From Cyanosarcina radialis HA8281-LM2 (lineage in GTDB: Bacteria > Cyanobacteriota > Cyanobacteriia > Cyanobacteriales > CCAP-1448), in assembly GCA_019359615.1 (NCBI GenBank), contig JAHHHA010000034.1:1-63223 (forward strand): a stretch of DNA of 63,223 bases. Direction: 5' to 3'. Position numbers and translations under genes: made by a program. Positions 1-63,223 of this stretch are shown here, in pieces. The notes under the pieces are model-generated. The model was not told where the DNA came from, ran no database searches, and saw nothing but the letters and a program-made list of their open reading frames with translations. Position 1 is the stretch's first letter. Every line of letters begins with the position of its first letter.

Positions 1-87
1 GCGTAAGTTAGGTTACTGGGGTATGCTTTACTCATGTTGGCTCTCTCAGGGCTGTCGATTTTGCTATTTGCAGCTTACACTGAGTGA

Positions 88-1002
88 GCTTTTTTACTGC
101 CTAACCGACTTTTCAAACGTCCTCTTAAACCTAGCAATCTGATTTGGGGTGAAGATGAAAGAATTTATCTGGTTGACTTCGGAGCGGTGCAAGACCAAGC
201 CGTACTCGAAGGTGCTACCTTTACTGTAGTTGGAACTTATGGCTACGTCCCCATGGAACAGTTTGGCGGTAGAGCCGTTCCAGCTTCAGATTTGTATGCT
301 TTAGGGGCAACTTTAATTCACCTATTGACTGGTATGGCTCCGGCCGATCTACCCCAGCGGGATGCCCGCATTGAATTTGTCGATCGAGTTAGTATAGATC
401 CCGGTTTAGTAAATTGGATTGGCAAACTCACCGAGCCTAGTCTGACAGAACGACTGAGTACGGCAAGGGAAGCTTTGGAAGCTTTGAAAAATAGACACAA
501 GCTCAGTCCGCCGATTACCAATCCCAAACCTGCGGGGAGCAAAATTCAACTGCAAAAGTCTGCTGCCCAATTAGAGATTAGAATTCCCAGGCGCGGTAAA
601 AAAGCTGTGAGAGTTTATTTATTGCTAGCGGCGATCGTTTCTACTCTATTTCCTTTTGTTTTTGTGCGCTTCCCAGATAGCTGGTATCTTCCTTTATTAA
701 TCTCGATCTTCGGCTGGTTCGGGATCGCGTCGATCGTTCTCCCCATTTTTAAGCAAACCGAACTATATTTCGATCGGGAAAATTTTGAGATTCGCTGGAT
801 GTTATTTGGTTGGTGTTATCGGCGGCTGCGAGGGAAAACAGTTTTAACCTACAAAATTTATGAAGAAGAAATGAAGGATAACAAAGTAGCTAGAGGAGTA
901 ACTATGGAAGATGGCAAACGCAAATTTACTACTACTCCATTAGCTACATTAGAACGCTTTTGGTTAATAAATGAGATTAGAGATTGGTTGAGATCGATTT
1001 AG
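88..1002 (+). pseudogene. 5'-truncated Ser/Thr protein kinase, C-lobe plus membrane tail
   Basis: The frame is open only after a stop at 85-87. It begins just before the catalytic loop: residues equivalent to KPSN (from about 130) are followed by VDFGAVQ, the DFG magnesium-binding motif, then the APE-like region (VGTYGYVPMEQ) and the C-lobe (SDLYALGATLIHLLTG). The N-lobe, the P-loop, the VAIK lysine and the HRD aspartate are absent; where HRD is expected the frame reads KRP. A GTG at 187 could start a 271-aa product. The rest is a two-segment membrane region (about 140-185 of that product) and a soluble tail, as in many cyanobacterial membrane-anchored Hanks-type kinases. It cannot be an active kinase as it stands; I infer a remnant of a longer gene. 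Confidence 0.7.
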
Positions 1003-1024
1003 ATAGTGAAAAATAACAAATATT

Positions 1025-1432
1025 ATGCGTAGTTTAAAATTTATCCCTTGGCGATCGCTGCTGGAAGTTTCTGCTCTGACTAATCTGGCAGTCATCTTAG
1101 TAGAATTACTATTGTCATTGGGCTACGAGCAGTCTGACAATCTTCGAGAAGCCCTATCGAGTCTCTATGCACCTCCACTAGGAACGATAACAATTGTTGC
1201 TATCGGTATTGGTGTAGGAGCATTAGCAGTTTACTTTCTCGAACGTTTATACCGAGGACGAGTTGTTATTAATACGTCCACACTATGGGCTTTAGCTCCC
1301 TGTTTGGGCCTGCTGATTTTGGTTAAATCCCTACTGCCTATACCATTTTCTTTAATCGATTTTAACGAAATTCAAGGGATCTCTGCGCTCGTGGGCATCT
1401 TTTGGCGAGGCCGTCCTTATTGGCGCTGGTAA
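1025..1432 (+). CDS. Small multi-pass membrane protein, unknown function
   Basis: This 135-aa product begins 22 bp after the kinase remnant on the same strand. It has hydrophobic segments at about 17-35, 55-75 and 88-106, a short loop with charged residues between segments 2 and 3, and an arginine/tryptophan-rich tail ending RGRPYWRW. I recognise no catalytic motif. Its position suggests it was co-transcribed with the kinase, so it may be a co-inherited membrane partner, but that is inference. Confidence 0.55.
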   Translation: MRSLKFIPWRSLLEVSALTNLAVILVELLLSLGYEQSDNLREALSSLYAPPLGTITIVAIGIGVGALAVYFLERLYRGRVVINTSTLWALAPCLGLLILVKSLLPIPFSLIDFNEIQGISALVGIFWRGRPYWRW

Positions 1433-1817
1433 TTACCTCATACAATCTGAGACGGAGCTTCGAGCCAGATGCAACCCATTTTACCGTACTTTGTTAGACA
1501 GTCATCAAGTTGGTCACATCTATTGGGAAGAACGCATAGTCTCAACAGCTAGCTCGCTCGGCTTGGGATTGCTACAATTGATTGTCGATCGCTCATATTT
1601 TTCTAACTTTTTATACAAACGATATCTGGCTTTTAACGATAAAGTTTTATATCTTAACAAAAGAAACAATAGTGTCAGGAACTAATGACCGAGATGTAAA
1701 TATAATTACTAGCCCCAGTAATGTATAGTAATTTGTAAATGTAACTGTAGTCGCTCCGCCAATGATTATAAAAACTTATTGCGGTGTTTGGTTTTACAAA
1801 TATGAGGAGAGGTAAAC
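1433..1817. other. Intergenic region upstream of sbtA
   Basis: This 385-bp gap holds only a 64-codon open frame (1491-1685) with no recognisable features and no good ribosome site, which I do not call. The 3' part is AT-rich and should contain the sbtA promoter. A TATAGT hexamer at 1724-1729 could be a -10 element, and AGGAGAGG just before 1818 is a strong ribosome-binding site for sbtA. Confidence 0.5.
1696..1709 (+). promoter_or_regulatory. NtcA-type palindrome GTAN8TAC upstream of sbtA
   Basis: GTAAATATAATTAC fits the NtcA consensus GTA-N8-TAC exactly, about 109 bp before the sbtA start. The possible -10 (1724-1729) lies only 14 bp downstream instead of the usual ~22, which weakens an activator role. 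The six-base consensus is expected about 15 times by chance in a window this long, so this is only a candidate. Confidence 0.25.
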
Positions 1818-2795
1818 ATGGATTTAAGCCTGATCTCATCTAATATCCTGAATCCACCAGTTTTGTTTTTCTTTCTAGGAATGACTGCTGTTTTTGTCAA
1901 GTCAGATCTAGAAATTCCTCAACCTTTGCCCAAGCTATTTTCGCTTTATCTGCTATTTGCGATCGGGTTTAAGGGAGGAGTCGAACTGGTCAAAAGTGGG
2001 ATTAACCAGGGAGTCATCCTGACAATTTTAGCAGCAATGGTGATGGCCTGTGCTGTTCCCGTGTATACCTTTTTCATTCTCAAGATCAAACTAGACGTAT
2101 ACAACGCCGCTGCGATCGCTGCTACCTATGGTTCCATTAGCGCCGTCACTTTTATCACCGCGAGTTCGTTTCTCGACCAACTGGGCATAGATTTTGGCGG
2201 TTACATGGTCGCCGCCCTAGCTTTAATGGAATCTCCAGCCATTATTGTGGGGTTGATCTTGGTCAAGGTATTCACCGCCAACGATGGCGAAGAAGAACGC
2301 GACTTTTCTTGGTCGGAGGTGCTGCAAGAAGCTTTCCTCAATAGTTCGGTTTTTCTGTTAGTTGGTAGTTTACTAGTCGGAATGCTCACAGGAGAACATG
2401 GCTGGGAAGTCATATCTCCGTTCTCTCAAGGGCTGTTTTACGGAGTCTTGACCTTCTTTTTATTAGATATGGGATTGGTGGCGGCTAGAAGAATTAAAGA
2501 TTTGCAAAAAGCTGGGATGTTCCTGATCTCTTTTGCCATATTAGTCCCATTAGTAAATGCTATAATTGGATTATTTATAGCCAAGTTTATCGGGATGCCA
2601 CGGGGCGACGCACTGTTGTTTGCCGTACTGTGTGCGAGTGCTTCTTATATAGCAGTTCCAGCCGCCATGAGGCTAACAGTGCCAGAAGCTAATCCTAGCC
2701 TATACGTTTCTAGCGCCCTAGCAGTAACGTTTCCCTTCAATATAATTGTCGGCATTCCGCTATACCTTTACGGCATCAATATGTTATGGAGATGA
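1818..2795 (+). CDS. sbtA: Sodium-dependent bicarbonate transporter SbtA
   Basis: The 325-aa protein has about ten hydrophobic segments in two inverted halves. It shows SbtA landmarks: an N-terminal PPVLFFFLGM segment, the FAIGFKGGVEL stretch, and the second-half YIAVPAAMRLTVPEANP stretch. SbtA is a high-affinity Na+/HCO3- symporter of the plasma membrane and part of the CO2-concentrating mechanism. The acidic loop DGEEERDFSW (about 155-165) lies between the two halves. An AGGAGAGG ribosome site supports the start. The gene overlaps sbtB by 10 bp and is followed by a carbonic anhydrase, so transport, its allosteric control and HCO3-/CO2 interconversion sit together. The family assignment is very secure. 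Confidence 0.95.
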   Translation: MDLSLISSNILNPPVLFFFLGMTAVFVKSDLEIPQPLPKLFSLYLLFAIGFKGGVELVKSGINQGVILTILAAMVMACAVPVYTFFILKIKLDVYNAAAIAATYGSISAVTFITASSFLDQLGIDFGGYMVAALALMESPAIIVGLILVKVFTANDGEEERDFSWSEVLQEAFLNSSVFLLVGSLLVGMLTGEHGWEVISPFSQGLFYGVLTFFLLDMGLVAARRIKDLQKAGMFLISFAILVPLVNAIIGLFIAKFIGMPRGDALLFAVLCASASYIAVPAAMRLTVPEANPSLYVSSALAVTFPFNIIVGIPLYLYGINMLWR

Positions 2796-3103
2796 AACCC
2801 GTGCACGAGGTCAAACGAGTAGAAATAATTGCCAGTTCAGTCGAACTGGGAAAAATCGTAGAAGGGTTAAAAAAATCCCAGATTCAAGGTTACACCGTGA
2901 TCGAAAATGTCAGCGGTCAAAATTCTAGGGGGGAAGCATCTGACGATCTTGCTAGCATCGTTTGCGTGATTGCTTTTTGCCTGCCCGACAGAATCAAAGC
3001 TTTAGTCGAAAATATCAAACCGATCCTCAATAAATTTGGAGGTACTTGTTATATCTCTGATGCCATGGAGATTCGATCGGTAAGATGCGTAGCTTCAATG
3101 TAA
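2786..3103 (+). CDS. sbtB: PII-like regulator of SbtA (SbtB)
   Basis: This 105-aa ferredoxin-fold protein of the PII superfamily overlaps the end of sbtA (ATG at 2786, sbtA stop ending 2795), so translation is probably coupled. SbtB trimers bind adenine nucleotides, including cAMP and AMP, and bind SbtA to block transport. The core KRVEIIASSVELGKIVEGLK and the terminal strand GGTCYISDAMEIR fit the family. The C-terminus stops at RCVASM and lacks the CGPxGC redox 'R-loop' described in SbtB of Synechocystis. That suggests a thioredoxin-insensitive variant. A second start two codons in (Met3) is possible. Confidence 0.9.
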   Translation: MEMKPVHEVKRVEIIASSVELGKIVEGLKKSQIQGYTVIENVSGQNSRGEASDDLASIVCVIAFCLPDRIKALVENIKPILNKFGGTCYISDAMEIRSVRCVASM

Positions 3104-3111
3104 TCAAAATT

Positions 3112-3140
3112 ATGAAGGCTGAATCGATTTCACCCTTCAT
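3112..3140 (+). other. Intercistronic hairpin between sbtB and the carbonic anhydrase gene
   Basis: Perfect 7-bp arms ATGAAGG/CCTTCAT enclose a further TGAA/TTCA pairing after one C:C mismatch. No T-tract follows, so this is not a classical terminator. It may protect the upstream sbtAB part of a shared mRNA or cause partial attenuation. Confidence 0.4.
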
Positions 3141-3163
3141 GATTCATCATTCAATAAGGTGTT

Positions 3164-3874
3164 ATGGAGAGAATGGAAAATTCGATCGATCGCCGTCATT
3201 TTTTGCAACTAGCAGGAGTTAGTTTGACGGCAGCAGCAACAGGCAGCGGGGCATGGTTAACGCAGACAGCACCAGCGCGAGCCGAGGAAATCGCCCAATC
3301 CCTCGACCCGGAACAAGCACTGAAACGGTTGTTAGATGGCAATCAGCGGTTCTTGCAGCAACAGCTAAAAAACCCCGATCGATCGAAGGAACGCCTGAAA
3401 GAACTGGCGCAGGTACAACATCCATTCGCCACCATCCTCAGTTGTGCCGATTCGCGGGTAGCCCCAGAGATTTTGTTTGACGAAGGCATGGGAGACTTAT
3501 TCGACGTGCGCGTCGCTGGCAACGTCGTTACCCCTGAAGTCCTCGGTAGCTTGGAATATGCCGTAGCCGTGCTGAATACCCCTTTAGTGATGATTTTAGG
3601 TCACGAACGGTGCGGTGCGGTGACAGCAGCGATTAAAAACGAACGGATTTCTAATAATGTCAGTGCTTTGGTAAAAGCGATCGCTCCAGCTATAAGCAAG
3701 GTAAAAGATAAAGATGGCGATGTTATCGAGCAGGCGGTAGTCGCCAACGTCCACTATCAGATCGAACAGTTGAAGCAAAATTCAGTAATTTTGTCAGAGC
3801 GATCGCTAGAAGGCAAACTCAAAGTAATTGGCGGGCGTTACGATCTCGACACTGGAGAAGTTACCCTCGTTTAA
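3164..3874 (+). CDS. ecaB: Tat-exported beta-class carbonic anhydrase (EcaB-like)
   Basis: The 236-aa product interconverts CO2 and HCO3-. The N-terminus is a twin-arginine signal (DRRHFLQLAG, hydrophobic h-region, ARA-type cleavage site near 39). The mature part carries the beta-CA zinc site: Cys in SCADSR and the His/Cys pair in GHERCGA, with the Asp-Arg dyad also in SCADSR. It therefore acts in the periplasm or lumen, as described for EcaB of Synechocystis. An AAGG ribosome site stands before the 3164 ATG; Met4 is an alternative start. It lies 60 bp after sbtB on the same strand and probably belongs to the same carbon-acquisition unit, supplying HCO3- to SbtA at the cell surface. Confidence 0.9.
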   Translation: MERMENSIDRRHFLQLAGVSLTAAATGSGAWLTQTAPARAEEIAQSLDPEQALKRLLDGNQRFLQQQLKNPDRSKERLKELAQVQHPFATILSCADSRVAPEILFDEGMGDLFDVRVAGNVVTPEVLGSLEYAVAVLNTPLVMILGHERCGAVTAAIKNERISNNVSALVKAIAPAISKVKDKDGDVIEQAVVANVHYQIEQLKQNSVILSERSLEGKLKVIGGRYDLDTGEVTLV

Positions 3875-3888
3875 AATCGAACGGACAG

Positions 3889-4368
3889 ATGAAAGTTAGA
3901 TGGGCAACTCCTAATGATGTGTCGCTAATTTTCTCGTTTATCGACAAGAAAGCCGAATTCGATCGCTCTATCGGTGCGTTTTCGGGCCAGTTGCAAGTAT
4001 CTGAAGACAAGCTCCGCAAAACCATTTTTGGCACGCTGCCATTTGCTTCAGTGCTATTTGCCGAATCTGAGGAAAAAGCGATCGGATTTGCCTTGTATGG
4101 ATTTAGGTATTCATCATTTGCGGGCCAGCCTAGCATTTGGCTCGACGATCTCTACGTCGATGAAGATATGAGGAGCCAGGGAGCGGGGATGCTATTAATG
4201 CGTTATCTGGCTAATATTGCCGAAGAAAACGACTGCACTCATATTGCTTGGAATGCTGATGCCCGTAACCTTCGAGGGCTAAGTTTTTATCAGCGATTGG
4301 GAGCAGAAGTTACCGAACAGCACGGAAATAGATGTTTTTTGAAGTGGTTGCCGCCTTGGTTAAGTTAA
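3889..4368 (+). CDS. GNAT-family N-acetyltransferase (diamine/polyamine type)
   Basis: The 159-aa protein has the GNAT fold: the acetyl-CoA binding motif is RSQGAGMLLMRYL (about 101-113), preceded by the strand WLDDLYVDEDM and followed by NLRGLSFYQRLGAE. The wording WLDDLYV close to the CoA loop is typical of spermidine/spermine or diamine acetyltransferases, but the substrate is not determined by this. It starts 14 bp after the carbonic anhydrase stop, so it may be carried on the same transcript without sharing a function. Confidence 0.85.
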   Translation: MKVRWATPNDVSLIFSFIDKKAEFDRSIGAFSGQLQVSEDKLRKTIFGTLPFASVLFAESEEKAIGFALYGFRYSSFAGQPSIWLDDLYVDEDMRSQGAGMLLMRYLANIAEENDCTHIAWNADARNLRGLSFYQRLGAEVTEQHGNRCFLKWLPPWLS

Positions 4369-4386
4369 TAGTAAAAAACCAAAAAC

Positions 4387-4579
4387 AAAAAATCAATTTG
4401 GATAGAGCCTAGAAGTCTAATCATCTTAAAAAATGAGGCCAGATATCAATGGATGCACGGCATTCCAGCTAGAAAATCAGATCGGCATGGTGACAGACTT
4501 TTGACTCGCGGACGAAGAGTGTCTTTAACCTTCAGAAAAGTTATACTCGATCGGTCGCTAGGTGCGATTCGATCGTAAC
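4387..4579 (+). pseudogene. AlkB-like 2-oxoglutarate/Fe(II) dioxygenase, C-terminal fragment
   Basis: One frame reads IWIEPRSLIIL, NEARYQWMHGIPARKSDR and then RRVSLTFRKVI before a TAA. This is the C-terminal part of AlkB DNA/RNA-demethylase homologues: the third iron ligand His in MHGI, the conserved RKSDR, and the 2-oxoglutarate-binding Arg in SLTFR. Everything upstream of it, including the HxD ligands, is missing and there is no start codon, so only about 55 residues of a roughly 200-aa enzyme remain. It lies between the acetyltransferase and the 2H phosphoesterase. I read it as a relic of a deleted alkB-type gene. Confidence 0.65.
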
Positions 4580-4629
4580 GATCACTTATTTTGTTGTAAA
4601 TTAAGCGTTGAAACTCCTCGTTACGCCCT

Positions 4630-5166
4630 ATGCCCAGATCTCTACTGGCGATCGCATATCCCAAGATTTCCGCAGCAGACCGAGATTGGATGCAAAGCCT
4701 GCGCCAAAAGTACGACGCATTATATATAGATGTGGTCGAGCCGCACTTTACTTTAGTATTTCCCGTCTTTGACATCGACGAAACCAAGTTTGTGGCTCAT
4801 ATCAGGCAGCAAGTAGAGGAGATCGAAGCGTTCGAGTTCGTCATTCGATGTGCCGTTCTAGGTGACGATGCCTTTAGCGATTACACTCATGTTTTTTTAG
4901 TTCCAGATGAAGGTCATAGCAATGTCGTCAAATTACACGATCGCCTGTATACCGGATTGCTAGCAAGGGAGTTGCGCCTAGATATTCCCTTCGTCCCTCA
5001 CATCGGGGTAGCTAATTCCCCCGATGCCAAAGCCTGTAAAAAATTGGTAGATGAGTTAAATAGCAAAGAATTGGCGATCGAGGGCAAAGTAGAAAATATT
5101 GATGTCATTTGGTACGAAGACGATAAAGTTGGCATTATTGATCGAATTTCCTTGAAGTCAGGCTAA
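4630..5166 (+). CDS. 2H phosphoesterase / 2'-5' RNA ligase-like protein
   Basis: This 178-aa product has the two-lobed 2H fold pattern, with PHFTLVF at about 36-42 and PHIGVA near 120. The family signature is two H-h-[TS]-h tetrads. The first is intact; in the second the Thr/Ser is replaced by Gly (HIGV), so catalysis may be altered. Members cleave or ligate 2'-5' or cyclic phosphodiesters in RNA or nucleotides. It stands alone on the plus strand, with a convergent minus-strand gene downstream. Confidence 0.75.
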   Translation: MPRSLLAIAYPKISAADRDWMQSLRQKYDALYIDVVEPHFTLVFPVFDIDETKFVAHIRQQVEEIEAFEFVIRCAVLGDDAFSDYTHVFLVPDEGHSNVVKLHDRLYTGLLARELRLDIPFVPHIGVANSPDAKACKKLVDELNSKELAIEGKVENIDVIWYEDDKVGIIDRISLKSG

Positions 5167-5301
5167 ATGGTGGTGAAATGGGCACGGTTTCCCCCCTAAT
5201 GCTGGGAGAGCCGCATTTGAAGTCAATTAACCAGTGGTACAACAAGCAGCGATCGACCATGAAAGAGGGCAAACCTCAAGGATTTTGGTCGAGAACTCTT
5301 T

Positions 5302-5574
5302 TCATGGTCCAGCGAAAACGGCATCTTCAATGTCTTGACGAGTTAGGGAATATCTGAAGGAGCGCGAAATGTCTTTGCTTCCTTCACCAGCTTCGAGGTA
5401 GCGCACGACTAACTCTTCTACATCCAGCCAGATTTCTGCTTTCCACAAAGGGCGCACGACTCGCCAGCAGTGGAGTTCGGTTGAATCTTGTTCGCAGCCT
5501 TGGCTTTTGAGCCACTCCTCAATTTCCGGTAGGGGATGGCTATAAAGGGGAAGATCGGCATCGGGAAGAGTCAT
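5302..5574 (-). CDS. DUF3143 family protein
   Basis: This 90-aa soluble acidic protein opens with LPDADLPLYSHPLPEIEEWL and contains the core WRVVRPLWKAEIWLDVEELVVRYL. The pattern matches the cyanobacterial DUF3143 family, which has no assigned function. It follows a DnaJ-domain gene on the same strand after 29 bp of AAAAGTC repeats. I recall that these two families are often neighbours in cyanobacteria, which would suggest a shared role in protein folding or assembly; this is inference. Confidence 0.7.
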   Translation of the reverse strand: MTLPDADLPLYSHPLPEIEEWLKSQGCEQDSTELHCWRVVRPLWKAEIWLDVEELVVRYLEAGEGSKDISRSFRYSLTRQDIEDAVFAGP

Positions 5575-5583
5575 AAATCAATT

Positions 5584-5616
5584 CAAAAGTCAAAAGTCAA
5601 AAGTCAAAAGTCAAAA
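5584..5616. repeat. Tandem heptamer repeat (AAAAGTC)n, STRR type
   Basis: About four and a half copies of AAAAGTC lie between the DUF3143 and DnaJ genes and run into the 3' end of the DnaJ frame, which terminates inside the repeat (tail ...GIFDF). The same heptamer recurs at 22561-22583, 22848-22874 and around 36770-36820. Short tandemly repeated repetitive heptamers of this kind are known in filamentous cyanobacteria. Confidence 0.85.
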
Positions 5617-6140
5617 ATCCCCCAGAGCGGAGCCAGATTTGCCGCCTCTAAAAAGATGGTAGGGAAAGTGGATATGCGAACAGCGAAATCTCCTCTAGTT
5701 AAGCCGATCGCGATCGCTAATATCAGGCAACCGACGAAAGTTAAACCCAAAATAAATAGGACAAAAATTTCGCCGCTAGAAAGCGGGCGATCGGTAGGAT
5801 CGAGATAGGCAGAAGAGGAATACTTCGATCGATCTCGATCTACTACCAGGTTCAAGTCTGGAGGCGGTTGGATGACACTGATGCGAGAATAGCCGATTTG
5901 GCGATCGTAAGCAGCGCGGCGTTCTGGATTGCTGAGAGTGGCATAAGCTTCGTTGAGTTGCTGGAATTTGGCAGTGGCGATCTGAGTTGGCAGATCGGTA
6001 GTATCGGGATGGTAGCGTTTGCTTAACTCCCGATAGGTGCGGCGAATTTCGGCAGGTGATGCCGACGGATGCAGTCCCAAGAGATTGTAATGGCTATTTG
6101 CCCATCTGGATAAATCTGCTGCGCCTCGCTCCTGAGTCAT
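5604..6140 (-). CDS. DnaJ-domain membrane protein
   Basis: The 178-aa protein has an N-terminal J domain (about 15-83) with the essential HPD triad in RYHPDTTD and the helix IV end NPERRAAYDRQIGY. A linker of about 40 residues leads to a single transmembrane segment (about 128-150). It probably recruits a DnaK to the membrane. The last roughly 20 residues (ISTFPTIFLEAANLAPLWG...) look unrelated to the family and end in the AAAAGTC repeat, so the original C-terminus may have been replaced by repeat insertion. Confidence 0.85.
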   Translation of the reverse strand: MTQERGAADLSRWANSHYNLLGLHPSASPAEIRRTYRELSKRYHPDTTDLPTQIATAKFQQLNEAYATLSNPERRAAYDRQIGYSRISVIQPPPDLNLVVDRDRSKYSSSAYLDPTDRPLSSGEIFVLFILGLTFVGCLILAIAIGLTRGDFAVRISTFPTIFLEAANLAPLWGIFDF

Positions 6141-6353
6141 TTAAACCCCCAGAAGGCGATCGCCACAACGAGTTAGCGTTTGGCCAGGAGTACGGCTAAT
6201 AGGGCGCAGGTTTTGTGTTTGCATTCAAGATTGTCGATCGAGATTGCCACTTATGGATGCTAATGCCAGAGTGGATTAATGTATGCTAGCCAATACTTGT
6301 AGCGCGGTGCAACTGCGGTGATGTAAACCAGGTTATCTTTGCTTGCAGCCGAC

Positions 6354-7754
6354 TTACTTTGAGCGTTCATGAGAAAGGCTGGTGATGCCATTTGTAACTC
6401 TATGTTGCTCGATCGCTCCACCAATTGCTGATAGCAGCAACCAAGACAGAGTATTTACCCGAAAATCGAAGATGGTAACATCTGTCAGATTGAAGAGCAT
6501 ACAACCGCCAAAAGCTAATAGATAGGTAAATAAAAAGAGTCGAGTCGGGGCCAACTCGGCGGACGACAATCGGATCGAGAGCCAGACAGCTTTAGCTAGC
6601 ACCCAACCGACTAAACTCAAAAATAAAATCGTTGCTGGAATGCCAGTTTCAGCCGTCAGCATCAATACCAGGTTGTGGGGATGTCCCAGCCAAACGTGAC
6701 TGTGCGCTTCGTAGAGAGGAGTGAAACTGCGCAAACCCCAACCAGTCCAAGGGCGAGCCTCGGTTAATTTCCAAGCAAACTGCCACTGGGTCGTGCGGAA
6801 CGTTTCTGGCGTTCGATCTGGATACAATTGGTCGTTGAGCCGCGCCCAAAAGAAAGCCGGGACGATCGCTCGCAGCCATTGTTGAATGGGGTTGGGAGCG
6901 AAAGCCGCTCCGATGACGCTAGCTGCAATGGCGATCGCTATCCCTACCAGAATGCGCCAGCCTTGGTAAAGGGCAAAAGCCAGACAGCTTAAGATAATTA
7001 TTGCCCAGGCATTGCGAGAATTAGTTAATACCAAAGCGATCGCGCTGCCGATTTGCAGGGCGCTCAAGCCGAGCCAGGTCAGAGAGGGGGAGAAGGGGAG
7101 AGGGGGAGAGGGGGAAGAGGGCGAAGAATGAATGTCTCCTTGTCTCCTTGTCTCGTTATCCCTCTTTCTTCTAGCTTTTACTTGTGATAGTAGTTTATTG
7201 CTCTCTTCAATCCACAAACCCAGCCCCAAAACAAATGGAATCTGAAGGTAGGCAGCTAAGGTATTAGCGTAGTTGAATACTGAAGACATCCTGCCTAGGG
7301 GATTGCCACCAGGTTGGAGCATCCAACCAAAGATAGGTCGCAGATCGATCCCACTCCAGCCCCCTAGTATCTGTCCTAAGCCTAGAATTACTACTGGTAT
7401 TGAAGAGAGGACGATCGCCCATGCCATTTGCCGCAACTGAGTCGTACTTTGAATTAAGACGCTAAACCCAGCAAAAAAGGCCAAGAAAGGCAAGAAATTT
7501 CCTAACCCAGCCAAGGCATCAAAGCGGTTATCGGCAAAGCAGGCAGTGACGAGCAACACGACACCGAGGAGCGCCAATCCCCGATTAACAGGACGCTGGG
7601 TAATGGTGCGGAAATTTTGTCGCCAAACTAAGATTAAAGCTAAAGCTAGCCCGATCGCTCCTACTACAGGCATCAGGGGGAAAACCATCAACCCTATAGT
7701 TGCCGATCTCCAAGCTGTTCGTAAGTGGCGGTGGGGATGAGGAAAAGTTAGCAA
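6354..7754 (-). CDS. O-antigen ligase / polymerase family membrane protein
   Basis: This 466-aa protein has about 11-12 hydrophobic segments and the Wzy_C/WaaL-type domain, with the large periplasmic loop (WTGWGLRSFTPLYE, AHSHVWLGHPHNLVLMLTAETG) that carries the family's conserved His and Arg residues. The family joins or polymerises undecaprenyl-linked glycans; cyanobacterial IctB belongs to the same superfamily. Residues about 193-225 (RKRDNETRRQGD then Ser/Pro-rich) are encoded by a low-complexity repeat (7080-7185) inserted in frame in a cytoplasmic loop. Acceptor and donor are unknown. Confidence 0.85.
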   Translation of the reverse strand: MLTFPHPHRHLRTAWRSATIGLMVFPLMPVVGAIGLALALILVWRQNFRTITQRPVNRGLALLGVVLLVTACFADNRFDALAGLGNFLPFLAFFAGFSVLIQSTTQLRQMAWAIVLSSIPVVILGLGQILGGWSGIDLRPIFGWMLQPGGNPLGRMSSVFNYANTLAAYLQIPFVLGLGLWIEESNKLLSQVKARRKRDNETRRQGDIHSSPSSPSPPLPFSPSLTWLGLSALQIGSAIALVLTNSRNAWAIIILSCLAFALYQGWRILVGIAIAIAASVIGAAFAPNPIQQWLRAIVPAFFWARLNDQLYPDRTPETFRTTQWQFAWKLTEARPWTGWGLRSFTPLYEAHSHVWLGHPHNLVLMLTAETGIPATILFLSLVGWVLAKAVWLSIRLSSAELAPTRLFLFTYLLAFGGCMLFNLTDVTIFDFRVNTLSWLLLSAIGGAIEQHRVTNGITSLSHERSK

Positions 7755-8043
7755 CGCAGAAAAAATTATTTTTATTCTAGTGTGTTGCTCTCCAGCCTAC
7801 ACCTGGGACAGGCTAGAAGCCTATCCCACAAGAATATACTTCACTCAATTGAGAAATGGTATAAACCCGAAGGGAAATGAGTATCTATCAACTTTTAAAA
7901 GAGGTTTATTTGTCGATCGCCAAGTGATGAAGTCAAGAACTAATGGTATATAAATCGCTTTTTGCGGGCAACAGATACCCCAATAATTTTATCTTCAAAC
8001 CTCATCTTTTTAGGTGTAGGATAATTTCCCATTTCATCATCGA
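7755..8043. other. Intergenic region with a hairpin repeat
   Basis: This 289-bp gap holds the hairpin at 7804-7828, listed separately. A 67-codon minus-strand frame at 7940-8143 overlaps the YaaW-like gene out of frame and is not credible. I see no RNA gene. Confidence 0.4.
7804..7828. repeat. TGGGACAGGC hairpin repeat, copy 1
   Basis: Arms TGGGACAGGC/GCCTATCCCA enclose a 5-nt loop and are followed by CAAGAAT. Related hairpins (TGGGAcAGcc...ggCTaTCCCA) occur at 10023-10047, 42315-42341 and 55673-55703, so this is a dispersed intergenic family in the genome. Confidence 0.75.
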
Positions 8044-8892
8044 TCAGGCAAATTCCCAGCATTCCGAGCGGAGGAGGCGAATTTGGGCTAAGTAAATGAT
8101 GGTGGGTACGATCCGACCGTAGTTGGTGGCAATAGATCTCCATCCTAAGTCAGCAAAAAACCAAGCCCACATTACTGGACCGACGAATGCTAAGACACTC
8201 CTGGCCGTGCCGTAACGAGCCGCACTCGCTGCCATTCCCTGTCTTGCTGTCTGAAGGGCTAAGTAGTTTTGAAATTGCGCCGCTGCTGCCGTGCCGCCGC
8301 GCACGATCGCTTCTTTGGCTACTTGATAGCTGGCAAAGTGGAGGGCAAATTGACGGGCAATTTGTTGCAGCACCCATGGTTGAACAATCGAACTGAGGGC
8401 TAAGGCGCTACCACCTTTAACGATCAGACCGACCGGATCGCGCTGGAGTTCTACTGGTAAAGGTTCTTTGAGTTGCGATCGAACTAGCGATTTTTGCACG
8501 CGGGCAGTTATGGCTTTCTTTTCTGCCGCTGGCAGGCGTTTCCAAGTTCGGCCCATTACTCCTAGAAATACTTCTGCTTCTAAATCGGTAGTCGAAAGCT
8601 GATGCGAGTAAGGGATTTTGAGATAGCGACACACTCGAATCAGTGCTTGCCGATAGGTTACTTGTTGAGCGCGTCCTTTTAATACAGTTAAGCCGTCGGC
8701 TGCCAAGAAGCGAAACCGCTGTTCTATAGAATCTAGCCAAGTTTGCCGATCTTGGCTTTGAACTTCTATCGGGTCGGGGGTTTGGACGTAATCTAGAGGG
8801 TTAAACTTGGGGCGGAACAGGATTTCTGTTAGTTCCGTCAACTCCTCATCTGTAGCTAGTTCTAGGGCCGATCGCAGTTCGTCCAAGGTCAA
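8044..8892 (-). CDS. YaaW-like (UPF0174) family protein
   Basis: The 282-aa protein begins with the helical LDELRSALELATDEELTELTEILF and ends with LGWRSIATNYGRIVPTIIYLAQIRL, a stretch I recognise from the YaaW/UPF0174 family. The middle part contains a small hydrophobic Ala/Gly-rich region (about 160-235). No catalytic residues are apparent and the function is unknown. The start ATG at 8892 is the first in frame. It is a single gene on the minus strand. Confidence 0.65.
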   Translation of the reverse strand: MTLDELRSALELATDEELTELTEILFRPKFNPLDYVQTPDPIEVQSQDRQTWLDSIEQRFRFLAADGLTVLKGRAQQVTYRQALIRVCRYLKIPYSHQLSTTDLEAEVFLGVMGRTWKRLPAAEKKAITARVQKSLVRSQLKEPLPVELQRDPVGLIVKGGSALALSSIVQPWVLQQIARQFALHFASYQVAKEAIVRGGTAAAAQFQNYLALQTARQGMAASAARYGTARSVLAFVGPVMWAWFFADLGWRSIATNYGRIVPTIIYLAQIRLLRSECWEFA

Positions 8893-9156
8893 CTTCTCCC
8901 TATGAGTGTAGATGCTGCTGTCCTTTATTCTACTACTGGGCTTTCGCTGTCAACTGTTTTAGCGATACATACTGCATACAGGCTACGCCAAGCCAATTCG
9001 CAATTAACAGTTCACAATTCGCAATTAACCCCATGCCTAAAGGCAATTGCTCTGTATAAGAAAGACATATTTTCTGGGTCTATGGATGAATCCAGTAGCT
9101 CTGAAACCACAATTGCGAATTGCGGATTGCGAATTGACAATTGTTTTGGTCGAGCA
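8893..9156. repeat. Intergenic repeats of the CAATTCGCAATTAACA type
   Basis: This gap between cupredoxin and YaaW-like genes contains several copies and inversions of AATTCGCAATTAAC/GTTAATTGCGAATT (around 8995-9030 and 9108-9142). A similar run occurs at 40215-40250. It contains no credible gene. Confidence 0.6.
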
Positions 9157-9666
9157 TTACGAAACCGTTATTAATCCCGTCATCCCAGCTTCCGTATGTC
9201 CTGGAACCGTACAGCGCAAACTATATTTTCCTGGCTTTAATGGCACGAACAACCATTCGGCATTAGCACCTGGTTTTAGTTCTAGTTCGTGAATTGCTCC
9301 TTTAACTTCCACCTTGCCTGCTTCGACTTTTTGCGTCCAAATGATATCGGCAAAGTCTTTAGCAGTGAAGTAATGCTTCTGAGGGCTGGGATTATCTAGA
9401 AGTAATTTGTAACGCTTGCCAGAGGCAAACTCTAAATCGCTGGGAACAAACTTTAATTCGTTAGTGTTGTTACCCAAGCTAACTTTGACTTCTATTGGCG
9501 CTTGGCGCAGGATCTCATTATTTGGGGCGGCAATGGCTGCTGAACTCAAGCCAGCCATCAAAAGTATCGCTACCGCAACCAGCGCGATCGCCGCCCGATT
9601 AAATTGGCTGTGGATCTGTTGCCGGAATCGCCATAAATTATCGATCGAACGCGCTATGAGTTTCAT
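9157..9666 (-). CDS. Exported cupredoxin (plastocyanin-like type 1 copper protein)
   Basis: This 169-aa protein has an N-terminal basic segment followed by a hydrophobic signal (about 25-47, ending AAIA|AP). The type 1 copper ligands are complete: His98 in PQKHYF and Cys152, His157 and Met162 in RCTVPGHTEAGM. The domain is longer than plastocyanin before the copper loop and resembles the cupredoxin domains of unclassified blue copper proteins. It probably carries electrons or copper in the periplasm or lumen. The gene stands alone; its regulation is not visible. Confidence 0.85.
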   Translation of the reverse strand: MKLIARSIDNLWRFRQQIHSQFNRAAIALVAVAILLMAGLSSAAIAAPNNEILRQAPIEVKVSLGNNTNELKFVPSDLEFASGKRYKLLLDNPSPQKHYFTAKDFADIIWTQKVEAGKVEVKGAIHELELKPGANAEWLFVPLKPGKYSLRCTVPGHTEAGMTGLITVS

Positions 9667-9896
9667 AGTTCCAAAAAATCATTTGTATTAATCTGCCTGC
9701 ATATGTAAATTAAAACACCTGTTGCTAAAATTGTAAGCGATATTTTAGTCTCCGCAGTAATTGAAAATTACTCTGCTTTCAGAGATATAGAGTAGAAAAA
9801 TTTATATAGTAAAATTCGATGCTTAAGGTGGTTTTTAATTAGCTGAAATGCAAATAATTATTGGCTCTTTGCCTAACGAGCGATAATGCTGACAAA

Positions 9897-9948
9897 GCGG
9901 ATGCAAGTCATGGCGAGGGAACCTCGCTATGCAGCTTGCACCAAGCAG
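9897..9948. repeat. GCGGATGCAAG...CTTGCACCAAGCAG dispersed repeat
   Basis: A hairpin-forming repeat with the core GGCGAGGGAACCTCGC. Close relatives occur inside the 10096-10354 element (10165-10262) and inverted at about 37950-38045. Their boundaries keep the same order of sub-blocks, so they move or duplicate as units. Confidence 0.7.
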
Positions 9949-10022
9949 GGAGACGAGAGAGAATTCCCCCCTTTTATGAAGGTTAAGAATTAAATCCGGT
10001 AATTGTGAGATAGCCCTTTGAC

Positions 10023-10047
10023 TGGGACAGCCCAGAGGGCTATCCCA
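10023..10047. repeat. TGGGACAGCCC hairpin repeat, copy 2
   Basis: Arms TGGGACAGCCC/GGGCTATCCCA around a 3-nt loop. It belongs to the same family as 7804-7828, 42315-42341 and 55673-55703. Confidence 0.75.
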
Positions 10048-10095
10048 CAAGAATTACCCAATTATTTTTTTAACTTCCATTAAAGGGGCTAGGGG

Positions 10096-10354
10096 CTACC
10101 GTGTATACATATCTCTGGAAACCTTAGAGACTCTGCATTAGATCCCCCTAGCCCCCCTTGAAAAGCGGATGCAAGCGTGGCGAGGTTTCCTCGCCATACA
10201 GCTTGCACCAAGCAGCGGATGCGCTGTGCGGAGGTTCCCTTCGCATACAAGCGCACCAAGCAGGAGGAAGTTCTCAAAGTCCCCCTTTTTAAGGGGGATT
10301 TAGGGGGATCTTGGTGTGAAACGGCACAATCGATCGCTTATGTATACACGGTAG
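10096..10354. mobile_element. MITE-like element with perfect 15-bp TIRs and 9-bp target duplication
   Basis: The 259-bp element starts CTACCGTGTATACAT (10096-10110) and ends with its exact inverse (10340-10354). GGCTAGGGG stands immediately outside both ends (10087-10095 and 10355-10363), as expected of a target-site duplication. The interior has no gene. It is built of nested repeats: GATCCCCCTAGCCCCCCTT blocks and GCGGATGCAAG hairpins. A second intact copy lies at 52583-52805 and partial copies at 37851 and 49697. It presumably depends on a transposase encoded elsewhere. Confidence 0.8.
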
Positions 10355-10374
10355 GGCTAGGGGAGAGGTCAGAT

Positions 10375-12420
10375 CTAGACGATCGCACCCAAAACTATTC
10401 CCAAGGCGATCGCGCCGCCACCGAGAATGAATCCCCAGAAGCGATGGTAACTCTTGACAGTCGTGCCGCTTTGACTGTCGAGTTGGATCAAATCCATCCA
10501 TGGGGCTACACCGCGCCGGAACCAACCGACAGCACCTACCTGCATCCCGATCAGGCTTTGCACTCGCTTCATGCCAAACAAGAAATTACCAATCGGGCCG
10601 AAGCGAGAAGCATACCGCAGAAATAGCATTCCCGTGCGGTCTTGCAGTTTCAGATCGGAACCGAACGTATAGCCAGCATCGCCGCGACCGATCAATTCGC
10701 CTTGCAATTGGGCGGGTTGCCCGCGCAAAGGACTGGCGTAAGGATCGGACATTAAGGTGAGAACGTCAGACTGGGGTGCTTGCTTGTAGTCTGGGTACAT
10801 CACGAAGGTCTTGACTAAGACCCCAATGCCAAACCCGATGAGCGGGCAAGCCCACAACAAACCAGCTTTAGCCGTACCACCAGAGAGGATAATGCCAATT
10901 ATCAAACCAGCAACTACCCCAATGGTTTCAGCGCCGTAAAGCACGATATCCATGAAGAAGTTACTGTAAAGTCGGCGCTTGTCTAGAGTTTTTCCCTCGC
11001 CGATAATGCGTCCCATGTCGAACTCAGTTTCTAAACCAAGCTGTTCGGCATAGGTGCTGAGGGCGCGAACCCGTTTGCCAGTTAGCGGGTGAGTTGAATT
11101 TAACTCCATCCACCAACCCCAAGGGTTAAACATATCCCACAAGAAAACGCGACCGATTTTGCTGGTATCTGAGGCCACGCGGTAAGCAGTTCCACTAGTA
11201 GCTGCTGCTTTATGGTCGTAGATGCCCAAGGCGCGAGTTCCTTCGATCAGGCGGCTGGGTTCTTTGGCTCGTTTGCCTTCTTCCACGATGCCGTAGGCAA
11301 TCTTGACTAAAGCGCGGGATAAACCGTTAGGATTGCCCGTACTTTCCGCCGCAAAATGGTCGGCAAAGTATTCTCGCGTCCGCGATAGGTACAACACCAT
11401 ATAAGTGCCGATCAGGTAAAAGATGTAGGCAACTAGACCAGCACTCTGGAGGGCATCTCCCAGCTTGTCGCCAGCACTTCTACCTATACGATTGGCAAAA
11501 ACGTAAATTAGATAGCAAATCTGCACTAGAGTTGATGCCACCGTCATCACGGCAAAGTCCCAATGAACTATATGGCCTAGTTCGTGGGCGTAAACCGTGG
11601 CAACTTCATCATCGTCGAGGTAGGTAAACAACCCTTCGCTCACTACCAGACGGGCGGTATTCGGCAGCGAACCGTAGGTAAAGGCTGTGGGGTTCTGGTC
11701 GTCGATAATACCGAGTCGAGGATGCTTCAGTTTTTTCTGTTGGCAGATTTGCTGAATAATTCTGGCCGTTTCTGGACTTTTGCTTTCAACTTCTGCTAGA
11801 GAAACCCAGCGAGTTTGATAAAGCCAGTTTTGGGTTAAGTCCATTAAAAATGGAGATAAGAAAAAGACAGCGGCGTTAAAAATTAAAGTCAAAACGATCG
11901 CCAATGTCAGCCCCAAACCTGGGGTGTCGCTGTTTTGAATTAGGACGATGCCCAAACAAAGGACGAACACCATGCCAAAGAGCAAGCCAATGGTGACAAT
12001 TGAAGCCAGGGCCAGATTGCCTCCTACGCCTGCCATGGCCAACCTGACTCCACCAACAGCAACTCGACCAGCTTTTTGGACCGGACTAGGAGCTTGATAG
12101 TGAGACTGAGGTTGAGGTTCAGCTTGAGGTTGAGGAGTAGGCTTAATAAATGTGGGTATTTGTGTCGGAGTGAGAGATTGCAGGGCTTGTTGTGCCCAGT
12201 TCTGGACTTGAGGAACTCCAGAAGCCGATAGTTGTTGGCATACAGCGATCGCTTTGGGGATATTTCCCAAGGCTTGATACGCTTTCACCAGACTCATTTG
12301 AGCCTGTAGACATTCTTTAGAGCGCAAATCGGGACAACTCGAAGAGAATTGTTCCAGCAATTGCACCGCCTCTTGATAACGCCCTTGGTTTAGGGCTTCT
12401 AATCCTGCTTGCAATGACAT
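10375..12420 (-). CDS. M48-family membrane zinc metalloprotease with N-terminal TPR region
   Basis: This 681-aa protein has three parts. Residues 1-95 are helical TPR-like repeats (GRYQEAVQLLEQF, GNIPKAIAVCQQL). After a Pro/Gln linker come two membrane segments (about 130-200) and the M48 catalytic domain with HELGH near residue 281 and the downstream EYFADHFAAE carrying the third zinc ligand. C-terminal hydrophobic segments (about 490-540) and a soluble part follow. HtpX-like M48 proteases degrade damaged membrane proteins. The TPR extension is a cyanobacterial variant and may select substrates. The stop lies only 21 bp from the MITE. Confidence 0.85.
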   Translation of the reverse strand: MSLQAGLEALNQGRYQEAVQLLEQFSSSCPDLRSKECLQAQMSLVKAYQALGNIPKAIAVCQQLSASGVPQVQNWAQQALQSLTPTQIPTFIKPTPQPQAEPQPQSHYQAPSPVQKAGRVAVGGVRLAMAGVGGNLALASIVTIGLLFGMVFVLCLGIVLIQNSDTPGLGLTLAIVLTLIFNAAVFFLSPFLMDLTQNWLYQTRWVSLAEVESKSPETARIIQQICQQKKLKHPRLGIIDDQNPTAFTYGSLPNTARLVVSEGLFTYLDDDEVATVYAHELGHIVHWDFAVMTVASTLVQICYLIYVFANRIGRSAGDKLGDALQSAGLVAYIFYLIGTYMVLYLSRTREYFADHFAAESTGNPNGLSRALVKIAYGIVEEGKRAKEPSRLIEGTRALGIYDHKAAATSGTAYRVASDTSKIGRVFLWDMFNPWGWWMELNSTHPLTGKRVRALSTYAEQLGLETEFDMGRIIGEGKTLDKRRLYSNFFMDIVLYGAETIGVVAGLIIGIILSGGTAKAGLLWACPLIGFGIGVLVKTFVMYPDYKQAPQSDVLTLMSDPYASPLRGQPAQLQGELIGRGDAGYTFGSDLKLQDRTGMLFLRYASRFGPIGNFLFGMKRVQSLIGMQVGAVGWFRRGVAPWMDLIQLDSQSGTTVKSYHRFWGFILGGGAIALGIVLGAIV

Positions 12421-12535
12421 AGGGATCTCCTAAGTTGTAGGAGGACAGTAATGGAATCGATCGATAATCTTATAGATACAATAGTATTCCCCAAAAATCC
12501 GTAAAAGTTGGCGATCGGGATCGAAATGGGCATCT

Positions 12536-13456
12536 TTAAAACTGACAGATCGATCCTGGCTTCACAGGGCAAGTTCGATCGGCAATCGGGTTGCCTTTGA
12601 GAGAAAGCGTATTGAGTTTGGTCAGTCCTGAGAGGGGTTTGAGATCGCCGATGCGATTGTTGTCGAGTTGAAGGTTAGTAAGATCGTTCAATCCTGATAC
12701 GGGATTGATATCGGCGATCTGATTGCTGCTGAGTCCAAGAAAAATTAGGTCGTTCAGTTTTGAGATAGGTTTGATGTCAGCGATCTGATTGTTGTCGAGC
12801 AGAAGCAAACCCAGGTTTTTGAGTTTTGAGAGAGGTTTGATATCGGTAATTCGATTGCCGATGAGGGAAAGTGAGCGCAGGCTGTTGAGTCTTGAGAGAG
12901 GTTTGAGGTCGGCGATCTGATTGTTGCTGAGGGCAAGCATTTTGAGTTTGTTCAGCCCCGATAGGGGTTTAAGATCGACGACTCGATTGCTTTCAATCGA
13001 AAGCTGTGTCAGGTCGGTCAGCCCCGATAGGGGTTTGAGATCGACGACTTGATTGTCGATTAGCAAAAGGCCGGTAAGATGGGTCAGTCTTGATAGAGGT
13101 TGGAGATCGACAATTGGATTGTCGCGGAGGACGAGGTAAGTAAGATTAGTCAGTCCTGAGAGGGGGCCGAGATCTTCGATCCCTTTGCTGCTTAGGTCGA
13201 GCGTGCTAAGAGTAGAAAGCTTCCGATCGGCGATCGCACATTCTTTAGTCTGAACTAACTTTAATAACTCTTCTACTGTATGTCGGGCATCAGCAGACAA
13301 ACTCGATCGATGGCGACACCAATCGGCAAAGGTTTTAAAGTTATTTGTTCGATCGGGAGTAGTTGCTAAAACCGACGAACTAAGACATCCCAGAGTTAGA
13401 GTTATGGTAATAGTTTTAAAGCCTATAATTCCTATGTTGGGTTTCGCAAAGCTCAA
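12536..13456 (-). CDS. Exported leucine-rich-repeat protein (internalin-like)
   Basis: The 306-aa product has a signal-like segment (ITITLTLGCLSSSVLA|TT) and about nine 22-residue LRRs of the type DLKPLSGLTDLTQLSIESN, ending with a Cys-containing cap (DRTCPVKPGSICQF). LRRs of this length form a curved binding solenoid, so it is probably a periplasmic or surface adhesion/recognition protein. The start is uncertain. The frame opens with TTG at 13456 inside a palindromic repeat (13436-13462), and no ATG precedes the signal segment. The near-identical DNA repeats may expand or contract by recombination. Confidence 0.75.
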   Translation of the reverse strand: MSFAKPNIGIIGFKTITITLTLGCLSSSVLATTPDRTNNFKTFADWCRHRSSLSADARHTVEELLKLVQTKECAIADRKLSTLSTLDLSSKGIEDLGPLSGLTNLTYLVLRDNPIVDLQPLSRLTHLTGLLLIDNQVVDLKPLSGLTDLTQLSIESNRVVDLKPLSGLNKLKMLALSNNQIADLKPLSRLNSLRSLSLIGNRITDIKPLSKLKNLGLLLLDNNQIADIKPISKLNDLIFLGLSSNQIADINPVSGLNDLTNLQLDNNRIGDLKPLSGLTKLNTLSLKGNPIADRTCPVKPGSICQF

Positions 13457-13462
13457 CCCAAC
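13436..13462. repeat. Palindromic repeat GTTGGGTT...AACCCAAC at the LRR gene start
   Basis: Eight-bp arms around CGCAAAGCTC-type loop sequence; related GTTGGGTTTCG...CTCAACCCAAC repeats are common in cyanobacterial intergenic DNA. Here it supplies the first codons of the only available reading frame of the LRR protein, so it may have replaced the original start and ribosome site. Confidence 0.7.
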
Positions 13463-13511
13463 CTACGGCTATATGGGCGTTCATGTCTAAGAGCTATAAA
13501 TGTCGATCGAC

Positions 13512-14447
13512 TTATGAAGAATTATTAGCGTTACGGTGGTTGTTTTGATATCGAATTCGCGAGCCTGTCCATAGCAACTTTTCTCGCAGAGTTTGGTAAT
13601 AGGAATAGTTTTCCCGCAAAATAATAAACTTAGCCAAACAACTCGCCATCCGCACGTCTACTCGCTGTCCGGGCCAAATCGCTGTTGCCAATACTCCATC
13701 CATCCACAACTTGGTACTGAGATCGTAATCTGCTAAGGGCCAAATACTGACTACAGAACCAGAAGGAATCACTATGGGACGGCTAGCTAAACTTAAAGGG
13801 CAAATCGGCGTAATCGTCAGTGCTTCCATGCCAGAATAAACGATCGGCCCGTTGGCAGAAACCGTGTAGCAAGTCGAACCAGTGGGCGTAGAGACAATTA
13901 ATCCGTCTCCCTGATATTGATCGACGACTTCGCCATCGATTTCCATTTCTAGAATCGAGGTCAGCATTCGATCGGCCGAAGCTGGTTTAATGCACATTTC
14001 ATTGAGGGCCAAAAAGCGATCGCTTACAGGCTCTAAATTAGTGCGATCGCCTTCAAACAGCGAGGCTTGCAGCATCATTCGCCGTTCTATAGCATAGCGA
14101 TCTTCGATCAGCCGTTCCCAAACTTGCTCTGTATCTTTAAACACTTCCAGCGATTCGGTCAAAAATCCTAGATGTCCTCCCACGTTTACCGCCAGAATTG
14201 GAATCCCATCTGGGGATACTTGCCGCGCCGCCGCTAGGGCTGTACCGTCGCCTCCCAAGACTATAGCTAAATCGATCGCCTGACTGGCCGAAGCTAAAAA
14301 TACTGGGTAAGGATTATCCTTAGCCCCGCTGGGTCCCATCAGCACTTTACAGCCGAGTTTTTCTAGTTGACGGGCGCATCTTTCGGCTAGCTTGCGACTG
14401 GTATTGTCTCCAGCTTTGTGAGCGATAATGACATTTTTTAACTGCAT
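13512..14447 (-). CDS. nadK: NAD kinase
   Basis: ATP-NAD kinase makes NADP from NAD. The 311-aa product from the ATG at 14447 (MQLKNVIIAHKAG) shows the conserved GGDGT catalytic motif (about residue 80), NVGGHLGFLTE, and the Gly-rich NAD-binding region DGLIVSTPTGSTCYTVSANGP. The frame stays open 48 codons further upstream to 14591, but that part is encoded by a hairpin repeat (14498-14523) and is not family sequence, so I start at 14447. Cyanobacteria often have two NadK paralogues; which one this is cannot be told here. Confidence 0.93.
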   Translation of the reverse strand: MQLKNVIIAHKAGDNTSRKLAERCARQLEKLGCKVLMGPSGAKDNPYPVFLASASQAIDLAIVLGGDGTALAAARQVSPDGIPILAVNVGGHLGFLTESLEVFKDTEQVWERLIEDRYAIERRMMLQASLFEGDRTNLEPVSDRFLALNEMCIKPASADRMLTSILEMEIDGEVVDQYQGDGLIVSTPTGSTCYTVSANGPIVYSGMEALTITPICPLSLASRPIVIPSGSVVSIWPLADYDLSTKLWMDGVLATAIWPGQRVDVRMASCLAKFIILRENYSYYQTLREKLLWTGSRIRYQNNHRNANNSS

Positions 14448-14497
14448 CGGCCATCTGAATGCTGAATTATGAATGCTGAAACAGCCCTTACCCCCAA

Positions 14498-14523
14498 CCC
14501 CTCTCCCAAGTCTGGGAGAGGGG
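14498..14523. repeat. CCCCTCTCCCA/TGGGAGAGGGG hairpin repeat upstream of nadK
   Basis: Part of the dispersed family with the surrounding text CCCTTACCCCCAACCCCTCTCCC. Other members lie at 40669-40696, 48570-48602, around 49663-49692 and at 52629-52840. It stays open in the nadK frame and could be mistaken for an N-terminal extension. Confidence 0.75.
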
Positions 14524-14660
14524 AGCCGGAAATTTACAACTGATTTAGGATTGCTATAGTATATACAAACCAATAATAAAGCCGCCATCAATAGCGGGAG
14601 TTCGATCGCTATTCGGCCGATCGCTTGTCCGTTCCAAGCTGGTTCTGTGAGAAATTTAGG

Positions 14661-15446
14661 CTATGGGGCGAGATGGGGTATGACGAAGTTGAATTTCAAT
14701 GAAATACTTGAGGGCGAAAGGTGGAAGGTGCGAATGCTTTCTTCAAAGTTGGGCAACCGTCGATCGAATTCGCTTTTAGTCGTGGCATACGTCACCAGCC
14801 AAAACTCGTTGCCAGTTTGAATGACATAGTACAGGTTTTTGATGGGGATTTCTCCCGATATGGTTTCTGCCACTACCCGGCCTGCCTGATACTTTTCTAA
14901 AGACACAACTTTTTGATCCACCACCCGAAATCTAGGAGAAAGTTGCTTGACGGCGTTATCTAGATACTGCTCGATATTAGTCCCTACTGGCAGTTTTTCT
15001 TGAGTGATGTTAACGTTGGTGACGAATCTCGATTTGGCATTTTGAGTATCAAAAGCTAGTAGAGCAATAGCGGATGAGTTTTTCTTCAGGGCCTCTACAG
15101 TTTTTTCAAAGTCAGGATCGATGGTTTTGAGGTTTTGGGCGATCGCTTCTAAATCTTTGTCATTGCTAGGGTTGCCACCGATGTAGCTTTCTGGTAAGGA
15201 TAGTTCTACTCCGTTGCCTGCGATCGTTTTCCACGACCCTGCATTTGCGGTTGCCAATTGGGCGCTGCTTTCCTGCTGAGACGAGGTAGGAGATTGAAGG
15301 TTTGTACCTCTTCCGCATCCAGTCACTATGCTCAGGAACAATAAACTACCCAGCAACCAGCTTTTTCGGCAACCATAGATAATAGACAATAGGTAATAGG
15401 TAATCGGGGAAAAACTATTCAGGTAATGCAGCGATGTTTTTTTCAC
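14661..15446 (-). CDS. Putative lipoprotein, unknown function
   Basis: The 261-aa frame contains a hydrophobic segment ending in the lipobox LSIVTGC (Cys44), then a low-complexity linker and a folded domain of about 190 residues (WKTIAGNGVELSLPESYIGG ... WLVTYATTKSEFDRRLPNFEESIRTFHL). The end resembles PsbP-like or DUF1795-type proteins, in which a gauge of amphipathic strands precedes a C-terminal FxxSxxTF motif. Codons 10-28 (SFSPITYYLLSIIYG) are encoded by a GGTAATAGGTAATAG repeat, so the real start may lie at the downstream CRKSWLLGS region or have been rewritten by repeat insertion. The last residues after FHL are also atypical. Confidence 0.6.
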   Translation of the reverse strand: MKKTSLHYLNSFSPITYYLLSIIYGCRKSWLLGSLLFLSIVTGCGRGTNLQSPTSSQQESSAQLATANAGSWKTIAGNGVELSLPESYIGGNPSNDKDLEAIAQNLKTIDPDFEKTVEALKKNSSAIALLAFDTQNAKSRFVTNVNITQEKLPVGTNIEQYLDNAVKQLSPRFRVVDQKVVSLEKYQAGRVVAETISGEIPIKNLYYVIQTGNEFWLVTYATTKSEFDRRLPNFEESIRTFHLSPSSISLKFNFVIPHLAP

Positions 15447-15538
15447 TTTTGCCAGAGTTATATTTAGAATTCTAAAGTTTAGCGACCAGCGATCCCCACA
15501 TTATTAAATTATAGTAAAGAATCTGCGCTTTTGATAAT

Positions 15539-16321
15539 TCAAAAATTAATTTCTGCTTTACCTAAATAAAGAATTCCTTCTGGAGTGGTGGCAAACCTAC
15601 AAGGTAATACTTCTAAACCTTTTTTGATACCGTAACGTAATAAGTCGCCGTAAATTGGATCGGCAGTATCGCCAGGAGCAAAGCGATCGCAATCGGCGCG
15701 ATTAATTAAATAAAGCATCACCGCCCTAGCTTGGGGAAGTAGAGCCGTAAGTTCCCGCAGATGTTTTTGTCCCCTAGTAGTTACCGTATCGGGGAATAAA
15801 GCTAATTTACCCGCCGCCCAAGTAGTATTTTTTACCTCTAAATAAATCGGTCGATCGCTGTCAATCGATTTTGGATTGATTTCGTTTGGCACGGGGAGAC
15901 TTGAAACTGATTTTTCTCGATCGCTTCCAGTCAACAGAAAATCTACCCGGCTATTTTTCTCGATGCCATAAGCGACTTCTGGATAGATTTTTTCATAATT
16001 GCCCAATTCTGGAAACAAATGACGTTCTAAAGCGAGCTTAATAATTTTATTTGGCAGCCCCGTATTAATTCCTACCCAAGTTGGCTCGGTATCGTTAACC
16101 TCAATCATCTCCCAGGTATAACGCAATTTTCGCAGGGGATTGTCGCTAGACGAAACTCGAACCAAACTCCCTGGCTGAGAAACCCCAGTCATCGGCCCGG
16201 TATTAGGACAATGAGCCGTAATTACTTCTCCCGAAGCTAGCTCGATATCGGCAAAAAAACGCTTATAACGCTTTAATAATATTCCAGAATAAAGAGGCGG
16301 ATAACGATAAAGCCAATCCAT
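15539..16321 (-). CDS. sfsA: SfsA family protein
   Basis: The 260-aa product is of normal SfsA length and has the N-terminal OB-like region (RYKRFFADIEL, AHCPNTGPMTG) and the nuclease-like core (RVDFLL, YLEVKNTTW, FPDTVTTRGQKHLREL). The D/E-x-K arrangement (YLEVKN) is shared with PD-(D/E)XK nucleases. In E. coli the protein was named for stimulation of sugar fermentation genes and binds DNA. No operon partner is visible. Confidence 0.93.
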   Translation of the reverse strand: MDWLYRYPPLYSGILLKRYKRFFADIELASGEVITAHCPNTGPMTGVSQPGSLVRVSSSDNPLRKLRYTWEMIEVNDTEPTWVGINTGLPNKIIKLALERHLFPELGNYEKIYPEVAYGIEKNSRVDFLLTGSDREKSVSSLPVPNEINPKSIDSDRPIYLEVKNTTWAAGKLALFPDTVTTRGQKHLRELTALLPQARAVMLYLINRADCDRFAPGDTADPIYGDLLRYGIKKGLEVLPCRFATTPEGILYLGKAEINF

Positions 16322-16503
16322 TATTATTAAGTAATAAGTAATAAGCTTACTCTTAGCCTGTCGAAGGGTAATAAGTAGGATTTAGAAACAAGTATAGCGA
16401 TCGCTAACCATTCTCAAACCATCTCTGCGCACCTTTGCGAATACCTTTGCGTACCTCTGCGTTAAACTGAGTGATGCCCTCAACATCAAGAAGATAACCG
16501 TTC

Positions 16504-18108
16504 GTGTCAGAAAAGTCAAAACCCGCTCGTTCCCTAGCTGGAATTGCCGGAATTATCGCTGTTGCCAGCCTCATCGGTAAGATTTTTGGGCTAGTGAGGC
16601 AGCAAGCGATCGCCGCAGCTTTTGGGGTCGGTGCAGTCGCCGATGCTTATAACTACGCCTACTCTATCCCTGGTTTTTTCTTAATTTTATTAGGAGGCAT
16701 CAACGGCCCGTTTTACAGCGCCATCGTTACCGTTCTAGCCAAACGCAAAAAATCTGAAGCCGCCCCTTTAGTCGAAACAGTTACCACCTTAGTTGGAGTG
16801 GTGTTGCTGTTGGTGAGCCTCGCTATATTTTTCTTTGCGGGCACTTTCATCGATCTAGCATTCCCAGGATTGCCCCCAGAAGTGCGATCGCTGACGGTGG
16901 CGCAACTGCAAATTATGGCTCCCATAGCTTTCCTCTCTGGATCTATAGGGATTGGTTTTGGCGCTCTAAACGCTTCTGATATCTACTGGTTGCCTTCAGT
17001 TAGCCCCTTACTTTCGAGCATTACAGTCATCGGTGGCGTGGCTTTTTTAGGGATGCAACTCGGTTCTCAAATCGCCACCCCCAAATATGCCATCTTAGGG
17101 GCGCAAGTTTTAGCTTGGGGAACTCTGGCGGGTGCGGTTTTACAGTGGTTAGTCCAAGCAGTCGCCCAGTGGCGGGCCGGAATGGGAACCTTGCGCCTGC
17201 GGTTCGACTGGCGGCAACCTGGGGTCAAAGAAGTGATGAGCGTCCTGGGTCCCGCAACTCTGTCATCGGGAATGCTACAAATTAACCTGCAAACTGCCCT
17301 ATTTTTTGCCTCTAAGATTTCCGGTGCAGCCGCAGCAGTAAATTACACGGTGCTGTTGGTGCAGACACCTCTAGGAATTATTTCTAGTACGATCTTGGTA
17401 CCCTTTCTGAGAGTTTTTTCCGAACTGGCGGCTCCCGAAAATTGGCCCGATCTCAAAGTGCGGATTCGTCAGGGGACGATCCTGACAGCACTGACCATGC
17501 TACCCCTGAGCGCCTTAACCATCGCCTTAGCTTTTCCGATCGTCCGCCTGATTTACGAACGCTATGCCTTCGATCTCCAAGCCTCTAAATTGGTAACTTC
17601 AGTATTGATAGTTTCTGCCAGCGGGATGTTTTTTTACTTAGAGCGCGATGTTTTAGTCCGGGTATTTTATGCCTTGGGAGATGCTGAAACCCCTTTTCGG
17701 ATCAGCCTGGTAAATATTTTCCTCAACGCTGTGCTGCTTTATATCTTTATTAACTATTTAGGGTTAGGCGCTCCTGGGTTGGTACTGGCAACATTAGTGG
17801 TAAATTTTACCTCAATGGCGGCGCTATTATGGGTGTTAAACCGGCGGCTGCGCGGTTTGGGATGGCGCGAGTGGATCTGGCCGATAGGGAGTTTGACGGG
17901 CAGCAGCATTTTAGCTGGCTTGACTAGTTGGGCAGTTAGCTGGGCATATCAACGGTTTTTAGGTGCGAGTTCTTTTCTGCAAATATTGGGACAACTAAGT
18001 TTAGCCGCGATCGCTGGTTTGAGTTTATTCATCGTCTTAGCTGCTCGATCGAACATCCCAGAAGTAGATATTTTTGTAGCTAGGCTCCGCCAAAGATTTA
18101 TGAGATAA
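16504..18108 (+). CDS. murJ: Lipid II flippase MurJ
   Basis: The 534-aa MviN/MurJ protein has 14 predicted membrane segments. It flips lipid II across the plasma membrane for peptidoglycan synthesis. Family landmarks are the N-terminal SLIGKIFGLVRQQAIAAAFG, the second-segment PGFFLILLGGINGPFYSAIV and the LMP-like LGAPGLVLATLVVNF. The start is GTG at 16504; no in-frame ATG gives a complete N-terminus. It is followed on the same strand by the Asn-rich lipoprotein gene. Confidence 0.93.
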   Translation: MSEKSKPARSLAGIAGIIAVASLIGKIFGLVRQQAIAAAFGVGAVADAYNYAYSIPGFFLILLGGINGPFYSAIVTVLAKRKKSEAAPLVETVTTLVGVVLLLVSLAIFFFAGTFIDLAFPGLPPEVRSLTVAQLQIMAPIAFLSGSIGIGFGALNASDIYWLPSVSPLLSSITVIGGVAFLGMQLGSQIATPKYAILGAQVLAWGTLAGAVLQWLVQAVAQWRAGMGTLRLRFDWRQPGVKEVMSVLGPATLSSGMLQINLQTALFFASKISGAAAAVNYTVLLVQTPLGIISSTILVPFLRVFSELAAPENWPDLKVRIRQGTILTALTMLPLSALTIALAFPIVRLIYERYAFDLQASKLVTSVLIVSASGMFFYLERDVLVRVFYALGDAETPFRISLVNIFLNAVLLYIFINYLGLGAPGLVLATLVVNFTSMAALLWVLNRRLRGLGWREWIWPIGSLTGSSILAGLTSWAVSWAYQRFLGASSFLQILGQLSLAAIAGLSLFIVLAARSNIPEVDIFVARLRQRFMR

Positions 18109-18222
18109 GCTAGAAAAGAATTTAAGTTCAGAGTTCGGAGTTAAGACTTCTCTCCCATCTCCCCATCTCCCTATCTCCCCATCTTCCCCCTCCCCTCCTT
18201 CGTCCCGTTATGAGAGGTAATC

Positions 18223-19740
18223 ATGAACGTAAAACTAAAATTATTTGGCTTAATCGTTGGTTTGACCATCTCTAGCGGTCTAATTTCTTGTTCTGGTGAC
18301 CCTGAGACTTCTAGCCAGAGGCGAACTTCTCGCTCGACAGCTAGATCTAGCAGCACCCAACCCTCCAGAGTTGCACCTAGTGTCCCCTCTAGTAGCAACC
18401 GCAGAAAAACAAATATAGGGCAATCTCCTAACCCATCTGCCAATGGGGGAGCATCTAGTTTTGGTAATAATTCTCAATTGCCCTACTATAGCGCCGATCC
18501 TCGATCGCCTAATTATGGTGCCAGATCTGCGGTTCCAGACTACGGCCAGCCACCATCGCTATCTAATCCGAGTACGGGTTTGGGGTTGCCCAACTCTAAC
18601 TCGTCTGCTCTCTTACCTTACAACTCTCAACCAAACAGCAGCACTAACTACGGTCCGCAACTACCTGGGATGGGGAATAACTACGGTCCGCAACTACCCA
18701 ACGCTGCGGGCAATCCTTTATTTTCCAATCTTCCCAGTAACTTGGGAGGCAGCAACTACAATCCCAGGGCTGGGTATAACGCTTACGGTGCCAATAATAA
18801 TATCCCTGGATTATCTCAGGTGAGGCCTCAAACTGGAGGGCCAAACGCGATCGCTCAACCTAATGGAGCTACGCCGACTAACGATCCTAGATTTATCGAT
18901 AGCCGTTTTGCTCCTAGAGTTGGATCTCAAGGAAATACCGCTTCGCGATCGCCAGCAGGAGCGCCAGGGGGAGCGCCAGCGGGTAACAGTCAAATTCCAA
19001 TTAACAATAGCCGGGGAAGCTTTTATTCTCAACCGGGATGGGCCAGAACTTACCCCAATCGCGGTGGCGGTGGATTATCGACCACCAGCGGTAGCGATCC
19101 AGTCACTTCAAATAGCGGTGGAGTTTATGGCGCTCCTTCTAGTCCGAACGAGCGCGGATTTTATGGTAGCCCTAGTACGGGATTACCCGCTAATAGCGGC
19201 AATTCGGGATTTTCCAACAATCTAGGTTCTGGTTTACCTGCTAATGGCGGCAATTCGGGATTTTCTAACAATTCCAATCTTGGCTCTTCTAACAACACTA
19301 ACAATAGAGGATTTAACAACGATCGAGGTGCGGATTTGCCCAACAATCGCCCGAATCCAGCAATTAACAACAATTTAGGTTCGAGTTTGCCTGCTAATGG
19401 GGTCAATCGGGGATTTGGTAATGGCGATCGCAATTCGGGATTGCTAGATAATGCTCCCAACTCAAGAGTGCCTAATAATTTGGGTTCGGGGTTGCCAAAT
19501 AACGGTATCAATCCTGCTTTCACTGACAATCGAGCCTCAACATTGCCCAACAACCCTGTCAGCCCAGCATTGACTAATAATGCTGGCAATACGGGCGGAT
19601 TTAACTCTAACAACAATAGCGCCACTAGCAGGGTTGACAATAGCACGTCGAATTTTCCATCGGTGAATCAACCCACAAATAGAGTTCCTGTCAATAGCGC
19701 CGATTTCCAACCTCCTGCCCGGAATAGAAGAAGATTTTAG
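18223..19740 (+). CDS. Asn/Gly/Pro/Ser-rich lipoprotein, unknown function
   Basis: The 505-aa frame starts at an ATG preceded by GAGAGG. A short signal ends in the lipobox GLISC (Cys24). The rest is almost free of aromatic core residues and very rich in Asn, Gly, Pro and Ser, with imperfect repeats such as NSGFSNNLGSGLP and NNYGPQLP. Such composition predicts an extended disordered surface or periplasmic chain tethered to the outer membrane. Long frames exist on other strands because of the biased codons, but only this one has a lipobox and ribosome site. The repeats would make its length variable between strains. Confidence 0.65.
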   Translation: MNVKLKLFGLIVGLTISSGLISCSGDPETSSQRRTSRSTARSSSTQPSRVAPSVPSSSNRRKTNIGQSPNPSANGGASSFGNNSQLPYYSADPRSPNYGARSAVPDYGQPPSLSNPSTGLGLPNSNSSALLPYNSQPNSSTNYGPQLPGMGNNYGPQLPNAAGNPLFSNLPSNLGGSNYNPRAGYNAYGANNNIPGLSQVRPQTGGPNAIAQPNGATPTNDPRFIDSRFAPRVGSQGNTASRSPAGAPGGAPAGNSQIPINNSRGSFYSQPGWARTYPNRGGGGLSTTSGSDPVTSNSGGVYGAPSSPNERGFYGSPSTGLPANSGNSGFSNNLGSGLPANGGNSGFSNNSNLGSSNNTNNRGFNNDRGADLPNNRPNPAINNNLGSSLPANGVNRGFGNGDRNSGLLDNAPNSRVPNNLGSGLPNNGINPAFTDNRASTLPNNPVSPALTNNAGNTGGFNSNNNSATSRVDNSTSNFPSVNQPTNRVPVNSADFQPPARNRRRF

Positions 19741-19875
19741 GTAAGAAGTTTAGGAGTTTAGGGGCTTTGGAAGTGTTAAGTGTTGAGTGTTGAGTGTTGA
19801 GTGAGAAGAAGTGAGAAGTGTGAAGTTAAAGATTCTCCTCTGCTCTTCGGCCCTCTTGTTGAGATCGAACCCAAG

Positions 19876-19904
19876 TGGACAAAATAGTACATGTGTACTA
19901 TACT
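19876..19904 (+). promoter_or_regulatory. Sigma-70 type promoter with embedded LexA-like operator
   Basis: TGGACA (19876-19881) and TATACT (19899-19904) stand 17 bp apart, a near-consensus promoter. Between and over the -10 lies TAGTACATGTGTACTA (19885-19900), with perfect 6-bp arms. It satisfies the LexA box reported for Anabaena (RGTACNNNDGTWCB). About one match is expected by chance in this window, but the position across the -10 of a good promoter makes repression plausible. It would control the 94-aa gene at 19947. Confidence 0.5.
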
Positions 19905-19946
19905 GAAAGAGTAAGTTCTTCCAGTTAGTAAATAGCCAAACGACCT

Positions 19947-20231
19947 ATGGAGTCTTCTCAAGCTATTACCAAGCACTACGTTCTGAATCTCAATCCTGCT
20001 GCTCAGCACGAGTGGGATCGTTGTGCTCTACGCCACCCCATCACTGCCGAACGCCCAGAATTGGCTAGTTTGATTGCTGAAGCCGTGGGCTGCGAACCTG
20101 GTTCTTATCTGGTAGCGATCGATATTGAAGTCAAGATCTTGGAAAAAGCTCCTATTGCTCAATCAGATAGAGTACCGCTCGATCTCACTACAGTTCGCGT
20201 CGCTCCAGCACGCAAAGAACTAGCCGCTTAA
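19947..20231 (+). CDS. Conserved small protein of unknown function, candidate SOS gene
   Basis: The 94-aa product starts MESSQAITKHYVLNLNPAAQHEW and contains a tidy soluble alpha/beta pattern (RPELASLIAEAVGCEPGSYLVAIDIEVKILEK). I recognise no domain. Codon use and composition look like a real gene, and the promoter about 43-70 bp upstream is convincing. The LexA-like operator there suggests induction by DNA damage. It is monocistronic: a repeat-filled gap and convergent minus-strand genes follow. Confidence 0.7.
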   Translation: MESSQAITKHYVLNLNPAAQHEWDRCALRHPITAERPELASLIAEAVGCEPGSYLVAIDIEVKILEKAPIAQSDRVPLDLTTVRVAPARKELAA

Positions 20232-20352
20232 ATGAGTTCGGAATTCGGAGTATGCGCCGAGCGCAGGCTGCGCCAACGGAGTTCGGAGTTCAAAATGTCA
20301 ATTGTCAGTTGTTAATTTTCCCCTCTTGCCCTGAGCGTTGTCGAAGGGCTGC

Positions 20353-20395
20353 TCCCCATCTCCCCATCTCCCCATCTCCCCATCTCCCCATCTCG
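20353..20395. repeat. Tandem octamer repeat (CCCCATCT)n
   Basis: Five copies of CCCCATCT just downstream of the OmpA/MotB-like gene. The same octamer forms arrays at 21181-21247, 35012-35060 and, in frame, 41138-41175. Confidence 0.85.
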
Positions 20396-20414
20396 CCCTC
20401 TCGCCCTCTCGCAA

Positions 20415-21056
20415 TCACTTGACCTTAGTTAACGTTCCCAGACGGGTAAAGCGAATTTCAATGCGTCGCCGCGTCCGATCCGGCTCCCGCTGGGCTGAAG
20501 CGAATTTACCGTTTGGTAATATTAGCTGTCCGGCTGAATAGGCTCGAAAATTCAGTCTTTTTAATCTGCCTTTCTGAGATTGAATGTCGCGCAATACTCG
20601 CACGACTGCCAAAGCTCGCGTCAATCCTAAGTCAGCATTAGAGCCTGATTCTAGACTGCTGACGGGAATTTCTCCATTAGCTGCTTTCTCAATATTTACA
20701 TCTAGATTGCTCTCTGAAGTAGTGCTAGGTTGACCGTCTGTATGGCCGATGACCTCTACGACATCAATCTGATACTGCTGGGCGTTTTTTTCAATTTCAG
20801 GTACGATTTTCTCCCGAATATAATTATTCATTGCCGGGGGAACTTCGGCGCTACCGGAGGCAAATCGATAAGTTTTTTCATCTTCAATAATAATAATTGG
20901 TGGAATCTTCTCGTTAATTTGTGAGAATGCCGACCTCAGAGTAGCTAATAACAAAAGTAAACCGAAGATCAAAAATGCGTTGGCCATTAAGTCTGTAAAA
21001 GCAGGCCAGACATTTAAATCTTCATGGCGATCGCGGTAACGTGAATGTCGGCTCAT
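20415..21056 (-). CDS. MotB/ZorB-like OmpA-domain protein (stator component)
   Basis: The 213-aa protein has a short cytoplasmic N-terminus, one membrane segment (about 22-42) beginning PAFTDLMANAFLIF, and a C-terminal OmpA-like peptidoglycan-binding domain (GHTDGQP, RALAVVRVLRD, AQREPDRTRRRIEIRF). Asp22 of the FTDLM motif sits where MotB and ZorB have the ion-carrying Asp. With the MotA-like protein encoded just upstream it should form an ion-driven 5:2 type motor anchored to the cell wall. There are no flagellar genes here, and cyanobacteria lack flagella, so it drives something else. It is the last gene of the tubulin-like cluster. Confidence 0.85.
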   Translation of the reverse strand: MSRHSRYRDRHEDLNVWPAFTDLMANAFLIFGLLLLLATLRSAFSQINEKIPPIIIIEDEKTYRFASGSAEVPPAMNNYIREKIVPEIEKNAQQYQIDVVEVIGHTDGQPSTTSESNLDVNIEKAANGEIPVSSLESGSNADLGLTRALAVVRVLRDIQSQKGRLKRLNFRAYSAGQLILPNGKFASAQREPDRTRRRIEIRFTRLGTLTKVK

Positions 21057-21180
21057 AAGAATACAGAAGTTCAGAAGTTCAAGCTTCGGCTACGCTCAGC
21101 TTAAAGGAGTTCAGGAGTTCAGGAGTTCAGAATGTCAGTTGTCAATTGTCAGTAGTTAATTTTCTCCTCTGCCCCTCTCC

Positions 21181-21247
21181 TTCCCCATCTCCCCATCTCC
21201 CCATCTCCCCATCTCCCCATCTCCCCATCTCCCCATCTCCCCATCTC
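21181..21247. repeat. Tandem octamer repeat (CCCCATCT)n
   Basis: About eight perfect octamers fill the gap between the MotB-like and MotA-like genes, next to an AGGAGTTC/AGAAGTTC repeat (21060-21130). The MotA-like stop lies five bases downstream of the array. Confidence 0.9.
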
Positions 21248-21251
21248 CTCT

Positions 21252-22556
21252 TTATTCCTCATTTTTGCGATCGTCAATTGAGAAATCTATTTTAGTAAAA
21301 TCATTGATAAATTCTTTCATTTTATCGTCTACAATCTCGCCAATATTTTGAGGCATTTCATCTAATTGTTCGACAGCAGATTGAACGTTTTGAGCTTTTC
21401 TTTGGAGTTGATTGAGGATATCATTTAGAGAATGATGGTTGATTTGATATAACTCAGAAAATTGCTCTGATATTTTCACGATAAAACCGATCTCTTCTTC
21501 GATCGATCGCACCGATTGCGATAAGGTAGTAACTTCTTCAAATGAAGATGATAATTTTTTTGCTGATTCCGAAAATTTATGTTGTGTAATTGTTAGATTA
21601 GTAGTCGCTTCTAATAGCTTCTGGGGTACGGTAGTGCGTTCAAAGGTTTGAGAAGCTTGCTCGAATCTGTCGGTACTTCTCATCAAAGCAGCGATCGCAT
21701 TTTCAAAAGCAGTAATAGCATATTTGAGTTCGTCGGCACTTCTGGCGATCGTACTAGAAGATGATTTGAATTCGCTGTAGACTTGAATTGCAAGCTCCTG
21801 AGATTGCTGATTTAGATCGACAATTTTCTGAATATTCTCTCCTAGAGATCGCTCTACTGCATCTCGAACGGTATCGCCAAATCTATATAAAAAACTGCTA
21901 AACTCATTTACTAGTCGATCGACTCCTTTATCTATCCTAGTACGACCTGGCAAGCTTGGTTGATAAACATTATCGAGATAATCTTCTAAAGCAGTCAGAA
22001 GTTGATGTTTGGCAGCACCAGTATTAAATAAAAAGTTAACTAAGGTGAGAATAGCACTAAAACCAATAGCAATTAAACTAGTAACAAAGGCAATTCCCAT
22101 GCCTTGAAGTGGTTTTTGTAATTCTGGCAATAAACTATTAAAATTGTTAACTTGAGTTTGCCCGATCGTTTGACTGAGGGCAGAAAGATTGATAGTAATA
22201 CCTAAGAAAGTTCCTAACAGTCCAAACGACAGTAATAAGTTAGGCAAGATCCGGCAAAAGTAATCGATTTGTTCGCAAGCTATCCACCCAACTTTTTCTT
22301 GAGAGTAAACGCGATCGATTAAAGCGCCGCTATTAACTTGTTCTAAATGATTGCTAGCTTCTTTATAGTTTTCTTCTAATTCCACTAAAATTCTAGGTAT
22401 TCTCCCAGGAGATCTGCCATTCAGTATCCTTCTGAGGATCTCTGCCCTAATCGCCAGATATCGGTAGAGAATAAACCGTAAGATTACCGCCGCGATCGAT
22501 GGTAAAACTATACAGACGGCTAAGAGAACGATTAAATAGGTTGGGATTGGTGGCAT
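21252..22556 (-). CDS. MotA/TolQ/ZorA-like channel protein with long coiled-coil tail
   Basis: This 434-aa protein has an N-terminal membrane segment (about 5-27) and two more (about 108-128 and 155-182) that match the MotA/TolQ/ExbB core: LLLSFGLLGTFLGI and GMGIAFVTSLIAIGFSAIL. After residue 200 it is soluble and almost entirely heptad-like helix up to 430 (DTVRDAVERSLGENIQKIVDLNQQ ..., QLQRKAQNVQSAVEQL). A MotA core with a long cytoplasmic helical tail is the architecture of ZorA in Zorya defence systems, although ZorA is longer. It is encoded between the tubulin-like and MotB-like genes. I infer an ion channel whose tail reaches a cytoplasmic partner, plausibly the tubulin-like protein. 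Confidence 0.85.
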   Translation of the reverse strand: MPPIPTYLIVLLAVCIVLPSIAAVILRFILYRYLAIRAEILRRILNGRSPGRIPRILVELEENYKEASNHLEQVNSGALIDRVYSQEKVGWIACEQIDYFCRILPNLLLSFGLLGTFLGITINLSALSQTIGQTQVNNFNSLLPELQKPLQGMGIAFVTSLIAIGFSAILTLVNFLFNTGAAKHQLLTALEDYLDNVYQPSLPGRTRIDKGVDRLVNEFSSFLYRFGDTVRDAVERSLGENIQKIVDLNQQSQELAIQVYSEFKSSSSTIARSADELKYAITAFENAIAALMRSTDRFEQASQTFERTTVPQKLLEATTNLTITQHKFSESAKKLSSSFEEVTTLSQSVRSIEEEIGFIVKISEQFSELYQINHHSLNDILNQLQRKAQNVQSAVEQLDEMPQNIGEIVDDKMKEFINDFTKIDFSIDDRKNEE

Positions 22557-22579
22557 GATAAAAAGTCAAAAGTCAAAAG

Positions 22580-22828
22580 TCAAAAAACAATCATTTGCTT
22601 TTCGATAGCCTCCTTAAGCGAAATCTGTAGTTTATGAATAAGGTCTGCTGAACTTTCTCCTGCTCTTGACTCTTCAACATTAGCTCCTATAGATGTTCCA
22701 GAGCGAAGTAATTGTTTACCTAAATCTCGTTTAACGCTAGGTGTTTCGCTCAAAAAGCTACAGAGATTAACAATTCTGACAGAAAACTCAAAAGTCCGCT
22801 CGCAAATATCAAAAGGTTTTTCAGACAT
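22580..22828 (-). pseudogene. Four-helix-bundle protein (S23/IVP type), C-terminally truncated
   Basis: Eighty-two residues remain of the roughly 115-125-aa four-helix-bundle family (TIGR02436-like): DICERTFEFSVRIVNLC, LGKQLLRSGTSIGANVEESRAGESSADLIHKLQISLKEA. The frame then runs into AAAAGTC repeats (22561-22583) and ends EKQMIVF, so the fourth helix is lost. The same heptamer also lies before the gene (22848-22874). The gene is thus a repeat-bracketed insertion inside the tubulin/MotA cluster, and probably not functional. Confidence 0.65.
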
Positions 22829-22874
22829 TAAATATCCTCCTATTTTTTAACTTTTGACTTTTAACTTTTGACTT

Positions 22875-25800
22875 TTATAAGGGATACTTCTCAAAGATTT
22901 CTTGGCGGAGACGCTCGAATTCTTCCTCAGTCATCAAACCGTCTTCTAAATCTTGTTTGAGTTGTTGGAGTTCGATCCGTCGTTTAGCTCGGTTATCGCC
23001 AGCAGTTACCACAGAATCGACTACGAGTTCGGCAGGAATTAATCTGGGAGTAGCAGGATTTGGTTCTGAGAAATCTTTTAATTGCTCCTCTATTTTTTTG
23101 CGAAAGCGATCGATCGCTCCCTCTTTACCAAGAATCTCTGAAGTTCCGCGAATTGTGACTACACTGGCTCTATAAGGATAGTTTGGATCTTCTTCCAATA
23201 ATCGATCGACTTGAGTGACGAATTGCCGCAACAGCGGTAAGTATTTTTCTTGCCAGAGGTGAGGGTTGGCTTCGATTTTGGCGATCGCATCGTCTAATAT
23301 TCTTTTTAACCCCTCATTTATATCCGGTCGATGCACCAGTTCTTCTAATGCCTGATTCCACACTGGGCTGAGAGAGGCGACGCTGTAGGTATCTCTGAGA
23401 TCGTCATAATATTGAAATTCTAACTCCTGGCTTTCTGGGTTTTGTTTTATTAGCTCGAAGGCCAAACTCGGATAAAAAACATCCTCTAATTCTTCCATCG
23501 TTTGAGCGTCGGGCGGTAGAATGTCAGCATAGAGAACATTATAGTTGTTGTGCAGAAAAGAAACCGCAGAATTCTTTTCTCGCAGATAGGGATTGCGCAT
23601 TTGCTCTAAGCCGTCGATCAATCTCAAAGGAAAACCTGCATACTCAGTGACGATGACGATTTCGTCTTCCGATTGAGTCGGTTTGAGCATACTTTCAGCA
23701 ATGCCTAATTCCCGTCCCAAAATAGCTTTGAATTGCCGTACCTCTTGCTCGTCAGTATCTTTAAATCCGACCAATTTACTCCCTTTTGCTGGGGTGCTGT
23801 GGAAATATGGATCGCTCAAATTGAGGCGCAACATCGGTTCGGCTTCCTGCATGATTTGGGCTAGCCGAGTCGATCGCTCTAAGGGAGAATATTTGTGCAT
23901 TAAACGCTTGATTACCGACTTGATAATTGTCGTACTGCGAGAACCAAATAAGCGATCGACTGTGAGGGCGATTTGCTTTTGCAATTGCTCTTGAGTGATT
24001 TGTTCTCTCAGGGTATGTCCGTAGTATTCCTCGTGGTTGATAAAGCTACTAAGAGATTCTCCCTTACCCGATGGTTCTGTTAGTGCTGAGCTTAACAATA
24101 CTAATTGCGATCGAAATTCATTCGGTGGCAACAAGGTGTTGTAGCAACTTTCGATATCTTCGTTATCAAAAATCGCCTCGCCACTCATTTCATCGAAATT
24201 CAATTGCTTGAGTTCAGCTTCTTCTTTTTCATACTCGTTTTTGAGTTTATCTATCAAGCTGCTAAAAGCTGCAACTTGAGTTGAGAGATATTGCACGTGT
24301 TTTTGCAAAGCACTGACAATTTGTAGCCCTTCTTGCAATACTGCTAAGTCAAAGTTATGCTTGAACAGATCGCTAATTTCCCGCACAAATCTTTTGGCTT
24401 CCGATTGAATTTGGTTGTTTTTGCCGAGAGGGACAATTTTCTTTTCGATATCCTCAACAATTTGCTCGAAATCCCGCAACTTTCTTTCTACCGTTTCCGG
24501 TCGCTTCATGCCACCAAAATTCGTAATCTTTTCTTGGAGATTGCGGAGATCGATCCCTAAATCTGTTTGCAGGGCATCTAACCAAGTCCGAGCATTTCTA
24601 ATCGAGAAATTGACATCACTCGGAGAAAGTAAAGCTCCGAGGAAATCATCGATATTTTGTTTGAGTTGTTCGATAATGTTAGGTCTGATTTGTTGCAGCC
24701 TGGTCAGCCAAATACCCCTAGTGCTTTCTGTTTCTCCGGGTTGGATTTTGCGAAACTGCTCGCGAAACTCTCTTTGCAATTGCTGGCGAATGCTCAGACG
24801 TTCCTCTTTAGTTTTGCACTCCGCGATCGGTCTTTCGATCTTATTTCGCCAAGCGTTAATAGTGCTGGAAAAATTCTTGTTAGATTCTTGTACCGCTTCG
24901 GCAATTTTAGTAGTCAATCCTTCCCTTTGGACTAAATCGGTATGCCAGCGATATTGAATCAAAAACTGTTCCAGCAATCTCTGCGGATCGGGACTTTGCC
25001 CTTCCCCATTGGCCCAAAAATTCACCAACCTGAAACTAATTTTAGTTAAGGCAATTTGGACGATAACATCGCGAGGAAAATAAACTGCTGCTAAGCCAAA
25101 GGTTAAGTAACGCTGAACGTTAGGCCGGGGGTGGTTGTCCCATTGCAACATATGTTGCAGAAAATTATCCCTCATGCCCTTAACTACAGGCGCAATTTCC
25201 CCAGAAAAGTCTAAAGCAATCTTATGAGCGATTACGTTAGCAATTTTACTTTGATCTAGAATTGAATATTCTCCAGCGGTTTGGTGAGACACCAAATAGG
25301 CATAATCAAACGGCGGTCGTTCTTCTTGCACGATCGTCACGTTTTGCATATCGTAGCAAGCTTCAAACCGAGTTCCGGGAGTAGTGTAGTGATTTAGTTC
25401 TTTTAAAGCCGCATAAGTGTTGGCACTCATATTCGGAGTGTTGCCATATAATACCGGACTAACTACTAAATAGCTGACAATTTGAGCGCCGCGATCGCCA
25501 TAAGCTTTTCTCAGACTGTAGGCGACATCTAAAAACATCCCGCTGCCAGTTCCACCGCAGAGAGAACCGACAATAAAAATGTTCAAACCCGGTTCGACTC
25601 GCAACCCAGATTTGAGTAAATTGCCATCGTGTCCCCTAGTCCGGCGTTCGGCAGTTTCGATCGCTGCTTGAATTTTTTTATAGTTGTGAAAAAACGCCAA
25701 TCTGCCTACAGGTCTAATCCCTTTAGCGCCTTCTTCTACCGCTTTGATATTCCGCAATAATTGGGGTGGAAACCAGATACCAATATGATCGTATGGCCCT

Positions 25801-26132
25801 TGGCGATCGCCAGACGATCGACGTTCTAATTCCTGCACGAAATTAGTTACTTCCGGCGAAGTCATGGTAGCGTTAACTTTTTCCGACTCCCGAAAACTCA
25901 GATCGACACCGTGATAAGTGCTTCCCGTCCGCAAGCCCGATACTTGCGATGCGGCTTTATCGGTATCGATGTAGACGAAACTAACGATTGGGAGCTTATT
26001 TAAATCTCCGTAGCGATCGACAATTAATCGTCGAATTCGCATCAAAATATCTCGGCCCGTACCGCCCAATCCTATACAAATACTGCGATTGATTCCTCGG
26101 AATTGGCGTTCGTTACTAGTTGCTTGAGTCAT
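22875..26132 (-). CDS. Large tubulin/FtsZ-like GTPase (Tubulin_2 type)
   Basis: The 1085-aa protein begins with a Rossmann-like domain carrying GLGGTGRD (21-28) and the tubulin/FtsZ signature CGGTGSGM (192-199), with PIVSFVYIDTDKAA between them. These are the nucleotide-binding loops of the bacterial tubulin-like family (PF13809-type). The 500-residue middle region is strongly helical and charged (LRDFEQIVEDIEKKIVPLGK, LIDKLKNEYEKEEAELKQL). The end, LKQDLEDGLMTEEEFERL, is a SHOCT-like short domain often used for oligomerisation. No membrane segment is seen. It is co-directional with vWA upstream and the MotA/MotB-like pair downstream. Whether it polymerises is unknown. Confidence 0.85.
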   Translation of the reverse strand: MTQATSNERQFRGINRSICIGLGGTGRDILMRIRRLIVDRYGDLNKLPIVSFVYIDTDKAASQVSGLRTGSTYHGVDLSFRESEKVNATMTSPEVTNFVQELERRSSGDRQGPYDHIGIWFPPQLLRNIKAVEEGAKGIRPVGRLAFFHNYKKIQAAIETAERRTRGHDGNLLKSGLRVEPGLNIFIVGSLCGGTGSGMFLDVAYSLRKAYGDRGAQIVSYLVVSPVLYGNTPNMSANTYAALKELNHYTTPGTRFEACYDMQNVTIVQEERPPFDYAYLVSHQTAGEYSILDQSKIANVIAHKIALDFSGEIAPVVKGMRDNFLQHMLQWDNHPRPNVQRYLTFGLAAVYFPRDVIVQIALTKISFRLVNFWANGEGQSPDPQRLLEQFLIQYRWHTDLVQREGLTTKIAEAVQESNKNFSSTINAWRNKIERPIAECKTKEERLSIRQQLQREFREQFRKIQPGETESTRGIWLTRLQQIRPNIIEQLKQNIDDFLGALLSPSDVNFSIRNARTWLDALQTDLGIDLRNLQEKITNFGGMKRPETVERKLRDFEQIVEDIEKKIVPLGKNNQIQSEAKRFVREISDLFKHNFDLAVLQEGLQIVSALQKHVQYLSTQVAAFSSLIDKLKNEYEKEEAELKQLNFDEMSGEAIFDNEDIESCYNTLLPPNEFRSQLVLLSSALTEPSGKGESLSSFINHEEYYGHTLREQITQEQLQKQIALTVDRLFGSRSTTIIKSVIKRLMHKYSPLERSTRLAQIMQEAEPMLRLNLSDPYFHSTPAKGSKLVGFKDTDEQEVRQFKAILGRELGIAESMLKPTQSEDEIVIVTEYAGFPLRLIDGLEQMRNPYLREKNSAVSFLHNNYNVLYADILPPDAQTMEELEDVFYPSLAFELIKQNPESQELEFQYYDDLRDTYSVASLSPVWNQALEELVHRPDINEGLKRILDDAIAKIEANPHLWQEKYLPLLRQFVTQVDRLLEEDPNYPYRASVVTIRGTSEILGKEGAIDRFRKKIEEQLKDFSEPNPATPRLIPAELVVDSVVTAGDNRAKRRIELQQLKQDLEDGLMTEEEFERLRQEIFEKYPL

Positions 26133-26148
26133 AATTTCAGAAGCTTTG

Positions 26149-26241
26149 GAAGTGTTAAGTGTGGAGTGTTGAGTGTGGAGTTACTAGTTGTTATTTTCTC
26201 CGCCCTCTATGCCCTATGCCCCATGCCCTATGCCCCATGCC
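26149..26241. repeat. STRR (TGTTGAG-type) plus CCCTATGCCCCATG repeats
   Basis: The gap between vWA and tubulin-like genes is filled by GTGTTAAGTGTGGAGTGTTGAG heptamers and by alternating CCCTATG/CCCCATG units that run up to the vWA stop. Every gene junction of this cluster contains a different tandem repeat. Confidence 0.75.
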
Positions 26242-27411
26242 CTATTTTTTCACTTGAATAGAAAACTCAAAATCTCGGTGGTTAGCGTTGGGACAATTAA
26301 TTCTCACCAGGGAACCAGATATGGGAGTGCGTTTTTCAATTTCTCTACCATTACAATAGATCGGTGCTAAATGGGTTGGCACGAGATACAAACGCTGCCC
26401 TTGGCGCTCTAAATATGCCCTGACTTCCGCCCCAGGACAATCTATAGCATCGACACAGCTAGAGTCATATTCGCCGATCGCAATTCGTTGGTGGTTTGGC
26501 AAGTAACAGATTTGCTCCTCGTCTTTTTCGGTTGACTCAAAATCTACTACAATTTGCCACTTTTTCCGCAATTTAAGTAATTTAGCGATCCCAAACCCCA
26601 AAGCGATCGCGACTGCAAGCAACCCTGTAGCTGGCAGCCATAGCTGTTTCAGAAGATAAGGGTTGACCAAACAGGTTTCTTGTCCGCCTGGGGCTGGAGT
26701 GCAAAATTCTTGGACGGTGGGGAGAACGTCTACTACTGCTAGCTGATACTCCCGCTGGCCGCTGCCAGAGATAATTAGAGATCTTTCGCGCAACGGCAAA
26801 GCTTGCAGCCAAGCCTGACGCTGTTGGCTGGGAAGGGAATCGGCGACGCGAAAGGGACTTTGAGCGGGCGTTTCCGTCCAATCGGCCCCAGATTTGCTAA
26901 ATAAGGGTGCGTCGGTAATCCAAACCACCGATTGCGACTTAATGGGGAGATTTTGTTGCAAGCGGTCTTGATTGAGTTGAGCCAGACTTCGATAGATGGT
27001 GAGTTCGGCTAACTCGATATCGGTCTGACGGAGATTGAGATCGGGCTGAAATGGGATGGCGGCGAGAATGCGATCGAGATCGTTTGTTTGCCCGCTAAAA
27101 GCAAAAGCTTGCTGTGGGGCTATCGGATTGACATTTGGCGAGAGGGGATTGACCGTAGCCGCAAACGGCACGACATATACTGAGTCTCCTGCTTGCAGGC
27201 TGTCTTGGACGATTTGCCGCAGTCGCAAGCGCCCTTCATCGTTCAACCCCACGCTTTCTGTCAGATCGATCGCCAGCACTACATCGCGCCCCCCATATAA
27301 GCGGGCGACTAATGCTAAACCCGTTTGTTGTTGGGGGCTGAGCGGTTGTCCGGGAGTAACTCTGGCTGGTGTCACAGATAAAATTGCCTTATTACTCAAT
27401 ATTGTACCCAC
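26242..27411 (-). CDS. von Willebrand factor A protein with one membrane segment
   Basis: This 389-aa frame has a vWA domain (about 42-245) with the metal site DLTES (Asp49, Thr51, Ser53; Thr in place of the usual first Ser) and SVVWITDAPLF as the later strand. A membrane segment (about 258-280) follows, then a beta-rich C-terminal domain (CYLPNHQRIAIGEY, IYCNGREIEKRTPISGS) of FHA-like or ubiquitin-like size. The start is GTG at 27411, directly after an in-frame stop, and there is no signal peptide. In the neighbouring frame just upstream (27412-27502) a GTG begins a peptide with the hydrophobic core KLLFFLSGLS, so a frameshift may have cut off the signal. It probably passes ligands or signals to the tubulin/motor proteins. 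Confidence 0.75.
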   Translation of the reverse strand: MGTILSNKAILSVTPARVTPGQPLSPQQQTGLALVARLYGGRDVVLAIDLTESVGLNDEGRLRLRQIVQDSLQAGDSVYVVPFAATVNPLSPNVNPIAPQQAFAFSGQTNDLDRILAAIPFQPDLNLRQTDIELAELTIYRSLAQLNQDRLQQNLPIKSQSVVWITDAPLFSKSGADWTETPAQSPFRVADSLPSQQRQAWLQALPLRERSLIISGSGQREYQLAVVDVLPTVQEFCTPAPGGQETCLVNPYLLKQLWLPATGLLAVAIALGFGIAKLLKLRKKWQIVVDFESTEKDEEQICYLPNHQRIAIGEYDSSCVDAIDCPGAEVRAYLERQGQRLYLVPTHLAPIYCNGREIEKRTPISGSLVRINCPNANHRDFEFSIQVKK

Positions 27412-27520
27412 CTATCAAGCCGTACTGAGGTGAGAGGCCAGAGAGGAAGAACAGCAGCTTTGGGTAGATTCTAGCTTGGAGGTGCGATCGAAACTTGGCC
27501 ACACATATCGCATATGCTAA

Positions 27521-27540
27521 GGGCGCAAAGCTTTGCGCCC
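27521..27540. repeat. Perfect 20-bp palindrome GGGCGCAAAGCTTTGCGCCC
   Basis: A perfect inverted repeat followed by CCTACGG in the divergent region between the vWA and ATPase genes. It resembles a dispersed cyanobacterial repeat and lies too far from both starts to be called an operator. Confidence 0.7.
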
Positions 27541-27627
27541 CTACGGATGGTTATTATCCGTCGATTTGCATGAGTTGGGATCGATCGCGGTTTTAATGAG
27601 ACTAGCGGCAAGCAAGACCAGAAACTC

Positions 27628-28938
27628 ATGAGCATCCTAGATGATATCTACAATCAGTTTGACCCTTCTCCTTTACCTGCTGGTTCTAAGTTGTACGTCG
27701 ATTGCAGGGAAGTGCGGGGCGGTAGCGATATTTTGGTAGAACTGGGGAGTAAGATTCAGCGATCGCACAAACCCACCTGTCAGCTATACACGGGACATCG
27801 AGGTTGCGGCAAATCTACCGAACTGCTGCGGCTGGCAAACGATTTAGAGCAAAAAGGCTGTCAAGTGGTATATTTTGCGGCAGAAGATGGGGATATTAAC
27901 CCAGAGGATGTCGAATACACCGATATCTTGCTGGCGTGTACCCGACACTTGTTAGAGAGTTTGAAAACTGCTAATTCCAAACCAGTTTTAAGCTGGCTGC
28001 AAGATCGCTGGCAATCTCTCAAGGAGATATTGCAAACTGAAATCATGCTGGACAATGCCTCAGCCGAGTTGCAAATTCAACAATTTGCCAAGATTGCTAC
28101 TAATATTCGCACCCAACCCAGTCAAAGGGCAAAGCTACGACAGTTGCTCAACCCCCACACCGAAAACCTGGTGACTGCCCTCAACCAATTTATTGCCGAT
28201 GCCAAGCAGAAGTTGCCACCAGGGAAAAGCAAATTAGTGGTAATCGCCGACGGACTAGATAAAATTCCTTTGACCATGCGGGATGGAGGACGCACGAATC
28301 ATGACGAAGTTTTTATCGATCGCAGCGAACAACTGAAGGCTCTCGATTGTCACGTTATTTATACCGTGCCGATTTCTTTAGTTCTATCTAGCCGTGCCAC
28401 CGACTTGACAGAAATCTATAACTGCAATCAGCAGATTTTACCTGCGATTATGGTGCAAACTCCAGACGATCGGCCTCATGAAATCGGAATTCAAAAACTC
28501 AAGGAAATTCTGAGATCGCGAGTGTATGTCTTAGATGCAGTCAGAGGGCTAAAGATGGAAACAGAAATTTTCGACCATCCAGATACATTGCGTCAATTGT
28601 GTTTGATTAGCGGTGGTCACGTCCGAAATTTAATCCTGTTAGTGCAAACAGCGATTGACTACAATGAGGATGACAAGCTGCCGATTCAAGCTGCATCGTT
28701 ACAACGGGCAGTCAGCAAACTGCGTAATACCTATCGCATCACGGCGAATGACGACCAATGGGCGTTGTTGGCAAAGGTGCATCGAACTAAGCGGATTCTT
28801 AACGACGATCGCCACCGGAGTTTGCTATTTAATCGTTGTCTGTTGGAATATCAGCAAGATGAAACTTGGCACGACGTACATCCAGTGTTGCGAGACGTTC
28901 CAGAATTTAAGGAAGCTTTAGCTCAATTGTCACCATGA
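27628..28938 (+). CDS. P-loop ATPase (STAND/KAP-like AAA+), unknown role
   Basis: The 436-aa protein has Walker A GHRGCGKST (56-64) and a Walker B-like LVVIADGLDKI (203-213). A sensor-like strand (CHVIYTVPISLVLSS) and a C-terminal helical part (SGGHVRNLILLVQTAI; RAVSKLRNTY) follow. The arrangement fits signal-transduction AAA+ ATPases. It is transcribed divergently from the vWA/tubulin cluster with 216 bp between starts, and is followed by a pseudo-ATPase/TPR gene. Divergent placement suggests shared regulation. The last 13 codons also read in frame into repeats only after the stop, so the 3' end is intact. Confidence 0.8.
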   Translation: MSILDDIYNQFDPSPLPAGSKLYVDCREVRGGSDILVELGSKIQRSHKPTCQLYTGHRGCGKSTELLRLANDLEQKGCQVVYFAAEDGDINPEDVEYTDILLACTRHLLESLKTANSKPVLSWLQDRWQSLKEILQTEIMLDNASAELQIQQFAKIATNIRTQPSQRAKLRQLLNPHTENLVTALNQFIADAKQKLPPGKSKLVVIADGLDKIPLTMRDGGRTNHDEVFIDRSEQLKALDCHVIYTVPISLVLSSRATDLTEIYNCNQQILPAIMVQTPDDRPHEIGIQKLKEILRSRVYVLDAVRGLKMETEIFDHPDTLRQLCLISGGHVRNLILLVQTAIDYNEDDKLPIQAASLQRAVSKLRNTYRITANDDQWALLAKVHRTKRILNDDRHRSLLFNRCLLEYQQDETWHDVHPVLRDVPEFKEALAQLSP

Positions 28939-28950
28939 ACGTAAGAAACC

Positions 28951-29109
28951 TAACCCCCCTGCCCCCCTTCCCTGCAAGGGAAGGGGGGAAAGTCAAAGCT
29001 TGTCTTCTCTACACGAGTAGGGAGAAATTCAAAGTCTTTCCTGACTACACCCGTAGAGGGAAATTCAAAGCCTCTCTCCCTGTGGGGGAGAGGTTTGGAG
29101 AGGGGTCTT
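28951..29109. repeat. Hairpin repeat block between the ATPase and TPR genes
   Basis: Contains TAACCCCCCTGCCCCCCTTCC with its inverse GGGAAGGGGGG, two GGGAAATTCAAAG-type units and CTCTCCCTGTGGGGGAGAGG. The first hairpin matches the empty target of the MITE remnant at 37851 (GCCCCCTTCCCTGCGAGG). A 67-codon frame across the block is not a gene. Confidence 0.75.
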
Positions 29110-29134
29110 CTCGATCGCTTGAAAGGTTAGCGTT

Positions 29135-30445
29135 ATGAACCCAGAATCGAGCGACTGGACAAAGGACGTTATCGTCAGTCCAGAACAAGAATACAAGGCG
29201 CTGCTGCGCTCTTTGCAGCGTGCTAGAGGGTTCAATTTGCTGTTCGCGCAGTGTTCTCCTGCCGAGGGAGAACGACTGATTCAGCGCGTAGAGAAGGATT
29301 TGCCTGACAAGCAGATTGAAGTTTTGTCGCTGAAGGAACAAATTACTAATCTTTACGAGTTGGTAGATGCTCTGTCTAGGAAAAATCAAATCGATATCTT
29401 ATTTATTCAGGGGTTAGAATATTCGCTGTATGACTACGAAAAAAGTCGCCTCTGGCAAAATCCTAAAGAACGCTATTCCTACAGCGAACGGTCAGTACCC
29501 CCCGTTCTGGCACGCTTGAACCTCGATCGAGAAAAGTTTTACGATCGCTTCAAGTTCTCTTTTGTTTTCCTCGTACCCTTATTTGCCCTTAAATATTTGA
29601 TTCGTCGCGCCCCAGACTTTTTTGACTGGCGTTCTGGGGTATTCGAGTTTGCTATGGACTCCGAACGTTTCCAACAGGAGTCATTGCAGGCAATTCAGGA
29701 ACGTAGTCTCAGAGAAGATTATTCTACTTTAAACAGAGACGAATATCGCGATCTATTTCTGAAAGTTCAAGCTCTAATTGAAGAACCCTATCAAACAAAT
29801 AACCAAAAAGCACGTTTATTTTTTGAACAAGCCTGTTTATCAGAAATTGCTGAAGACTGGGAGGCGGCGCTCGCTAGCTACGATCGATTACTAGCCCTCG
29901 AACCAAATAATTCCGATGCCTGGAACTTGAGAGGTGCGGTTCTGTACCAACTAGAACGTTATGAGGAAGCCATCTCTAGCTTTGACCAAGCACTAGCCCT
30001 CGAACCAAATAATTCCGATGCCTGGAACTTGCAAGGTATGGCTCTGTACAAACTGGAACATTATGAGGAAGCAATTTCTAGCTTTAGCCAAGCACTAGTT
30101 CTTGTACCAGATAGTGCTGCTGATTGGCACTTGCGAGGTATGGCTCTGTACAAACTGGAACGTTATGAGGAAGCCATCTCTAGCTTTGGCCAAGTCCTAG
30201 CTCTCCAAGCAAATGATTTCCCTGCTCGGTATCACAGGGCTAAATGTTATGCGTTGTGGGGCAAAGTTGACGAAGCTATCAAGAATTTACAACAAGCGAT
30301 CGCCTTAAGAGCCAAATATAGGAAAAAAGCAAATACTGACCCAGATTTTGATACGATTCGGGATGACGATCGCTTCCAGAAGTTAGTTGGCGATTTTGTC
30401 AAGTCAGAGCGATCGCTAGAAGAAGACGGTTTCACTGTTCTTTAG
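29135..30445 (+). CDS. TPR protein with a degenerate NTPase-like N-terminal domain
   Basis: The 436-aa protein has an N-terminal 200 residues shaped like a P-loop NTPase (FNLLFAQCSPAEGERLI; IDILFIQGLEYSLYDYE; FVFLVPLFALKYLIRRAPDFFDWR) but without a GK[ST] loop or acidic Walker B, so it should not hydrolyse ATP. Residues about 225-395 hold four to five TPRs of the AWNLRGAVLYQLERYEEAISSFDQAL type, two of them almost identical in DNA. A C-terminal PDFDTIRDDDRFQKLV ends the chain, as is common in TPR proteins. With the active ATPase encoded 196 bp upstream it may form an ATPase/pseudo-ATPase pair. Confidence 0.75.
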   Translation: MNPESSDWTKDVIVSPEQEYKALLRSLQRARGFNLLFAQCSPAEGERLIQRVEKDLPDKQIEVLSLKEQITNLYELVDALSRKNQIDILFIQGLEYSLYDYEKSRLWQNPKERYSYSERSVPPVLARLNLDREKFYDRFKFSFVFLVPLFALKYLIRRAPDFFDWRSGVFEFAMDSERFQQESLQAIQERSLREDYSTLNRDEYRDLFLKVQALIEEPYQTNNQKARLFFEQACLSEIAEDWEAALASYDRLLALEPNNSDAWNLRGAVLYQLERYEEAISSFDQALALEPNNSDAWNLQGMALYKLEHYEEAISSFSQALVLVPDSAADWHLRGMALYKLERYEEAISSFGQVLALQANDFPARYHRAKCYALWGKVDEAIKNLQQAIALRAKYRKKANTDPDFDTIRDDDRFQKLVGDFVKSERSLEEDGFTVL

Positions 30446-30462
30446 CTTTACTTCCAAGAGTT

Positions 30463-30537
30463 TCAGGTTAGAATTGCCCCGCCCATGAGACGCTGTTGGC
30501 GATATTATCATTCAGCTAGTAATACGGGCGATCGCTC
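30463..30537 (-). pseudogene. Decayed copy of the recG 3' end
   Basis: Read on the minus strand this gives ERSPVLLAE, two consecutive stops (TGA TAA), then YRQQRLMGGAILT and a stop. Intact RecG ends ERSPLLLAELEYRYQRLMGGTILT, so about 20 of 24 residues match, including the stop codon. The DNA match starts at the common CAGGTTA. It lies 1.9 kb downstream of real recG in the same orientation, which is where a displaced 3' end would be after integration of foreign DNA. Confidence 0.8.
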
Positions 30538-30600
30538 TCCAATCCTTAAAGAGAAAAATGTTATAATTTTTACTCATAGAAAAGTTGAGGAGTTAAGACT

Positions 30601-30777
30601 ATACCTACAGCAGAACAAAAAACTAGATGTTACGTGCTATGTTGCTGGTTCACTAGGCTCTACTTACCTATAAATCTGGTTCGCATGGACGAGCGGACGG
30701 GAAATATATTTTTCCTTGCAGGTGAAGAAAACATAATAGAGATCTACCCCAACGGTAACTGGAGGTACATTGGATGA
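30601..30777 (+). CDS. DUF6888-like small protein with an ATA start
   Basis: A 58-aa frame too short for a length cut-off: PTAEQKTRCYVLCCW...LPINLVRMDERTGNIFFLAGEE...IEIYPNGNWRYIG. The wording agrees with what I recall of cyanobacterial DUF6888 proteins, which begin MPT. Here the position of Met is ATA (30601), preceded by a good ribosome site GAGGAG (30587-30592) at the right distance; no in-frame ATG, GTG or TTG exists before it because of a stop at 30586. Either ATA is used, which is rare, or the start codon is mutated. It overlaps the next gene by ATGA. Confidence 0.55.
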   Translation: MPTAEQKTRCYVLCCWFTRLYLPINLVRMDERTGNIFFLAGEENIIEIYPNGNWRYIG

Positions 30778-30983
30778 GTCAGCCTAACTTTCAAGCTATG
30801 AGTCAGAAGGAGTTGCTTGGTTACGTTCTCGACCATCGACACGATCGCGATGCTTTCTATGCCTATGTAGACAAACTGCACGAAGAAGGAAACTGGATCG
30901 AGATGCCCGCTGTAGAGTCGGTAGAGGATTTAGAAAAATATCCTGAATTTACATCCCGATTTCACAAAAGTTCTGATTCCTAA
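30774..30983 (+). CDS. DUF6887-like small protein
   Basis: The 69-aa product (NFQAMSQKELLGYVLDHR, AFYAYVDKLHEEGNWIEMP, SVEDLEKYPEF) matches the DUF6887 pattern as I know it. It starts inside the stop of the preceding DUF6888-like frame (ATGA overlap), so the two are translationally coupled. Such tight pairs of very small proteins are common in accessory DNA and can be toxin-antitoxin-like, but no function is established here. Confidence 0.7.
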   Translation: MSQPNFQAMSQKELLGYVLDHRHDRDAFYAYVDKLHEEGNWIEMPAVESVEDLEKYPEFTSRFHKSSDS

Positions 30984-31099
30984 GATAATGCTGTCTGAGC
31001 TAGAAATTAGCTTTCATTAGTTACACCATATTTAGTAATTTTATTGAGCAAAATGTGTGTAGCAAATATTTGGCTTTCATAATAGTTAGATAGATAATA

Positions 31100-32116
31100 A
31101 TGAGTCATATTAGTCAGGAAAACAACAAAAAGCTATTTATTATACAAGCACTAGGTTATACCTTTGACAGCTTAGAGTCCCAACTTGCTCAAATTGAAAA
31201 CCACTTTCATAGAATTTTAAGCTCTCTAAAAATATCTACTCCTTCTGGTAAATCAACATCTATTCAATTAAATATTGATAGAGTTAATCCAGAAAAGCTT
31301 GATGCAAAAGCCGAACGAAAAAGTAAAGAATTAGCTACTTACGAAATCACAATTAAAGCTGGTTTTTCACGCTGTCTTTGGGTGGCATCAAGAGCATTAG
31401 CTTTTGATGAAATTAACCTCTTGCCTTGGGTAGAGGAATGTGAAATCAATGATAAAAGACTAAGGCATTTAGGAAAAAGAGAAATACTGGCTGATTATGC
31501 CTATTTTATTGGCAGTTACCTGATAATACTCCACGAAATATCGCATATTGTTCTAGGACACTTAGATTACTTAAACGATGAAATAGGAGATCGATACCTA
31601 AGCGAGCTAAAAGACGAGAAAAAACAATATTATCCTGAAGAATTAATAATTAGGAAAGCTTTTGAGGCTGAAGCAGATAGACAAGCAGGGCAATGGTTAA
31701 TAGGTTTTTTTGAACATTCGCTTGGAAGTAATGGGCTAGGCGGATACTTATTATTCCCTTCAAGGCTACATGCTTATGAATTTTACGTATATTCGATTGC
31801 AATGGTATTTAGAATGGTGCAAGATTTAACCCAAAGAGAAGGAGTAATACACCCAAAGCCTAACGAGCGTTTATACATATTAATTGCGTCCTTATCAGAG
31901 TATTTCAAGCAAAATCTTCCATGCGAGCATGATAAAACTTACCATCATGCGCTGCAATCATGTCTTGAAGCTGGAAAAAAGTTGCTTGTGATAGATTCTT
32001 TCGATCCTCTAACAGTTATGCTTAATGCAAACCATCTTGTATTTGTTGATGATGTAATCAAGGCAATAAACATTAGACGTTATCAGCATCGGTTTGAAGT
32101 TATCACCTCAAAGTAA
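31100..32116 (+). CDS. HEXXH zinc metalloprotein, accessory gene
   Basis: This 338-aa protein is encoded by DNA clearly richer in A and T than its neighbours. It carries HEISH (145-149) in the context YLIILHEISHIVLGH, and downstream FEAEADRQAGQWL (188-200), whose Glu/Asp can be the third zinc ligand, as in ImmA/IrrE, M48 and Lit-type peptidases. There is no signal or membrane segment. Flanking helices are otherwise unfamiliar. Its place inside the recG-flanked island suggests a defence, anti-repressor or host-target protease (Lit cleaves EF-Tu in E. coli), but the family is not fixed by what I can see. Confidence 0.7.
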   Translation: MSHISQENNKKLFIIQALGYTFDSLESQLAQIENHFHRILSSLKISTPSGKSTSIQLNIDRVNPEKLDAKAERKSKELATYEITIKAGFSRCLWVASRALAFDEINLLPWVEECEINDKRLRHLGKREILADYAYFIGSYLIILHEISHIVLGHLDYLNDEIGDRYLSELKDEKKQYYPEELIIRKAFEAEADRQAGQWLIGFFEHSLGSNGLGGYLLFPSRLHAYEFYVYSIAMVFRMVQDLTQREGVIHPKPNERLYILIASLSEYFKQNLPCEHDKTYHHALQSCLEAGKKLLVIDSFDPLTVMLNANHLVFVDDVIKAINIRRYQHRFEVITSK

Positions 32117-32225
32117 GTCAACAATGACTTGAACGTGCAACATAAATTAAAATTATCGCTAAAGTTGCAGCTTTGCTACTGCTCGATTGAGCAATGGATG
32201 TTATAGTTATTCCAGATGGAAGTGA

Positions 32226-32341
32226 TACTAAATCCGGTTTTAAAATGCCGTTTATTCTTGAGTCCGCGCAGGCGGACTTCGATTGTATAGCTGCGGTTTC
32301 AACCGCCAAGCAAAAGTAGCTAGTAATAACCGGATTTGTTA
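32226..32341. repeat. Inverted-repeat element with AAATCCGGTT ends
   Basis: AAATCCGGTT (32230-32239) and its exact inverse AACCGGATTT (32328-32337) flank nested hairpins, including GAGTCCGCGCAGGCGGACTTC and GCGGTTTCAACCGC. The same ends bound the larger element at 52506-52872. It lies between the HEXXH gene and the recG stop, inside the putative island. Confidence 0.75.
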
Positions 32342-32433
32342 TGAGACAGTTTGAATGGTGCAAACCCTTGCTAGGACTAACTTCACCTATCTCATTCTTA
32401 CTCGAAATGACTAGAGCCTTGCTACAAACACTA

Positions 32434-34956
32434 TCAGGTTAAAATTGTGCCGCCCATGAGACGCTGATAACGATATTCTAATTCAGCGAGTAATAGGGGC
32501 GATCGCTCTAAATTTTCATCCTTCAAAATCATTTTTTCAGCCGCATCTCGCGCTAATTCCAATACTTCTTGGTCTTCTACTAAACTGGCAAGAGCAAAAT
32601 CGGCTACTCCCGATTGCCGCGTGCCTAAAACTTCGCCAGGGCCGCGAAATCTCATGTCCATTTCGGAAATGAAAAAGCCATCTTGAGATTCTTCTAACAC
32701 CTTGAGTCGCTCGCGGGAATTGGGACCTTTAGAACTGCTCATCAACAAACAATAAGAACGATGAGAACCCCGTCCGACGCGCCCCCGCAACTGATGGATT
32801 TGAGATAAACCAAAGCGTTCGGCATTTTCGATCGCCATCACCGTAGCATTGGGGACATCGACCCCAACTTCAATCACAGTGGTTGAAACTAAAATTTGGA
32901 TTTTGTTGTCGCGAAAAGAGTTAATAATCTCATCTTTTTCAACCGAGGTCATGCGCCCGTGTAACAAACCTACTTGGAATTGGGGAAATACGGTTTCAGA
33001 TAGCCGTTTGTGTTCCTCTACAGCCGATCGCACGTCCAATTTCTCTGATTCTTCAATTAAAGGTAAAACTATATAAGCTTGCCGTCCTTGGGCAATTTCT
33101 CGCTCGATCAGAGCGTAAGCTTGAGTGCGTTCTCTACCCGTCAGGACGCTAGTTTGAATTGCTTGCCTGCCTGGAGGTAATTCATCGATTTGACTGACAT
33201 CCAAATCTCCATGCAAAGTTAGCGCCAGGGTGCGAGGAATTGGGGTAGCCGTCATCGTCAAGACGTGGGTAGCTTCACCTTTTTGCTGCAATAGCGCCCG
33301 CTGCTGCACTCCAAAGCGGTGTTGTTCGTCAATCACCACTAAACCCAGGCGGTGGAAATTCACTTTTTCTTGAATTAAAGCGTGAGTACCGACTAACAGT
33401 GGGAGTTCGCCTGTAACTAATTGAGAATGAATTTGCTTGCGCTTAGCAGCTTTAGTCGAACCCGTCAGCAGTTCTACAGGTAAATGCAGCAGATTGAACC
33501 AGCTAACTAACTTGCGATAGTGCTGCTCAGCTAATACTTCCGTGGGGGCCATTAGCGCGGCTTGGTAGCCAGACTGCACGGCGGCGAGGATCGCTACGAC
33601 TGCCACCACCGTTTTACCAGAACCGACATCTCCTTGCACCAATCGATTCATCGGCGTGTTTTTTTGCAAGTCGTTGAGGATGTCGTTAATCACTCTCGAT
33701 TGAGCGTTGGTAAATTGAAACGGTAATACGTGCTGAAATTCGTCAATCAATTTCCCCGTAGGGGCGAGAACGGCGCTATTTTGAATCTGTCGTAGCCTCT
33801 GGCGACGCTGGAGGAAACCGAGTTGCAGGTAAAAGAATTCATCGAAGACCAAGCGGCGGCGGGCAGCTTGTTTCGCCTCAATATCGGCCGGAAAATGAAT
33901 ATTAGCGATCGCCTCTTTCAACTCCATCAAGCCATACCGATTTCGCAGTCCCGCTGGCACGGGATCTCTGATTTGTTTGGCCGCTGGTAGCGCCGCCGTC
34001 ACCGCCTGTCTGACGACATCGGCCGATACCCCCTCAGTGAGCGAATAAACGGGCACTATGCGACCGATATTCAGCGAATCGATCGAGTCTCCTGGGTGAG
34101 CGAGGACTTCGATTTCTGGTTCTTCCAGGGTCAAACCGTATTTATTTTTTTTCACCAATCCCGACGCGGCTACTACTGCCCCTTGGGGATAGCGGCGTTT
34201 GAGAGATTCTTGCCAACCTCGATGGCTGAAGCGCCCTCCGGCAAAAAAGCGATTGAGTTTAATTTTGCCAGTGCGATCTTTCAGCACCACCTCGAAGATC
34301 GTCAGCTTTTGATTGCGGGGGCTGCTGAAACAATTACAACGATCGATCGTGCCCACTAGAGTTACTGTTTCCCCAGCCTCCAACTCAGAAATATTCACTT
34401 GGCGGGCGTAGTCAATATGATCGCGAGGGTAGTAGAACAGCAGATCCCGCACGGTCGTCAATTGCAGCTTGGCCAATTCATCCGCTTTTTTCGCTCCCAC
34501 TCCCACCAAATTACTCAGGGGTTGCTCTAGAGAAACACCGCTATAGGATTGCACTACAGGCGTAGTTCTAGGCTGCTTTACCTTTGGCACAGAGTGTTGA
34601 GTGTTGAGTGTTGAGTGTTGAGTTAGGAAGTGTCCCCGCGTCCCCGCGTCTCCCCTCTCATCCTCTCGCCCTCTCACCCTCTCGCCCTCCTGCATCTGCT
34701 CAATAAATCGACGGGCTGCCGCTACTAGCTGTTGACGATCGCTAGTCGTCATTTCTGAATAATGGGCAAACTGAGCAGCCATTTCTACCCACCGCTGTTT
34801 TTCCGCTTGAGAAGTATTGGCTGGTGGTTTGCCAAAACTCAGACAGAGAAACTCGCTAAAACGATATTGTTTGCCCACCAAGTCGCTAAAGCCGCGTTCG
34901 GCTTCTACTGACAAGGCTTTCTGCAATCGCTCCCAATCTGGCTGGTCATTAGTCAT
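32434..34956 (-). CDS. recG: ATP-dependent DNA helicase RecG
   Basis: The 840-aa protein contains the wedge/OB domain (about 150-330) and the helicase core with Walker A QGDVGSGKT, DEQHRFG (motif II) and QLRGRVGRGSHRSYCLL (motif VI). RecG remodels stalled replication forks and branched DNA. It is about 150 residues longer than E. coli RecG because of an N-terminal helical domain, as usual in cyanobacteria. Residues about 90-125 (RVRGREDERGDAGTRG, then TQHSTLNTQHS) are encoded by repeats at 34590-34690 and inserted without a frameshift in the linker between the N-terminal domain and the wedge. The 3' end is duplicated at 30463-30537. Confidence 0.95.
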   Translation of the reverse strand: MTNDQPDWERLQKALSVEAERGFSDLVGKQYRFSEFLCLSFGKPPANTSQAEKQRWVEMAAQFAHYSEMTTSDRQQLVAAARRFIEQMQEGERVRGREDERGDAGTRGHFLTQHSTLNTQHSVPKVKQPRTTPVVQSYSGVSLEQPLSNLVGVGAKKADELAKLQLTTVRDLLFYYPRDHIDYARQVNISELEAGETVTLVGTIDRCNCFSSPRNQKLTIFEVVLKDRTGKIKLNRFFAGGRFSHRGWQESLKRRYPQGAVVAASGLVKKNKYGLTLEEPEIEVLAHPGDSIDSLNIGRIVPVYSLTEGVSADVVRQAVTAALPAAKQIRDPVPAGLRNRYGLMELKEAIANIHFPADIEAKQAARRRLVFDEFFYLQLGFLQRRQRLRQIQNSAVLAPTGKLIDEFQHVLPFQFTNAQSRVINDILNDLQKNTPMNRLVQGDVGSGKTVVAVVAILAAVQSGYQAALMAPTEVLAEQHYRKLVSWFNLLHLPVELLTGSTKAAKRKQIHSQLVTGELPLLVGTHALIQEKVNFHRLGLVVIDEQHRFGVQQRALLQQKGEATHVLTMTATPIPRTLALTLHGDLDVSQIDELPPGRQAIQTSVLTGRERTQAYALIEREIAQGRQAYIVLPLIEESEKLDVRSAVEEHKRLSETVFPQFQVGLLHGRMTSVEKDEIINSFRDNKIQILVSTTVIEVGVDVPNATVMAIENAERFGLSQIHQLRGRVGRGSHRSYCLLMSSSKGPNSRERLKVLEESQDGFFISEMDMRFRGPGEVLGTRQSGVADFALASLVEDQEVLELARDAAEKMILKDENLERSPLLLAELEYRYQRLMGGTILT
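34590..34690. repeat. STRR plus CTCTCGCCCT repeat inserted in the recG frame
   Basis: Four GTGTTGA heptamers followed by CCCCGCGTCC and CCTCTCGCCCTCTCACC runs. Their length keeps the recG frame. An analogous insertion in the next gene (35513-35605) encodes the identical peptide TQHSTLNTQHS. Confidence 0.85.
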
Positions 34957-35011
34957 TACTTTAGGAGTTATTTGTTAATGGTCAATGGTCAATGGTCAGT
35001 TGTTAATTTTC

Positions 35012-35060
35012 TCCCCATCTCCCCATCTCCCCATCTCCCCATCTCCCCATCTCCCCATCC
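35012..35060. repeat. Tandem octamer repeat (CCCCATCT)n
   Basis: About six octamers just after the stop of the 35066-35890 gene, preceded by a GGTCAATGGTCAATGGTCA run. Same family as 20353-20395. Confidence 0.85.
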
Positions 35061-35065
35061 CCTCT

Positions 35066-35890
35066 CTACTCCTCGTCCCAACTTCTGCGCCAAGCTGCTT
35101 CGGCTTCGACAATTACACGTTCGCGCTGTTTTTTCTGATATTCGCGTCCAATGGTGTTTAAGCGAGATAAAAGAGGGCGAATCTGGTTGCGCTCCGACAT
35201 AACTCTGGGGTCGTTAAATTCAATGTCAGATACTCGTAAGTTTAAAGCCACGATCTGCAACATGGTCGATTCTGACAACTCTGGGGGATTGTTGTTTTCC
35301 ACCAGTAAGTTTAAAAGATTTGGGGAATTATCGATCGCCTCTGTAGATATCTCGTTTTTAGCTACTTCTAAAATCGAGGTAGATATATTATTGGGTAAAA
35401 TTCCTGCTTGCTGCAACAAGCGATTAGTTTTTTGAGAAAGGGTTTCTAGAGTTTGAGCGATCGCACCTTCGAGTTGTTTCTGCCACTGCATTAGCTCTTC
35501 TGGCTTGTTCGCAGAGTGTTGAGTGTTGAGTGTTGAGTGTTGAGTGAATAATTCTTCGCCCTCTTCGCCCTCTTCGCGCTCCTCGCCCTCTCCTCCCTCT
35601 TCCTGTGGTGCAACTTCTAAATGAGAGAGTAACTGCTCTTGAGTTTGCTTAACTAGTCGGCGGAGAGCTTTTTGTACTTGTTGTCGTTGGGAAAAAGACA
35701 ATTGCAGAAACGACTCTGGATAACCCTGAGTGCAAATATTATAAGTAGCTGAAATTAGCTGCTGTTGCACTGATTGCCCCAAACACTTGAGGTAGCTGGT
35801 GTAGGCGGTATGCAATTCGGATGCGATCGCTTTTACCGACTCTTCCATCGCAGCCATATCTCGCTCGATTGCTTCAATTGCTCTGGCCAT
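35066..35890 (-). CDS. Helical coiled-coil protein, unknown function, with repeat-derived insert
   Basis: The 274-aa soluble protein is predominantly helical (IEAIERDMAAMEESVKAIASELHTAY; WQKQLEGAIAQTLETLSQKTNRLLQQAG; RERVIVEAEAAWRRSWDEE). I recognise it only as a cyanobacterial hypothetical. Residues about 97-128 (Glu/Gly-rich EEREEGEEGEE followed by TQHSTLNTQHSANK) derive from tandem repeats at 35513-35605 and split the protein into two helical halves. It lies between tsf and recG, and its promoter must be downstream of the tsf terminator. Confidence 0.65.
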   Translation of the reverse strand: MARAIEAIERDMAAMEESVKAIASELHTAYTSYLKCLGQSVQQQLISATYNICTQGYPESFLQLSFSQRQQVQKALRRLVKQTQEQLLSHLEVAPQEEGGEGEEREEGEEGEELFTQHSTLNTQHSANKPEELMQWQKQLEGAIAQTLETLSQKTNRLLQQAGILPNNISTSILEVAKNEISTEAIDNSPNLLNLLVENNNPPELSESTMLQIVALNLRVSDIEFNDPRVMSERNQIRPLLSRLNTIGREYQKKQRERVIVEAEAAWRRSWDEE

Positions 35891-35930
35891 AAATTTAAAT
35901 TTTTCTTTTCATTCATGTTCCGCGTTCAAG

Positions 35931-35964
35931 GAAAAACAGGTCAGCCACAATCGGTTGACCTGTC
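35931..35964 (-). terminator. Rho-independent terminator of the rpsB-tsf operon
   Basis: On the minus strand ACAGGTCAACC pairs with GGCTGACCTGT around a short loop (arms 35936-35943 and 35956-35963 perfect), directly followed by TTTTT. It lies 45 bp after the tsf stop. Confidence 0.85.
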
Positions 35965-36008
35965 ATCAAAAATTTAGAGACGCAGAAGCACTGCCTCTCT
36001 AATTGAGG

Positions 36009-36668
36009 TTATTTTCCACCTGTTTGAGCGGCCACTTCTTCGGCAAAGTTGGTTTCTTGTTTCTCGATCCCTTCACCTAAGACAAAGCGGACGAAACGAC
36101 GGATTTGAATATTTTCGCCTAGTTGAGCGATCGATTGCTTGAGCAACTCTTCTACCGTGATATTTTGATCGCGGACGTAAGGCTGATCGAGCAAAGTCAT
36201 TTCCTTGAGGCGTTTTTCAATCCGCCCTTGAACGATCTTTTCTTTGATATTTTTAGGCTTTTTCCCTAAATCGTCCCTGCCCATTTCGATTTCTTTTTCC
36301 TTCTCGACGATTTCGCTAGGAACGTCGTCTACTTTGACGTATTCAACATTCGGGCAAGCGGCAATTTGCATGGCAATGTTGCGCACTAGGGTTTGGAAGG
36401 CTTCGTTACGAGCGACAAAATCGGTTTCGCAATTCACTTCCACTAGTACGCCAACTCGGCCGCCCGTGTGAATGTAACTGCCGACTAGACCTTCAGCCGC
36501 CACCCGCGCTCCTTTTTTCTCGGCTGATGCCAACCCTTTTTTCCGCAGCCATTCTTTAGCTTTGGCTAAGTCGCCATCATTTTCGTTCAGAGCCTTTTTG
36601 CAGTCCATCATCCCAGCGCCCGTTTCATCGCGCAACTGTTTGACGAGCTTTGCAGATATTTCCCCCAT
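36009..36668 (-). CDS. tsf: Translation elongation factor Ts
   Basis: The 219-aa EF-Ts exchanges GDP for GTP on EF-Tu. It has the N-terminal UBA-like module ([21 protein letters not shown]) and the core with the EF-Tu-contacting [10 protein letters not shown] ([10 protein letters not shown]). It is of the short bacterial form typical of cyanobacteria. It lies 155 bp after rpsB, the standard order, with a terminator behind it. The rpsB-tsf gap contains AAAAGTC repeats and a GAGCCTGTCGAAG repeat. Confidence 0.96.
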
Positions 36669-36823
36669 TGGTTCAGTTCCTACTAATGATTACTGTTTCT
36701 AAGTTATCTAGAAATCAATTAGACTGCTCGATCGATCGGTCATTAGCCGCTAGTCATTAGCTATTATTTTTGACTTTTGACTTGGTAGCTGAGCCTGTCG
36801 AAGCTTGACTTTTGACTTGATAA

Positions 36824-37621
36824 TTATTCCTCTTCTTCGTTGCCTTCTGGAATCAACGATGGGTCGATGTCATACTCTTCTTCTTCTTCAGCCCCTTCGT
36901 AGTCTTCGTATTCCTCTTCTGCTTCTTCGACATCTAGTTGACCGTGCCGCCCTTCATAAATCGCATCAGCCAGCTTCCCTATTATTAGCTTAATCGACCG
37001 GATAGCATCATCGTTGGCAGGAATGGGAATATCTACCAAATCTGGATCGCAGTTGGTATCGAGCAGGGAGACAATGGGGATTCCCAATTTTTGGCATTCT
37101 TGAACGGCGTTGTACTCCCGGCGCAAATCAACTATGACTACGACATCGGGAACTTTCCGCATCAGTTTGATCCCGCCCAAGTATTTTTGCAACTTGGCCA
37201 TCTCGCGGCGGAGGACGGAAGCTTCTTTTTTGGGAAGTAAGTCTAATGCGCCACTTTCTTCCCGGCGTTCTAATTCCTTCAGGCGATCGATCCTGGTTTT
37301 AATCGTCGTCCAGTTGGTGAGCATTCCACCCAACCAACGCTGGTTGACGAAGTAAGAGCCGCAACGTAGTGCTTCTTGGGCGATGATTCCTGCTGCTTGG
37401 CGCTTGGTACCCACAAACAGAAACTTGCGATTTTGCTCGGCTTCCGTGCGGATGTAGTTGTAAGCGTCGTCCATTAATTGGGCTGTTTGCACTAAGTCGA
37501 TGATGTGAACCCCATTGCGGGAGGTATAGATGTATTCAGACATCTTGGGATTCCAGCGGCGAGTTTGGTGTCCAAAGTGAACTCCCGCCTCCATCATTTG
37601 TGCTAAAGAGACGACTGGCAT
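36824..37621 (-). CDS. rpsB: 30S ribosomal protein S2
   Basis: The 265-aa S2 starts [27 protein letters not shown] and contains [13 protein letters not shown] and [25 protein letters not shown], all S2 signatures. The C-terminal 35 residues are an acidic tail ([20 protein letters not shown]), longer than in E. coli but seen in cyanobacteria. It is the first gene of the rpsB-tsf unit. Confidence 0.97.
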
Positions 37622-38145
37622 ATTATTTTTTACTCCTTTCGGGTTAATCCTCCATTCAGGCGTATTTCTAAGATCGATCGGCGGTTAAACCTTCGCTAGA
37701 AACACCCGAAACCCTGAATGTGCGAATTTAGACAACTCTTCCAAGATAACATAAGGAGCCGCCTGAAAGACGATCGCGATCGACATAGCATTTATGGCTT
37801 TGGTGAGGTACGCCAACAGACCTAACCCCCCTGCCCCCTTCCCTGCGAGGCTACGGTGTATACATAAGTTATCGGTCTGAAGTTCGGACTTTTAGATCCC
37901 CCTAAATCCCCCTTAAAAAGGGGGAATTTGAGTTTTTCCCCCCTGCTTGGTGCGCTTGCTTGCGGAGGGAAACTCCGCGCAGCGCATCCGCTGCTTGGTG
38001 CAAGCAGCATGGCGAGGAAACCTCGCCGCGCTTGCATCCGCTTTTTAAGGGGGGCTAGGGGGGATCTGCGATGATTTCAGCATCTAACCAAGAAACGCCA
38101 TCTTATAGGGAAAGTCAGAATTCAACCTCGATCGACTGCATCGAT
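37622..38145. other. rpsB upstream region with repeat cluster
   Basis: This 524-bp gap contains the rpsB leader (37622-37780, no obvious structured S2-binding element seen) and a MITE remnant (37851 onward, listed separately). No gene is supported; a 71-codon minus-strand frame at 37822-38037 is made of repeat sequence. Confidence 0.5.
37851..38065. mobile_element. MITE remnant, one terminal repeat missing
   Basis: CTACGGTGTATACAT (37851-37865) is the left terminal repeat with one change. The following block (AAGTTATCGGTCTGAAGTTC...) is the inverse of the right end of the copy at 49697-49895. GCGGATGCAAG-type hairpins and GGGGGGCTAGGGGGGATC follow. The right terminal repeat is absent; the end given is approximate. 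The left flank is the GCCCCCTTCCCTGCGAGG arm of a hairpin repeat whose other arm is gone. Confidence 0.6.
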
Positions 38146-38562
38146 TTATCCCTGAAAATCTGACGCTAAAACCCTGACGACATCAGCATGAGCTAACACC
38201 ACGTCGGGGTAGCGTTGCAATGCAGCATCGTACTTCATAGCAAACTCATTTCCGTCTTCGTCTGGCACGAGCAAAGTCCGAACGTCAGCAATCAGAGTAG
38301 CGATCGCTTCTGGGGTCAAAGGCTCGTCGGACTGAAGTAAATGGTCGATTTGCACGATTATTTGGGAAATCTGACGCAACCAGGCAAATTGCTCGCCATC
38401 GATCGCTAGTCGTAGCATTTCCCCGCTGGTAATTTTGCCCCGTACTTGCTCGTAGGCAACGCGCTCGGCATCCAACAAAATTTTGTGCAAGCGCAGCAAT
38501 TTCATCCGTAACTCGCTCAAGCGTTGGTATCGATCGATCCGGTATTGAAGTGTGTCAAGCAT
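38146..38562 (-). CDS. Small helical protein, unknown, coupled to pirin
   Basis: The 138-aa product is soluble and helical (YQRLSELRMKLLRLHKILLDAERVAYEQVRG; QIIVQIDHLLQSDEPLTPEAIATLIADVRTLL). No known domain is recognised. Its ATG (38562) lies 8 bp inside the end of the pirin gene, so the two are translated from one message, and it may act in the same response. Confidence 0.65.
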   Translation of the reverse strand: MLDTLQYRIDRYQRLSELRMKLLRLHKILLDAERVAYEQVRGKITSGEMLRLAIDGEQFAWLRQISQIIVQIDHLLQSDEPLTPEAIATLIADVRTLLVPDEDGNEFAMKYDAALQRYPDVVLAHADVVRVLASDFQG

Positions 38563-39448
38563 ATATTCGTCCCATCTTTCCTTGTTGGTAATCTGCGATC
38601 GCTTGCTCTATCTCTGCTGCGTCGTTCATCACAAACGGGCCGTAACGAACTACAGGCTCGTTCAATGGTACTCCAGCCAGCAGTAAGAAATCGAGCGGTT
38701 CTCTGGCAGTAGCAGGATTGGTAATTACTACCTCATCTCCATCTGAAGCAAAAATTACCATCTGCCCGTCGTTACCAGTTTCTTCTTCGCTGCCAAACAA
38801 ACCAGAACCATCCAGTACGTAAGCAAAGGCGTTGTATGCTGGCGGTACTCTTTGAACCACGGATGCGCCCGGTTGCAGCGTGAAGTGCAGGTAGATTATT
38901 GGCGTGCGGGTTTCAATGACCGCCTTGGCTCCTAATGCTTCTCCAGCGAGCGCCCGTACCTTAACTGAGCCATCTGCCGTTTGAGCCACTGGGATTCGCT
39001 CTGCCGCGATTTCCTGATAGCGAGGTGCCATCATTTTATCCCGTTGGGGCAGGTTGACCCAGAGTTGAATCCCATGAAGCCGTCCGCCAGTCCGAGTAAA
39101 TTCTGACTCCGGCATTTCCGAATGCACCACTCCTGCACCTGCTGTCATCCATTGCACGTCGCCCGGATTTAATACTCCAGTATGCCCTTCAGAATCTTTG
39201 TGTTCTAACCGTCCGTCTAATAAATAGGTAACGGTTTCAAAGCCCCGATGGGGGTGATCTGGTGCGCCTTTGGCCTGACCTGGTTTGAGGTTAACCGGAC
39301 CCAATTCATCGAGGAGGAGAAAGGGGTCGAAGTAAGAGAAGCTACTTTTGGGAAAGGGACGACGAACTAGGAATCCTGCCCCTTCTAGCGTTTCCACGCT
39401 ATTGACGATTCCGGCAACGGTTCGGAGCGTTTGAGTTTGGACTGTCAT
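38555..39448 (-). CDS. Pirin family protein (bicupin)
   Basis: The 297-aa pirin has the metal-binding cupin motif HPHRGFETVTYLLDG (about 57-71) with HKDSEGH and a later Glu, plus the second cupin (NAFAYVLDGSGLFGSEE). Bacterial pirins include quercetin 2,3-dioxygenases and redox or stress regulators. It is divergent from a PadR-type repressor gene (128 bp between starts), an arrangement typical of a repressor controlling its neighbour. The intergenic AT-rich stretch around 39490-39535 probably holds the operator. Confidence 0.9.
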   Translation of the reverse strand: MTVQTQTLRTVAGIVNSVETLEGAGFLVRRPFPKSSFSYFDPFLLLDELGPVNLKPGQAKGAPDHPHRGFETVTYLLDGRLEHKDSEGHTGVLNPGDVQWMTAGAGVVHSEMPESEFTRTGGRLHGIQLWVNLPQRDKMMAPRYQEIAAERIPVAQTADGSVKVRALAGEALGAKAVIETRTPIIYLHFTLQPGASVVQRVPPAYNAFAYVLDGSGLFGSEEETGNDGQMVIFASDGDEVVITNPATAREPLDFLLLAGVPLNEPVVRYGPFVMNDAAEIEQAIADYQQGKMGRIYA

Positions 39449-39576
39449 ACGATCGACTCCTGAAACGAGAAAAATTTGTGCTACTTGTCTTATATATGAC
39501 TAATCTTATAGTAGCATAGTATTATATGAAATAACTGAGTAGGGCTTGTATCCCTTTTAAGTTCGGTAAACCGTCT

Positions 39577-40119
39577 ATGTCTCTGGCCTACGTTATTCTC
39601 GGTCTGCTTCAGCAACAAGAGCGGACTGGCTACGATTTAAAAATAGAGTGCTTTGATAACTGCATTGCCCACCTGTGGCCAGCAGACCAGGCGCAGATTT
39701 ATCGCACGTTAGATAAGCTAGAGGGGCAAGGTTGGATTACCTGTACGGTAGAAATTCAGCACGATCGCCCCAATCGTAAGGTCTACCAGATTACAGCAGC
39801 AGGGGAAGCAGCATTAAATCGGTGGCTTGAAACCCATCAGCCTTTACCAATCTTCCGAGAACCCTTGTTAGTGCAACTCTACTTTGCCGCCCAGCTACCC
39901 AACGAAGCAATAATTGCTTTGCTAGAGCAGGAGATGGCAGCGCGGCAAAAGAAGCTAGCGGAGTGCGAGGCGATCGATCTTCCGGCTTTAGACGATCCTG
40001 AAGCATCTCGCGAGCAAAAAATGCACCGATTGGTACTAGAGTTAGTCATGCAGCGCGAACAGACTTATCTCGATTGGCTCGATCGAGCTAAAGAAATCGT
40101 CCGAACTTTTCCAATCTAG
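39577..40119 (+). CDS. PadR family transcriptional regulator
   Basis: The 180-aa protein has the N-terminal winged helix of PadR (MSLAYVILGLLQQQERTGYDLK; AQIYRTLDKLEGQGWITCTVE; RKVYQITAAGEAALNRWL) and the C-terminal helical dimerisation region (Vir_act_alpha_C-like, EPLLVQLYFAAQL). PadR proteins repress stress genes and release DNA on binding small aromatic or other ligands. It probably represses the divergent pirin gene and itself. Confidence 0.88.
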   Translation: MSLAYVILGLLQQQERTGYDLKIECFDNCIAHLWPADQAQIYRTLDKLEGQGWITCTVEIQHDRPNRKVYQITAAGEAALNRWLETHQPLPIFREPLLVQLYFAAQLPNEAIIALLEQEMAARQKKLAECEAIDLPALDDPEASREQKMHRLVLELVMQREQTYLDWLDRAKEIVRTFPI

Positions 40120-40256
40120 GCGAATGTAGGCGCAAGCCTTCCCGCAGGGTATTCGCGGCTACACAGTCTTTCGTCTGCCTTGTATGTTGAGAGAAGGTGG
40201 CATACGGTTATTAGAATTGCGAACTGCGAATTGTTAATTGCGAATTACTTTAGCGA

Positions 40257-40490
40257 CTAGCCCAGGCAAAACTGGCTGGTGTTGAGAATGGTTTCACCAT
40301 GGTCTGGAACCCAGGCAATCCATTCATCCTCAGAATGCTGGCAGAGCAGCAGAGCTTCATCAAAACTCAAGGGGCTGAGAGGTTCTAACAGGTGTACCCA
40401 GGTAGAAGGTTGGTAAAGCTGCCCGCTAGACCAGTTTTGAGTATAAGAATAATTGGTAGTGACTTCAGGTTTGTAAGTATGAACTGTCAT
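40257..40490 (-). CDS. Small hypothetical protein
   Basis: The product is 77 aa from the ATG at 40490 (MTVHTYKPEVTTNYSYTQNW), which is preceded by GGAG at the correct distance. The frame is open 37 codons further upstream, but without a better ribosome site. The sequence (EPLSPLSFDEALLLCQHSEDEWIAWVPDHGE) is soluble and acidic and I recognise no family. A similar length and pattern occurs in cyanobacterial hypotheticals. Confidence 0.6.
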   Translation of the reverse strand: MTVHTYKPEVTTNYSYTQNWSSGQLYQPSTWVHLLEPLSPLSFDEALLLCQHSEDEWIAWVPDHGETILNTSQFCLG

Positions 40491-40668
40491 ATTTTTCTCC
40501 TCAATAACCCGTTTTCGATTAAAGCTGGGCATGGTTTTAATTGAGAGCAGCCTGACGATAACGGATAAAAATAAATAGTTTTTCTGTAGTCTATGATACA
40601 AAAAAATCTATTGAGGTAAGAAGAATGTCTAATAACTTTACAAAGACGATGATTGCCCTCATCCCCCA

Positions 40669-40696
40669 GCCCCTTCTCCCAAGCTTGGGAGAAGGG
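40669..40696. repeat. Perfect 28-bp palindrome of the CCCCTTCTCCCAAG family
   Basis: CCCCTTCTCCCAAG is followed at once by its exact inverse. The preceding GCCCTCATCCCCCAG is the family flank. It lies 28 bp after the cysS stop and could act as a terminator-like hairpin, although no T-tract follows. Confidence 0.8.
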
Positions 40697-40723
40697 GAGT
40701 AAGACCTGTTGCCAGAATTTAAG

Positions 40724-42214
40724 CTAGTTGCGATGCCAGCGGGTGACACCATCTGGACTGTCGATTAAAGTGATGCCTTGGGCTTGGAGTTCGTTGCGAA
40801 TGCGATCGCTTTCGGCAAAGTTGCGAGCTTTCCTGGCGGCTTGCCGCTGCTGAATTAAAGACTCAATTTCCGCATCGGTTAAACCGCCAACACCAGAGGT
40901 AGTTTCATCTTCAGGCGGAACTTCCAAGCCTAATACCCGTGCCAAATTTACGAGGGTATGCCATTGAGATTCTAAAGTTGCAGATGGGGTTTCCGTCTTG
41001 CCTTCATGAACGAGAATATTTCCTTCTCGCCGGAGTTCTTTAGCCAATTCAAACAGCACCACCAACCCCCCCGGAAAGTTAAAATCGCTATCTACAGCAG
41101 CTTCAAACCTCTTTACATAAGAATTGTGAAGAGTGGAATTCTCCCCATCTCCCCATCTCCCCATCTCCCCATCTCCCTCTCTCCACCCTAACTGTTTGCC
41201 ATACTGGTAGCCAAATTGCAAACCTTCTTTGAGGGTATGCCAGCTATTTTGCGTCGAGGCGATCGCATCTGGGGTAAAGTCGATCGGTTTGCGGTAATGG
41301 GCTTGGAGAACGAACAGCCGCAGCGCCATAGGTTCCAACCCGGCGGCTGAATCTAGCAATTGCCGGATGGTGGTGAAATTCCCCAGAGATTTAGCCATTT
41401 TCTCGCCATCGACGTTGATAAAGCCATTGTGCATCCAGTAACGCGCTAAAGGGTTGCCCGTTACCGCTTCTGATTGGGCGATTTCGTTTTCGTGGTGGGG
41501 AAACTTCAAATCTTCGCCGCCGCAGTGAATATCTATTGTCTCGCCCAAGCACTGACGCACCATAGCAGAACATTCGATATGCCATCCCGGACGACCTCCA
41601 CCCCAAGGCGATTCCCATGATGGTTCCCCCGGTTTGGCAGCTTTCCACAAGGCAAAGTCGTAGGGATCTTCTTTTTTGGCCACTTCCGGATCTTCTACTT
41701 CGACTCTGCCGCTAGCGCCAGCCTGCATATCTTCTAAGTTTCGCCCCGAAAGTTTGCCGTATTCTCGGAAGCGCCGCACTCTATAGTAAACGTCGCCATC
41801 GGCTGGATAGGCGTATCCCGTCTGTTGTAATTCGTGAATCAGCCTTTTAATGCCATCTAGGGTATGGGTTGCGCGGGGATATTCATCTGCTTCCAAGATA
41901 TTGAGGCGTTTCATGTCCTCAAAATAAGCTTGGGTGTATTTTTCCGCCACGGCTGCCATGGACGAACCTTCTTCTCTAGCGCGGTTGAGAATTTTGTCGT
42001 CAATATCGGTGAAGTTTTGAACGTAGCGAACTTGATATCCTCGCCACAATAAGTAGCGCCGCACTGTATCCCAGACGATGTATGCCCGCGCGTGACCCAA
42101 ATGGCAGTAGTCGTATACCGTTACGCCGCAGCAATATATTTTTACTTTGCCCGGTTCTAGGGTTTCAAAAGGTTCTTGGCGACGAGTGAGGCTGTTGTAC
42201 AGACTGAGGGCCAT
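40724..42214 (-). CDS. cysS: Cysteine-tRNA ligase
   Basis: The 496-aa class I synthetase charges tRNA-Cys. It has the HIGH-type motif CHLGHAR (37-43), zinc ligands starting with CCG (28-29), HIECSAM and [11 protein letters not shown], the KMSKS-type KMAKS, and the C-terminal anticodon-binding helices ([27 protein letters not shown]). Residues about 345-360 ([14 protein letters not shown]) are encoded by four CCCCATCT octamers (41138-41182) inserted in frame between catalytic and DALR domains. The enzyme is essential, so the insertion must be tolerated. Confidence 0.95.
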
Positions 42215-42498
42215 AAGAAGTCAGAATTCAAAAAGCTTTATGGAAATATTCTAAGATATATAGCAGTTCTAAAGCGTTGATGAAATTTCTTGTGGGGCAA
42301 GTATCTTGCCTGCCGTGGGACAGCCGAGACCACTATCCCACAAATTATTTAGGATTGCTATATTAGGCAAATTGTAGGCGATCGCCTGCATATTTGTATT
42401 TTATAAACTAGGCGAATGAATTCGTGGCTAGACAATCGAAGTCCGCCTGCGCGGACTCAGAAAAAAGTGTTTTAAACCTCGTGTAACTTCCAGCGGAT
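42215..42498. other. Intergenic repeats downstream of the broken lipoprotein gene
   Basis: Holds the TGTGGGACAG hairpin (42315-42341), an ATTTAGGATTGCTATATTA unit (42348-42366), which also occurs at 14534 and 54316, and an AGTCCGC-CTGC-GCGGACT hairpin (42440-42457), which is shared with 32258-32280. No gene is seen. Confidence 0.6.
42315..42341. repeat. GTGGGACAG hairpin repeat, copy 3
   Basis: Arms GTGGGACAG/CTATCCCAC; same family as 7804-7828 and 10023-10047. Confidence 0.7.
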
Positions 42499-42935
42499 TC
42501 ATCGTGACGGGGCGCTTTCTATTGGCGTGTTCGGAGGTAATGCTGTCGAATCAGAAACTTTTTCGAGTACCATCGATCGAGAAGTGAACCTATCTGGTGT
42601 GGTTCCTTCTGTTTGTGCAAATTGTATTCGTAATTTGTTGTCACCTACAAACTCAAAATGACTAAAGCGTTTTCCTGACCGTCACTTATATTTAATTGCA
42701 TCGGTTTGGTTTTAGTATTAAGCTGATATCCGCTCGCCACAGCCGAGTCATCTCCTTCGATAAAAAATAATTGGTTGTTAGGGGTAAACACAAATGTTGC
42801 TGGTTCTTCCTCGCTCGTTGTTTCCCAAGTTCCGAGGATTTTCTTTTCGGCAGATGGGGAGCGATCGCAGCCTGCTAGGGAAACTACTATAGTGACGGCG
42901 ATCGTTGTATTCCTAATTAGACTTAAAAAGTTCAT
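42499..42935 (-). pseudogene. Frameshifted small lipoprotein
   Basis: From the ATG at 42935 the frame gives a lipoprotein signal (IVVSLAGC, Cys23) and a beta-rich domain (KKILGTWETTSEEEPATFVFTPNNQLFFIEG) of the type found in small cyanobacterial lipoproteins. It stops after 96 residues at LVILSL. A shift of one base near 42660 opens another frame that continues HFEFVGDNKLRIQFAQTEG...TSRSMVLEKVSD and stops at 42499. The two parts read as one domain, so a single-base indel has broken the gene, unless it is a sequencing error. Confidence 0.75.
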
Positions 42936-43016
42936 GATAAGTTTTCCAAGACGTTGTTGAAATTTTATAATCTCAAAAAGAAGGGTGGTAATCTCACAAT
43001 TAATTGATAATTTTAA

Positions 43017-46000
43017 CTAGAAGCTGCTTTCAAACTCAACTAAGGCTCGACTCTCGCCCGCCAAATTGGTAGAACCTCGAACCCGCAGTTCGTCGCTAAT
43101 CCGGTAGATGACGTTATAACGCAACGGTTCGTCGGCAGCAATAATATACGACACGGAAGCCGAAAAATCGTCGGTGAGATCGAAAACTGCTTCGGCTGAC
43201 AAACCGAGTACGGCAACATCATCATCTGGATCGGTAACGAGGGTAGGAAATAGGCGAAATTCGCTAACTCCGATCGCCGAGAAAAATTCGTTAAAATCTC
43301 CTTGCAAGTAGCCAAATAAGGTAGAACCACCGACAACGGCAAGTCCTTGACCGGGATCGGCTTGAACCGCACTGAGGGCATTAACTAGAGAGCCGCCTAA
43401 GAGGGCAACAATTTCTGCCTCGCTGCGGGCCGGATCGCTAGTCAGTTCTAAATTATCTTCTAATTCGCTGGCCGGGCCTCTGACTGTGGCTTCAACCCGA
43501 ACGCTGCGGACGGAAGTAAAGCCTGTGGTCAACACTTCTTGAATCTCGCTAGATGGAAATGGGGTTGTAGGGGCAATGGAAACTCTGCTGCCAGTTACCT
43601 CCGGTACGGTGGCGACGAGATTGATATCGAGAATGGGATCGATTCCTCCTTCTGGGGTAAATGTTGCCGTTTGTTCGTATCCCCGATCTAAGGTGAATTG
43701 GGTAGTAAATAAATCGATCTGTCCTCCAGTCAGGTTTACGACTCCTACGGGGCGAGGGTTATCTAAAGTGCCATTAATCTCCAGTTCGCCTTCGCCCTCA
43801 AAGCTCAATATTGGCTCGTTGGTAATGCGAACGTTCTCATCCAAAATTAGTTGCAACCCGGCAAAGCCGATGGGAGACGGAGCAGGAGGAGTTCCTGGTT
43901 GGGCTGCCACAATGGCGGCATCGGTTTCTGTGGTAAGTGTTGGTTCGCCTCCTCCGAGCGATACCTCACCGTCGCTCAACCGGATTGCACCGCCAAGATC
44001 GGGAGATAAAACCGTGTCGGTAATGACGACATTGCCGCTAACACTGCCTTCATAGAGTCCATTGAGATCGAGATCTAAGTCAACTAGAGATACAGTCAAG
44101 GGATTATTGGCCGCTAACTGTTGGGCTGGTGCGCTGGCAAAAATGGGTAAAATGCCTTCAGCCATCACTTGCCCGGTACTATATTGAGCTTGAATGCCTT
44201 CTACGATAAGGCGATCGCTGTTAAATCGAGCCGTGCCCGTGACGTTGGTGAGGGGTTCGGGTAACGCTTGGGCGTTGAGAGTGGCATTTTCCACCGCCAC
44301 AGTTCCCATGACCATCGGCTGGTTTAAAGTTCCTCCCACCTCTACATTGAGTTGCCCCTGACCGTTTACCCAAGTTACTGCGTCGGTAAATAAATTTAAT
44401 AAGGCCAAGCCTTCATCTCGCACGTTTGCTCGCAGGCTAATTCGATCGCTATCGGGTTCGACAGCAGCAAAGGGCAACGCTATGGGAATACTGCCCGTAA
44501 TTTCTACTGGCTGCTGCGTCTGGGCTACCCCAAGAGTGCTGTCGAAATTCAACCGCGCGTCGTCGTAAGTAAAGTTGAGTTGTGCGGTTTCCAAGGCGCG
44601 ATCGTTTATCGTTCCCTCAACCAAGGCGATTTCTCCGGTGGCGCTGGGATTATTTAAACTGCCTGCTAAGTTAACCAAGGCGTTTAATCTCCCGTCGAGT
44701 TGCACGGGCAATCGATTCGGTAAGAATGGTTCTATGAGTTCTACTGGTAGTTGTTGGACTTGCACTTGTCCGGTTAGTGCTTCTTGACCTAACTGGCCGC
44801 TGTAAGCGATCGCACCTTCATCTAGATCGATGCGTAAAGGTTGTAAGGTCAAAGTACCGTCGTTGTAAGTGCCTTGGGCGATCGCTTCGTCAATGGTATA
44901 CTCTCCCCACTCCCAATCTTGTCCGATAAGCTCGAAGCTGGCATTGAAAGTAGGCTGTATCCCTGTTTGCAAAGAGCCAGAGACGGTAATTTCGCCGCCA
45001 ATAGTGCCATTTAACGCTGTCAGGGGGGGTAAAGTGGTTTCTCGCTCCCTTTGTCGCCGTTGTTGTGCTAGCAAAACTTGGATTTCTGTAAACCGACGCA
45101 GTTGATTCAATAAAGAAGCGTCGGGCACGCCAGCAGAGATATTTTCCAGGGTTTCCGCTCCCGCGAGTTCGTCAGGTTGGGGCCCGCTAGCAACATCTGT
45201 AAACCCGAAGTTCCCCAGGGCTGGCAAAACTCGCTCGATTCTGACAGAAGCTAAGTCAATTTGGAATTGAAACTCGCCTCCGGCTTGCAAACCGCCATCG
45301 ATCGCGATCCGACTGTCTCCTTGAATTAATTGACCTGCGCTTAAGGTCAGGTTGCCATCTTGATAGCGAATGTTGGCTTGGAATTCGTCTGCGGCAATTG
45401 TACCTACTCTCGGTCGATCGATCGCCACGTCACCAAAGACTGTAGACTCGGCAATATTCTCGGCCAGATCGCTCGTTAAGTTGGCAGATACATTCCCGTC
45501 TAAATTCTGCAAAGCAGCCCCTGGAATTGCATTTCTGAGGACGGCGACGGGAAAATCTGAGATATTGACGATGAGATTGCCATTTTCCGTTCTGCCGCTG
45601 GCTATAGCCTCATCCCGTCGGATCGAGAATGCAGACGGAAGATTATCGGGGCCGAGAACCAAAGCAATTCGATCCTGCTGGCCGCTGACTTGCAATTGTG
45701 CCCCTGCTCCAGCTTGATAATTTAAATTTCCGGTTAAAACTGGCTCGAACGCTAAATCGTTAACTTGGAGGTTTTGCAGCCGGATATCTCCCACCGCATT
45801 GGGAGCGTTAGGAGTGCCCGTTACCCTACCAGTGAAATCTGTCGTCCCCGCCAGGGCGATATTTCCGGGCAGATTTAAACCCAGATCTTGCAGGTTGTAA
45901 TCGTCGGCCTGAACGTTGAGATTAAGTCCGGCGATTTGGGGTGCTTGTTCTCCTTCTAATTGCAGCGCAATAGTGCCGTTGGCATTTAACCCTGGTGCGG

Positions 46001-49000
46001 TGGCATTTTGGACGATAATTTGTTCGCCGTTCCATCGCACCTGTGCCGTCAGGGGTTCTTCGATTAAAGCTAATCCTTCAGAAAAACGAACTTGTCCTTG
46101 GGCTTGGATGCTGGATAGATCGAACGAGGTTCCCGACAGGCGCAAATTGGCAGTTAACTCTCCGCGTAAGTCGGGCGAAAACTGGTTGAGCGGCACGCTA
46201 GCAGCATCGACAACCGCTTGAAACGCCCCTCCAGCTTGGAAATTGCCATTGAGGGCGACCCGGCTGTCTCCTTGCAGTAATTCACCACCGCGCAAGGTTA
46301 AATCGCCATCTTGATAGCTAATATTAGCTCGGAATGCCTCTGCGGCAATTCCTCCCAGTCTCGGTTGAGCGATCGCTACGTCCCCAACCACTGTAGAATC
46401 GGCGATATCCTCCCCTAGATCGATGACTAAGCTAGCAGATACATCCCCAGCGATCGAGTCGAGATTCTGCACGGCATCCCCTGGAATCGCGTTTCTCAAC
46501 ACGGCAACGGGAAAGTCTTCGACGTTGACAATCAGATTGCCGTTTTGAGTTCTAGCGCTGGCTACAGCCTCATCCCGTCGAATCAAAAACGAACTTGGGC
46601 GATTGTCGGGATCTAAAACCAAAGCAATTCGATCTTGCTGCCCGCTAACTTGCAGTGCTGTCCGCTGTCCGGTTTGATAATTTAAATTTCCAGTTAAGAC
46701 TGGCTCGAAGGCTAAATTGTTAACCGTGAGATTTTGTAGCTGGAGATCTCCTACAGCGTTGGGAGCGTTAGGAGTGCCAGTTACCCTACCAGTGAAATCT
46801 GTCGTCCCCGCCAGGGCGATATTACCGGGCAGATTTAAACCCAGATCTTGCAGGTCGTAATTATCTGCTTGGACGTTGAGATTTAATTGGGCGATTTGCG
46901 GTGCTTGTTCTCCCTCTAATCGCACCCCAATAGTACCGCTGGCATTCAACCCTGGTGCGGTGGCATTTTGGACGATAATGCGATCGCCATTCCATTGCAC
47001 TTGTGCCGTCAGGGGTTCTTCGATTAAGGCTATTCCTTCAGAAAAACTTACCTGTCCTTGGGCTTGGATGTTGGCTAGGTCGAAAGATGTTCCCGACAGG
47101 CGCAAGCTAGCATCTAACTCTCCTCGTAAGTCGGGGGAGAATTCGTTAAGAGCGACGTTAGCAGTATTGACAACCGCTTGAAAATCGCCGTTACTGATTT
47201 GACCGCTACCTTGCACCCTGCCTCCTGCTAGTGCAAAAGCAGAATCTAAGTTAATAATATTGTCAGGATCTAAAACCAAAGCAATTCGATCTTGCTGGCC
47301 GCTGACTTGCAATTCTGTCTGCCCTTCGGCTTGATAATTTAAATTTCCGGTTAAGATTGGCTCGAACTCTATATCGTTAAGTTGCAGGTTTTGCAGTCGG
47401 ATATCTCCCACCGCATTGGGAGCGTTAGCAGTACCAGTTACTCGCCCGGTAAAATCTGCCGTACCCGCCAGGTCAAGAGCTTCAGGGAGATTTAAATCGA
47501 GAGCTTGCAGGTTATAGTTATTGGCCTGGACGTTGAGATTCAACCCAGCGATTTGCGGTGCTTGTTCTCCCTCCAATCGCACCCCAATAGTACCGCTGGC
47601 GTTTACCCCTGGCGCAGTGGCATTTTGGACGATAATCTGCTGACCGTTCCATCTTACTTGTGCCGTCAGGGGCCGTTCGACGACGGCTATTCCTTGAGAA
47701 AAACGTACCCGTCCTTGGGCTTGGATATTGGATAGATCGAAAGATGTTCCCGACAAGCGCAAATTAGCATTTAACTGTCCTCGTAAATCGGGCGACAACT
47801 GGTTCAGAGCGACGTTAGCCGCATCGACAACTGCTTGAAACTCGCCGTTACGGATTTGACCGCTACCTTGCACCCTACCGCCTGCTACTTGAAAAGCAGC
47901 ATCTCTAATCAGGGTAGTTCCTTCATTAGTAACGACAACTTCCGCTTGACCTGGGTAAGCAGCATTGGGCGCTCTTACTTGGGCTACAGTTCTGATGTTA
48001 CCTGGGGTTCCCGAAATCCGGGCCGTAGCCGCAACCGCACCAATGGTAAATTCCGGGTCAGCGCCGTAGGTCCGCGCGATCGCATTTCCTGGTACATTAC
48101 TTGCCTGAAAGTTGAGAACGAGTTGGTTTCGGTTTTCTAAATCGATCCGACCGCTACCAGTTACCAAACCCCCGACGACTGGCGTAGCACGAATATTAGC
48201 CAGGGTAAGCTGTTCTGGGATCAGGCGAAAGCTAGCGCCAATGTTTCTAAATGCAAGGCGATCGACGGTGGCGTTATTAATAGTGCTAACATTGCCCGTG
48301 AGAATCGGTCGATCGATCGCTCCTTGCAAGCGCAGATCGGCTCTGGCCGTGCCCGCCGTGGGAAAGGGCAAATCGACATTTAAAGTACCGAGCAAATTTT
48401 TGACGCTCACAGGTTGGACTCGACCCGAAAGGTTGTAACCTTTGAGCGTATTGAGCGACCCATCGAGCCGAACCGGAATTGCCCCATAGCTGGTAGAAAA
48501 ATTTTCTAGAGCAATATTTTGATACGAAATCCGCTTAGCATCACCTGGTTTGCCCTCACCCCGCCCTAGCGGGCACCCCTCTCCCAAGCTTGGGAGAGGG
48601 GAAGGGGGTGAGGGCTGGGTTTCAAGGTTTTTAAAACCGGATGAAATCTGACACGATCGAAATAACAGTTTTCCTTGAGTATTGACAAATCTTTGCGGTA
48701 GATCGGCAATTTGAGCCGTGACATCGTTCAAGCTAGCCTTACCTACAATTACAGGTTGCTCTTGGTTAGGCTGCAATTGGACTTTTAAGTTGGCATCGGC
48801 GCGACCTGCCAGCAAATCGACGGGCAAATCTATTAAGCGGCTGACATCGGCAGCTAAGATGTTTTGTCCGGCGATCGCCAGTTTGGTTTGTTCCGACGCT
48901 GGGGTATACTCGCCATTAACAACGATTTTGCCGCCTGTAGTCGGTTGACCGCTAACTTCAAAGCCAATCCCTCGATCCTGCTCCAAAAAGCGAGCAGTTG

Positions 49001-49571
49001 CATCTACCTGAGCGATCGCCACTGCACCTTGGGGTCTGTCGGGTTCGGGATTTGGCACTAACACTAGGTCGGCATTTTCCGCCCGAATCGTCTCTAGATC
49101 GATCGCGATGAAATCGGTTTCTTCCCCTGCTTGAGTCTGAATTTCCGTATCGACCCAGCGACCGTTTTGTGCCTGTTCGAGGTAAACATCGGAATTAAAT
49201 AAGGTCACATCCAGCCCTAGAGTGCGGTTAGTCACGAGTCGCCACAGATCGAACCTCACTTCTACTGCTTCTGCAACTACTCGGTCTGGATCGTTAGGAG
49301 TGGCAGGGATGGCTGCCGAATTGAATCGCAGGCTATTAAAAGAAAAACGCTCTACTTCGCCTATTTCTACAGGTCTTCCTAGTAATTGCTCCAAATTGCT
49401 TTCTAATAACGGTCCTAGCCTGTTGTTAATAAAATTCCGAGCGTACCAAACGCCTGCAATGATGGCGACCAGCAGAATTCCACCGAGAGCGATGCTGGTA
49501 CGGGTGAAGATTAGCAGCCACAAACGCCGATTAGAACTAGATTGAGGTCGATCGTTAGGGGAGCGAGTCAT
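43017..49571 (-). CDS. tamB: TamB/DUF490-type translocation and assembly protein
   Basis: This 2184-aa protein has an N-terminal membrane anchor (about 15-45), a very long beta-rich middle and the C-terminal DUF490 domain (about 1780-2184: NPRPVGVVNLTGGQIDLFTTQF, LTSDPARSEAEIVALLGG) ending in ...ESSF. TamB-like proteins bridge the two membranes and move lipids or help outer-membrane protein assembly. It contains three near-identical modules of about 260-300 residues (QAVVD/NTANVALNxxSPDLRG ... FTGRVTGT.NAPNAVGD), so it has grown by internal duplication. Residues about 317-341 (PSPPSPLPSLGEGCPLGRGE) come from an inserted hairpin repeat (48550-48620). Confidence 0.9.
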   Translation of the reverse strand: MTRSPNDRPQSSSNRRLWLLIFTRTSIALGGILLVAIIAGVWYARNFINNRLGPLLESNLEQLLGRPVEIGEVERFSFNSLRFNSAAIPATPNDPDRVVAEAVEVRFDLWRLVTNRTLGLDVTLFNSDVYLEQAQNGRWVDTEIQTQAGEETDFIAIDLETIRAENADLVLVPNPEPDRPQGAVAIAQVDATARFLEQDRGIGFEVSGQPTTGGKIVVNGEYTPASEQTKLAIAGQNILAADVSRLIDLPVDLLAGRADANLKVQLQPNQEQPVIVGKASLNDVTAQIADLPQRFVNTQGKLLFRSCQISSGFKNLETQPSPPSPLPSLGEGCPLGRGEGKPGDAKRISYQNIALENFSTSYGAIPVRLDGSLNTLKGYNLSGRVQPVSVKNLLGTLNVDLPFPTAGTARADLRLQGAIDRPILTGNVSTINNATVDRLAFRNIGASFRLIPEQLTLANIRATPVVGGLVTGSGRIDLENRNQLVLNFQASNVPGNAIARTYGADPEFTIGAVAATARISGTPGNIRTVAQVRAPNAAYPGQAEVVVTNEGTTLIRDAAFQVAGGRVQGSGQIRNGEFQAVVDAANVALNQLSPDLRGQLNANLRLSGTSFDLSNIQAQGRVRFSQGIAVVERPLTAQVRWNGQQIIVQNATAPGVNASGTIGVRLEGEQAPQIAGLNLNVQANNYNLQALDLNLPEALDLAGTADFTGRVTGTANAPNAVGDIRLQNLQLNDIEFEPILTGNLNYQAEGQTELQVSGQQDRIALVLDPDNIINLDSAFALAGGRVQGSGQISNGDFQAVVNTANVALNEFSPDLRGELDASLRLSGTSFDLANIQAQGQVSFSEGIALIEEPLTAQVQWNGDRIIVQNATAPGLNASGTIGVRLEGEQAPQIAQLNLNVQADNYDLQDLGLNLPGNIALAGTTDFTGRVTGTPNAPNAVGDLQLQNLTVNNLAFEPVLTGNLNYQTGQRTALQVSGQQDRIALVLDPDNRPSSFLIRRDEAVASARTQNGNLIVNVEDFPVAVLRNAIPGDAVQNLDSIAGDVSASLVIDLGEDIADSTVVGDVAIAQPRLGGIAAEAFRANISYQDGDLTLRGGELLQGDSRVALNGNFQAGGAFQAVVDAASVPLNQFSPDLRGELTANLRLSGTSFDLSSIQAQGQVRFSEGLALIEEPLTAQVRWNGEQIIVQNATAPGLNANGTIALQLEGEQAPQIAGLNLNVQADDYNLQDLGLNLPGNIALAGTTDFTGRVTGTPNAPNAVGDIRLQNLQVNDLAFEPVLTGNLNYQAGAGAQLQVSGQQDRIALVLGPDNLPSAFSIRRDEAIASGRTENGNLIVNISDFPVAVLRNAIPGAALQNLDGNVSANLTSDLAENIAESTVFGDVAIDRPRVGTIAADEFQANIRYQDGNLTLSAGQLIQGDSRIAIDGGLQAGGEFQFQIDLASVRIERVLPALGNFGFTDVASGPQPDELAGAETLENISAGVPDASLLNQLRRFTEIQVLLAQQRRQRERETTLPPLTALNGTIGGEITVSGSLQTGIQPTFNASFELIGQDWEWGEYTIDEAIAQGTYNDGTLTLQPLRIDLDEGAIAYSGQLGQEALTGQVQVQQLPVELIEPFLPNRLPVQLDGRLNALVNLAGSLNNPSATGEIALVEGTINDRALETAQLNFTYDDARLNFDSTLGVAQTQQPVEITGSIPIALPFAAVEPDSDRISLRANVRDEGLALLNLFTDAVTWVNGQGQLNVEVGGTLNQPMVMGTVAVENATLNAQALPEPLTNVTGTARFNSDRLIVEGIQAQYSTGQVMAEGILPIFASAPAQQLAANNPLTVSLVDLDLDLNGLYEGSVSGNVVITDTVLSPDLGGAIRLSDGEVSLGGGEPTLTTETDAAIVAAQPGTPPAPSPIGFAGLQLILDENVRITNEPILSFEGEGELEINGTLDNPRPVGVVNLTGGQIDLFTTQFTLDRGYEQTATFTPEGGIDPILDINLVATVPEVTGSRVSIAPTTPFPSSEIQEVLTTGFTSVRSVRVEATVRGPASELEDNLELTSDPARSEAEIVALLGGSLVNALSAVQADPGQGLAVVGGSTLFGYLQGDFNEFFSAIGVSEFRLFPTLVTDPDDDVAVLGLSAEAVFDLTDDFSASVSYIIAADEPLRYNVIYRISDELRVRGSTNLAGESRALVEFESSF
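48550..48620. repeat. Hairpin repeat inserted in the tamB frame
   Basis: The CCCTCACCCC...ACCCCTCTCCCAAGCTTGGGAGAGGGG...GGGTGAGGG unit occurs here inside coding DNA and keeps the frame. Adjacent AAAACCGGAT suggests that the element's outer end came along. Confidence 0.85.
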
Positions 49572-49903
49572 TCGATTTTAGATTTTGGATGAAAGGATTT
49601 TGGATTGACTCTGCCTTGAAATGTTCGTTGCTTGAGAGTGACAAATTGGGAGTAGCATCTAATCCAGCCCTCACCCCCGTCCCCTCTCCCATTCGGCTAC
49701 GGTGTATACATATCTTTAGTTTTGATGCCTAACACCCTCGTCGATCCCCCCTAGCCCCCCTTAAAAAGGGGGGGAAAGAACTCAAAAGGGGGAAAAAAAC
49801 TCAAAAGGGGGAAAAGAACTCAAAGTCCCCCTTTTTAAGGGGGATTTAGGGGGATTTAGGGGGATCTAAAAGGCCGAACTTCAAACCGATAACTTGAAAA
49901 TTC
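49572..49903. other. Repeat-filled gap between tamB and the SLH-fasciclin gene
   Basis: Contains half a CCCTCACCCCCGTCCCCTCTCCC hairpin repeat (49670-49690) and a MITE remnant (49697-49895). The tamB promoter must lie in 49572-49670. No gene is present. Confidence 0.6.
49697..49895. mobile_element. MITE remnant with intact left and lost right terminal repeat
   Basis: Left end CTACGGTGTATACAT (49697-49711). The interior contains repeated AGGGGGGAAAGAACTCAAA units and GGGGGATTTAGGGGGATC. The right part (49858-49895) matches the inverse of 37865-37900, but the outer 15 bp are missing. The element now ends 8 bp from the stop of the SLH-fasciclin gene and was inserted in the loop of a CCCCTCTCCC hairpin repeat. 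Confidence 0.65.
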
Positions 49904-51595
49904 CTAGAATCTGTAGCCGACACCGAGCATTAGCCCGATATCCGTATCGTCGAGGAACAGCACGTTAGCAGTTCCAGTCAGCATCAGATCGTCTCCCAGA
50001 GGCACATCGACACCGCCTGTAATTAAGGGGCCGACATCGGTATCGTCGTTAAATGAAATCCCAACACCACCGCCGATAAAAGGCTGGACGGGAAAAGGAG
50101 CTACCGCTTCGCCCTCGATCGGATCGACGGTGCGAAAATTGAAGTCATAAGTGATGGGAATCAGGATGGTCGGATCGTCATCGATCGCTACTGCGGGCCT
50201 AGCTGAAATGTTGGGGGTCAATCCCACTTTGCCATAAACGGCAAAGCTACCTTCTCCAATGGCCGAGTCGCCACCGATCCCAATATTGCCTCCGACACCC
50301 AGGTAGTTGAGCCTCGGTTGAATAGTGGCATTGGTTTGGCCTTGATTTTGCGATCGCGGTTGCTCCAACTGAGATAAATCTAGATCGGGGGGAAGCAACA
50401 CTTCGTCAACGGCATGAATCACCCCGTTGCTAGCTGCAATATTGGGAGTAACCACGCTAGCTTTGTTGATCTCAATGTTATTCCCTTGGACGTTGGCATT
50501 GAGATTGCTGCCTTCAAGAGTTTGCACTTCTCCAGAGCGAAGTTCGCTAGCCGTCACTGCTTGGGGAACTACGTGATATCTCAAGATTCTGGTCAGAGTG
50601 GCTCGATTTTCTGGCAGCAATAACCTGTCGAGAGTTCCCGGCGGCAAAGCGGCAAAAGCTTCGTTCGTGGGCGCGAAAACGGTGTACTGTCCTTGTCCTT
50701 GTAATTGCTGGGCGAGTTCTGTCGCTTGCAACGCCTGAGTCAGGGTGGAAAAAGATTGGTTGCCACTAGCCACAGCTACGATATTGTTATTGCCAGCACT
50801 AGGTGAAGTAGGTGCATCTCCGCCTATACCAGTACCGACGATGTAACTAGCGGCTGTCTCGTTACTGGCTATAGGTGGTGCTTGTCCCGACCTGACTAAA
50901 GCTTGATAGATCAGGGCTGCGGCTTCCGCACGAGTTAACGATCTATTGGGATTGAGTTGTTGGACGTTGGGATAATTAACCACCAAATTGCCTTGGGTGG
51001 CAACTGTTACAGGCCCTACTGCATATTCTGGGATGGCGTTCGCGTCGGTGTAGTAAGTGTTGAGATCCCCTGAAGCTGGATTGGCACTGGTCAAATTTAA
51101 ACCATTTGCCAAAGCGACGATCGCCTGCACTTTAGGAATTTCTTGATTCGGTCGAAACTCACCATTAGGATAGCCAGACAAAAATCCGGTTTCGTAAGCT
51201 TCTCTAATGGCAGAAGTCGCCCAGTAATCGCCGGGAACGTCGCTAAATTGATTTTCAGTTAACTGCCGAGTGGGATTACCCTCAAAAGCGTTAGCCAGCA
51301 TGGCCGCAAATTCCGCCCGATCGACTGGTTCTTCCGGTCTAAAATTGCCGTCGGGAAAGCCAGTAATAATATTTCTCGCCGCTAACCCTTGAATAAAGGG
51401 TCGGGCCCAGTAATCGGAAGCTACGTCGGGAAAGTTAGCTGATGTTGGTGGAGGCAGTGTTTGAGTGGGACTAGTTGGTTGAGTTTCTTGGGCTGAAGCG
51501 GTTAGAGAAATCGCATTCGGGGTAACTGTACCCGTTATCAACCCAAAAGTTAGGAAAACGGCGCTGGCTGATGCCAAACGAGATAAACGATTCAT
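49904..51595 (-). CDS. SLH-fasciclin-beta-barrel fusion envelope protein
   Basis: The 563-aa exported protein (signal about 1-35, SASA-type end) has SLH repeats at about 55-230 (FPDVASDYWARPFIQGLAARNIITGFPDGNF and two more), which bind the cell-wall polymer. A fasciclin/FAS1 domain (about 272-400: FSTLTQALQATELAQQLQGQGQYTVFAPTNEAF; LRYHVVP; NGVIHAVDEVLLP) follows. The end, GVGGNIGIGG ... LMLGVGYRF, is an eight-strand-like barrel with the terminal Phe used by BamA. It should link the outer membrane to peptidoglycan and offer an adhesive FAS1 domain outside or in the periplasm. The 5' region carries the shared promoter motif. Confidence 0.85.
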   Translation of the reverse strand: MNRLSRLASASAVFLTFGLITGTVTPNAISLTASAQETQPTSPTQTLPPPTSANFPDVASDYWARPFIQGLAARNIITGFPDGNFRPEEPVDRAEFAAMLANAFEGNPTRQLTENQFSDVPGDYWATSAIREAYETGFLSGYPNGEFRPNQEIPKVQAIVALANGLNLTSANPASGDLNTYYTDANAIPEYAVGPVTVATQGNLVVNYPNVQQLNPNRSLTRAEAAALIYQALVRSGQAPPIASNETAASYIVGTGIGGDAPTSPSAGNNNIVAVASGNQSFSTLTQALQATELAQQLQGQGQYTVFAPTNEAFAALPPGTLDRLLLPENRATLTRILRYHVVPQAVTASELRSGEVQTLEGSNLNANVQGNNIEINKASVVTPNIAASNGVIHAVDEVLLPPDLDLSQLEQPRSQNQGQTNATIQPRLNYLGVGGNIGIGGDSAIGEGSFAVYGKVGLTPNISARPAVAIDDDPTILIPITYDFNFRTVDPIEGEAVAPFPVQPFIGGGVGISFNDDTDVGPLITGGVDVPLGDDLMLTGTANVLFLDDTDIGLMLGVGYRF

Positions 51596-51753
51596 GATAA
51601 TCTCCTTTTTTGCAGTGGTGTAATTAATGGAGAGTCAAACTTTTTGCCTTTGGCATCTTTTAGTTAAAATGCCTCGCCTCAGAATGAGATGATTAGAGCG
51701 ATCGCTGGAAGAAAAACGATTCTAATTGCAGTGCAACGCACATCGTTCTTAGT

Positions 51754-51792
51754 TTGAAGTTAAACTTCAATAGTGGAAGACTCGTGGAAAAA
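51754..51792 (-). promoter_or_regulatory. Palindrome plus shared direct-repeat motif, site 1
   Basis: TTGAAGTT-A-AACTTCAA (51754-51770) has perfect 8-bp arms. Three bases further is GTGGAAGACTCGTGGAAAAA (51773-51792), one of six related motifs in this region. It lies about 180 bp upstream of the SLH-fasciclin start and 20 bp after the DUF3611 stop. Confidence 0.5.
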
Positions 51793-51811
51793 TCCCCATC
51801 TTTTCAGCGAA

Positions 51812-52396
51812 TTACTCTTTTGTTATCCAATCGAGCAATCCTAGAGAAGCAACACTACCAAGAATGTGAGCGCCAATTAAATTCACATCAGCAAGTATTA
51901 AAAAAAGATCCATTCCTCTGACGATCTTTTCTGGGTCGTAGACGGCGACTCCTTGCGGTTGTGCTAGCGATTTTGCCAATACTGCTACCGTCGTAATTTC
52001 CGATGCCCCAAAAGCTAACACTAATCCGGCTAAACTAACGATTAAGCCTATACGGAGAACGCGAATAACTTCCTCTCTCTTAGGATGTAAAGTTGGATCT
52101 GGCTGTTGCAATCGTTTAGCCATGCGAGTATAGCGTAAAGCCCAGTAAACTCTAAATCCCACTGCGATTAGAGCAGCCACGGCTAGAAAAATACTAAAAC
52201 CGATGAAAATACTTCTACTTTCATTGGTGAAACCGCGACTAAAGGCCACTAATAACAAAGTAATCCCAGAGGCAGTACCTAGTAATAAATGTATCCAGTA
52301 GCTAATGCGACTGATAGGGCGAAGATTGCCCGCAAATTCCTTTTTAGAAGGTAAGTGCGAGCTTCGATCGAAAATATTTACCATGGTTATTCCCAC
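51812..52396 (-). CDS. DUF3611 family membrane protein
   Basis: The 194-aa protein has four membrane segments (about 30-52, 65-88, 112-133 and 160-185) and the family wording LRPISRISYWIHLLLGTASGITLLL and YDPEKIVRGMDLFLILADVNLIGAHILGSVASLGLLDW. DUF3611 proteins occur in cyanobacteria and plastids and have been compared with the chloroplast TIC21/PIC1 permease; function in bacteria is unsettled. Met5 (MVNIF) is an alternative start. It carries the shared motif 37-55 bp upstream. Confidence 0.85.
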   Translation of the reverse strand: MGITMVNIFDRSSHLPSKKEFAGNLRPISRISYWIHLLLGTASGITLLLVAFSRGFTNESRSIFIGFSIFLAVAALIAVGFRVYWALRYTRMAKRLQQPDPTLHPKREEVIRVLRIGLIVSLAGLVLAFGASEITTVAVLAKSLAQPQGVAVYDPEKIVRGMDLFLILADVNLIGAHILGSVASLGLLDWITKE

Positions 52397-52432
52397 CGAT
52401 TTTGTTAGTTATTTCATTCCTAAGCTCAAATC

Positions 52433-52451
52433 GTGGAAAACTCGTGGAAAA
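52433..52451 (-). promoter_or_regulatory. Shared direct-repeat motif upstream of the DUF3611 gene, site 2
   Basis: GTGGAAAACTCGTGGAAAA: two GTGGAAAA half-sites with an 11-bp period, 37-55 bp before the gene start. This is the cleanest copy. Confidence 0.6.
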
Positions 52452-52505
52452 CCGAATGTTTCGTCAATGGATATTTTTTTAATCCAAAATCTAAAATTGT
52501 TTGTC

Positions 52506-52872
52506 ATACCAAATCCGATTACCAAAACCTACTTTCCACTTTGCCCTCAAAGGAGCCTTCGGCTCCCCTCTCCCTCTTCTTGCTACCGTGTATACATAAG
52601 TCCCACTAGATTGGCTGGACGTGGCTTGCCCTCATCCCCCGGCCCCTTCTCCCAAGCTTGGGAGAAGGGGAGAAAGTCAAATTTTGGTCTTTCTTCCCCC
52701 TCGCCCACCTCACCCTGCCCTCTCCTACGAGGAGAGGGAAATGGAAGTTTCTTTTATCGGAGAGGGGGATTGAGGGGGTGAGGGCCAGATGTGTATACAC
52801 GTTAGCCCTCTTCTTGGGAGAGGGGTTGGGGGTGAGGGCTGTTTTGGGGAGTCTGAAAACCGGATTTGGTAT
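52506..52872. repeat. Composite repeat island with ATACCAAATCCG ends
   Basis: ATACCAAATCCG (52506-52517) and its exact inverse (52861-52872) enclose 367 bp made of CCCTCATCCCCCGGCCCC...GGGAGAAGGGG hairpins and the MITE at 52583-52805. The right end touches the stop codon of the SLH gene (52872-52874). The same terminal sequence flanks 32226-32341. No gene is present. Confidence 0.8.
52583..52805. mobile_element. MITE copy nested in a hairpin repeat, 11-bp target duplication
   Basis: The left end CTACCGTGTATACAT (52583-52597) and the right end (ATGTGTATACACGTTAG, 52789-52805) are inverse with two differences. CCCTCTTCTTG precedes the left end (52572-52582) and follows the right end (52806-52816) exactly. 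Removing the element and one copy restores the common hairpin CCCCTCTCCC...GGGAGAGGGG with its GGTTGGGGGTGAGGGC flank. This is direct evidence of transposition into a pre-existing repeat. Confidence 0.85.
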
Positions 52873-53798
52873 CACTTGTTTTCAGGGGTGACAATGTATT
52901 TAGACGCTTCGACATTTTCAGCCAGCGGTTCTGCCCGATTTTGACCGACCAAGGTTTGATAGATAAAAGCTGCCACCTCTCCCCGACTGGCGGGTCGATT
53001 GGGATAAAAACGATCGGTATTGGGATAACTGACGACAATGTTGGCCTTGGTTGCCTCTCCCACTGCATCGACAGCATATGATGGAATGTTGTTGGCATCG
53101 GTGTAATAGTTACTCAAGGCAAACGATGGAGGAGTTCCACTAGATGGACTTGCGGGCGGGGAACTGGTTCTCGCAGTCTGCGGGGAAGTAAGTGCTGAGA
53201 GAGCTTTGTTAGTTGTCACCAACGGCTGCATTAAAGACACAAATCCTACAGGCATCATCGAGCCACGACGGCGACGCTGAGGTTGCTGGCGGGTAGTTGC
53301 CTGGACAGGCTGGTTGCGATCGCTGGTGGATGCTACTGGTGGGTTAGTAGGCGGATCGATTACTCGCATCAGCGATACTAAAGCTTCCGTTCTCGAAACG
53401 GGCTGTTGGGGACGGAAGTAGCCACCGGGATAGCCAGACATAAATCCCATTTCGTAGGCTTCTTCAATGGCATTTGATGCCCAGTAGCCTTGAGGAACAT
53501 CTTTATAGACGCTGCCGCTAGCTATTTGCCGTCGTTGCTCCTGGTTAAAAGCTTGACGGACGATCGCAGCAAATTCATCGCGATCGACCGTTTGATTCGG
53601 TCGAAATGTACCATCGGGATACCCAGCGACAATATTTTTCTGAGCCAGTCTTTCAATAAATGGACGCGCCCAATGGTTTTCAGTATCGGGAAAAGTTGCT
53701 GCCCCAGCGGGAACAGAAGACCAGCCGAAAATTGCTGTTGTCAATCCCACGGCGAGTAACCCCGAACTGACAGAAGGTTGGCAAAACGATTTAAACAT
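52872..53798 (-). CDS. SLH-domain exported protein
   Basis: The 308-aa protein has a signal peptide (about 1-34, VPAGAA) and three SLH modules (FPDTENHWARPFIERLAQKNIVAGYPDGTF; YKDVPQGYWASNAIEEAYEMGFMSGYPGGYF; and a last one ending YPNTDRFYPNRPASRGEVAAFIYQ). Between modules 2 and 3 is a long Pro/Ser/Thr/Arg linker (RRRRGSMMPVG). No other domain is attached, so it may be a simple peptidoglycan-binding linker. The shared motif lies 47-66 bp upstream. Confidence 0.88.
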   Translation of the reverse strand: MFKSFCQPSVSSGLLAVGLTTAIFGWSSVPAGAATFPDTENHWARPFIERLAQKNIVAGYPDGTFRPNQTVDRDEFAAIVRQAFNQEQRRQIASGSVYKDVPQGYWASNAIEEAYEMGFMSGYPGGYFRPQQPVSRTEALVSLMRVIDPPTNPPVASTSDRNQPVQATTRQQPQRRRRGSMMPVGFVSLMQPLVTTNKALSALTSPQTARTSSPPASPSSGTPPSFALSNYYTDANNIPSYAVDAVGEATKANIVVSYPNTDRFYPNRPASRGEVAAFIYQTLVGQNRAEPLAENVEASKYIVTPENK

Positions 53799-53844
53799 CT
53801 TTACATTTAAGAACTAACTTTTGAAAAAAGTCTAAACCCAAATA

Positions 53845-53864
53845 GTGGAAAACTCGTGGAGAAT
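53845..53864 (-). promoter_or_regulatory. Shared direct-repeat motif upstream of the SLH gene, site 3
   Basis: GTGGAAAACTCGTGGAGAAT, 47-66 bp before the start at 53798; differs from site 2 mainly at the last half-site. Confidence 0.55.
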
Positions 53865-53872
53865 TAAAAACT

Positions 53873-54130
53873 TCAGCGGCTATTACTTTGGGCAATAGAA
53901 CCGTCTAATGTCAAAGGATCTCTAAAGTGCAAAAACTCTTGAGGAGTGCCAATTTCTATGCCTTTTTCTTTCATCGCCAGCTTGAGGCGACAGCGGAATT
54001 CGCGCGCCACGCTCCATTGCTGTAGGGGTCGGGTTTTAATCCACACGCGAATTAGCATTCCAGAATGGTCGATCGCATCGATGCCCAGAACTTCTGGCAG
54101 TTCGATTAGTTGAGTTCGCCAATAGCGATC
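53873..54130 (-). pseudogene. Small-conductance mechanosensitive channel (MscS) C-terminal fragment
   Basis: One minus-strand frame reads YWRTQLIELPEVLGIDAID, HSGMLIRVWIKTRPLQQW and REFRCRLKLAMKEKGIEIGTP. This is the end of the MscS beta/alpha domain: the strand with RxWIKT, then the LKxAxxxxGIxIPxP helix and exit. The membrane part and the start are missing; upstream the frame decays and repeats begin at 54232. It is a relic of a deleted channel gene. Confidence 0.7.
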
Positions 54131-54254
54131 GCGCTTATTCCTACAGTGCCAAACTTGGCTCGAATTCGTTGGCGAATTCTCATTTCTATCTCTTCAGAAA
54201 GAGATAGAAATCCTAAATGAGTTGTAAACTTTTCGACTCCCCTCTCCCATGTAA

Positions 54255-54274
54255 AGACGCGAGATCTCGCGTCT
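54255..54274. repeat. AGACGCGAGATCTCGCGTCT palindrome inside a CCCTCACCCC repeat
   Basis: A perfect 20-bp palindrome flanked by GTAA/CTAC, placed between the two halves of a CCCCTCTCCC...GGTTGGGGGTGAGGGC repeat (54239-54302). It looks like another small element inserted in the same hairpin family. Confidence 0.75.
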
Positions 54275-54325
54275 CTACAGAAAAATGGTTGGGGGTGAGG
54301 GCTGTTGAGGAATCAAATAGGATTG

Positions 54326-55405
54326 TTATACTGGCATAGCCTCTGCCTCATGAAATTCAGTTGGAGCGATCGCGATTTGACGGTGTAATTCTTTAACCAG
54401 TTGAGCTAGTCGTTGAGCCTGAGTTCGAGGGCAGCAATTTGGTTCCCCAAAAAGATCCTCTATTTCTTGCGCCAGTCGGGAACCTTCAGCAAACCCAAAA
54501 CTTCCTAAAGTCCCTGCCAGTTTATGTGCTTGTTGCTCTGCCTGTTGTTGGAGTTGGGGCGAGAGCGAATCGTTGCTTAAAGCTTTAATCGCCCGTTCTA
54601 AAACTTCTAAGCGATCGCCGATTTCTGCTTTGAGGGCTTCTCTAAATTTAGCCACTGCCAGCAAAATTTGCTGCTTCATGGCGCTGAGATTTGGCTCGTT
54701 CGGCTCTTGATGGGAAGATTGCCCGTCAGATAGCGGCTTCAGGCGATAGCCCAAACCGTACACCGTTTCGATTAAATCGGTTGGCGCTCCGGCGGCTTTG
54801 AGTTTCTGCCGCAGGCTTTTGATATACGACTTAATCGTATCTTCTTGGGGAGGCTCTTCGAGATGCCACAGAAGCTCGACGATCGCGCTGCGACTGAAAA
54901 CCCGCTGGCTGTTGCGAAGGAAAAGCTCTAGAAAAGCATATTCTTTGGGGGTGACGTGCAAAACTCGATCGTCATAGGTAACTTGACAGCTACTCGGATC
55001 GAGACGCAAAAGTTCCCACTCTAACACTGCTGGCAGAGGGGAATTTCCCCGACGCAGCAGGGCGCGAATCCGAGCAAATAACTCTGAAAAATCGAAGGGT
55101 TTGACAACGTAATCGTCTGCACCTGCATCTAATCCTTTAACTTTGTCAGTTTTGGTATCTTTAGCCGTAAGGATGAGAATGGGCGTTTGATAACCTTCTC
55201 GCCGCAGTTGCCCGCACAAACTAATGCCATCTATTTCTGGCAGCATCACGTCAAGCAAAATTAAATCGTAGTGAAATGCTGTTGCTAATTCCCAGCCATT
55301 GCGGCCATCAGCAGCGACATCGACTAAATAATGCTGCTGTTTGCCCAATGTCTCAGCAATAGCTTGGGCTATATAGTTATCATCTTCAACTACTAAAATT
55401 CTCAT
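54326..55405 (-). CDS. OmpR-type response regulator with C-terminal Hpt domain
   Basis: The product has 359 aa from ATG 55405 (MRILVVEDDN). Receiver domain: Asp52 in LILLDVMLPEIDG, with Lys in VVKPFDFSE. Winged helix (about 125-225): FSRSAIVELLWHLEEPPQEDTIKSYIKSLRQKL and DLIETVYGLGYRL. A histidine phosphotransfer domain (about 255-345) carries AHKLAGTLGSFGFAEGS, whose His can accept phosphate. A DNA-binding regulator that also has Hpt can connect to a hybrid kinase phosphorelay, and the hybrid kinase is encoded just upstream on the same strand. Extra codons up to 55450 have no ribosome site. It may bind the shared motif found in six nearby promoters. Confidence 0.92.
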   Translation of the reverse strand: MRILVVEDDNYIAQAIAETLGKQQHYLVDVAADGRNGWELATAFHYDLILLDVMLPEIDGISLCGQLRREGYQTPILILTAKDTKTDKVKGLDAGADDYVVKPFDFSELFARIRALLRRGNSPLPAVLEWELLRLDPSSCQVTYDDRVLHVTPKEYAFLELFLRNSQRVFSRSAIVELLWHLEEPPQEDTIKSYIKSLRQKLKAAGAPTDLIETVYGLGYRLKPLSDGQSSHQEPNEPNLSAMKQQILLAVAKFREALKAEIGDRLEVLERAIKALSNDSLSPQLQQQAEQQAHKLAGTLGSFGFAEGSRLAQEIEDLFGEPNCCPRTQAQRLAQLVKELHRQIAIAPTEFHEAEAMPV

Positions 55406-55484
55406 GATGTAAGAGTTGTTTTTAAAAGAGCTACTTGCCAGCGGTAGCAAAATTTCTACTTACACCTGTAATAAGTTCTTTAGT

Positions 55485-55502
55485 TTCTCTCGACCTCCAC
55501 CA
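55485..55502 (-). promoter_or_regulatory. Degenerate shared motif upstream of the response regulator, site 4
   Basis: On the minus strand GTGGAGGTCGAGAGAAA, about 80-97 bp before the start. It shares GTGGA and TCGnGxGAAA with the other five sites but lacks one spacer base, so it is the weakest member. Confidence 0.35.
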
Positions 55503-55672
55503 AAAGCAGTAAAAGATAGGATATAAGTAGAAAGGTGCAAAAAAAACTAAGTATGTAACAAAAAGTAAAGTTGTCCAAAACCCTCTTCACTTCTGACTTC
55601 TGACTTCTGACTTCTGACTTGCCTGAACAATAAATATTCAGGCTGACCTACTTATAGCGTTTCTCTCATCAG

Positions 55673-55703
55673 TTGTGGGATAGCCGTCCCGGCTGCCCTA
55701 CAA
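55673..55703. repeat. TTGTGGGATAGCC hairpin repeat, copy 4
   Basis: Arms TTGTGGGATAGCC/GGCTGCCCTACAA with two mismatches around GTCCC. Same family as 42315-42341. Confidence 0.65.
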
Positions 55704-55773
55704 GATTGTTCGCCAACGATCTAGACGCGCTCTAGCACGTCTGTTTGAGCGGTAAGCGAGGCGATCGCATCTA

Positions 55774-57741
55774 TCAATCTCTTCTGGCTAGGCTAGCGAC
55801 GATCGCCACCAACTCGGCCGCTCTAATCGGTTTAGCAATGTGTAACTGAAAGCCTTCTGCTAAAGCTTTTTGGTAGTCTTCTACCCTAGCATACGCCGTG
55901 AGAGCAACAGCAGGTATGCGCCCTCCGATCTCTGGTTCGAGTTCTCTAAGTTTACGGATGAGGGTGTAGCCGTCTTCTCCTGGCATCCCAATATCGCTGA
56001 CCAATACATCTGGTCTTTGCTGTTCGAGGACTTCGAGTGCCGCGCCTACGGAACCCACCGCTATCGCTTCTGCTCCACGTTCTTCGAGGACTACTCTCAT
56101 CCATTGCCGCGCGTCCCGATCGTCGTCTACAACCAACACCCGCAAACCAGTCAGAGAAATAGTAGTATCTGCCCTTTCTCCCTCTACTTCCGCTACCTCT
56201 TCCAATTTTTCCCAAACAGGTAGCCTGACTGTAAAAGTAGCCCCTTGTCCTTTACCCGGACTTTCTACTCCAATAATACCGCCGTGAAGCTTGACTAAAT
56301 GATGCGCGATCGCCAGTCCTAAACCCAGACCCTTACTCGCTCTCGCACTCGTACTATCTGCTTGACGGAAGCGATCGAACGCATGAGGCAGAAACTCAGG
56401 GGCGATTCCCACTCCCGTATCGCTGACTTGAATTTGAGCGTAGCGAGTCGTTGTTTTATCGACGAGCGACAATCGCACCTCGACGCGCCCACTTTGGGGG
56501 GTAAACTTAATGGCATTGGAAAGTAAATTCAATACCACCTGTTGCAGGCGATCGCGATCTCCTCTAACTAAGAAAGATGGGGAAGAAACTTCCTCAACTG
56601 GAGCGATCTTCAACTCTAAATGAATTCCCTTAGCATCTGCCGCTGGCTGCATGGCTTCAATTGCTGCCATTGTCACTCTGACCAAATCAACTCGACTAAA
56701 ATTTAGCGATATTTCGCTTTTAACAATGCGCGAAATATCGAGCAGGTCTTCGATCAGTTGCATCTGCGAGTTAGCATTCCGCTCGATCGTTTCAATTGCT
56801 AAAGCCGTTCTCTCCTCGTCTAGCATACCCGCGCGCCACATCCCAGCCCAACCGACGATCGCGGTCATGGGGGTGCGGAGTTCGTGGGAAACCACCGCTA
56901 AGAAATCGTCTTTGGTACGGTTGGCAGCTTCGGCTTCGGCACGGGCGGCTCGTTCCCTCCTTAGTAATTGCTCCCGTTCTTCCTCTGCCTGTTTGCGATC
57001 GGTTAAGTCCTGCAAAATCTTAGCAAAGCCGCGTAAATTTCCAGCTTCATCTCGTACAGCAGTGATAAAGCCATCTGCCCAAAATCGCGAATTATCTTTG
57101 CGGACGTGCCAGCGTTCGTCTTTAGACATTCCTTTAGTTGCCGCATTTTTGAGGGCTTGCTCTGGTATGCGCTGCGCGATCGCTTCTGGGGTAAAAATCC
57201 GCGATACAGGCTGACCGATAATCTCTGCTTCTCGATAGCCTAAAATCCTCTCCGCTCCGGCATTCCAACTCGTAATTAGACCGTTGCGATCTAGCATGAA
57301 AACAGCATAGTTGGTCAATCCTTCTACTAACAAACGATAGCGTTCTTCGCTTTGACGCAGGCGATCGTAGTTGTGTCGCGCTTCTATAGCATGACGTTCG
57401 GCTCGCTGTTGGGCAGAGCGCAATCTAGCGTTGAGGAAGACGAGCAGTAATGCCACCAGCACAAATTGGACTAATCCGCCGATGGTGTCAACTCGATCGA
57501 CGGTTAGCGAATAAAGCGGAGGGATAAAAAAGTAAACGCAGACGACAGCTAAAGCAATGGCAACCAATCCCGGTACGATGCCGCCGTACCAAGAACTCAC
57601 CATCACAGCAGCCAGAAACAGAGGATACAAATGGGGTGCGGTTAGCTCCCAGATCGAGCGAGTTAGTATCAACGCTACGACCACAGTTATGACGGCGATG
57701 CTGTAGCGATTCCAACTCGATCGCGCCATTCTTAACATCAT
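55774..57741 (-). CDS. Hybrid sensor histidine kinase (KdpD-like membrane domain, PAS, HisKA, HATPase, REC)
   Basis: The product has 655 aa from the ATG at 57741, which is preceded by AAAGG. The order is: four-segment DUF4118/KdpD-like membrane region (about 10-105), coiled coil, PAS (about 130-250: YRLLVEGLTNYAVFMLDRNG), HisKA with VVSHELRTPMTAIVGW, HATPase (NLLSNAIKFTP, DTGVGIAPE, GLGLGLAIAHHLV), and a receiver with VSDIGMPGEDG and AKPIR. The longer frame starting GTG 57780 uses the shared regulatory motif as codons and is rejected. It should pass phosphate through its own receiver and an Hpt to the neighbouring regulator. Confidence 0.92.
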   Translation of the reverse strand: MMLRMARSSWNRYSIAVITVVVALILTRSIWELTAPHLYPLFLAAVMVSSWYGGIVPGLVAIALAVVCVYFFIPPLYSLTVDRVDTIGGLVQFVLVALLLVFLNARLRSAQQRAERHAIEARHNYDRLRQSEERYRLLVEGLTNYAVFMLDRNGLITSWNAGAERILGYREAEIIGQPVSRIFTPEAIAQRIPEQALKNAATKGMSKDERWHVRKDNSRFWADGFITAVRDEAGNLRGFAKILQDLTDRKQAEEEREQLLRRERAARAEAEAANRTKDDFLAVVSHELRTPMTAIVGWAGMWRAGMLDEERTALAIETIERNANSQMQLIEDLLDISRIVKSEISLNFSRVDLVRVTMAAIEAMQPAADAKGIHLELKIAPVEEVSSPSFLVRGDRDRLQQVVLNLLSNAIKFTPQSGRVEVRLSLVDKTTTRYAQIQVSDTGVGIAPEFLPHAFDRFRQADSTSARASKGLGLGLAIAHHLVKLHGGIIGVESPGKGQGATFTVRLPVWEKLEEVAEVEGERADTTISLTGLRVLVVDDDRDARQWMRVVLEERGAEAIAVGSVGAALEVLEQQRPDVLVSDIGMPGEDGYTLIRKLRELEPEIGGRIPAVALTAYARVEDYQKALAEGFQLHIAKPIRAAELVAIVASLARRD

Positions 57742-57760
57742 TTGCCTTTGAAAATCGTAA

Positions 57761-57780
57761 TTTTTCCCCGACTTTTCCAC
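57761..57780 (-). promoter_or_regulatory. Shared motif upstream of the hybrid kinase, site 5
   Basis: On the minus strand GTGGAAAAGTCGGGGAAAAA, 20-39 bp before the ATG at 57741. Its closeness to the start and the ribosome site between them support the later start. Confidence 0.5.
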
Positions 57781-58126
57781 TTTTACGCTTTAACTTTAAA
57801 GGTATCAATCCTAGACTTAATTTTTCCTCATGCAGTCTTCCCCAGCCTCTACGATCGAGTAGGAGTTGGGCATTTTCTTTTTAGTCTTGTGGACCTTTAC
57901 TGGCAGTGTATTTCCCCCTAGCTATCCGGGACTCTCCCAAGCGACGTATATCCTCATGGGAGTAGTGACGACACGGAGTGACGGGATATCTGGACTGGAT
58001 TAAGAATGTCTCCGACTACTTTTGATAAATGGTATTATTTCTCCTCGACTTTTCCACCTAAATAGTCCTAACTAGAAAATACACACATCTCTCCAGAAGA
58101 ATTTGTATTTCTAGATAGTTCGTCTG
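57781..58126. other. Divergent intergenic region, kinase / small membrane protein
   Basis: The 346-bp gap carries sites 5 (at its edge) and 6 of the shared motif in the same orientation. The rest, including 57890-57980, shows no repeat or gene that I recognise. Confidence 0.5.
58038..58057. promoter_or_regulatory. Shared motif in the divergent region, site 6
   Basis: On the minus strand GTGGAAAAGTCGAGGAGAAA, 70 bp before the small membrane protein gene at 58127 and 280 bp from the kinase gene on the other side. Confidence 0.5.
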
Positions 58127-58288
58127 ATGAAACCTTCGCGTCCCAGCAACATGGTGTTTCTCGTCTTCATATCGATCGCCATCAGCTTAGGTCTTTTCGT
58201 TGTTGGTAGCTTTGCTGGTAGATTCTTCAAGCAATCACCAAGCCTTAACGATGGAATTAGCGAACCATCGCCCGCAGCAATAGAATAA
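58127..58288 (+). CDS. Small single-span membrane protein (53 aa)
   Basis: Frame: MKPSRPSNMVFLVFISIAIS, LGLFVVGSFAGRFF, then a short polar tail ending PAAIE. It has one membrane segment (about 9-30) with a basic N-terminus. It precedes the response regulator at 58323 by 34 bp on the same strand and has a copy of the shared motif upstream. It could be a small modulator of the hybrid kinase. No family is recognised. Confidence 0.5.
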   Translation: MKPSRPSNMVFLVFISIAISLGLFVVGSFAGRFFKQSPSLNDGISEPSPAAIE

Positions 58289-58322
58289 TTAATTAAATGG
58301 AGCGATCGGGGGAAAAATAACA

Positions 58323-58700
58323 GTGGACACCAAGAAAATTTTAGTAATTGATGACGAAGCTGATATTCGTAAACTCATTCAAACCTGTTTGGAAATTACG
58401 GGGAAATGGCAAGTCATAATGGCTGCTTCTGGCAGTGAAGGACTCAGCCTAGCTCAAAGAGATCGACCTGATGCCATTATTTTGGATGTCATGATGCCAG
58501 ACATAGACGGATTGACAACTTTAGAACGATTGCGATCCGAGCCGATTGCGAGCGACATTCCGGTAATTTTACTAACAGCTAGAGGCAGATTTATCGAACA
58601 AAAGTTTGCTGAACTAGGAGTGAAAAGCGTCATCAACAAACCATTTAATCCTTTGACCATATCCGAACAAATAACAGCCGCTTTAAGCGCGAATACTTAA
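58323..58700 (+). CDS. Single-domain (CheY-like) response regulator
   Basis: The 125-aa receiver domain alone: acidic pair DDEAD (10-14), phospho-acceptor Asp55 in IILDVMMPDIDG, Thr in LLTARG and Lys in INKPFNPL. The start is GTG, preceded by GGGGG at good distance. Without an output domain it may serve as a phosphate shuttle or sink for the kinase on the other strand. The 191-bp gap after it (58701-58891) shows nothing recognisable. Confidence 0.9.
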   Translation: MDTKKILVIDDEADIRKLIQTCLEITGKWQVIMAASGSEGLSLAQRDRPDAIILDVMMPDIDGLTTLERLRSEPIASDIPVILLTARGRFIEQKFAELGVKSVINKPFNPLTISEQITAALSANT

Positions 58701-58891
58701 AGTCATAATAGTATTTTTAACGCTTGCAAACTTAACAAAAGGCAAGATAACTTTCAATAAAGCTGAACAAGCATTGTATAAAATAATTGGTAATTAGGAC
58801 AAAGCCAATTATTTCTTCAAGCTTAAATAACTTTTTGCTAATTATATTTCGCTGCCCAGCATCGATGAATTTATGCCCTGGCAGTTAAATC

Positions 58892-60343
58892 TCAAAAAAT
58901 GCCCTGACCGGGTGTAAGAATCTGGTGCGGATCGAAGCGACGTTTAGCACTGACAAATCTGCCCCAAAATGGCTGAAAATGCTGTCGCCAATCAGATCGA
59001 GAGAAAGGAATTGCGTCCACGGGATATCGATAACCGCCGAGATCGCGGTTCGACTCAAACAGTCGGCGGTTGTCGGCAACTAAACGCCGAACCGTAGCTG
59101 CATCTGGCGGTACGGCCGTGCGCAAGATCGCCAACAGAAAAGCGATCGGCTCTCTGGGAACTCGGAACAGCGGCAGCTTGAACTTGCTCGTGTTGACGGG
59201 ATACAAGAGGACGGGGCTTTGACCCGTATCGGCTGGGGTTAAAGTTGCCACTAACTGGTCGATGTAATTAACGACGGCGGTTCCAGGAATAAATAGGTTA
59301 ATCCAAGGATGGGGGTAAGACCACACCCCGATCGATTTGAGAAATTCGACCGTGGGAGCCAAGCGGTTGAGAAAATCAAAGTAAGACTTATCTTCTATCA
59401 GTTCTTGCCCCCGAATGTAGTTCAATCCAATTAGCAGCAGGCGCTCGTTGGGGAGAGCGGGCGGAGTGTAAAAGCTGGCAGCTTCTAGTAGGTAGCGCCA
59501 TCCCCCGCCATCGCGGGGAACTATTTGACCTTCTACATACTGAAAGCGGCGATCGCTAATTAGTAAGGTTTGGTCGTAAGTAAAATTAGTCAAGTTATCG
59601 TAAAACAACTGAAAAACCCGCACCTGAGTTGCCGCTGGAATCAACCTAATGGTGGCGCGAACGATAATCGCACACTGACCTAACCCAGCTAAAACTGCTT
59701 GAAATAACTCGCGGTTTTGGTAACGGGAACAAGTTTCTAGTTTGCCCTCCCCAGTGACTACTTGTAAGGAGAGAACATTATCTACCTGCACTCCATAGCG
59801 ATGGCTAGCGCCGCCGATGCCCCCGACCGACAAAGTACCGCCGATCGATAATTCTAGGTAGTCGGTCAGTACGGGTGGGGTCAAACCTTGGGGTAAAGTC
59901 GCTCGGAGCAATTGACTCCATAGTACGCCAGCATCGACCTCGACTCGATCGCTGCCGATGGCGTGAATTTGGTTCAGGGAACTGAGATCGATGACGACTC
60001 CCGCTTCTACCTGGGATTGACCGTAACACGAGTGACCTTGACCTCTAGCGGCAACTCGAATCCGGTACTGGCGAGCAAAACGGATGAGGCGGACGATATC
60101 TTCAACGGAGCCAGGTTGAAGGACGGCTAGCGGTTGACGATGGATGATATGACCGAAATCGTCAGCTACAGCCCTCCGAGTGGCATCGTCGATGTAAAGC
60201 ACGCCGTCGAGTCCTGGGATTTGGATCGACCTAGAGGTAGCATTAGCGGCTGTGACCCACTCTCGATCGACTAGATCGAAACCGATAACTACAGAACTGG
60301 CGACTAAGCCTTGTAAAACCATCCGGCGCGATTGCATCATCAT
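58892..60343 (-). CDS. Tat-exported FAD-linked oxidase, cytokinin-dehydrogenase type
   Basis: The 483-aa protein has a twin-arginine signal (QSRRMVLQGLVASSVVIGF), a PCMH/FAD-binding-4 domain (about 65-245) and a BBE/cytokinin-binding-like C-terminal domain (WINLFIPGTAVVNYIDQLV; QHFQPFWGRFVSAKRRFDPHQILTPGQGIF). His104 in RGQGHSCYGQ corresponds to the covalent-FAD His in the GHS motif of plant cytokinin oxidases. The substrate is unknown. It is the last gene of a three-gene operon, 36 bp after the COQ4-like gene. Confidence 0.85.
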   Translation of the reverse strand: MMMQSRRMVLQGLVASSVVIGFDLVDREWVTAANATSRSIQIPGLDGVLYIDDATRRAVADDFGHIIHRQPLAVLQPGSVEDIVRLIRFARQYRIRVAARGQGHSCYGQSQVEAGVVIDLSSLNQIHAIGSDRVEVDAGVLWSQLLRATLPQGLTPPVLTDYLELSIGGTLSVGGIGGASHRYGVQVDNVLSLQVVTGEGKLETCSRYQNRELFQAVLAGLGQCAIIVRATIRLIPAATQVRVFQLFYDNLTNFTYDQTLLISDRRFQYVEGQIVPRDGGGWRYLLEAASFYTPPALPNERLLLIGLNYIRGQELIEDKSYFDFLNRLAPTVEFLKSIGVWSYPHPWINLFIPGTAVVNYIDQLVATLTPADTGQSPVLLYPVNTSKFKLPLFRVPREPIAFLLAILRTAVPPDAATVRRLVADNRRLFESNRDLGGYRYPVDAIPFSRSDWRQHFQPFWGRFVSAKRRFDPHQILTPGQGIF

Positions 60344-60379
60344 AATTCAACCCTCCTAAGAACAGCTAGATCGATCTTG

Positions 60380-61033
60380 CTATACAGCTTCAACATTGAG
60401 GTCGTCCCGCCACTCGGATAACGATTTTTCCCAGTTTTCTTCCCATTTCTGAGCCAGAAACGGACTCGCTTTCTCCCCCATCTGCCATCCCTGGTGTATG
60501 CGATCGACCAAAGGACTTAGAGGAGTTGAAGATTTTAGGGCATACATCGCCGATCCTGCCATAATCGCGACTGCCAAGGGCGATCGCATTTGAGCTAGCA
60601 AGAAGGCTTGGAGTCCTACCTCTCCCGCTAAATCCGTGCCGAAACCCGTCACCGCGTGCCAAATATCGTGGGTTTGACGCAGGCGCAAAGCTATGTAACT
60701 GTAGTCATCTTCTACTACCAACTGGGGATAAAAATCTGGTCGTAAACCCATCCGCTTCATTTGAGCGGCATATTGGTATCCCAAGGAGTCTGGAGGACCG
60801 TCGAGCAATCGTTCTAGATCGTCAACTGGAGCCAGATAGCGCTCTCGGATAATTCGATCGACAGCAGGTTGAGAATGCGCGCGTTCGAGAAATTGCTCGT
60901 AGAGATCGGTCTGCCGCAGCCCATCGGCCAGATCGAACACAGCGTCGGTCTGACTGGGATTGTTGGCAAAAGCCATGAAGCCTCTGACAGCTTGGAGAAT
61001 GTGTGGAGATAGTTCGGGCGATCGATCTAACAT
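60380..61033 (-). CDS. COQ4-like protein
   Basis: The 217-aa protein contains the COQ4 signature HDxxH-x11-E exactly: His122, Asp123, His126 and Glu138 in THDIWHAVTGFGTDLAGEVG. Flanking helices (RYLAPVDDLERLLDGPPDSLGYQYA) also fit. In eukaryotes COQ4 acts in ubiquinone synthesis and has been implicated in oxidative removal of the C1 carboxyl. Cyanobacteria make plastoquinone, not ubiquinone, so a different substrate is likely. It sits between an acyl-CoA synthetase and an FAD oxidase gene with 23- and 36-bp gaps. Confidence 0.85.
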   Translation of the reverse strand: MLDRSPELSPHILQAVRGFMAFANNPSQTDAVFDLADGLRQTDLYEQFLERAHSQPAVDRIIRERYLAPVDDLERLLDGPPDSLGYQYAAQMKRMGLRPDFYPQLVVEDDYSYIALRLRQTHDIWHAVTGFGTDLAGEVGLQAFLLAQMRSPLAVAIMAGSAMYALKSSTPLSPLVDRIHQGWQMGEKASPFLAQKWEENWEKSLSEWRDDLNVEAV

Positions 61034-61056
61034 GAAACCTCCTCAATCGGGATTTT

Positions 61057-62955
61057 CTATTCTGCAAACATTTCGTTTTCGATCGCTTGGTAGCGTTCCA
61101 TGACAATATTGCGACGCAGGCTCAGTTTTTGGGTGAGACAGCCGTTTTCGATCGTGAAGGGTTCCTCTAAAAGTCGGAAAGTACCGATCCGCTCGTGAGG
61201 ACGATAGACAGGGCGTTCTTTTACCAGTCGATTTAGCTCTTGCCGAAATAAGTTTTGCACTGCTGGACTGTAGAGATTGGTGGTCTTGACCGACTCTGCA
61301 ACTAGCTCTAGATTGGGGACGACTAAAGCACCGAGAAGTTTTCGATCTTGGCCGACCAACATGATTTGGTCGATATATGGACTTCGCAGACAAGCATCTT
61401 CGATCGGTTGCGGTTCGATATTTTCTCCGTTGGTCAAGACGATCGTATCTTTAGCGCGTCCCGTGACGATTAAATCGTTGTAGCGCGTAACCATGCCCAA
61501 GTCGCCCGTGTCAAACCAGCCTTCCGAGTCGATGACCTTCGCTGTGGCTTCGGGATCTCTGTAATATCCTGTCATTACTTGCGGCCCCCGCAGCAAAATT
61601 AGTCCCTTGGTGCCAATCGGTAAGTCCGTGCGAGTCTCTGGATCGACAATACGGGTTTCAGTTTCCGGTAAGGGTTCGCCATCAGCCCCTCGCAGATTTC
61701 GCTCCTGGCGACGAACGTGGGTAATCGGTGCAGTTTCAGTTAGTCCGTAACCGCCGAGAATTTCGATGCCAACGATCTCAAAAAAGTCTTCCAAGTATTG
61801 GGCAATAGAAGCACCCCCGCTAACTACAAATTTCAATTGTCCGCCTACCCCATCGCGGACTTTTTGATAAACTAATTTATCTCCGAGTTTGTGAATTGGG
61901 TCTAGGACAAAGGCTTTCCAGGCTGCGATCGCCCGTTGACGCTCGGAACTCTCCAGCCGTTCTAAATTCAACCCTCTGGCATCGCGACGGGCCAAAATGT
62001 AGTGCTGGCCGATCTTGAGGAAAAAATTAATTAGTTTTTGCCCGACGGTCGATCGTTCTCGAAACTGTTTCTGAATGCCTTCGTAAATCGATTCCCACAA
62101 CCGGGGTACGCCCACCATATAGGTAGGTTTGTAGTCTCTGAGATCGGTTCTCACCATTCGGAGGTTGGTATAAATCTGCGTACACCCGTTGGCAAAGATG
62201 AAATACTCAAACGATCGCTCGTAAGCGTGCCAACTGGGAAGAATGCTGAGGACTCGCTCTCCAGCTTGCGGTTGGACGACGGTAAAGGCTCCATTGACTT
62301 GGTGCATCAAATTGCCGTGGGTCAGCATGACTCCTTTGGGCCTGCCTGACGTGCCAGAGGTGTACATCAGTGTCGCTAGGGTTTCGCGAGTTTGGCGGAC
62401 GGGTTGCAAAGATCGAGAGCGACCCAGTTCGATCGTCTCCGTGAAGTTGAGAACTTTGAGCGAGTCCTCTGGAGGAAGTTCGTCAGAGAGCAAGATAGCA
62501 AATTGAATCGGCAGATCGTTTAATGCCGACCGCAGTTTATCGAGTAGTGCCAGATCTTGAACCACTAAGGCGATCGCATCGCTTTGTTGCAAAATAAATA
62601 GCAATTCTTCGCGGTCTGCCTGTGCCCCCCGGACTACGTTAGCCGCGCCCGATCGCATAATGCCTTGGTCGGCAATCAGCCATCGGGGACTGTTATCGGC
62701 AAACAGCACCACTCGCGGCGGTAAGGAATCTGCTAAAGTTACTTGAATTCCTAAAGCCTGCAACCCAGAGGCGAAGGATTGCATCTGTTCGTACAACTCG
62801 GCATAAGTGAGTTCGATTTTAAGTTGACTGCGAGGGTCGCGAACTGCCGTCACCGAGGCAAAACGCCGTGCGGCGATCGACCATAATTCTGGTAGCGATT
62901 GCACCTCAAAGTAGGGAGAAGATTTTAGAGCGATCGTTTCACTAGTGCGTTTCAT
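61057..62955 (-). CDS. Long-chain acyl-CoA / acyl-ACP synthetase (AMP-forming)
   Basis: The product is 632 aa from ATG 62955. Adenylation motifs: A3 LMYTSGTSGRPKGVMLTHGN, A5 GGYGLTETAPITHVRR, A7 GWFDTGDLGMV and A10-type catalytic Lys region near LTQKLSLRRN. The enzyme activates a carboxylic acid as acyl-AMP and passes it to CoA or ACP. The frame is open to 63087, but those 44 codons cover a hairpin repeat (62973-62999) and have no family sequence. First gene of the operon with the COQ4-like and FAD-oxidase genes, so an acyl or aryl substrate is probably activated for the next steps. Confidence 0.88.
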   Translation of the reverse strand: MKRTSETIALKSSPYFEVQSLPELWSIAARRFASVTAVRDPRSQLKIELTYAELYEQMQSFASGLQALGIQVTLADSLPPRVVLFADNSPRWLIADQGIMRSGAANVVRGAQADREELLFILQQSDAIALVVQDLALLDKLRSALNDLPIQFAILLSDELPPEDSLKVLNFTETIELGRSRSLQPVRQTRETLATLMYTSGTSGRPKGVMLTHGNLMHQVNGAFTVVQPQAGERVLSILPSWHAYERSFEYFIFANGCTQIYTNLRMVRTDLRDYKPTYMVGVPRLWESIYEGIQKQFRERSTVGQKLINFFLKIGQHYILARRDARGLNLERLESSERQRAIAAWKAFVLDPIHKLGDKLVYQKVRDGVGGQLKFVVSGGASIAQYLEDFFEIVGIEILGGYGLTETAPITHVRRQERNLRGADGEPLPETETRIVDPETRTDLPIGTKGLILLRGPQVMTGYYRDPEATAKVIDSEGWFDTGDLGMVTRYNDLIVTGRAKDTIVLTNGENIEPQPIEDACLRSPYIDQIMLVGQDRKLLGALVVPNLELVAESVKTTNLYSPAVQNLFRQELNRLVKERPVYRPHERIGTFRLLEEPFTIENGCLTQKLSLRRNIVMERYQAIENEMFAE

Positions 62956-62972
62956 CAAATTTTTCCGAGAGA

Positions 62973-62999
62973 CTCCAGGCTCCGCTTCGCAGCCTGGAG
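62973..62999. repeat. CTCCAGGCT/AGCCTGGAG hairpin repeat
   Basis: Perfect 9-bp arms around CCGCTTCGC just upstream of the acyl-CoA synthetase start; a dispersed-repeat type hairpin that extends the open frame artificially. Confidence 0.65.
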
Positions 63000-63128
63000 A
63001 GGGATAGGAGCGGCGAACGAAGGGACGTAGTTCGCCAATAGATCCTCGCTTCTCACCAGCAATATGCGATAATGTGAGGGATGACACAGAAGGCTTTTAA
63101 CTAATGGGGGGTTCGGGGGGCAATAAGT

Positions 63129-63159
63129 CCCGCGCTGTAATCTCTGATTCAGCGTCGGG
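63129..63159. other. Strong hairpin at the window edge
   Basis: CCCGCGCTG pairs with CAGCGTCGGG around a 12-nt loop, and a second hairpin (GCCCGACGACTC/GAGTCGGGC) follows to 63213. They could be the end of a transposon or a structured RNA lying beyond the window; the sequence ends before this can be judged. Confidence 0.3.
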
Positions 63160-63223
63160 ATACATGGACTCCCCGCGCCCGACGACTCTCTTTCGATGCC
63201 CCTGAGTCGGGCAATAATCTAAC

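Follow-up and report, generated by a model that had tools for sequence, protein, structure and literature searches.

A conserved cyanobacterial four-gene unit encoding an FtsZl1/Tubulin_2 protein, a ZorAB-like motor pair and a vWA-like protein

The window, i.e. the whole stretch of 63,223 nucleotides of Cyanosarcina radialis HA8281-LM2 DNA analysed here (contig JAHHHA010000034.1), carries a four-gene unit in which a tubulin relative is encoded together with the two subunits of a ZorAB-like ion motor and a vWA-like protein. This composition is well supported. The four co-oriented reading frames lie on the (-) strand between positions 20415 and 27411, where the initial annotation had placed them, in the 5'->3' order vWA-like gene (the first of the unit), FtsZl1/Tubulin_2, motor A and motor B (Table 1). 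The motor and the tubulin-like protein may be coupled, and we give roughly even chances to the four genes forming a single machine across the envelope, which would be an FtsZl1 subtype equipped with a motor.

Table 1. Features of the four-gene unit (positions in the window)
Feature	Position	Strand	Basis
vWA-like protein, 389 aa	26242..27411	-	ORF; 5' of the tubulin gene in relatives; DxTxS
MIDAS-like motif DxTxS, vWA-like residues 49-53	27253..27267	-	D49, T51 and S53 in 25/25 relatives
FtsZl1 / Tubulin_2 protein, 1085 aa	22875..26132	-	PF13809; predicted model
Tubulin T1 loop region GLGGTG, residues 21-26	26055..26072	-	G21, G23, G24 and G26 in 30/30 aligned relatives
Tubulin T4 signature CGGTGSG, residues 192-198	25539..25559	-	G193-G198 in 29-30/30 relatives
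Candidate T7 catalytic loop DFSGE, residues 308-312	25197..25211	-	Model placement and conservation
Predicted helical insertion in second tubulin domain, about residues 376-783	23784..25007	-	Model; boundaries are our reading
ZorA/TolQ/ExbB-type motor subunit (motor A), 434 aa	21252..22556	-	PADLOC ZorA1, PDB profile search, model, fold searches
T116 in GLLGTF motif, motor A pore-lining helix	22209..22211	-	44/44 relatives
ZorB/MotB-type subunit (motor B), 213 aa	20415..21056	-	OmpA Pfam sub-threshold, ZorB1, PDB 8vvn_B
D22, presumed ion-carrying aspartate of motor B	20991..20993	-	36/36 relatives

The tubulin-like protein belongs to FtsZl1, a branch of the tubulin superfamily that is among its most divergent. 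It matched Pfam Tubulin_2 with an E-value of 1.8e-108 and 363.4 bits against a cut-off of 27, and the two nucleotide loops reported in it initially are conserved, the T4 loop presenting G193, G194, T195, S197 and G198 in 30/30 aligned relatives and G196 in 29/30. The predicted model (pLDDT 84.6, pTM 0.68) has CetZ 3zid_B as its best match in VIA (Z 23.9, rmsd 3.8, 301 residues aligned, 16% identity) in an alignment covering residues 14-857, and CetZ/tubulin chains were aligned across ranges from 14-854 to 14-876. The centre of the protein is an extended helical/coiled-coil region, with model helices from about 383 to 763. The model suggests a complete two-domain fold, common to CetZ and tubulin, to which FtsZl1 adds a helical insertion of about 400 residues in the second domain. 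Such a whole tubulin fold makes FtsZl1 polymers plausible, and the protein, with its conserved loops, may bind GTP and polymerise.

The motif DFSGE, located around the break that separates helices 294-310 and 314-328 of the model, is a candidate T7 loop, its placement being our reading of the model rather than a residue-level structural alignment. Among 30 relatives, residue 308 is an aspartate in 26 and a glutamate in 3, F309 is found in all and E312 in 27. An hhalign comparison of the FtsZl1 family with the genome's own FtsZ covered 129 columns, up to residue 229 (probability 8.8%, E 0.0038), and the T7-like motif therefore depends on the model.

Motor A gave no match to Pfam MotA_ExbB up to E 0.1, and matched PADLOC ZorA1 with E 6.1e-17 over residues 102-397. 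Its AlphaFold2 model, in which residues 1-200 are mostly above pLDDT 90, presents three membrane helices followed by a helical cytoplasmic tail, the helical prediction continuing for about 250 residues past the last membrane helix at low model confidence. With this model, ZorA, ExbB and TolQ lead in Foldseek, where 8qyd_A is the top row with E 7.1e-3 and probability 0.99 and none is at E <=0.001, and rows 1-23 of VIA-align are all TolQ/ExbB/ZorA with Z of 9.5-11.1, under the level considered safe for helical models. In the PDB profile search two designed helical bundles outrank ZorA; the best stretch is the tail for 8qyd_A (ZorA, E 1.2e-6) and the membrane core for 8vvn_C (E 1.1e-5) and 8qyk_A (E 7.1e-4). 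The core is of the TolQ/ExbB type. T116, which we take to be the counterpart of the ExbB/TolQ pore threonine, and S160 are invariant in 44/44 relatives and may face the pore. A flagellar stator was considered and rejected, the fold being nearest to TolQ/ExbB/ZorA and the first flagellar row, PomA, appearing at rank 30 in VIA-align (Z 8.4); we know of no flagella in cyanobacteria.

Motor B combines an N-terminal membrane helix with an OmpA-like, putatively peptidoglycan-binding domain. It scored 21.9 bits against OmpA Pfam, under the 27.2 cut-off, and matched PADLOC ZorB1 (E 1.7e-8) and 8vvn_B of the ZorAB structure (E 2.2e-6). The ZorAB-like layout proposed from the sequence is supported. The earlier reading had also hinged on an ion-carrying aspartate in the MotB-like segment; D22 of FTDLM is invariant, and a loose xSDL-type pattern is found in 99/99 ORFs, a redundant set, in which the profile covers the N-terminus. 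D22 is presumed to be the ion-carrying membrane aspartate, and motors A and B would form a 5:2-type ion motor. Membrane motors of this type drive flagella, nutrient uptake and one phage defence. A ZorAB-type motor across the inner membrane would set the OmpA domain outside and the tail inside.

The label 'vWA' is the weakest of the four, resting on the DxTxS motif and on weak matches of VWA_2 to 6 of 25 relatives (best E 0.0062); Pfam gave none for the protein from the window. A whole-protein profile found nothing better than E 1.4 in the PDB. The gene identities first given thus stood for the tubulin, motor A and motor B, and for the vWA protein to the extent of that motif and those matches. 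Membrane spans in the unit were assigned by eye and from the model; in the vWA-like protein a single span, seen by eye near residues 257-280, is followed by positive charges and a C-terminal domain of about 105 residues. The topology cues of this protein conflict, no signal peptide being visible by eye in any of the 25 sequences, whereas C237 and C247 are invariant (25/25) and positive charges stand past the span.

The distribution of the genes was determined in a 146-genome even draw of the phylum, taking E < 1e-50 for full-length Tubulin_2 and E < 1e-20 for motor A. Of 35 Tubulin_2 genes, 22 adjoin motor A, one has a motor elsewhere in the genome and 12, belonging to Tubulin_2 clades other than the window's, are without a motor. 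In the window's own clade a motor gene lies no more than 9 kb from 83 of 86 tubulins, which supports the physical linkage proposed at the outset; the opposite pattern, a tubulin gene normally found without the motor, does not apply to this clade. Retention of the unit in cyanobacteria is mostly clade-wise. It occurs in Microcystis, Cyanothece and Chamaesiphon, which are non-filamentous, and many named loci are from filamentous cyanobacteria, in a list biased to the window's relatives. Among 16 genomes of one genus, motor A gave a long match in 11, a short fragment with five stops in one and none in four.

As a synteny control, we compared pairs of complete loci whose tubulins are less than 45% identical (n = 672). 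Homologous motor A and vWA-like genes are shared by 672/672 pairs and a homologous motor B by 667/672; of up to six flanking genes, one or more have a homologue in just 34/672 pairs, the commonest flank family being found at 14 of 74 loci. Considering that flanking genes are so rarely common to diverged loci, the four genes are a real conserved unit, beyond chance neighbourhood. A PADLOC scan of 123 flanking genes, from 21 of 25 chosen cyanobacterial loci and with no control set, revealed no clear defence island; 46 families matched at E 1e-10, of which 25 are listed in 1-5 genes each. The matches listed include methyltransferase and other defence models, several of them (mad3, mad8) generic in our judgement.

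Six of the 30 genomes with motor A lack full-length Tubulin_2, and a seventh has motor A on a different contig from a Tubulin_2 of another clade. In a quick FastTree, which has long branches and 38 weak forks, these orphan motors are separate from the majority of operon motors (2 changes for the operon label and 2 for the orphan label, any additional motor copy of an operon locus being counted as operon). They cluster with each other, unscattered among the operon motors, and their origin as decayed operons is not supported. The absence of full-length Tubulin_2, together with this separate position, indicates that the motor can function without this tubulin. At three orphan loci, where Pfam named five neighbours, no common partner was seen.

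Outside the cyanobacteria, the tubulin-motor-OmpA order is present at 4/4 Deinococcus plasmid loci, with very diverged motors. The cyanobacterial motor A profile detects these motors with whole-protein E-values of 5e-16 to 2e-13, and hhalign of motor A with a Deinococcus-only alignment covered 70 columns at 33% identity (E 1.4e-7, probability 94%). For the OmpA-like protein the cyanobacterial profile detects 1/4, and motor B aligned with one Deinococcus protein over no more than 20 columns (E 0.0058, probability 6%). On three Thermales plasmids, related Tubulin_2 genes are found close to brxL, the one such locus scanned, from Meiothermus, also having HmaC and PDC-S01 matches. Neither annotation nor a motor-core profile found a motor at the Thermales loci, where one weak match is to the tail only, and their defence context is therefore that of another branch. 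The kinship of the cyanobacterial and Meiothermus 'vWA' partners is unsupported, with an hhalign probability of 0.6%. Carriage of the cyanobacterial unit as phage or plasmid cargo was also discarded: motor A has no tblastn match on plasmids at E 1e-5, and viral matches concern the tubulin gene only, namely one distant phage record and one viral contig that codes for an FtsZl1 relative and on which the other three genes were unmatched in the 17 kb examined.

The claim of an undescribed system stands in part. In the available sections of Makarova & Koonin 2010 (PMC2875224), operons of the same tubulin family, FtsZl1 (Tubulin_2), with vWA and OmpA partners are described, cyanobacteria forming one FtsZl1 clade, and the OmpA-family partners are labelled membrane transport or outer-membrane proteins. 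The window unit has this arrangement, common but not universal in the family, with an OmpA match below the Pfam cut-off and a vWA assignment from motif and weak matches. These sections report that neither the T6-H7 elements nor a second tubulin domain could be detected, and they name neither a MotA/TolQ/ExbB-type protein nor an ion motor; the window unit encodes a protein of that type. Tubulin/vWA conflict systems centred on GTPases were predicted by Kaur et al. 2020 (PMC7159879) and resemble the unit in having a tubulin with a helical/coiled-coil C-terminal part and a membrane vWA neighbour, but GAP1/DO-GTPases and FNIII proteins form their basis. The main text of that paper does not contain the words MotA, ExbB and TolQ, and neither TRAFAC/DO-GTPase nor GAP1 was seen in eight window proteins with Pfam, whose models are general rather than dedicated. 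We found no ion motor as a partner of an FtsZl1 system in the published literature; the tubulin relative was thus known before, and the motor partner seems to be new.

The motor pair is like ZorAB (PDB 8qyd, 8vvn), for which the accessible part of PMC11890865 describes a TolQ-like core extended by a long helical tail in the cytoplasm, a MotB-type partner with a membrane aspartate and an OmpA domain, and the importance of peptidoglycan binding, tail and ion flow for function. The long helical tail of ZorA (here modelled at low confidence) and the OmpA-type ZorB are both present. Nevertheless, membership in Zorya was rejected. Motor A is below the cut-offs of curated NCBIfam ZorA models (bits/cut-off 31.4/190, 30.5/100, 30.2/500 and 24.1/250), the best score far under, and PADLOC gave no match named ZorC/D, ZorE or ZorF/G in the eight window proteins between 19947 and 32116 (for ZorF/G as far as the library covers them). 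Where Zorya adds ZorC/D, ZorE or ZorF/G, the window unit has a GTPase of the tubulin family and a vWA-like protein. In the TolQ-linked systems of PMC12204202, too, a vWA protein has a genetic tie to a motor of the TolQ type; tubulin does not appear in the available main text, and in one of the two families the vWA protein substitutes the MotB-type partner, which the window unit keeps.

Our preferred explanation, to which we give an even chance, is that a wall-anchored 5:2 ion motor senses the state of the envelope, as in Zorya, and that it gates or drives an assembly of the tubulin-like protein tethered to the membrane. Five motor A subunits would encircle two motor B subunits, which would hold peptidoglycan through the OmpA domain; displacement or damage of the wall would permit ion flow, and the motor would turn or shift. 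The long bundled tails of motor A would relay this motion into the cytoplasm and act on FtsZl1, which would bind GTP and form head-to-tail assemblies at the membrane, with the vWA-like protein tethering or licensing it. By analogy with ZorAB, the likeliest purpose would be surveillance of envelope disturbances, including phage entry, with the tubulin-like assembly replacing a nuclease. Filament formation and a part in defence, stress or motility, as the initial annotation had it, are inferred, as is the coupling. The readings considered here overlap, and their likelihoods are not shares of one whole.

A stand-alone anti-phage system of the tubulin/vWA conflict type (PMC7159879), in which assembled FtsZl1 is itself the toxic or blocking effector, appears somewhat unlikely: the prediction of such systems, the ZorAB-like pair, the patchy motor A within a genus and the Tubulin_2 relatives near brxL speak for it, but the brxL-side loci show no motor by annotation or by the motor-core profile, so that their defence context is that of another branch, the 123 flanks gave no clear defence island, and Pfam and NCBIfam scans found no known toxic domain in the window genes. 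That same patchiness is odd for a core shape system and, with the lack of any widely kept neighbour gene, weighs against membrane remodelling of the kind proposed from gene context in the available text of PMC2875224. Here FtsZl1 polymers, plausible given the whole fold, would shape the inner membrane while motor and OmpA domain anchor or energise them against the wall, with no surveillance or defence; in spite of the mostly clade-wise retention, we hold this to be unlikely. Very unlikely, in our view, is a cytoskeleton-motor that produces force for movement over surfaces or for adhesion between cells, in which the ion motor would move the tubulin-like assembly or the vWA protein. It would agree with gliding by 5:2 motors and the force-transducer role proposed for TolQ-linked vWA proteins (PMC12204202, available portion) and with the many filamentous hosts in our biased list, but the unit is also found in Microcystis, Cyanothece and Chamaesiphon, with a counterpart on Deinococcus plasmids, its flanking genes are not widely conserved and the vWA-like protein has no signal peptide visible by eye.

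Within the preferred explanation of a wall-anchored motor acting on FtsZl1, a more specific form, in which the rotary motor directly drives or gates polymerisation and the bundled tail, turned by ion flow through the 5:2 complex, nucleates, pulls or severs FtsZl1 polymers at the membrane, is doubtful and rather improbable; if true, it would, as far as we know, connect the stator-type motor superfamily directly with a tubulin-like cytoskeleton for the first time. If coupling is true in any form, an ion motor and a tubulin-like assembly cooperate in bacteria. The motor partner makes the role of the FtsZl1 system open to test. In one cyanobacterial genome, all four genes stand together at three distant places.

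The positions given in the initial annotation for the four open reading frames were confirmed, and all of them lie on the minus strand. Pfam MotA_ExbB does not match motor A of the window. The host genome contains a single Tubulin_2 gene and a single PF00091 gene, the latter presumably its FtsZ, and three PF01618 genes outside the window motor pair; because these three sit elsewhere in the genome, the pair in the window counts as a distinct motor, and a divergent one. Facing the unit is a gene for a divergent AAA-type ATPase (27628-28938), without a homologue in the flanks of any of the other 73 complete loci, i.e. loci with the tubulin gene and all three partners within 9 kb.

Positions, strand and matches of the genes of the unit in the window
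Gene	Position	Strand	Remarks
vWA-like	27411-26242	minus	ORF; first in order
tubulin-like	26132-22875	minus	ORF; second; Pfam Tubulin_2, E 1.8e-108
motor A	22556-21252	minus	ORF; third; PADLOC ZorA1, 6.1e-17
motor B	21056-20415	minus	ORF; fourth; ZorB1 match, 1.7e-8

The model of the tubulin-like FtsZl1 protein, built from a 30-sequence alignment, has a pLDDT of 84.6 and a pTM of 0.68. Foldseek returned tubulins and CetZ as best rows (E ~1e-5), and VIA-align placed CetZ 3zid_B first (Z 23.9, rmsd 3.8, 301 of 342 residues aligned, model range 14-857), followed by CetZ and tubulin rows with Z of 21.0-23.4 and ranges up to about 876. Since the aligned residues flank a long helical stretch on both sides, the modelled protein can be read as having both domains of the tubulin/CetZ fold in full, plus an insertion at about 376-783. 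In the 2010 paper on FtsZl1/vWA/OmpA operons, the T6-H7 elements and the C-terminal domain similarity of FtsZl1 were described as not identifiable (PMC2875224). The DFSGE motif is located around the break that separates model helix 294-310 from helix 314-328; position 308 is acidic in 29 of the 30 aligned sequences and E312 is found in 27. We propose this motif, placed by aligned ranges and not by residue pairs, as a candidate T7 loop. The hhalign alignment of the FtsZl1 family with FtsZ stops short of it.

The AlphaFold2 model of motor A (44-sequence alignment) is confident for the core (residues 1-200) and less certain for the helical tail. The Foldseek search gave ZorA 8qyd_A as top row (E 7.1e-3, probability 0.99), then further ZorA and ExbB chains, with no row at E 0.001 or better. 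With VIA-align, every row from 1 to 23 was TolQ, ExbB or ZorA, with Z of 9.5-11.1; as values below 13 are possibly ordinary for helical models, the agreement among the rows, together with the sequence evidence, carries more weight than the Z score. Against the PDB, the motor A profile matched ZorA 8qyd_A at 1.2e-6, most strongly in the tail; for ZorA 8vvn_C, matched at 1.1e-5, the membrane core gave the strongest stretch. Two designed helical bundles outrank ZorA, through the tail. The motor B profile matched ZorB 8vvn_B (2.2e-6, positions 8-119). D22 of motor B is conserved in 36/36 aligned sequences, and T116 and S160 of motor A in 44/44.

In an even draw of the phylum (146 genomes, gene places read off match lists), Tubulin_2, motor A and motor B matched in 35, 39 and 36 genomes, respectively (E 0.001). 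Among the 35 Tubulin_2 genes at E < 1e-50, 22 adjoin motor A and 12 are in genomes without it; for the remaining one, that of genome G054, the motor lies at a distant place of the same genome. At E < 1e-20, motor A is found in 30 genomes. It adjoins Tubulin_2 in 22 and stands apart from it in G054; in G111, motor A and a Tubulin_2, which belongs to another clade, are on separate contigs, and six genomes have no full-length Tubulin_2. G054 keeps all four genes, split over three distant places (L040, L163, L164). With motor A as the gene searched, matches were obtained in 12/16 genomes of one genus, one being a short fragment with five stops, and in 20/40 of a set of relatives.

A genome scan yielded 79 named loci, all cyanobacterial, from the best 80 of 535 matches. 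Further regions and the window were added, and three kinds of entry were taken out: the short loci L002-L030, copies with identical residues 100-700, and tubulin ORFs below 700 aa, which are split or cut genes. This left 101 loci. All three partners lie within 9 kb in 74 of these, which is not a rate because relatives of the window are over-represented; 17 have none and 10 have some, mostly at contig ends. The FastTree phylogeny places all 83 tubulins that have a motor gene, A or B, within 9 kb in a single group of 86 (support 100), whose three exceptions are L040 of G054, L082 on a contig of 3386 bases, and L124 of Geminocystis, where no motor is present in the 20 kb searched. The remaining 15 Tubulin_2 rows are without motor.

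The 74 complete loci were compared in pairs, binned by tubulin identity, together with up to six flanking genes. Below 45% identity, 672/672 pairs share homologous motor A and vWA-like genes and 667/672 share motor B, against 34/672 for any flank; at 45-60%, the values are 964, 964 and 947, with 27/964 for the flanks, and above 75% all three partners are homologous in 166 pairs and any flank in 69/166. As these loci were picked for having all partners and the pairs are non-independent, the control informs on the flanks, not on partner frequency.

Neighbours of motor-less Tubulin_2 genes were scanned at five loci (10 proteins). L031 adjoins chemotaxis-type genes and L063 a VWA protein; at L062 none of the scanned neighbours could be named. 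L058 and L032, of motor-less clades, have another set of partners, with periplasmic binding proteins (PBP-like, Peripla_BP_6) as neighbours. The motor pair apart from Tubulin_2 is seen in eight cyanobacterial regions of eight genomes (L157-L162, L165, L166), with no obvious common partner; one of these genomes, G123, has the operon too.

By its composition, the four-gene unit is well supported as a subtype of FtsZl1 systems that bears a motor: the genes, their linkage and the key residues are shown, as is the fold by model. Its stoichiometry, ion flow, tail-FtsZl1 contact, polymerisation and purpose are what we infer. For ZorAB, the motor pair of the Zorya anti-phage system, ion flow and binding to peptidoglycan are described as important, and so is the tail, which is proposed to recruit the effector (PMC11890865). 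By analogy, the mechanism of the unit would most likely be modelled on ZorAB, with an FtsZl1 assembly in the role of cytoplasmic partner of the motor. As purpose, surveillance of envelope damage would be our first choice. Plausible rivals are a unit that only remodels membranes, one that acts as a stand-alone effector of defence and one that serves surface motility, and as the four readings overlap, their odds need not sum to 1. We found no FtsZl1-ion motor link in the open-access literature, preprints lying outside the search. The motor gene may nevertheless be already listed, without name, in the supplementary files of PMC2875224, which contain its unnamed associated families.

A search of plasmid records with the tubulin-like protein of the window returned 11 Tubulin_2 matches, and ten of these regions, all except Azospirillum brasilense, were viewed. 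All four Deinococcus loci, which are close relatives from one genus and not independent cases, have the order Tubulin_2, motor-A-like gene, OmpA-family gene; in D. radiophilus the tubulin gene is split by a transposase gene. The cyanobacterial motor-A profile detects the four motor-A-like genes (whole-protein E 5e-16 to 2e-13), one of which is annotated MotA/TolQ/ExbB. The motor-B profile detects one of the four counterparts (7.8e-4), and the SDL membrane motif is kept in all four. The tubulins are 23-25% identical to that of the window across the matched third. After these genes, at 12682-17668 of L149 and the matching places of L151-L153, comes a large gene, LRV/DUF2336-like in L149, and next to it one whose annotation is beta-helix protein or kinase; the unit may be larger in Deinococcus.

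No adjacent motor was seen at the two Azospirillum loci and the Cylindrospermopsis locus viewed. Three loci on Thermales plasmids (L147, 7306-15383; L155, 6381-15473; L156, 6404-14363) have the order vWA, Tubulin_2, an unnamed hypothetical gene of ~680 aa and brxL, with a transposase gene intervening before brxL in L155. The Meiothermus locus, the one scanned, matched HmaC (DUF499) and PDC-S01. These loci may represent a form of BREX/Hma-like defence locus that includes a tubulin; the word tubulin is absent from the main text of a 2026 BREX survey. Additionally, a predicted viral contig from IMG/VR (L167) encodes an FtsZl1 relative at about 7845-11285 (E 7.8e-124), and the 17 kb covered gave no match to the motor, OmpA-like and vWA-like profiles.
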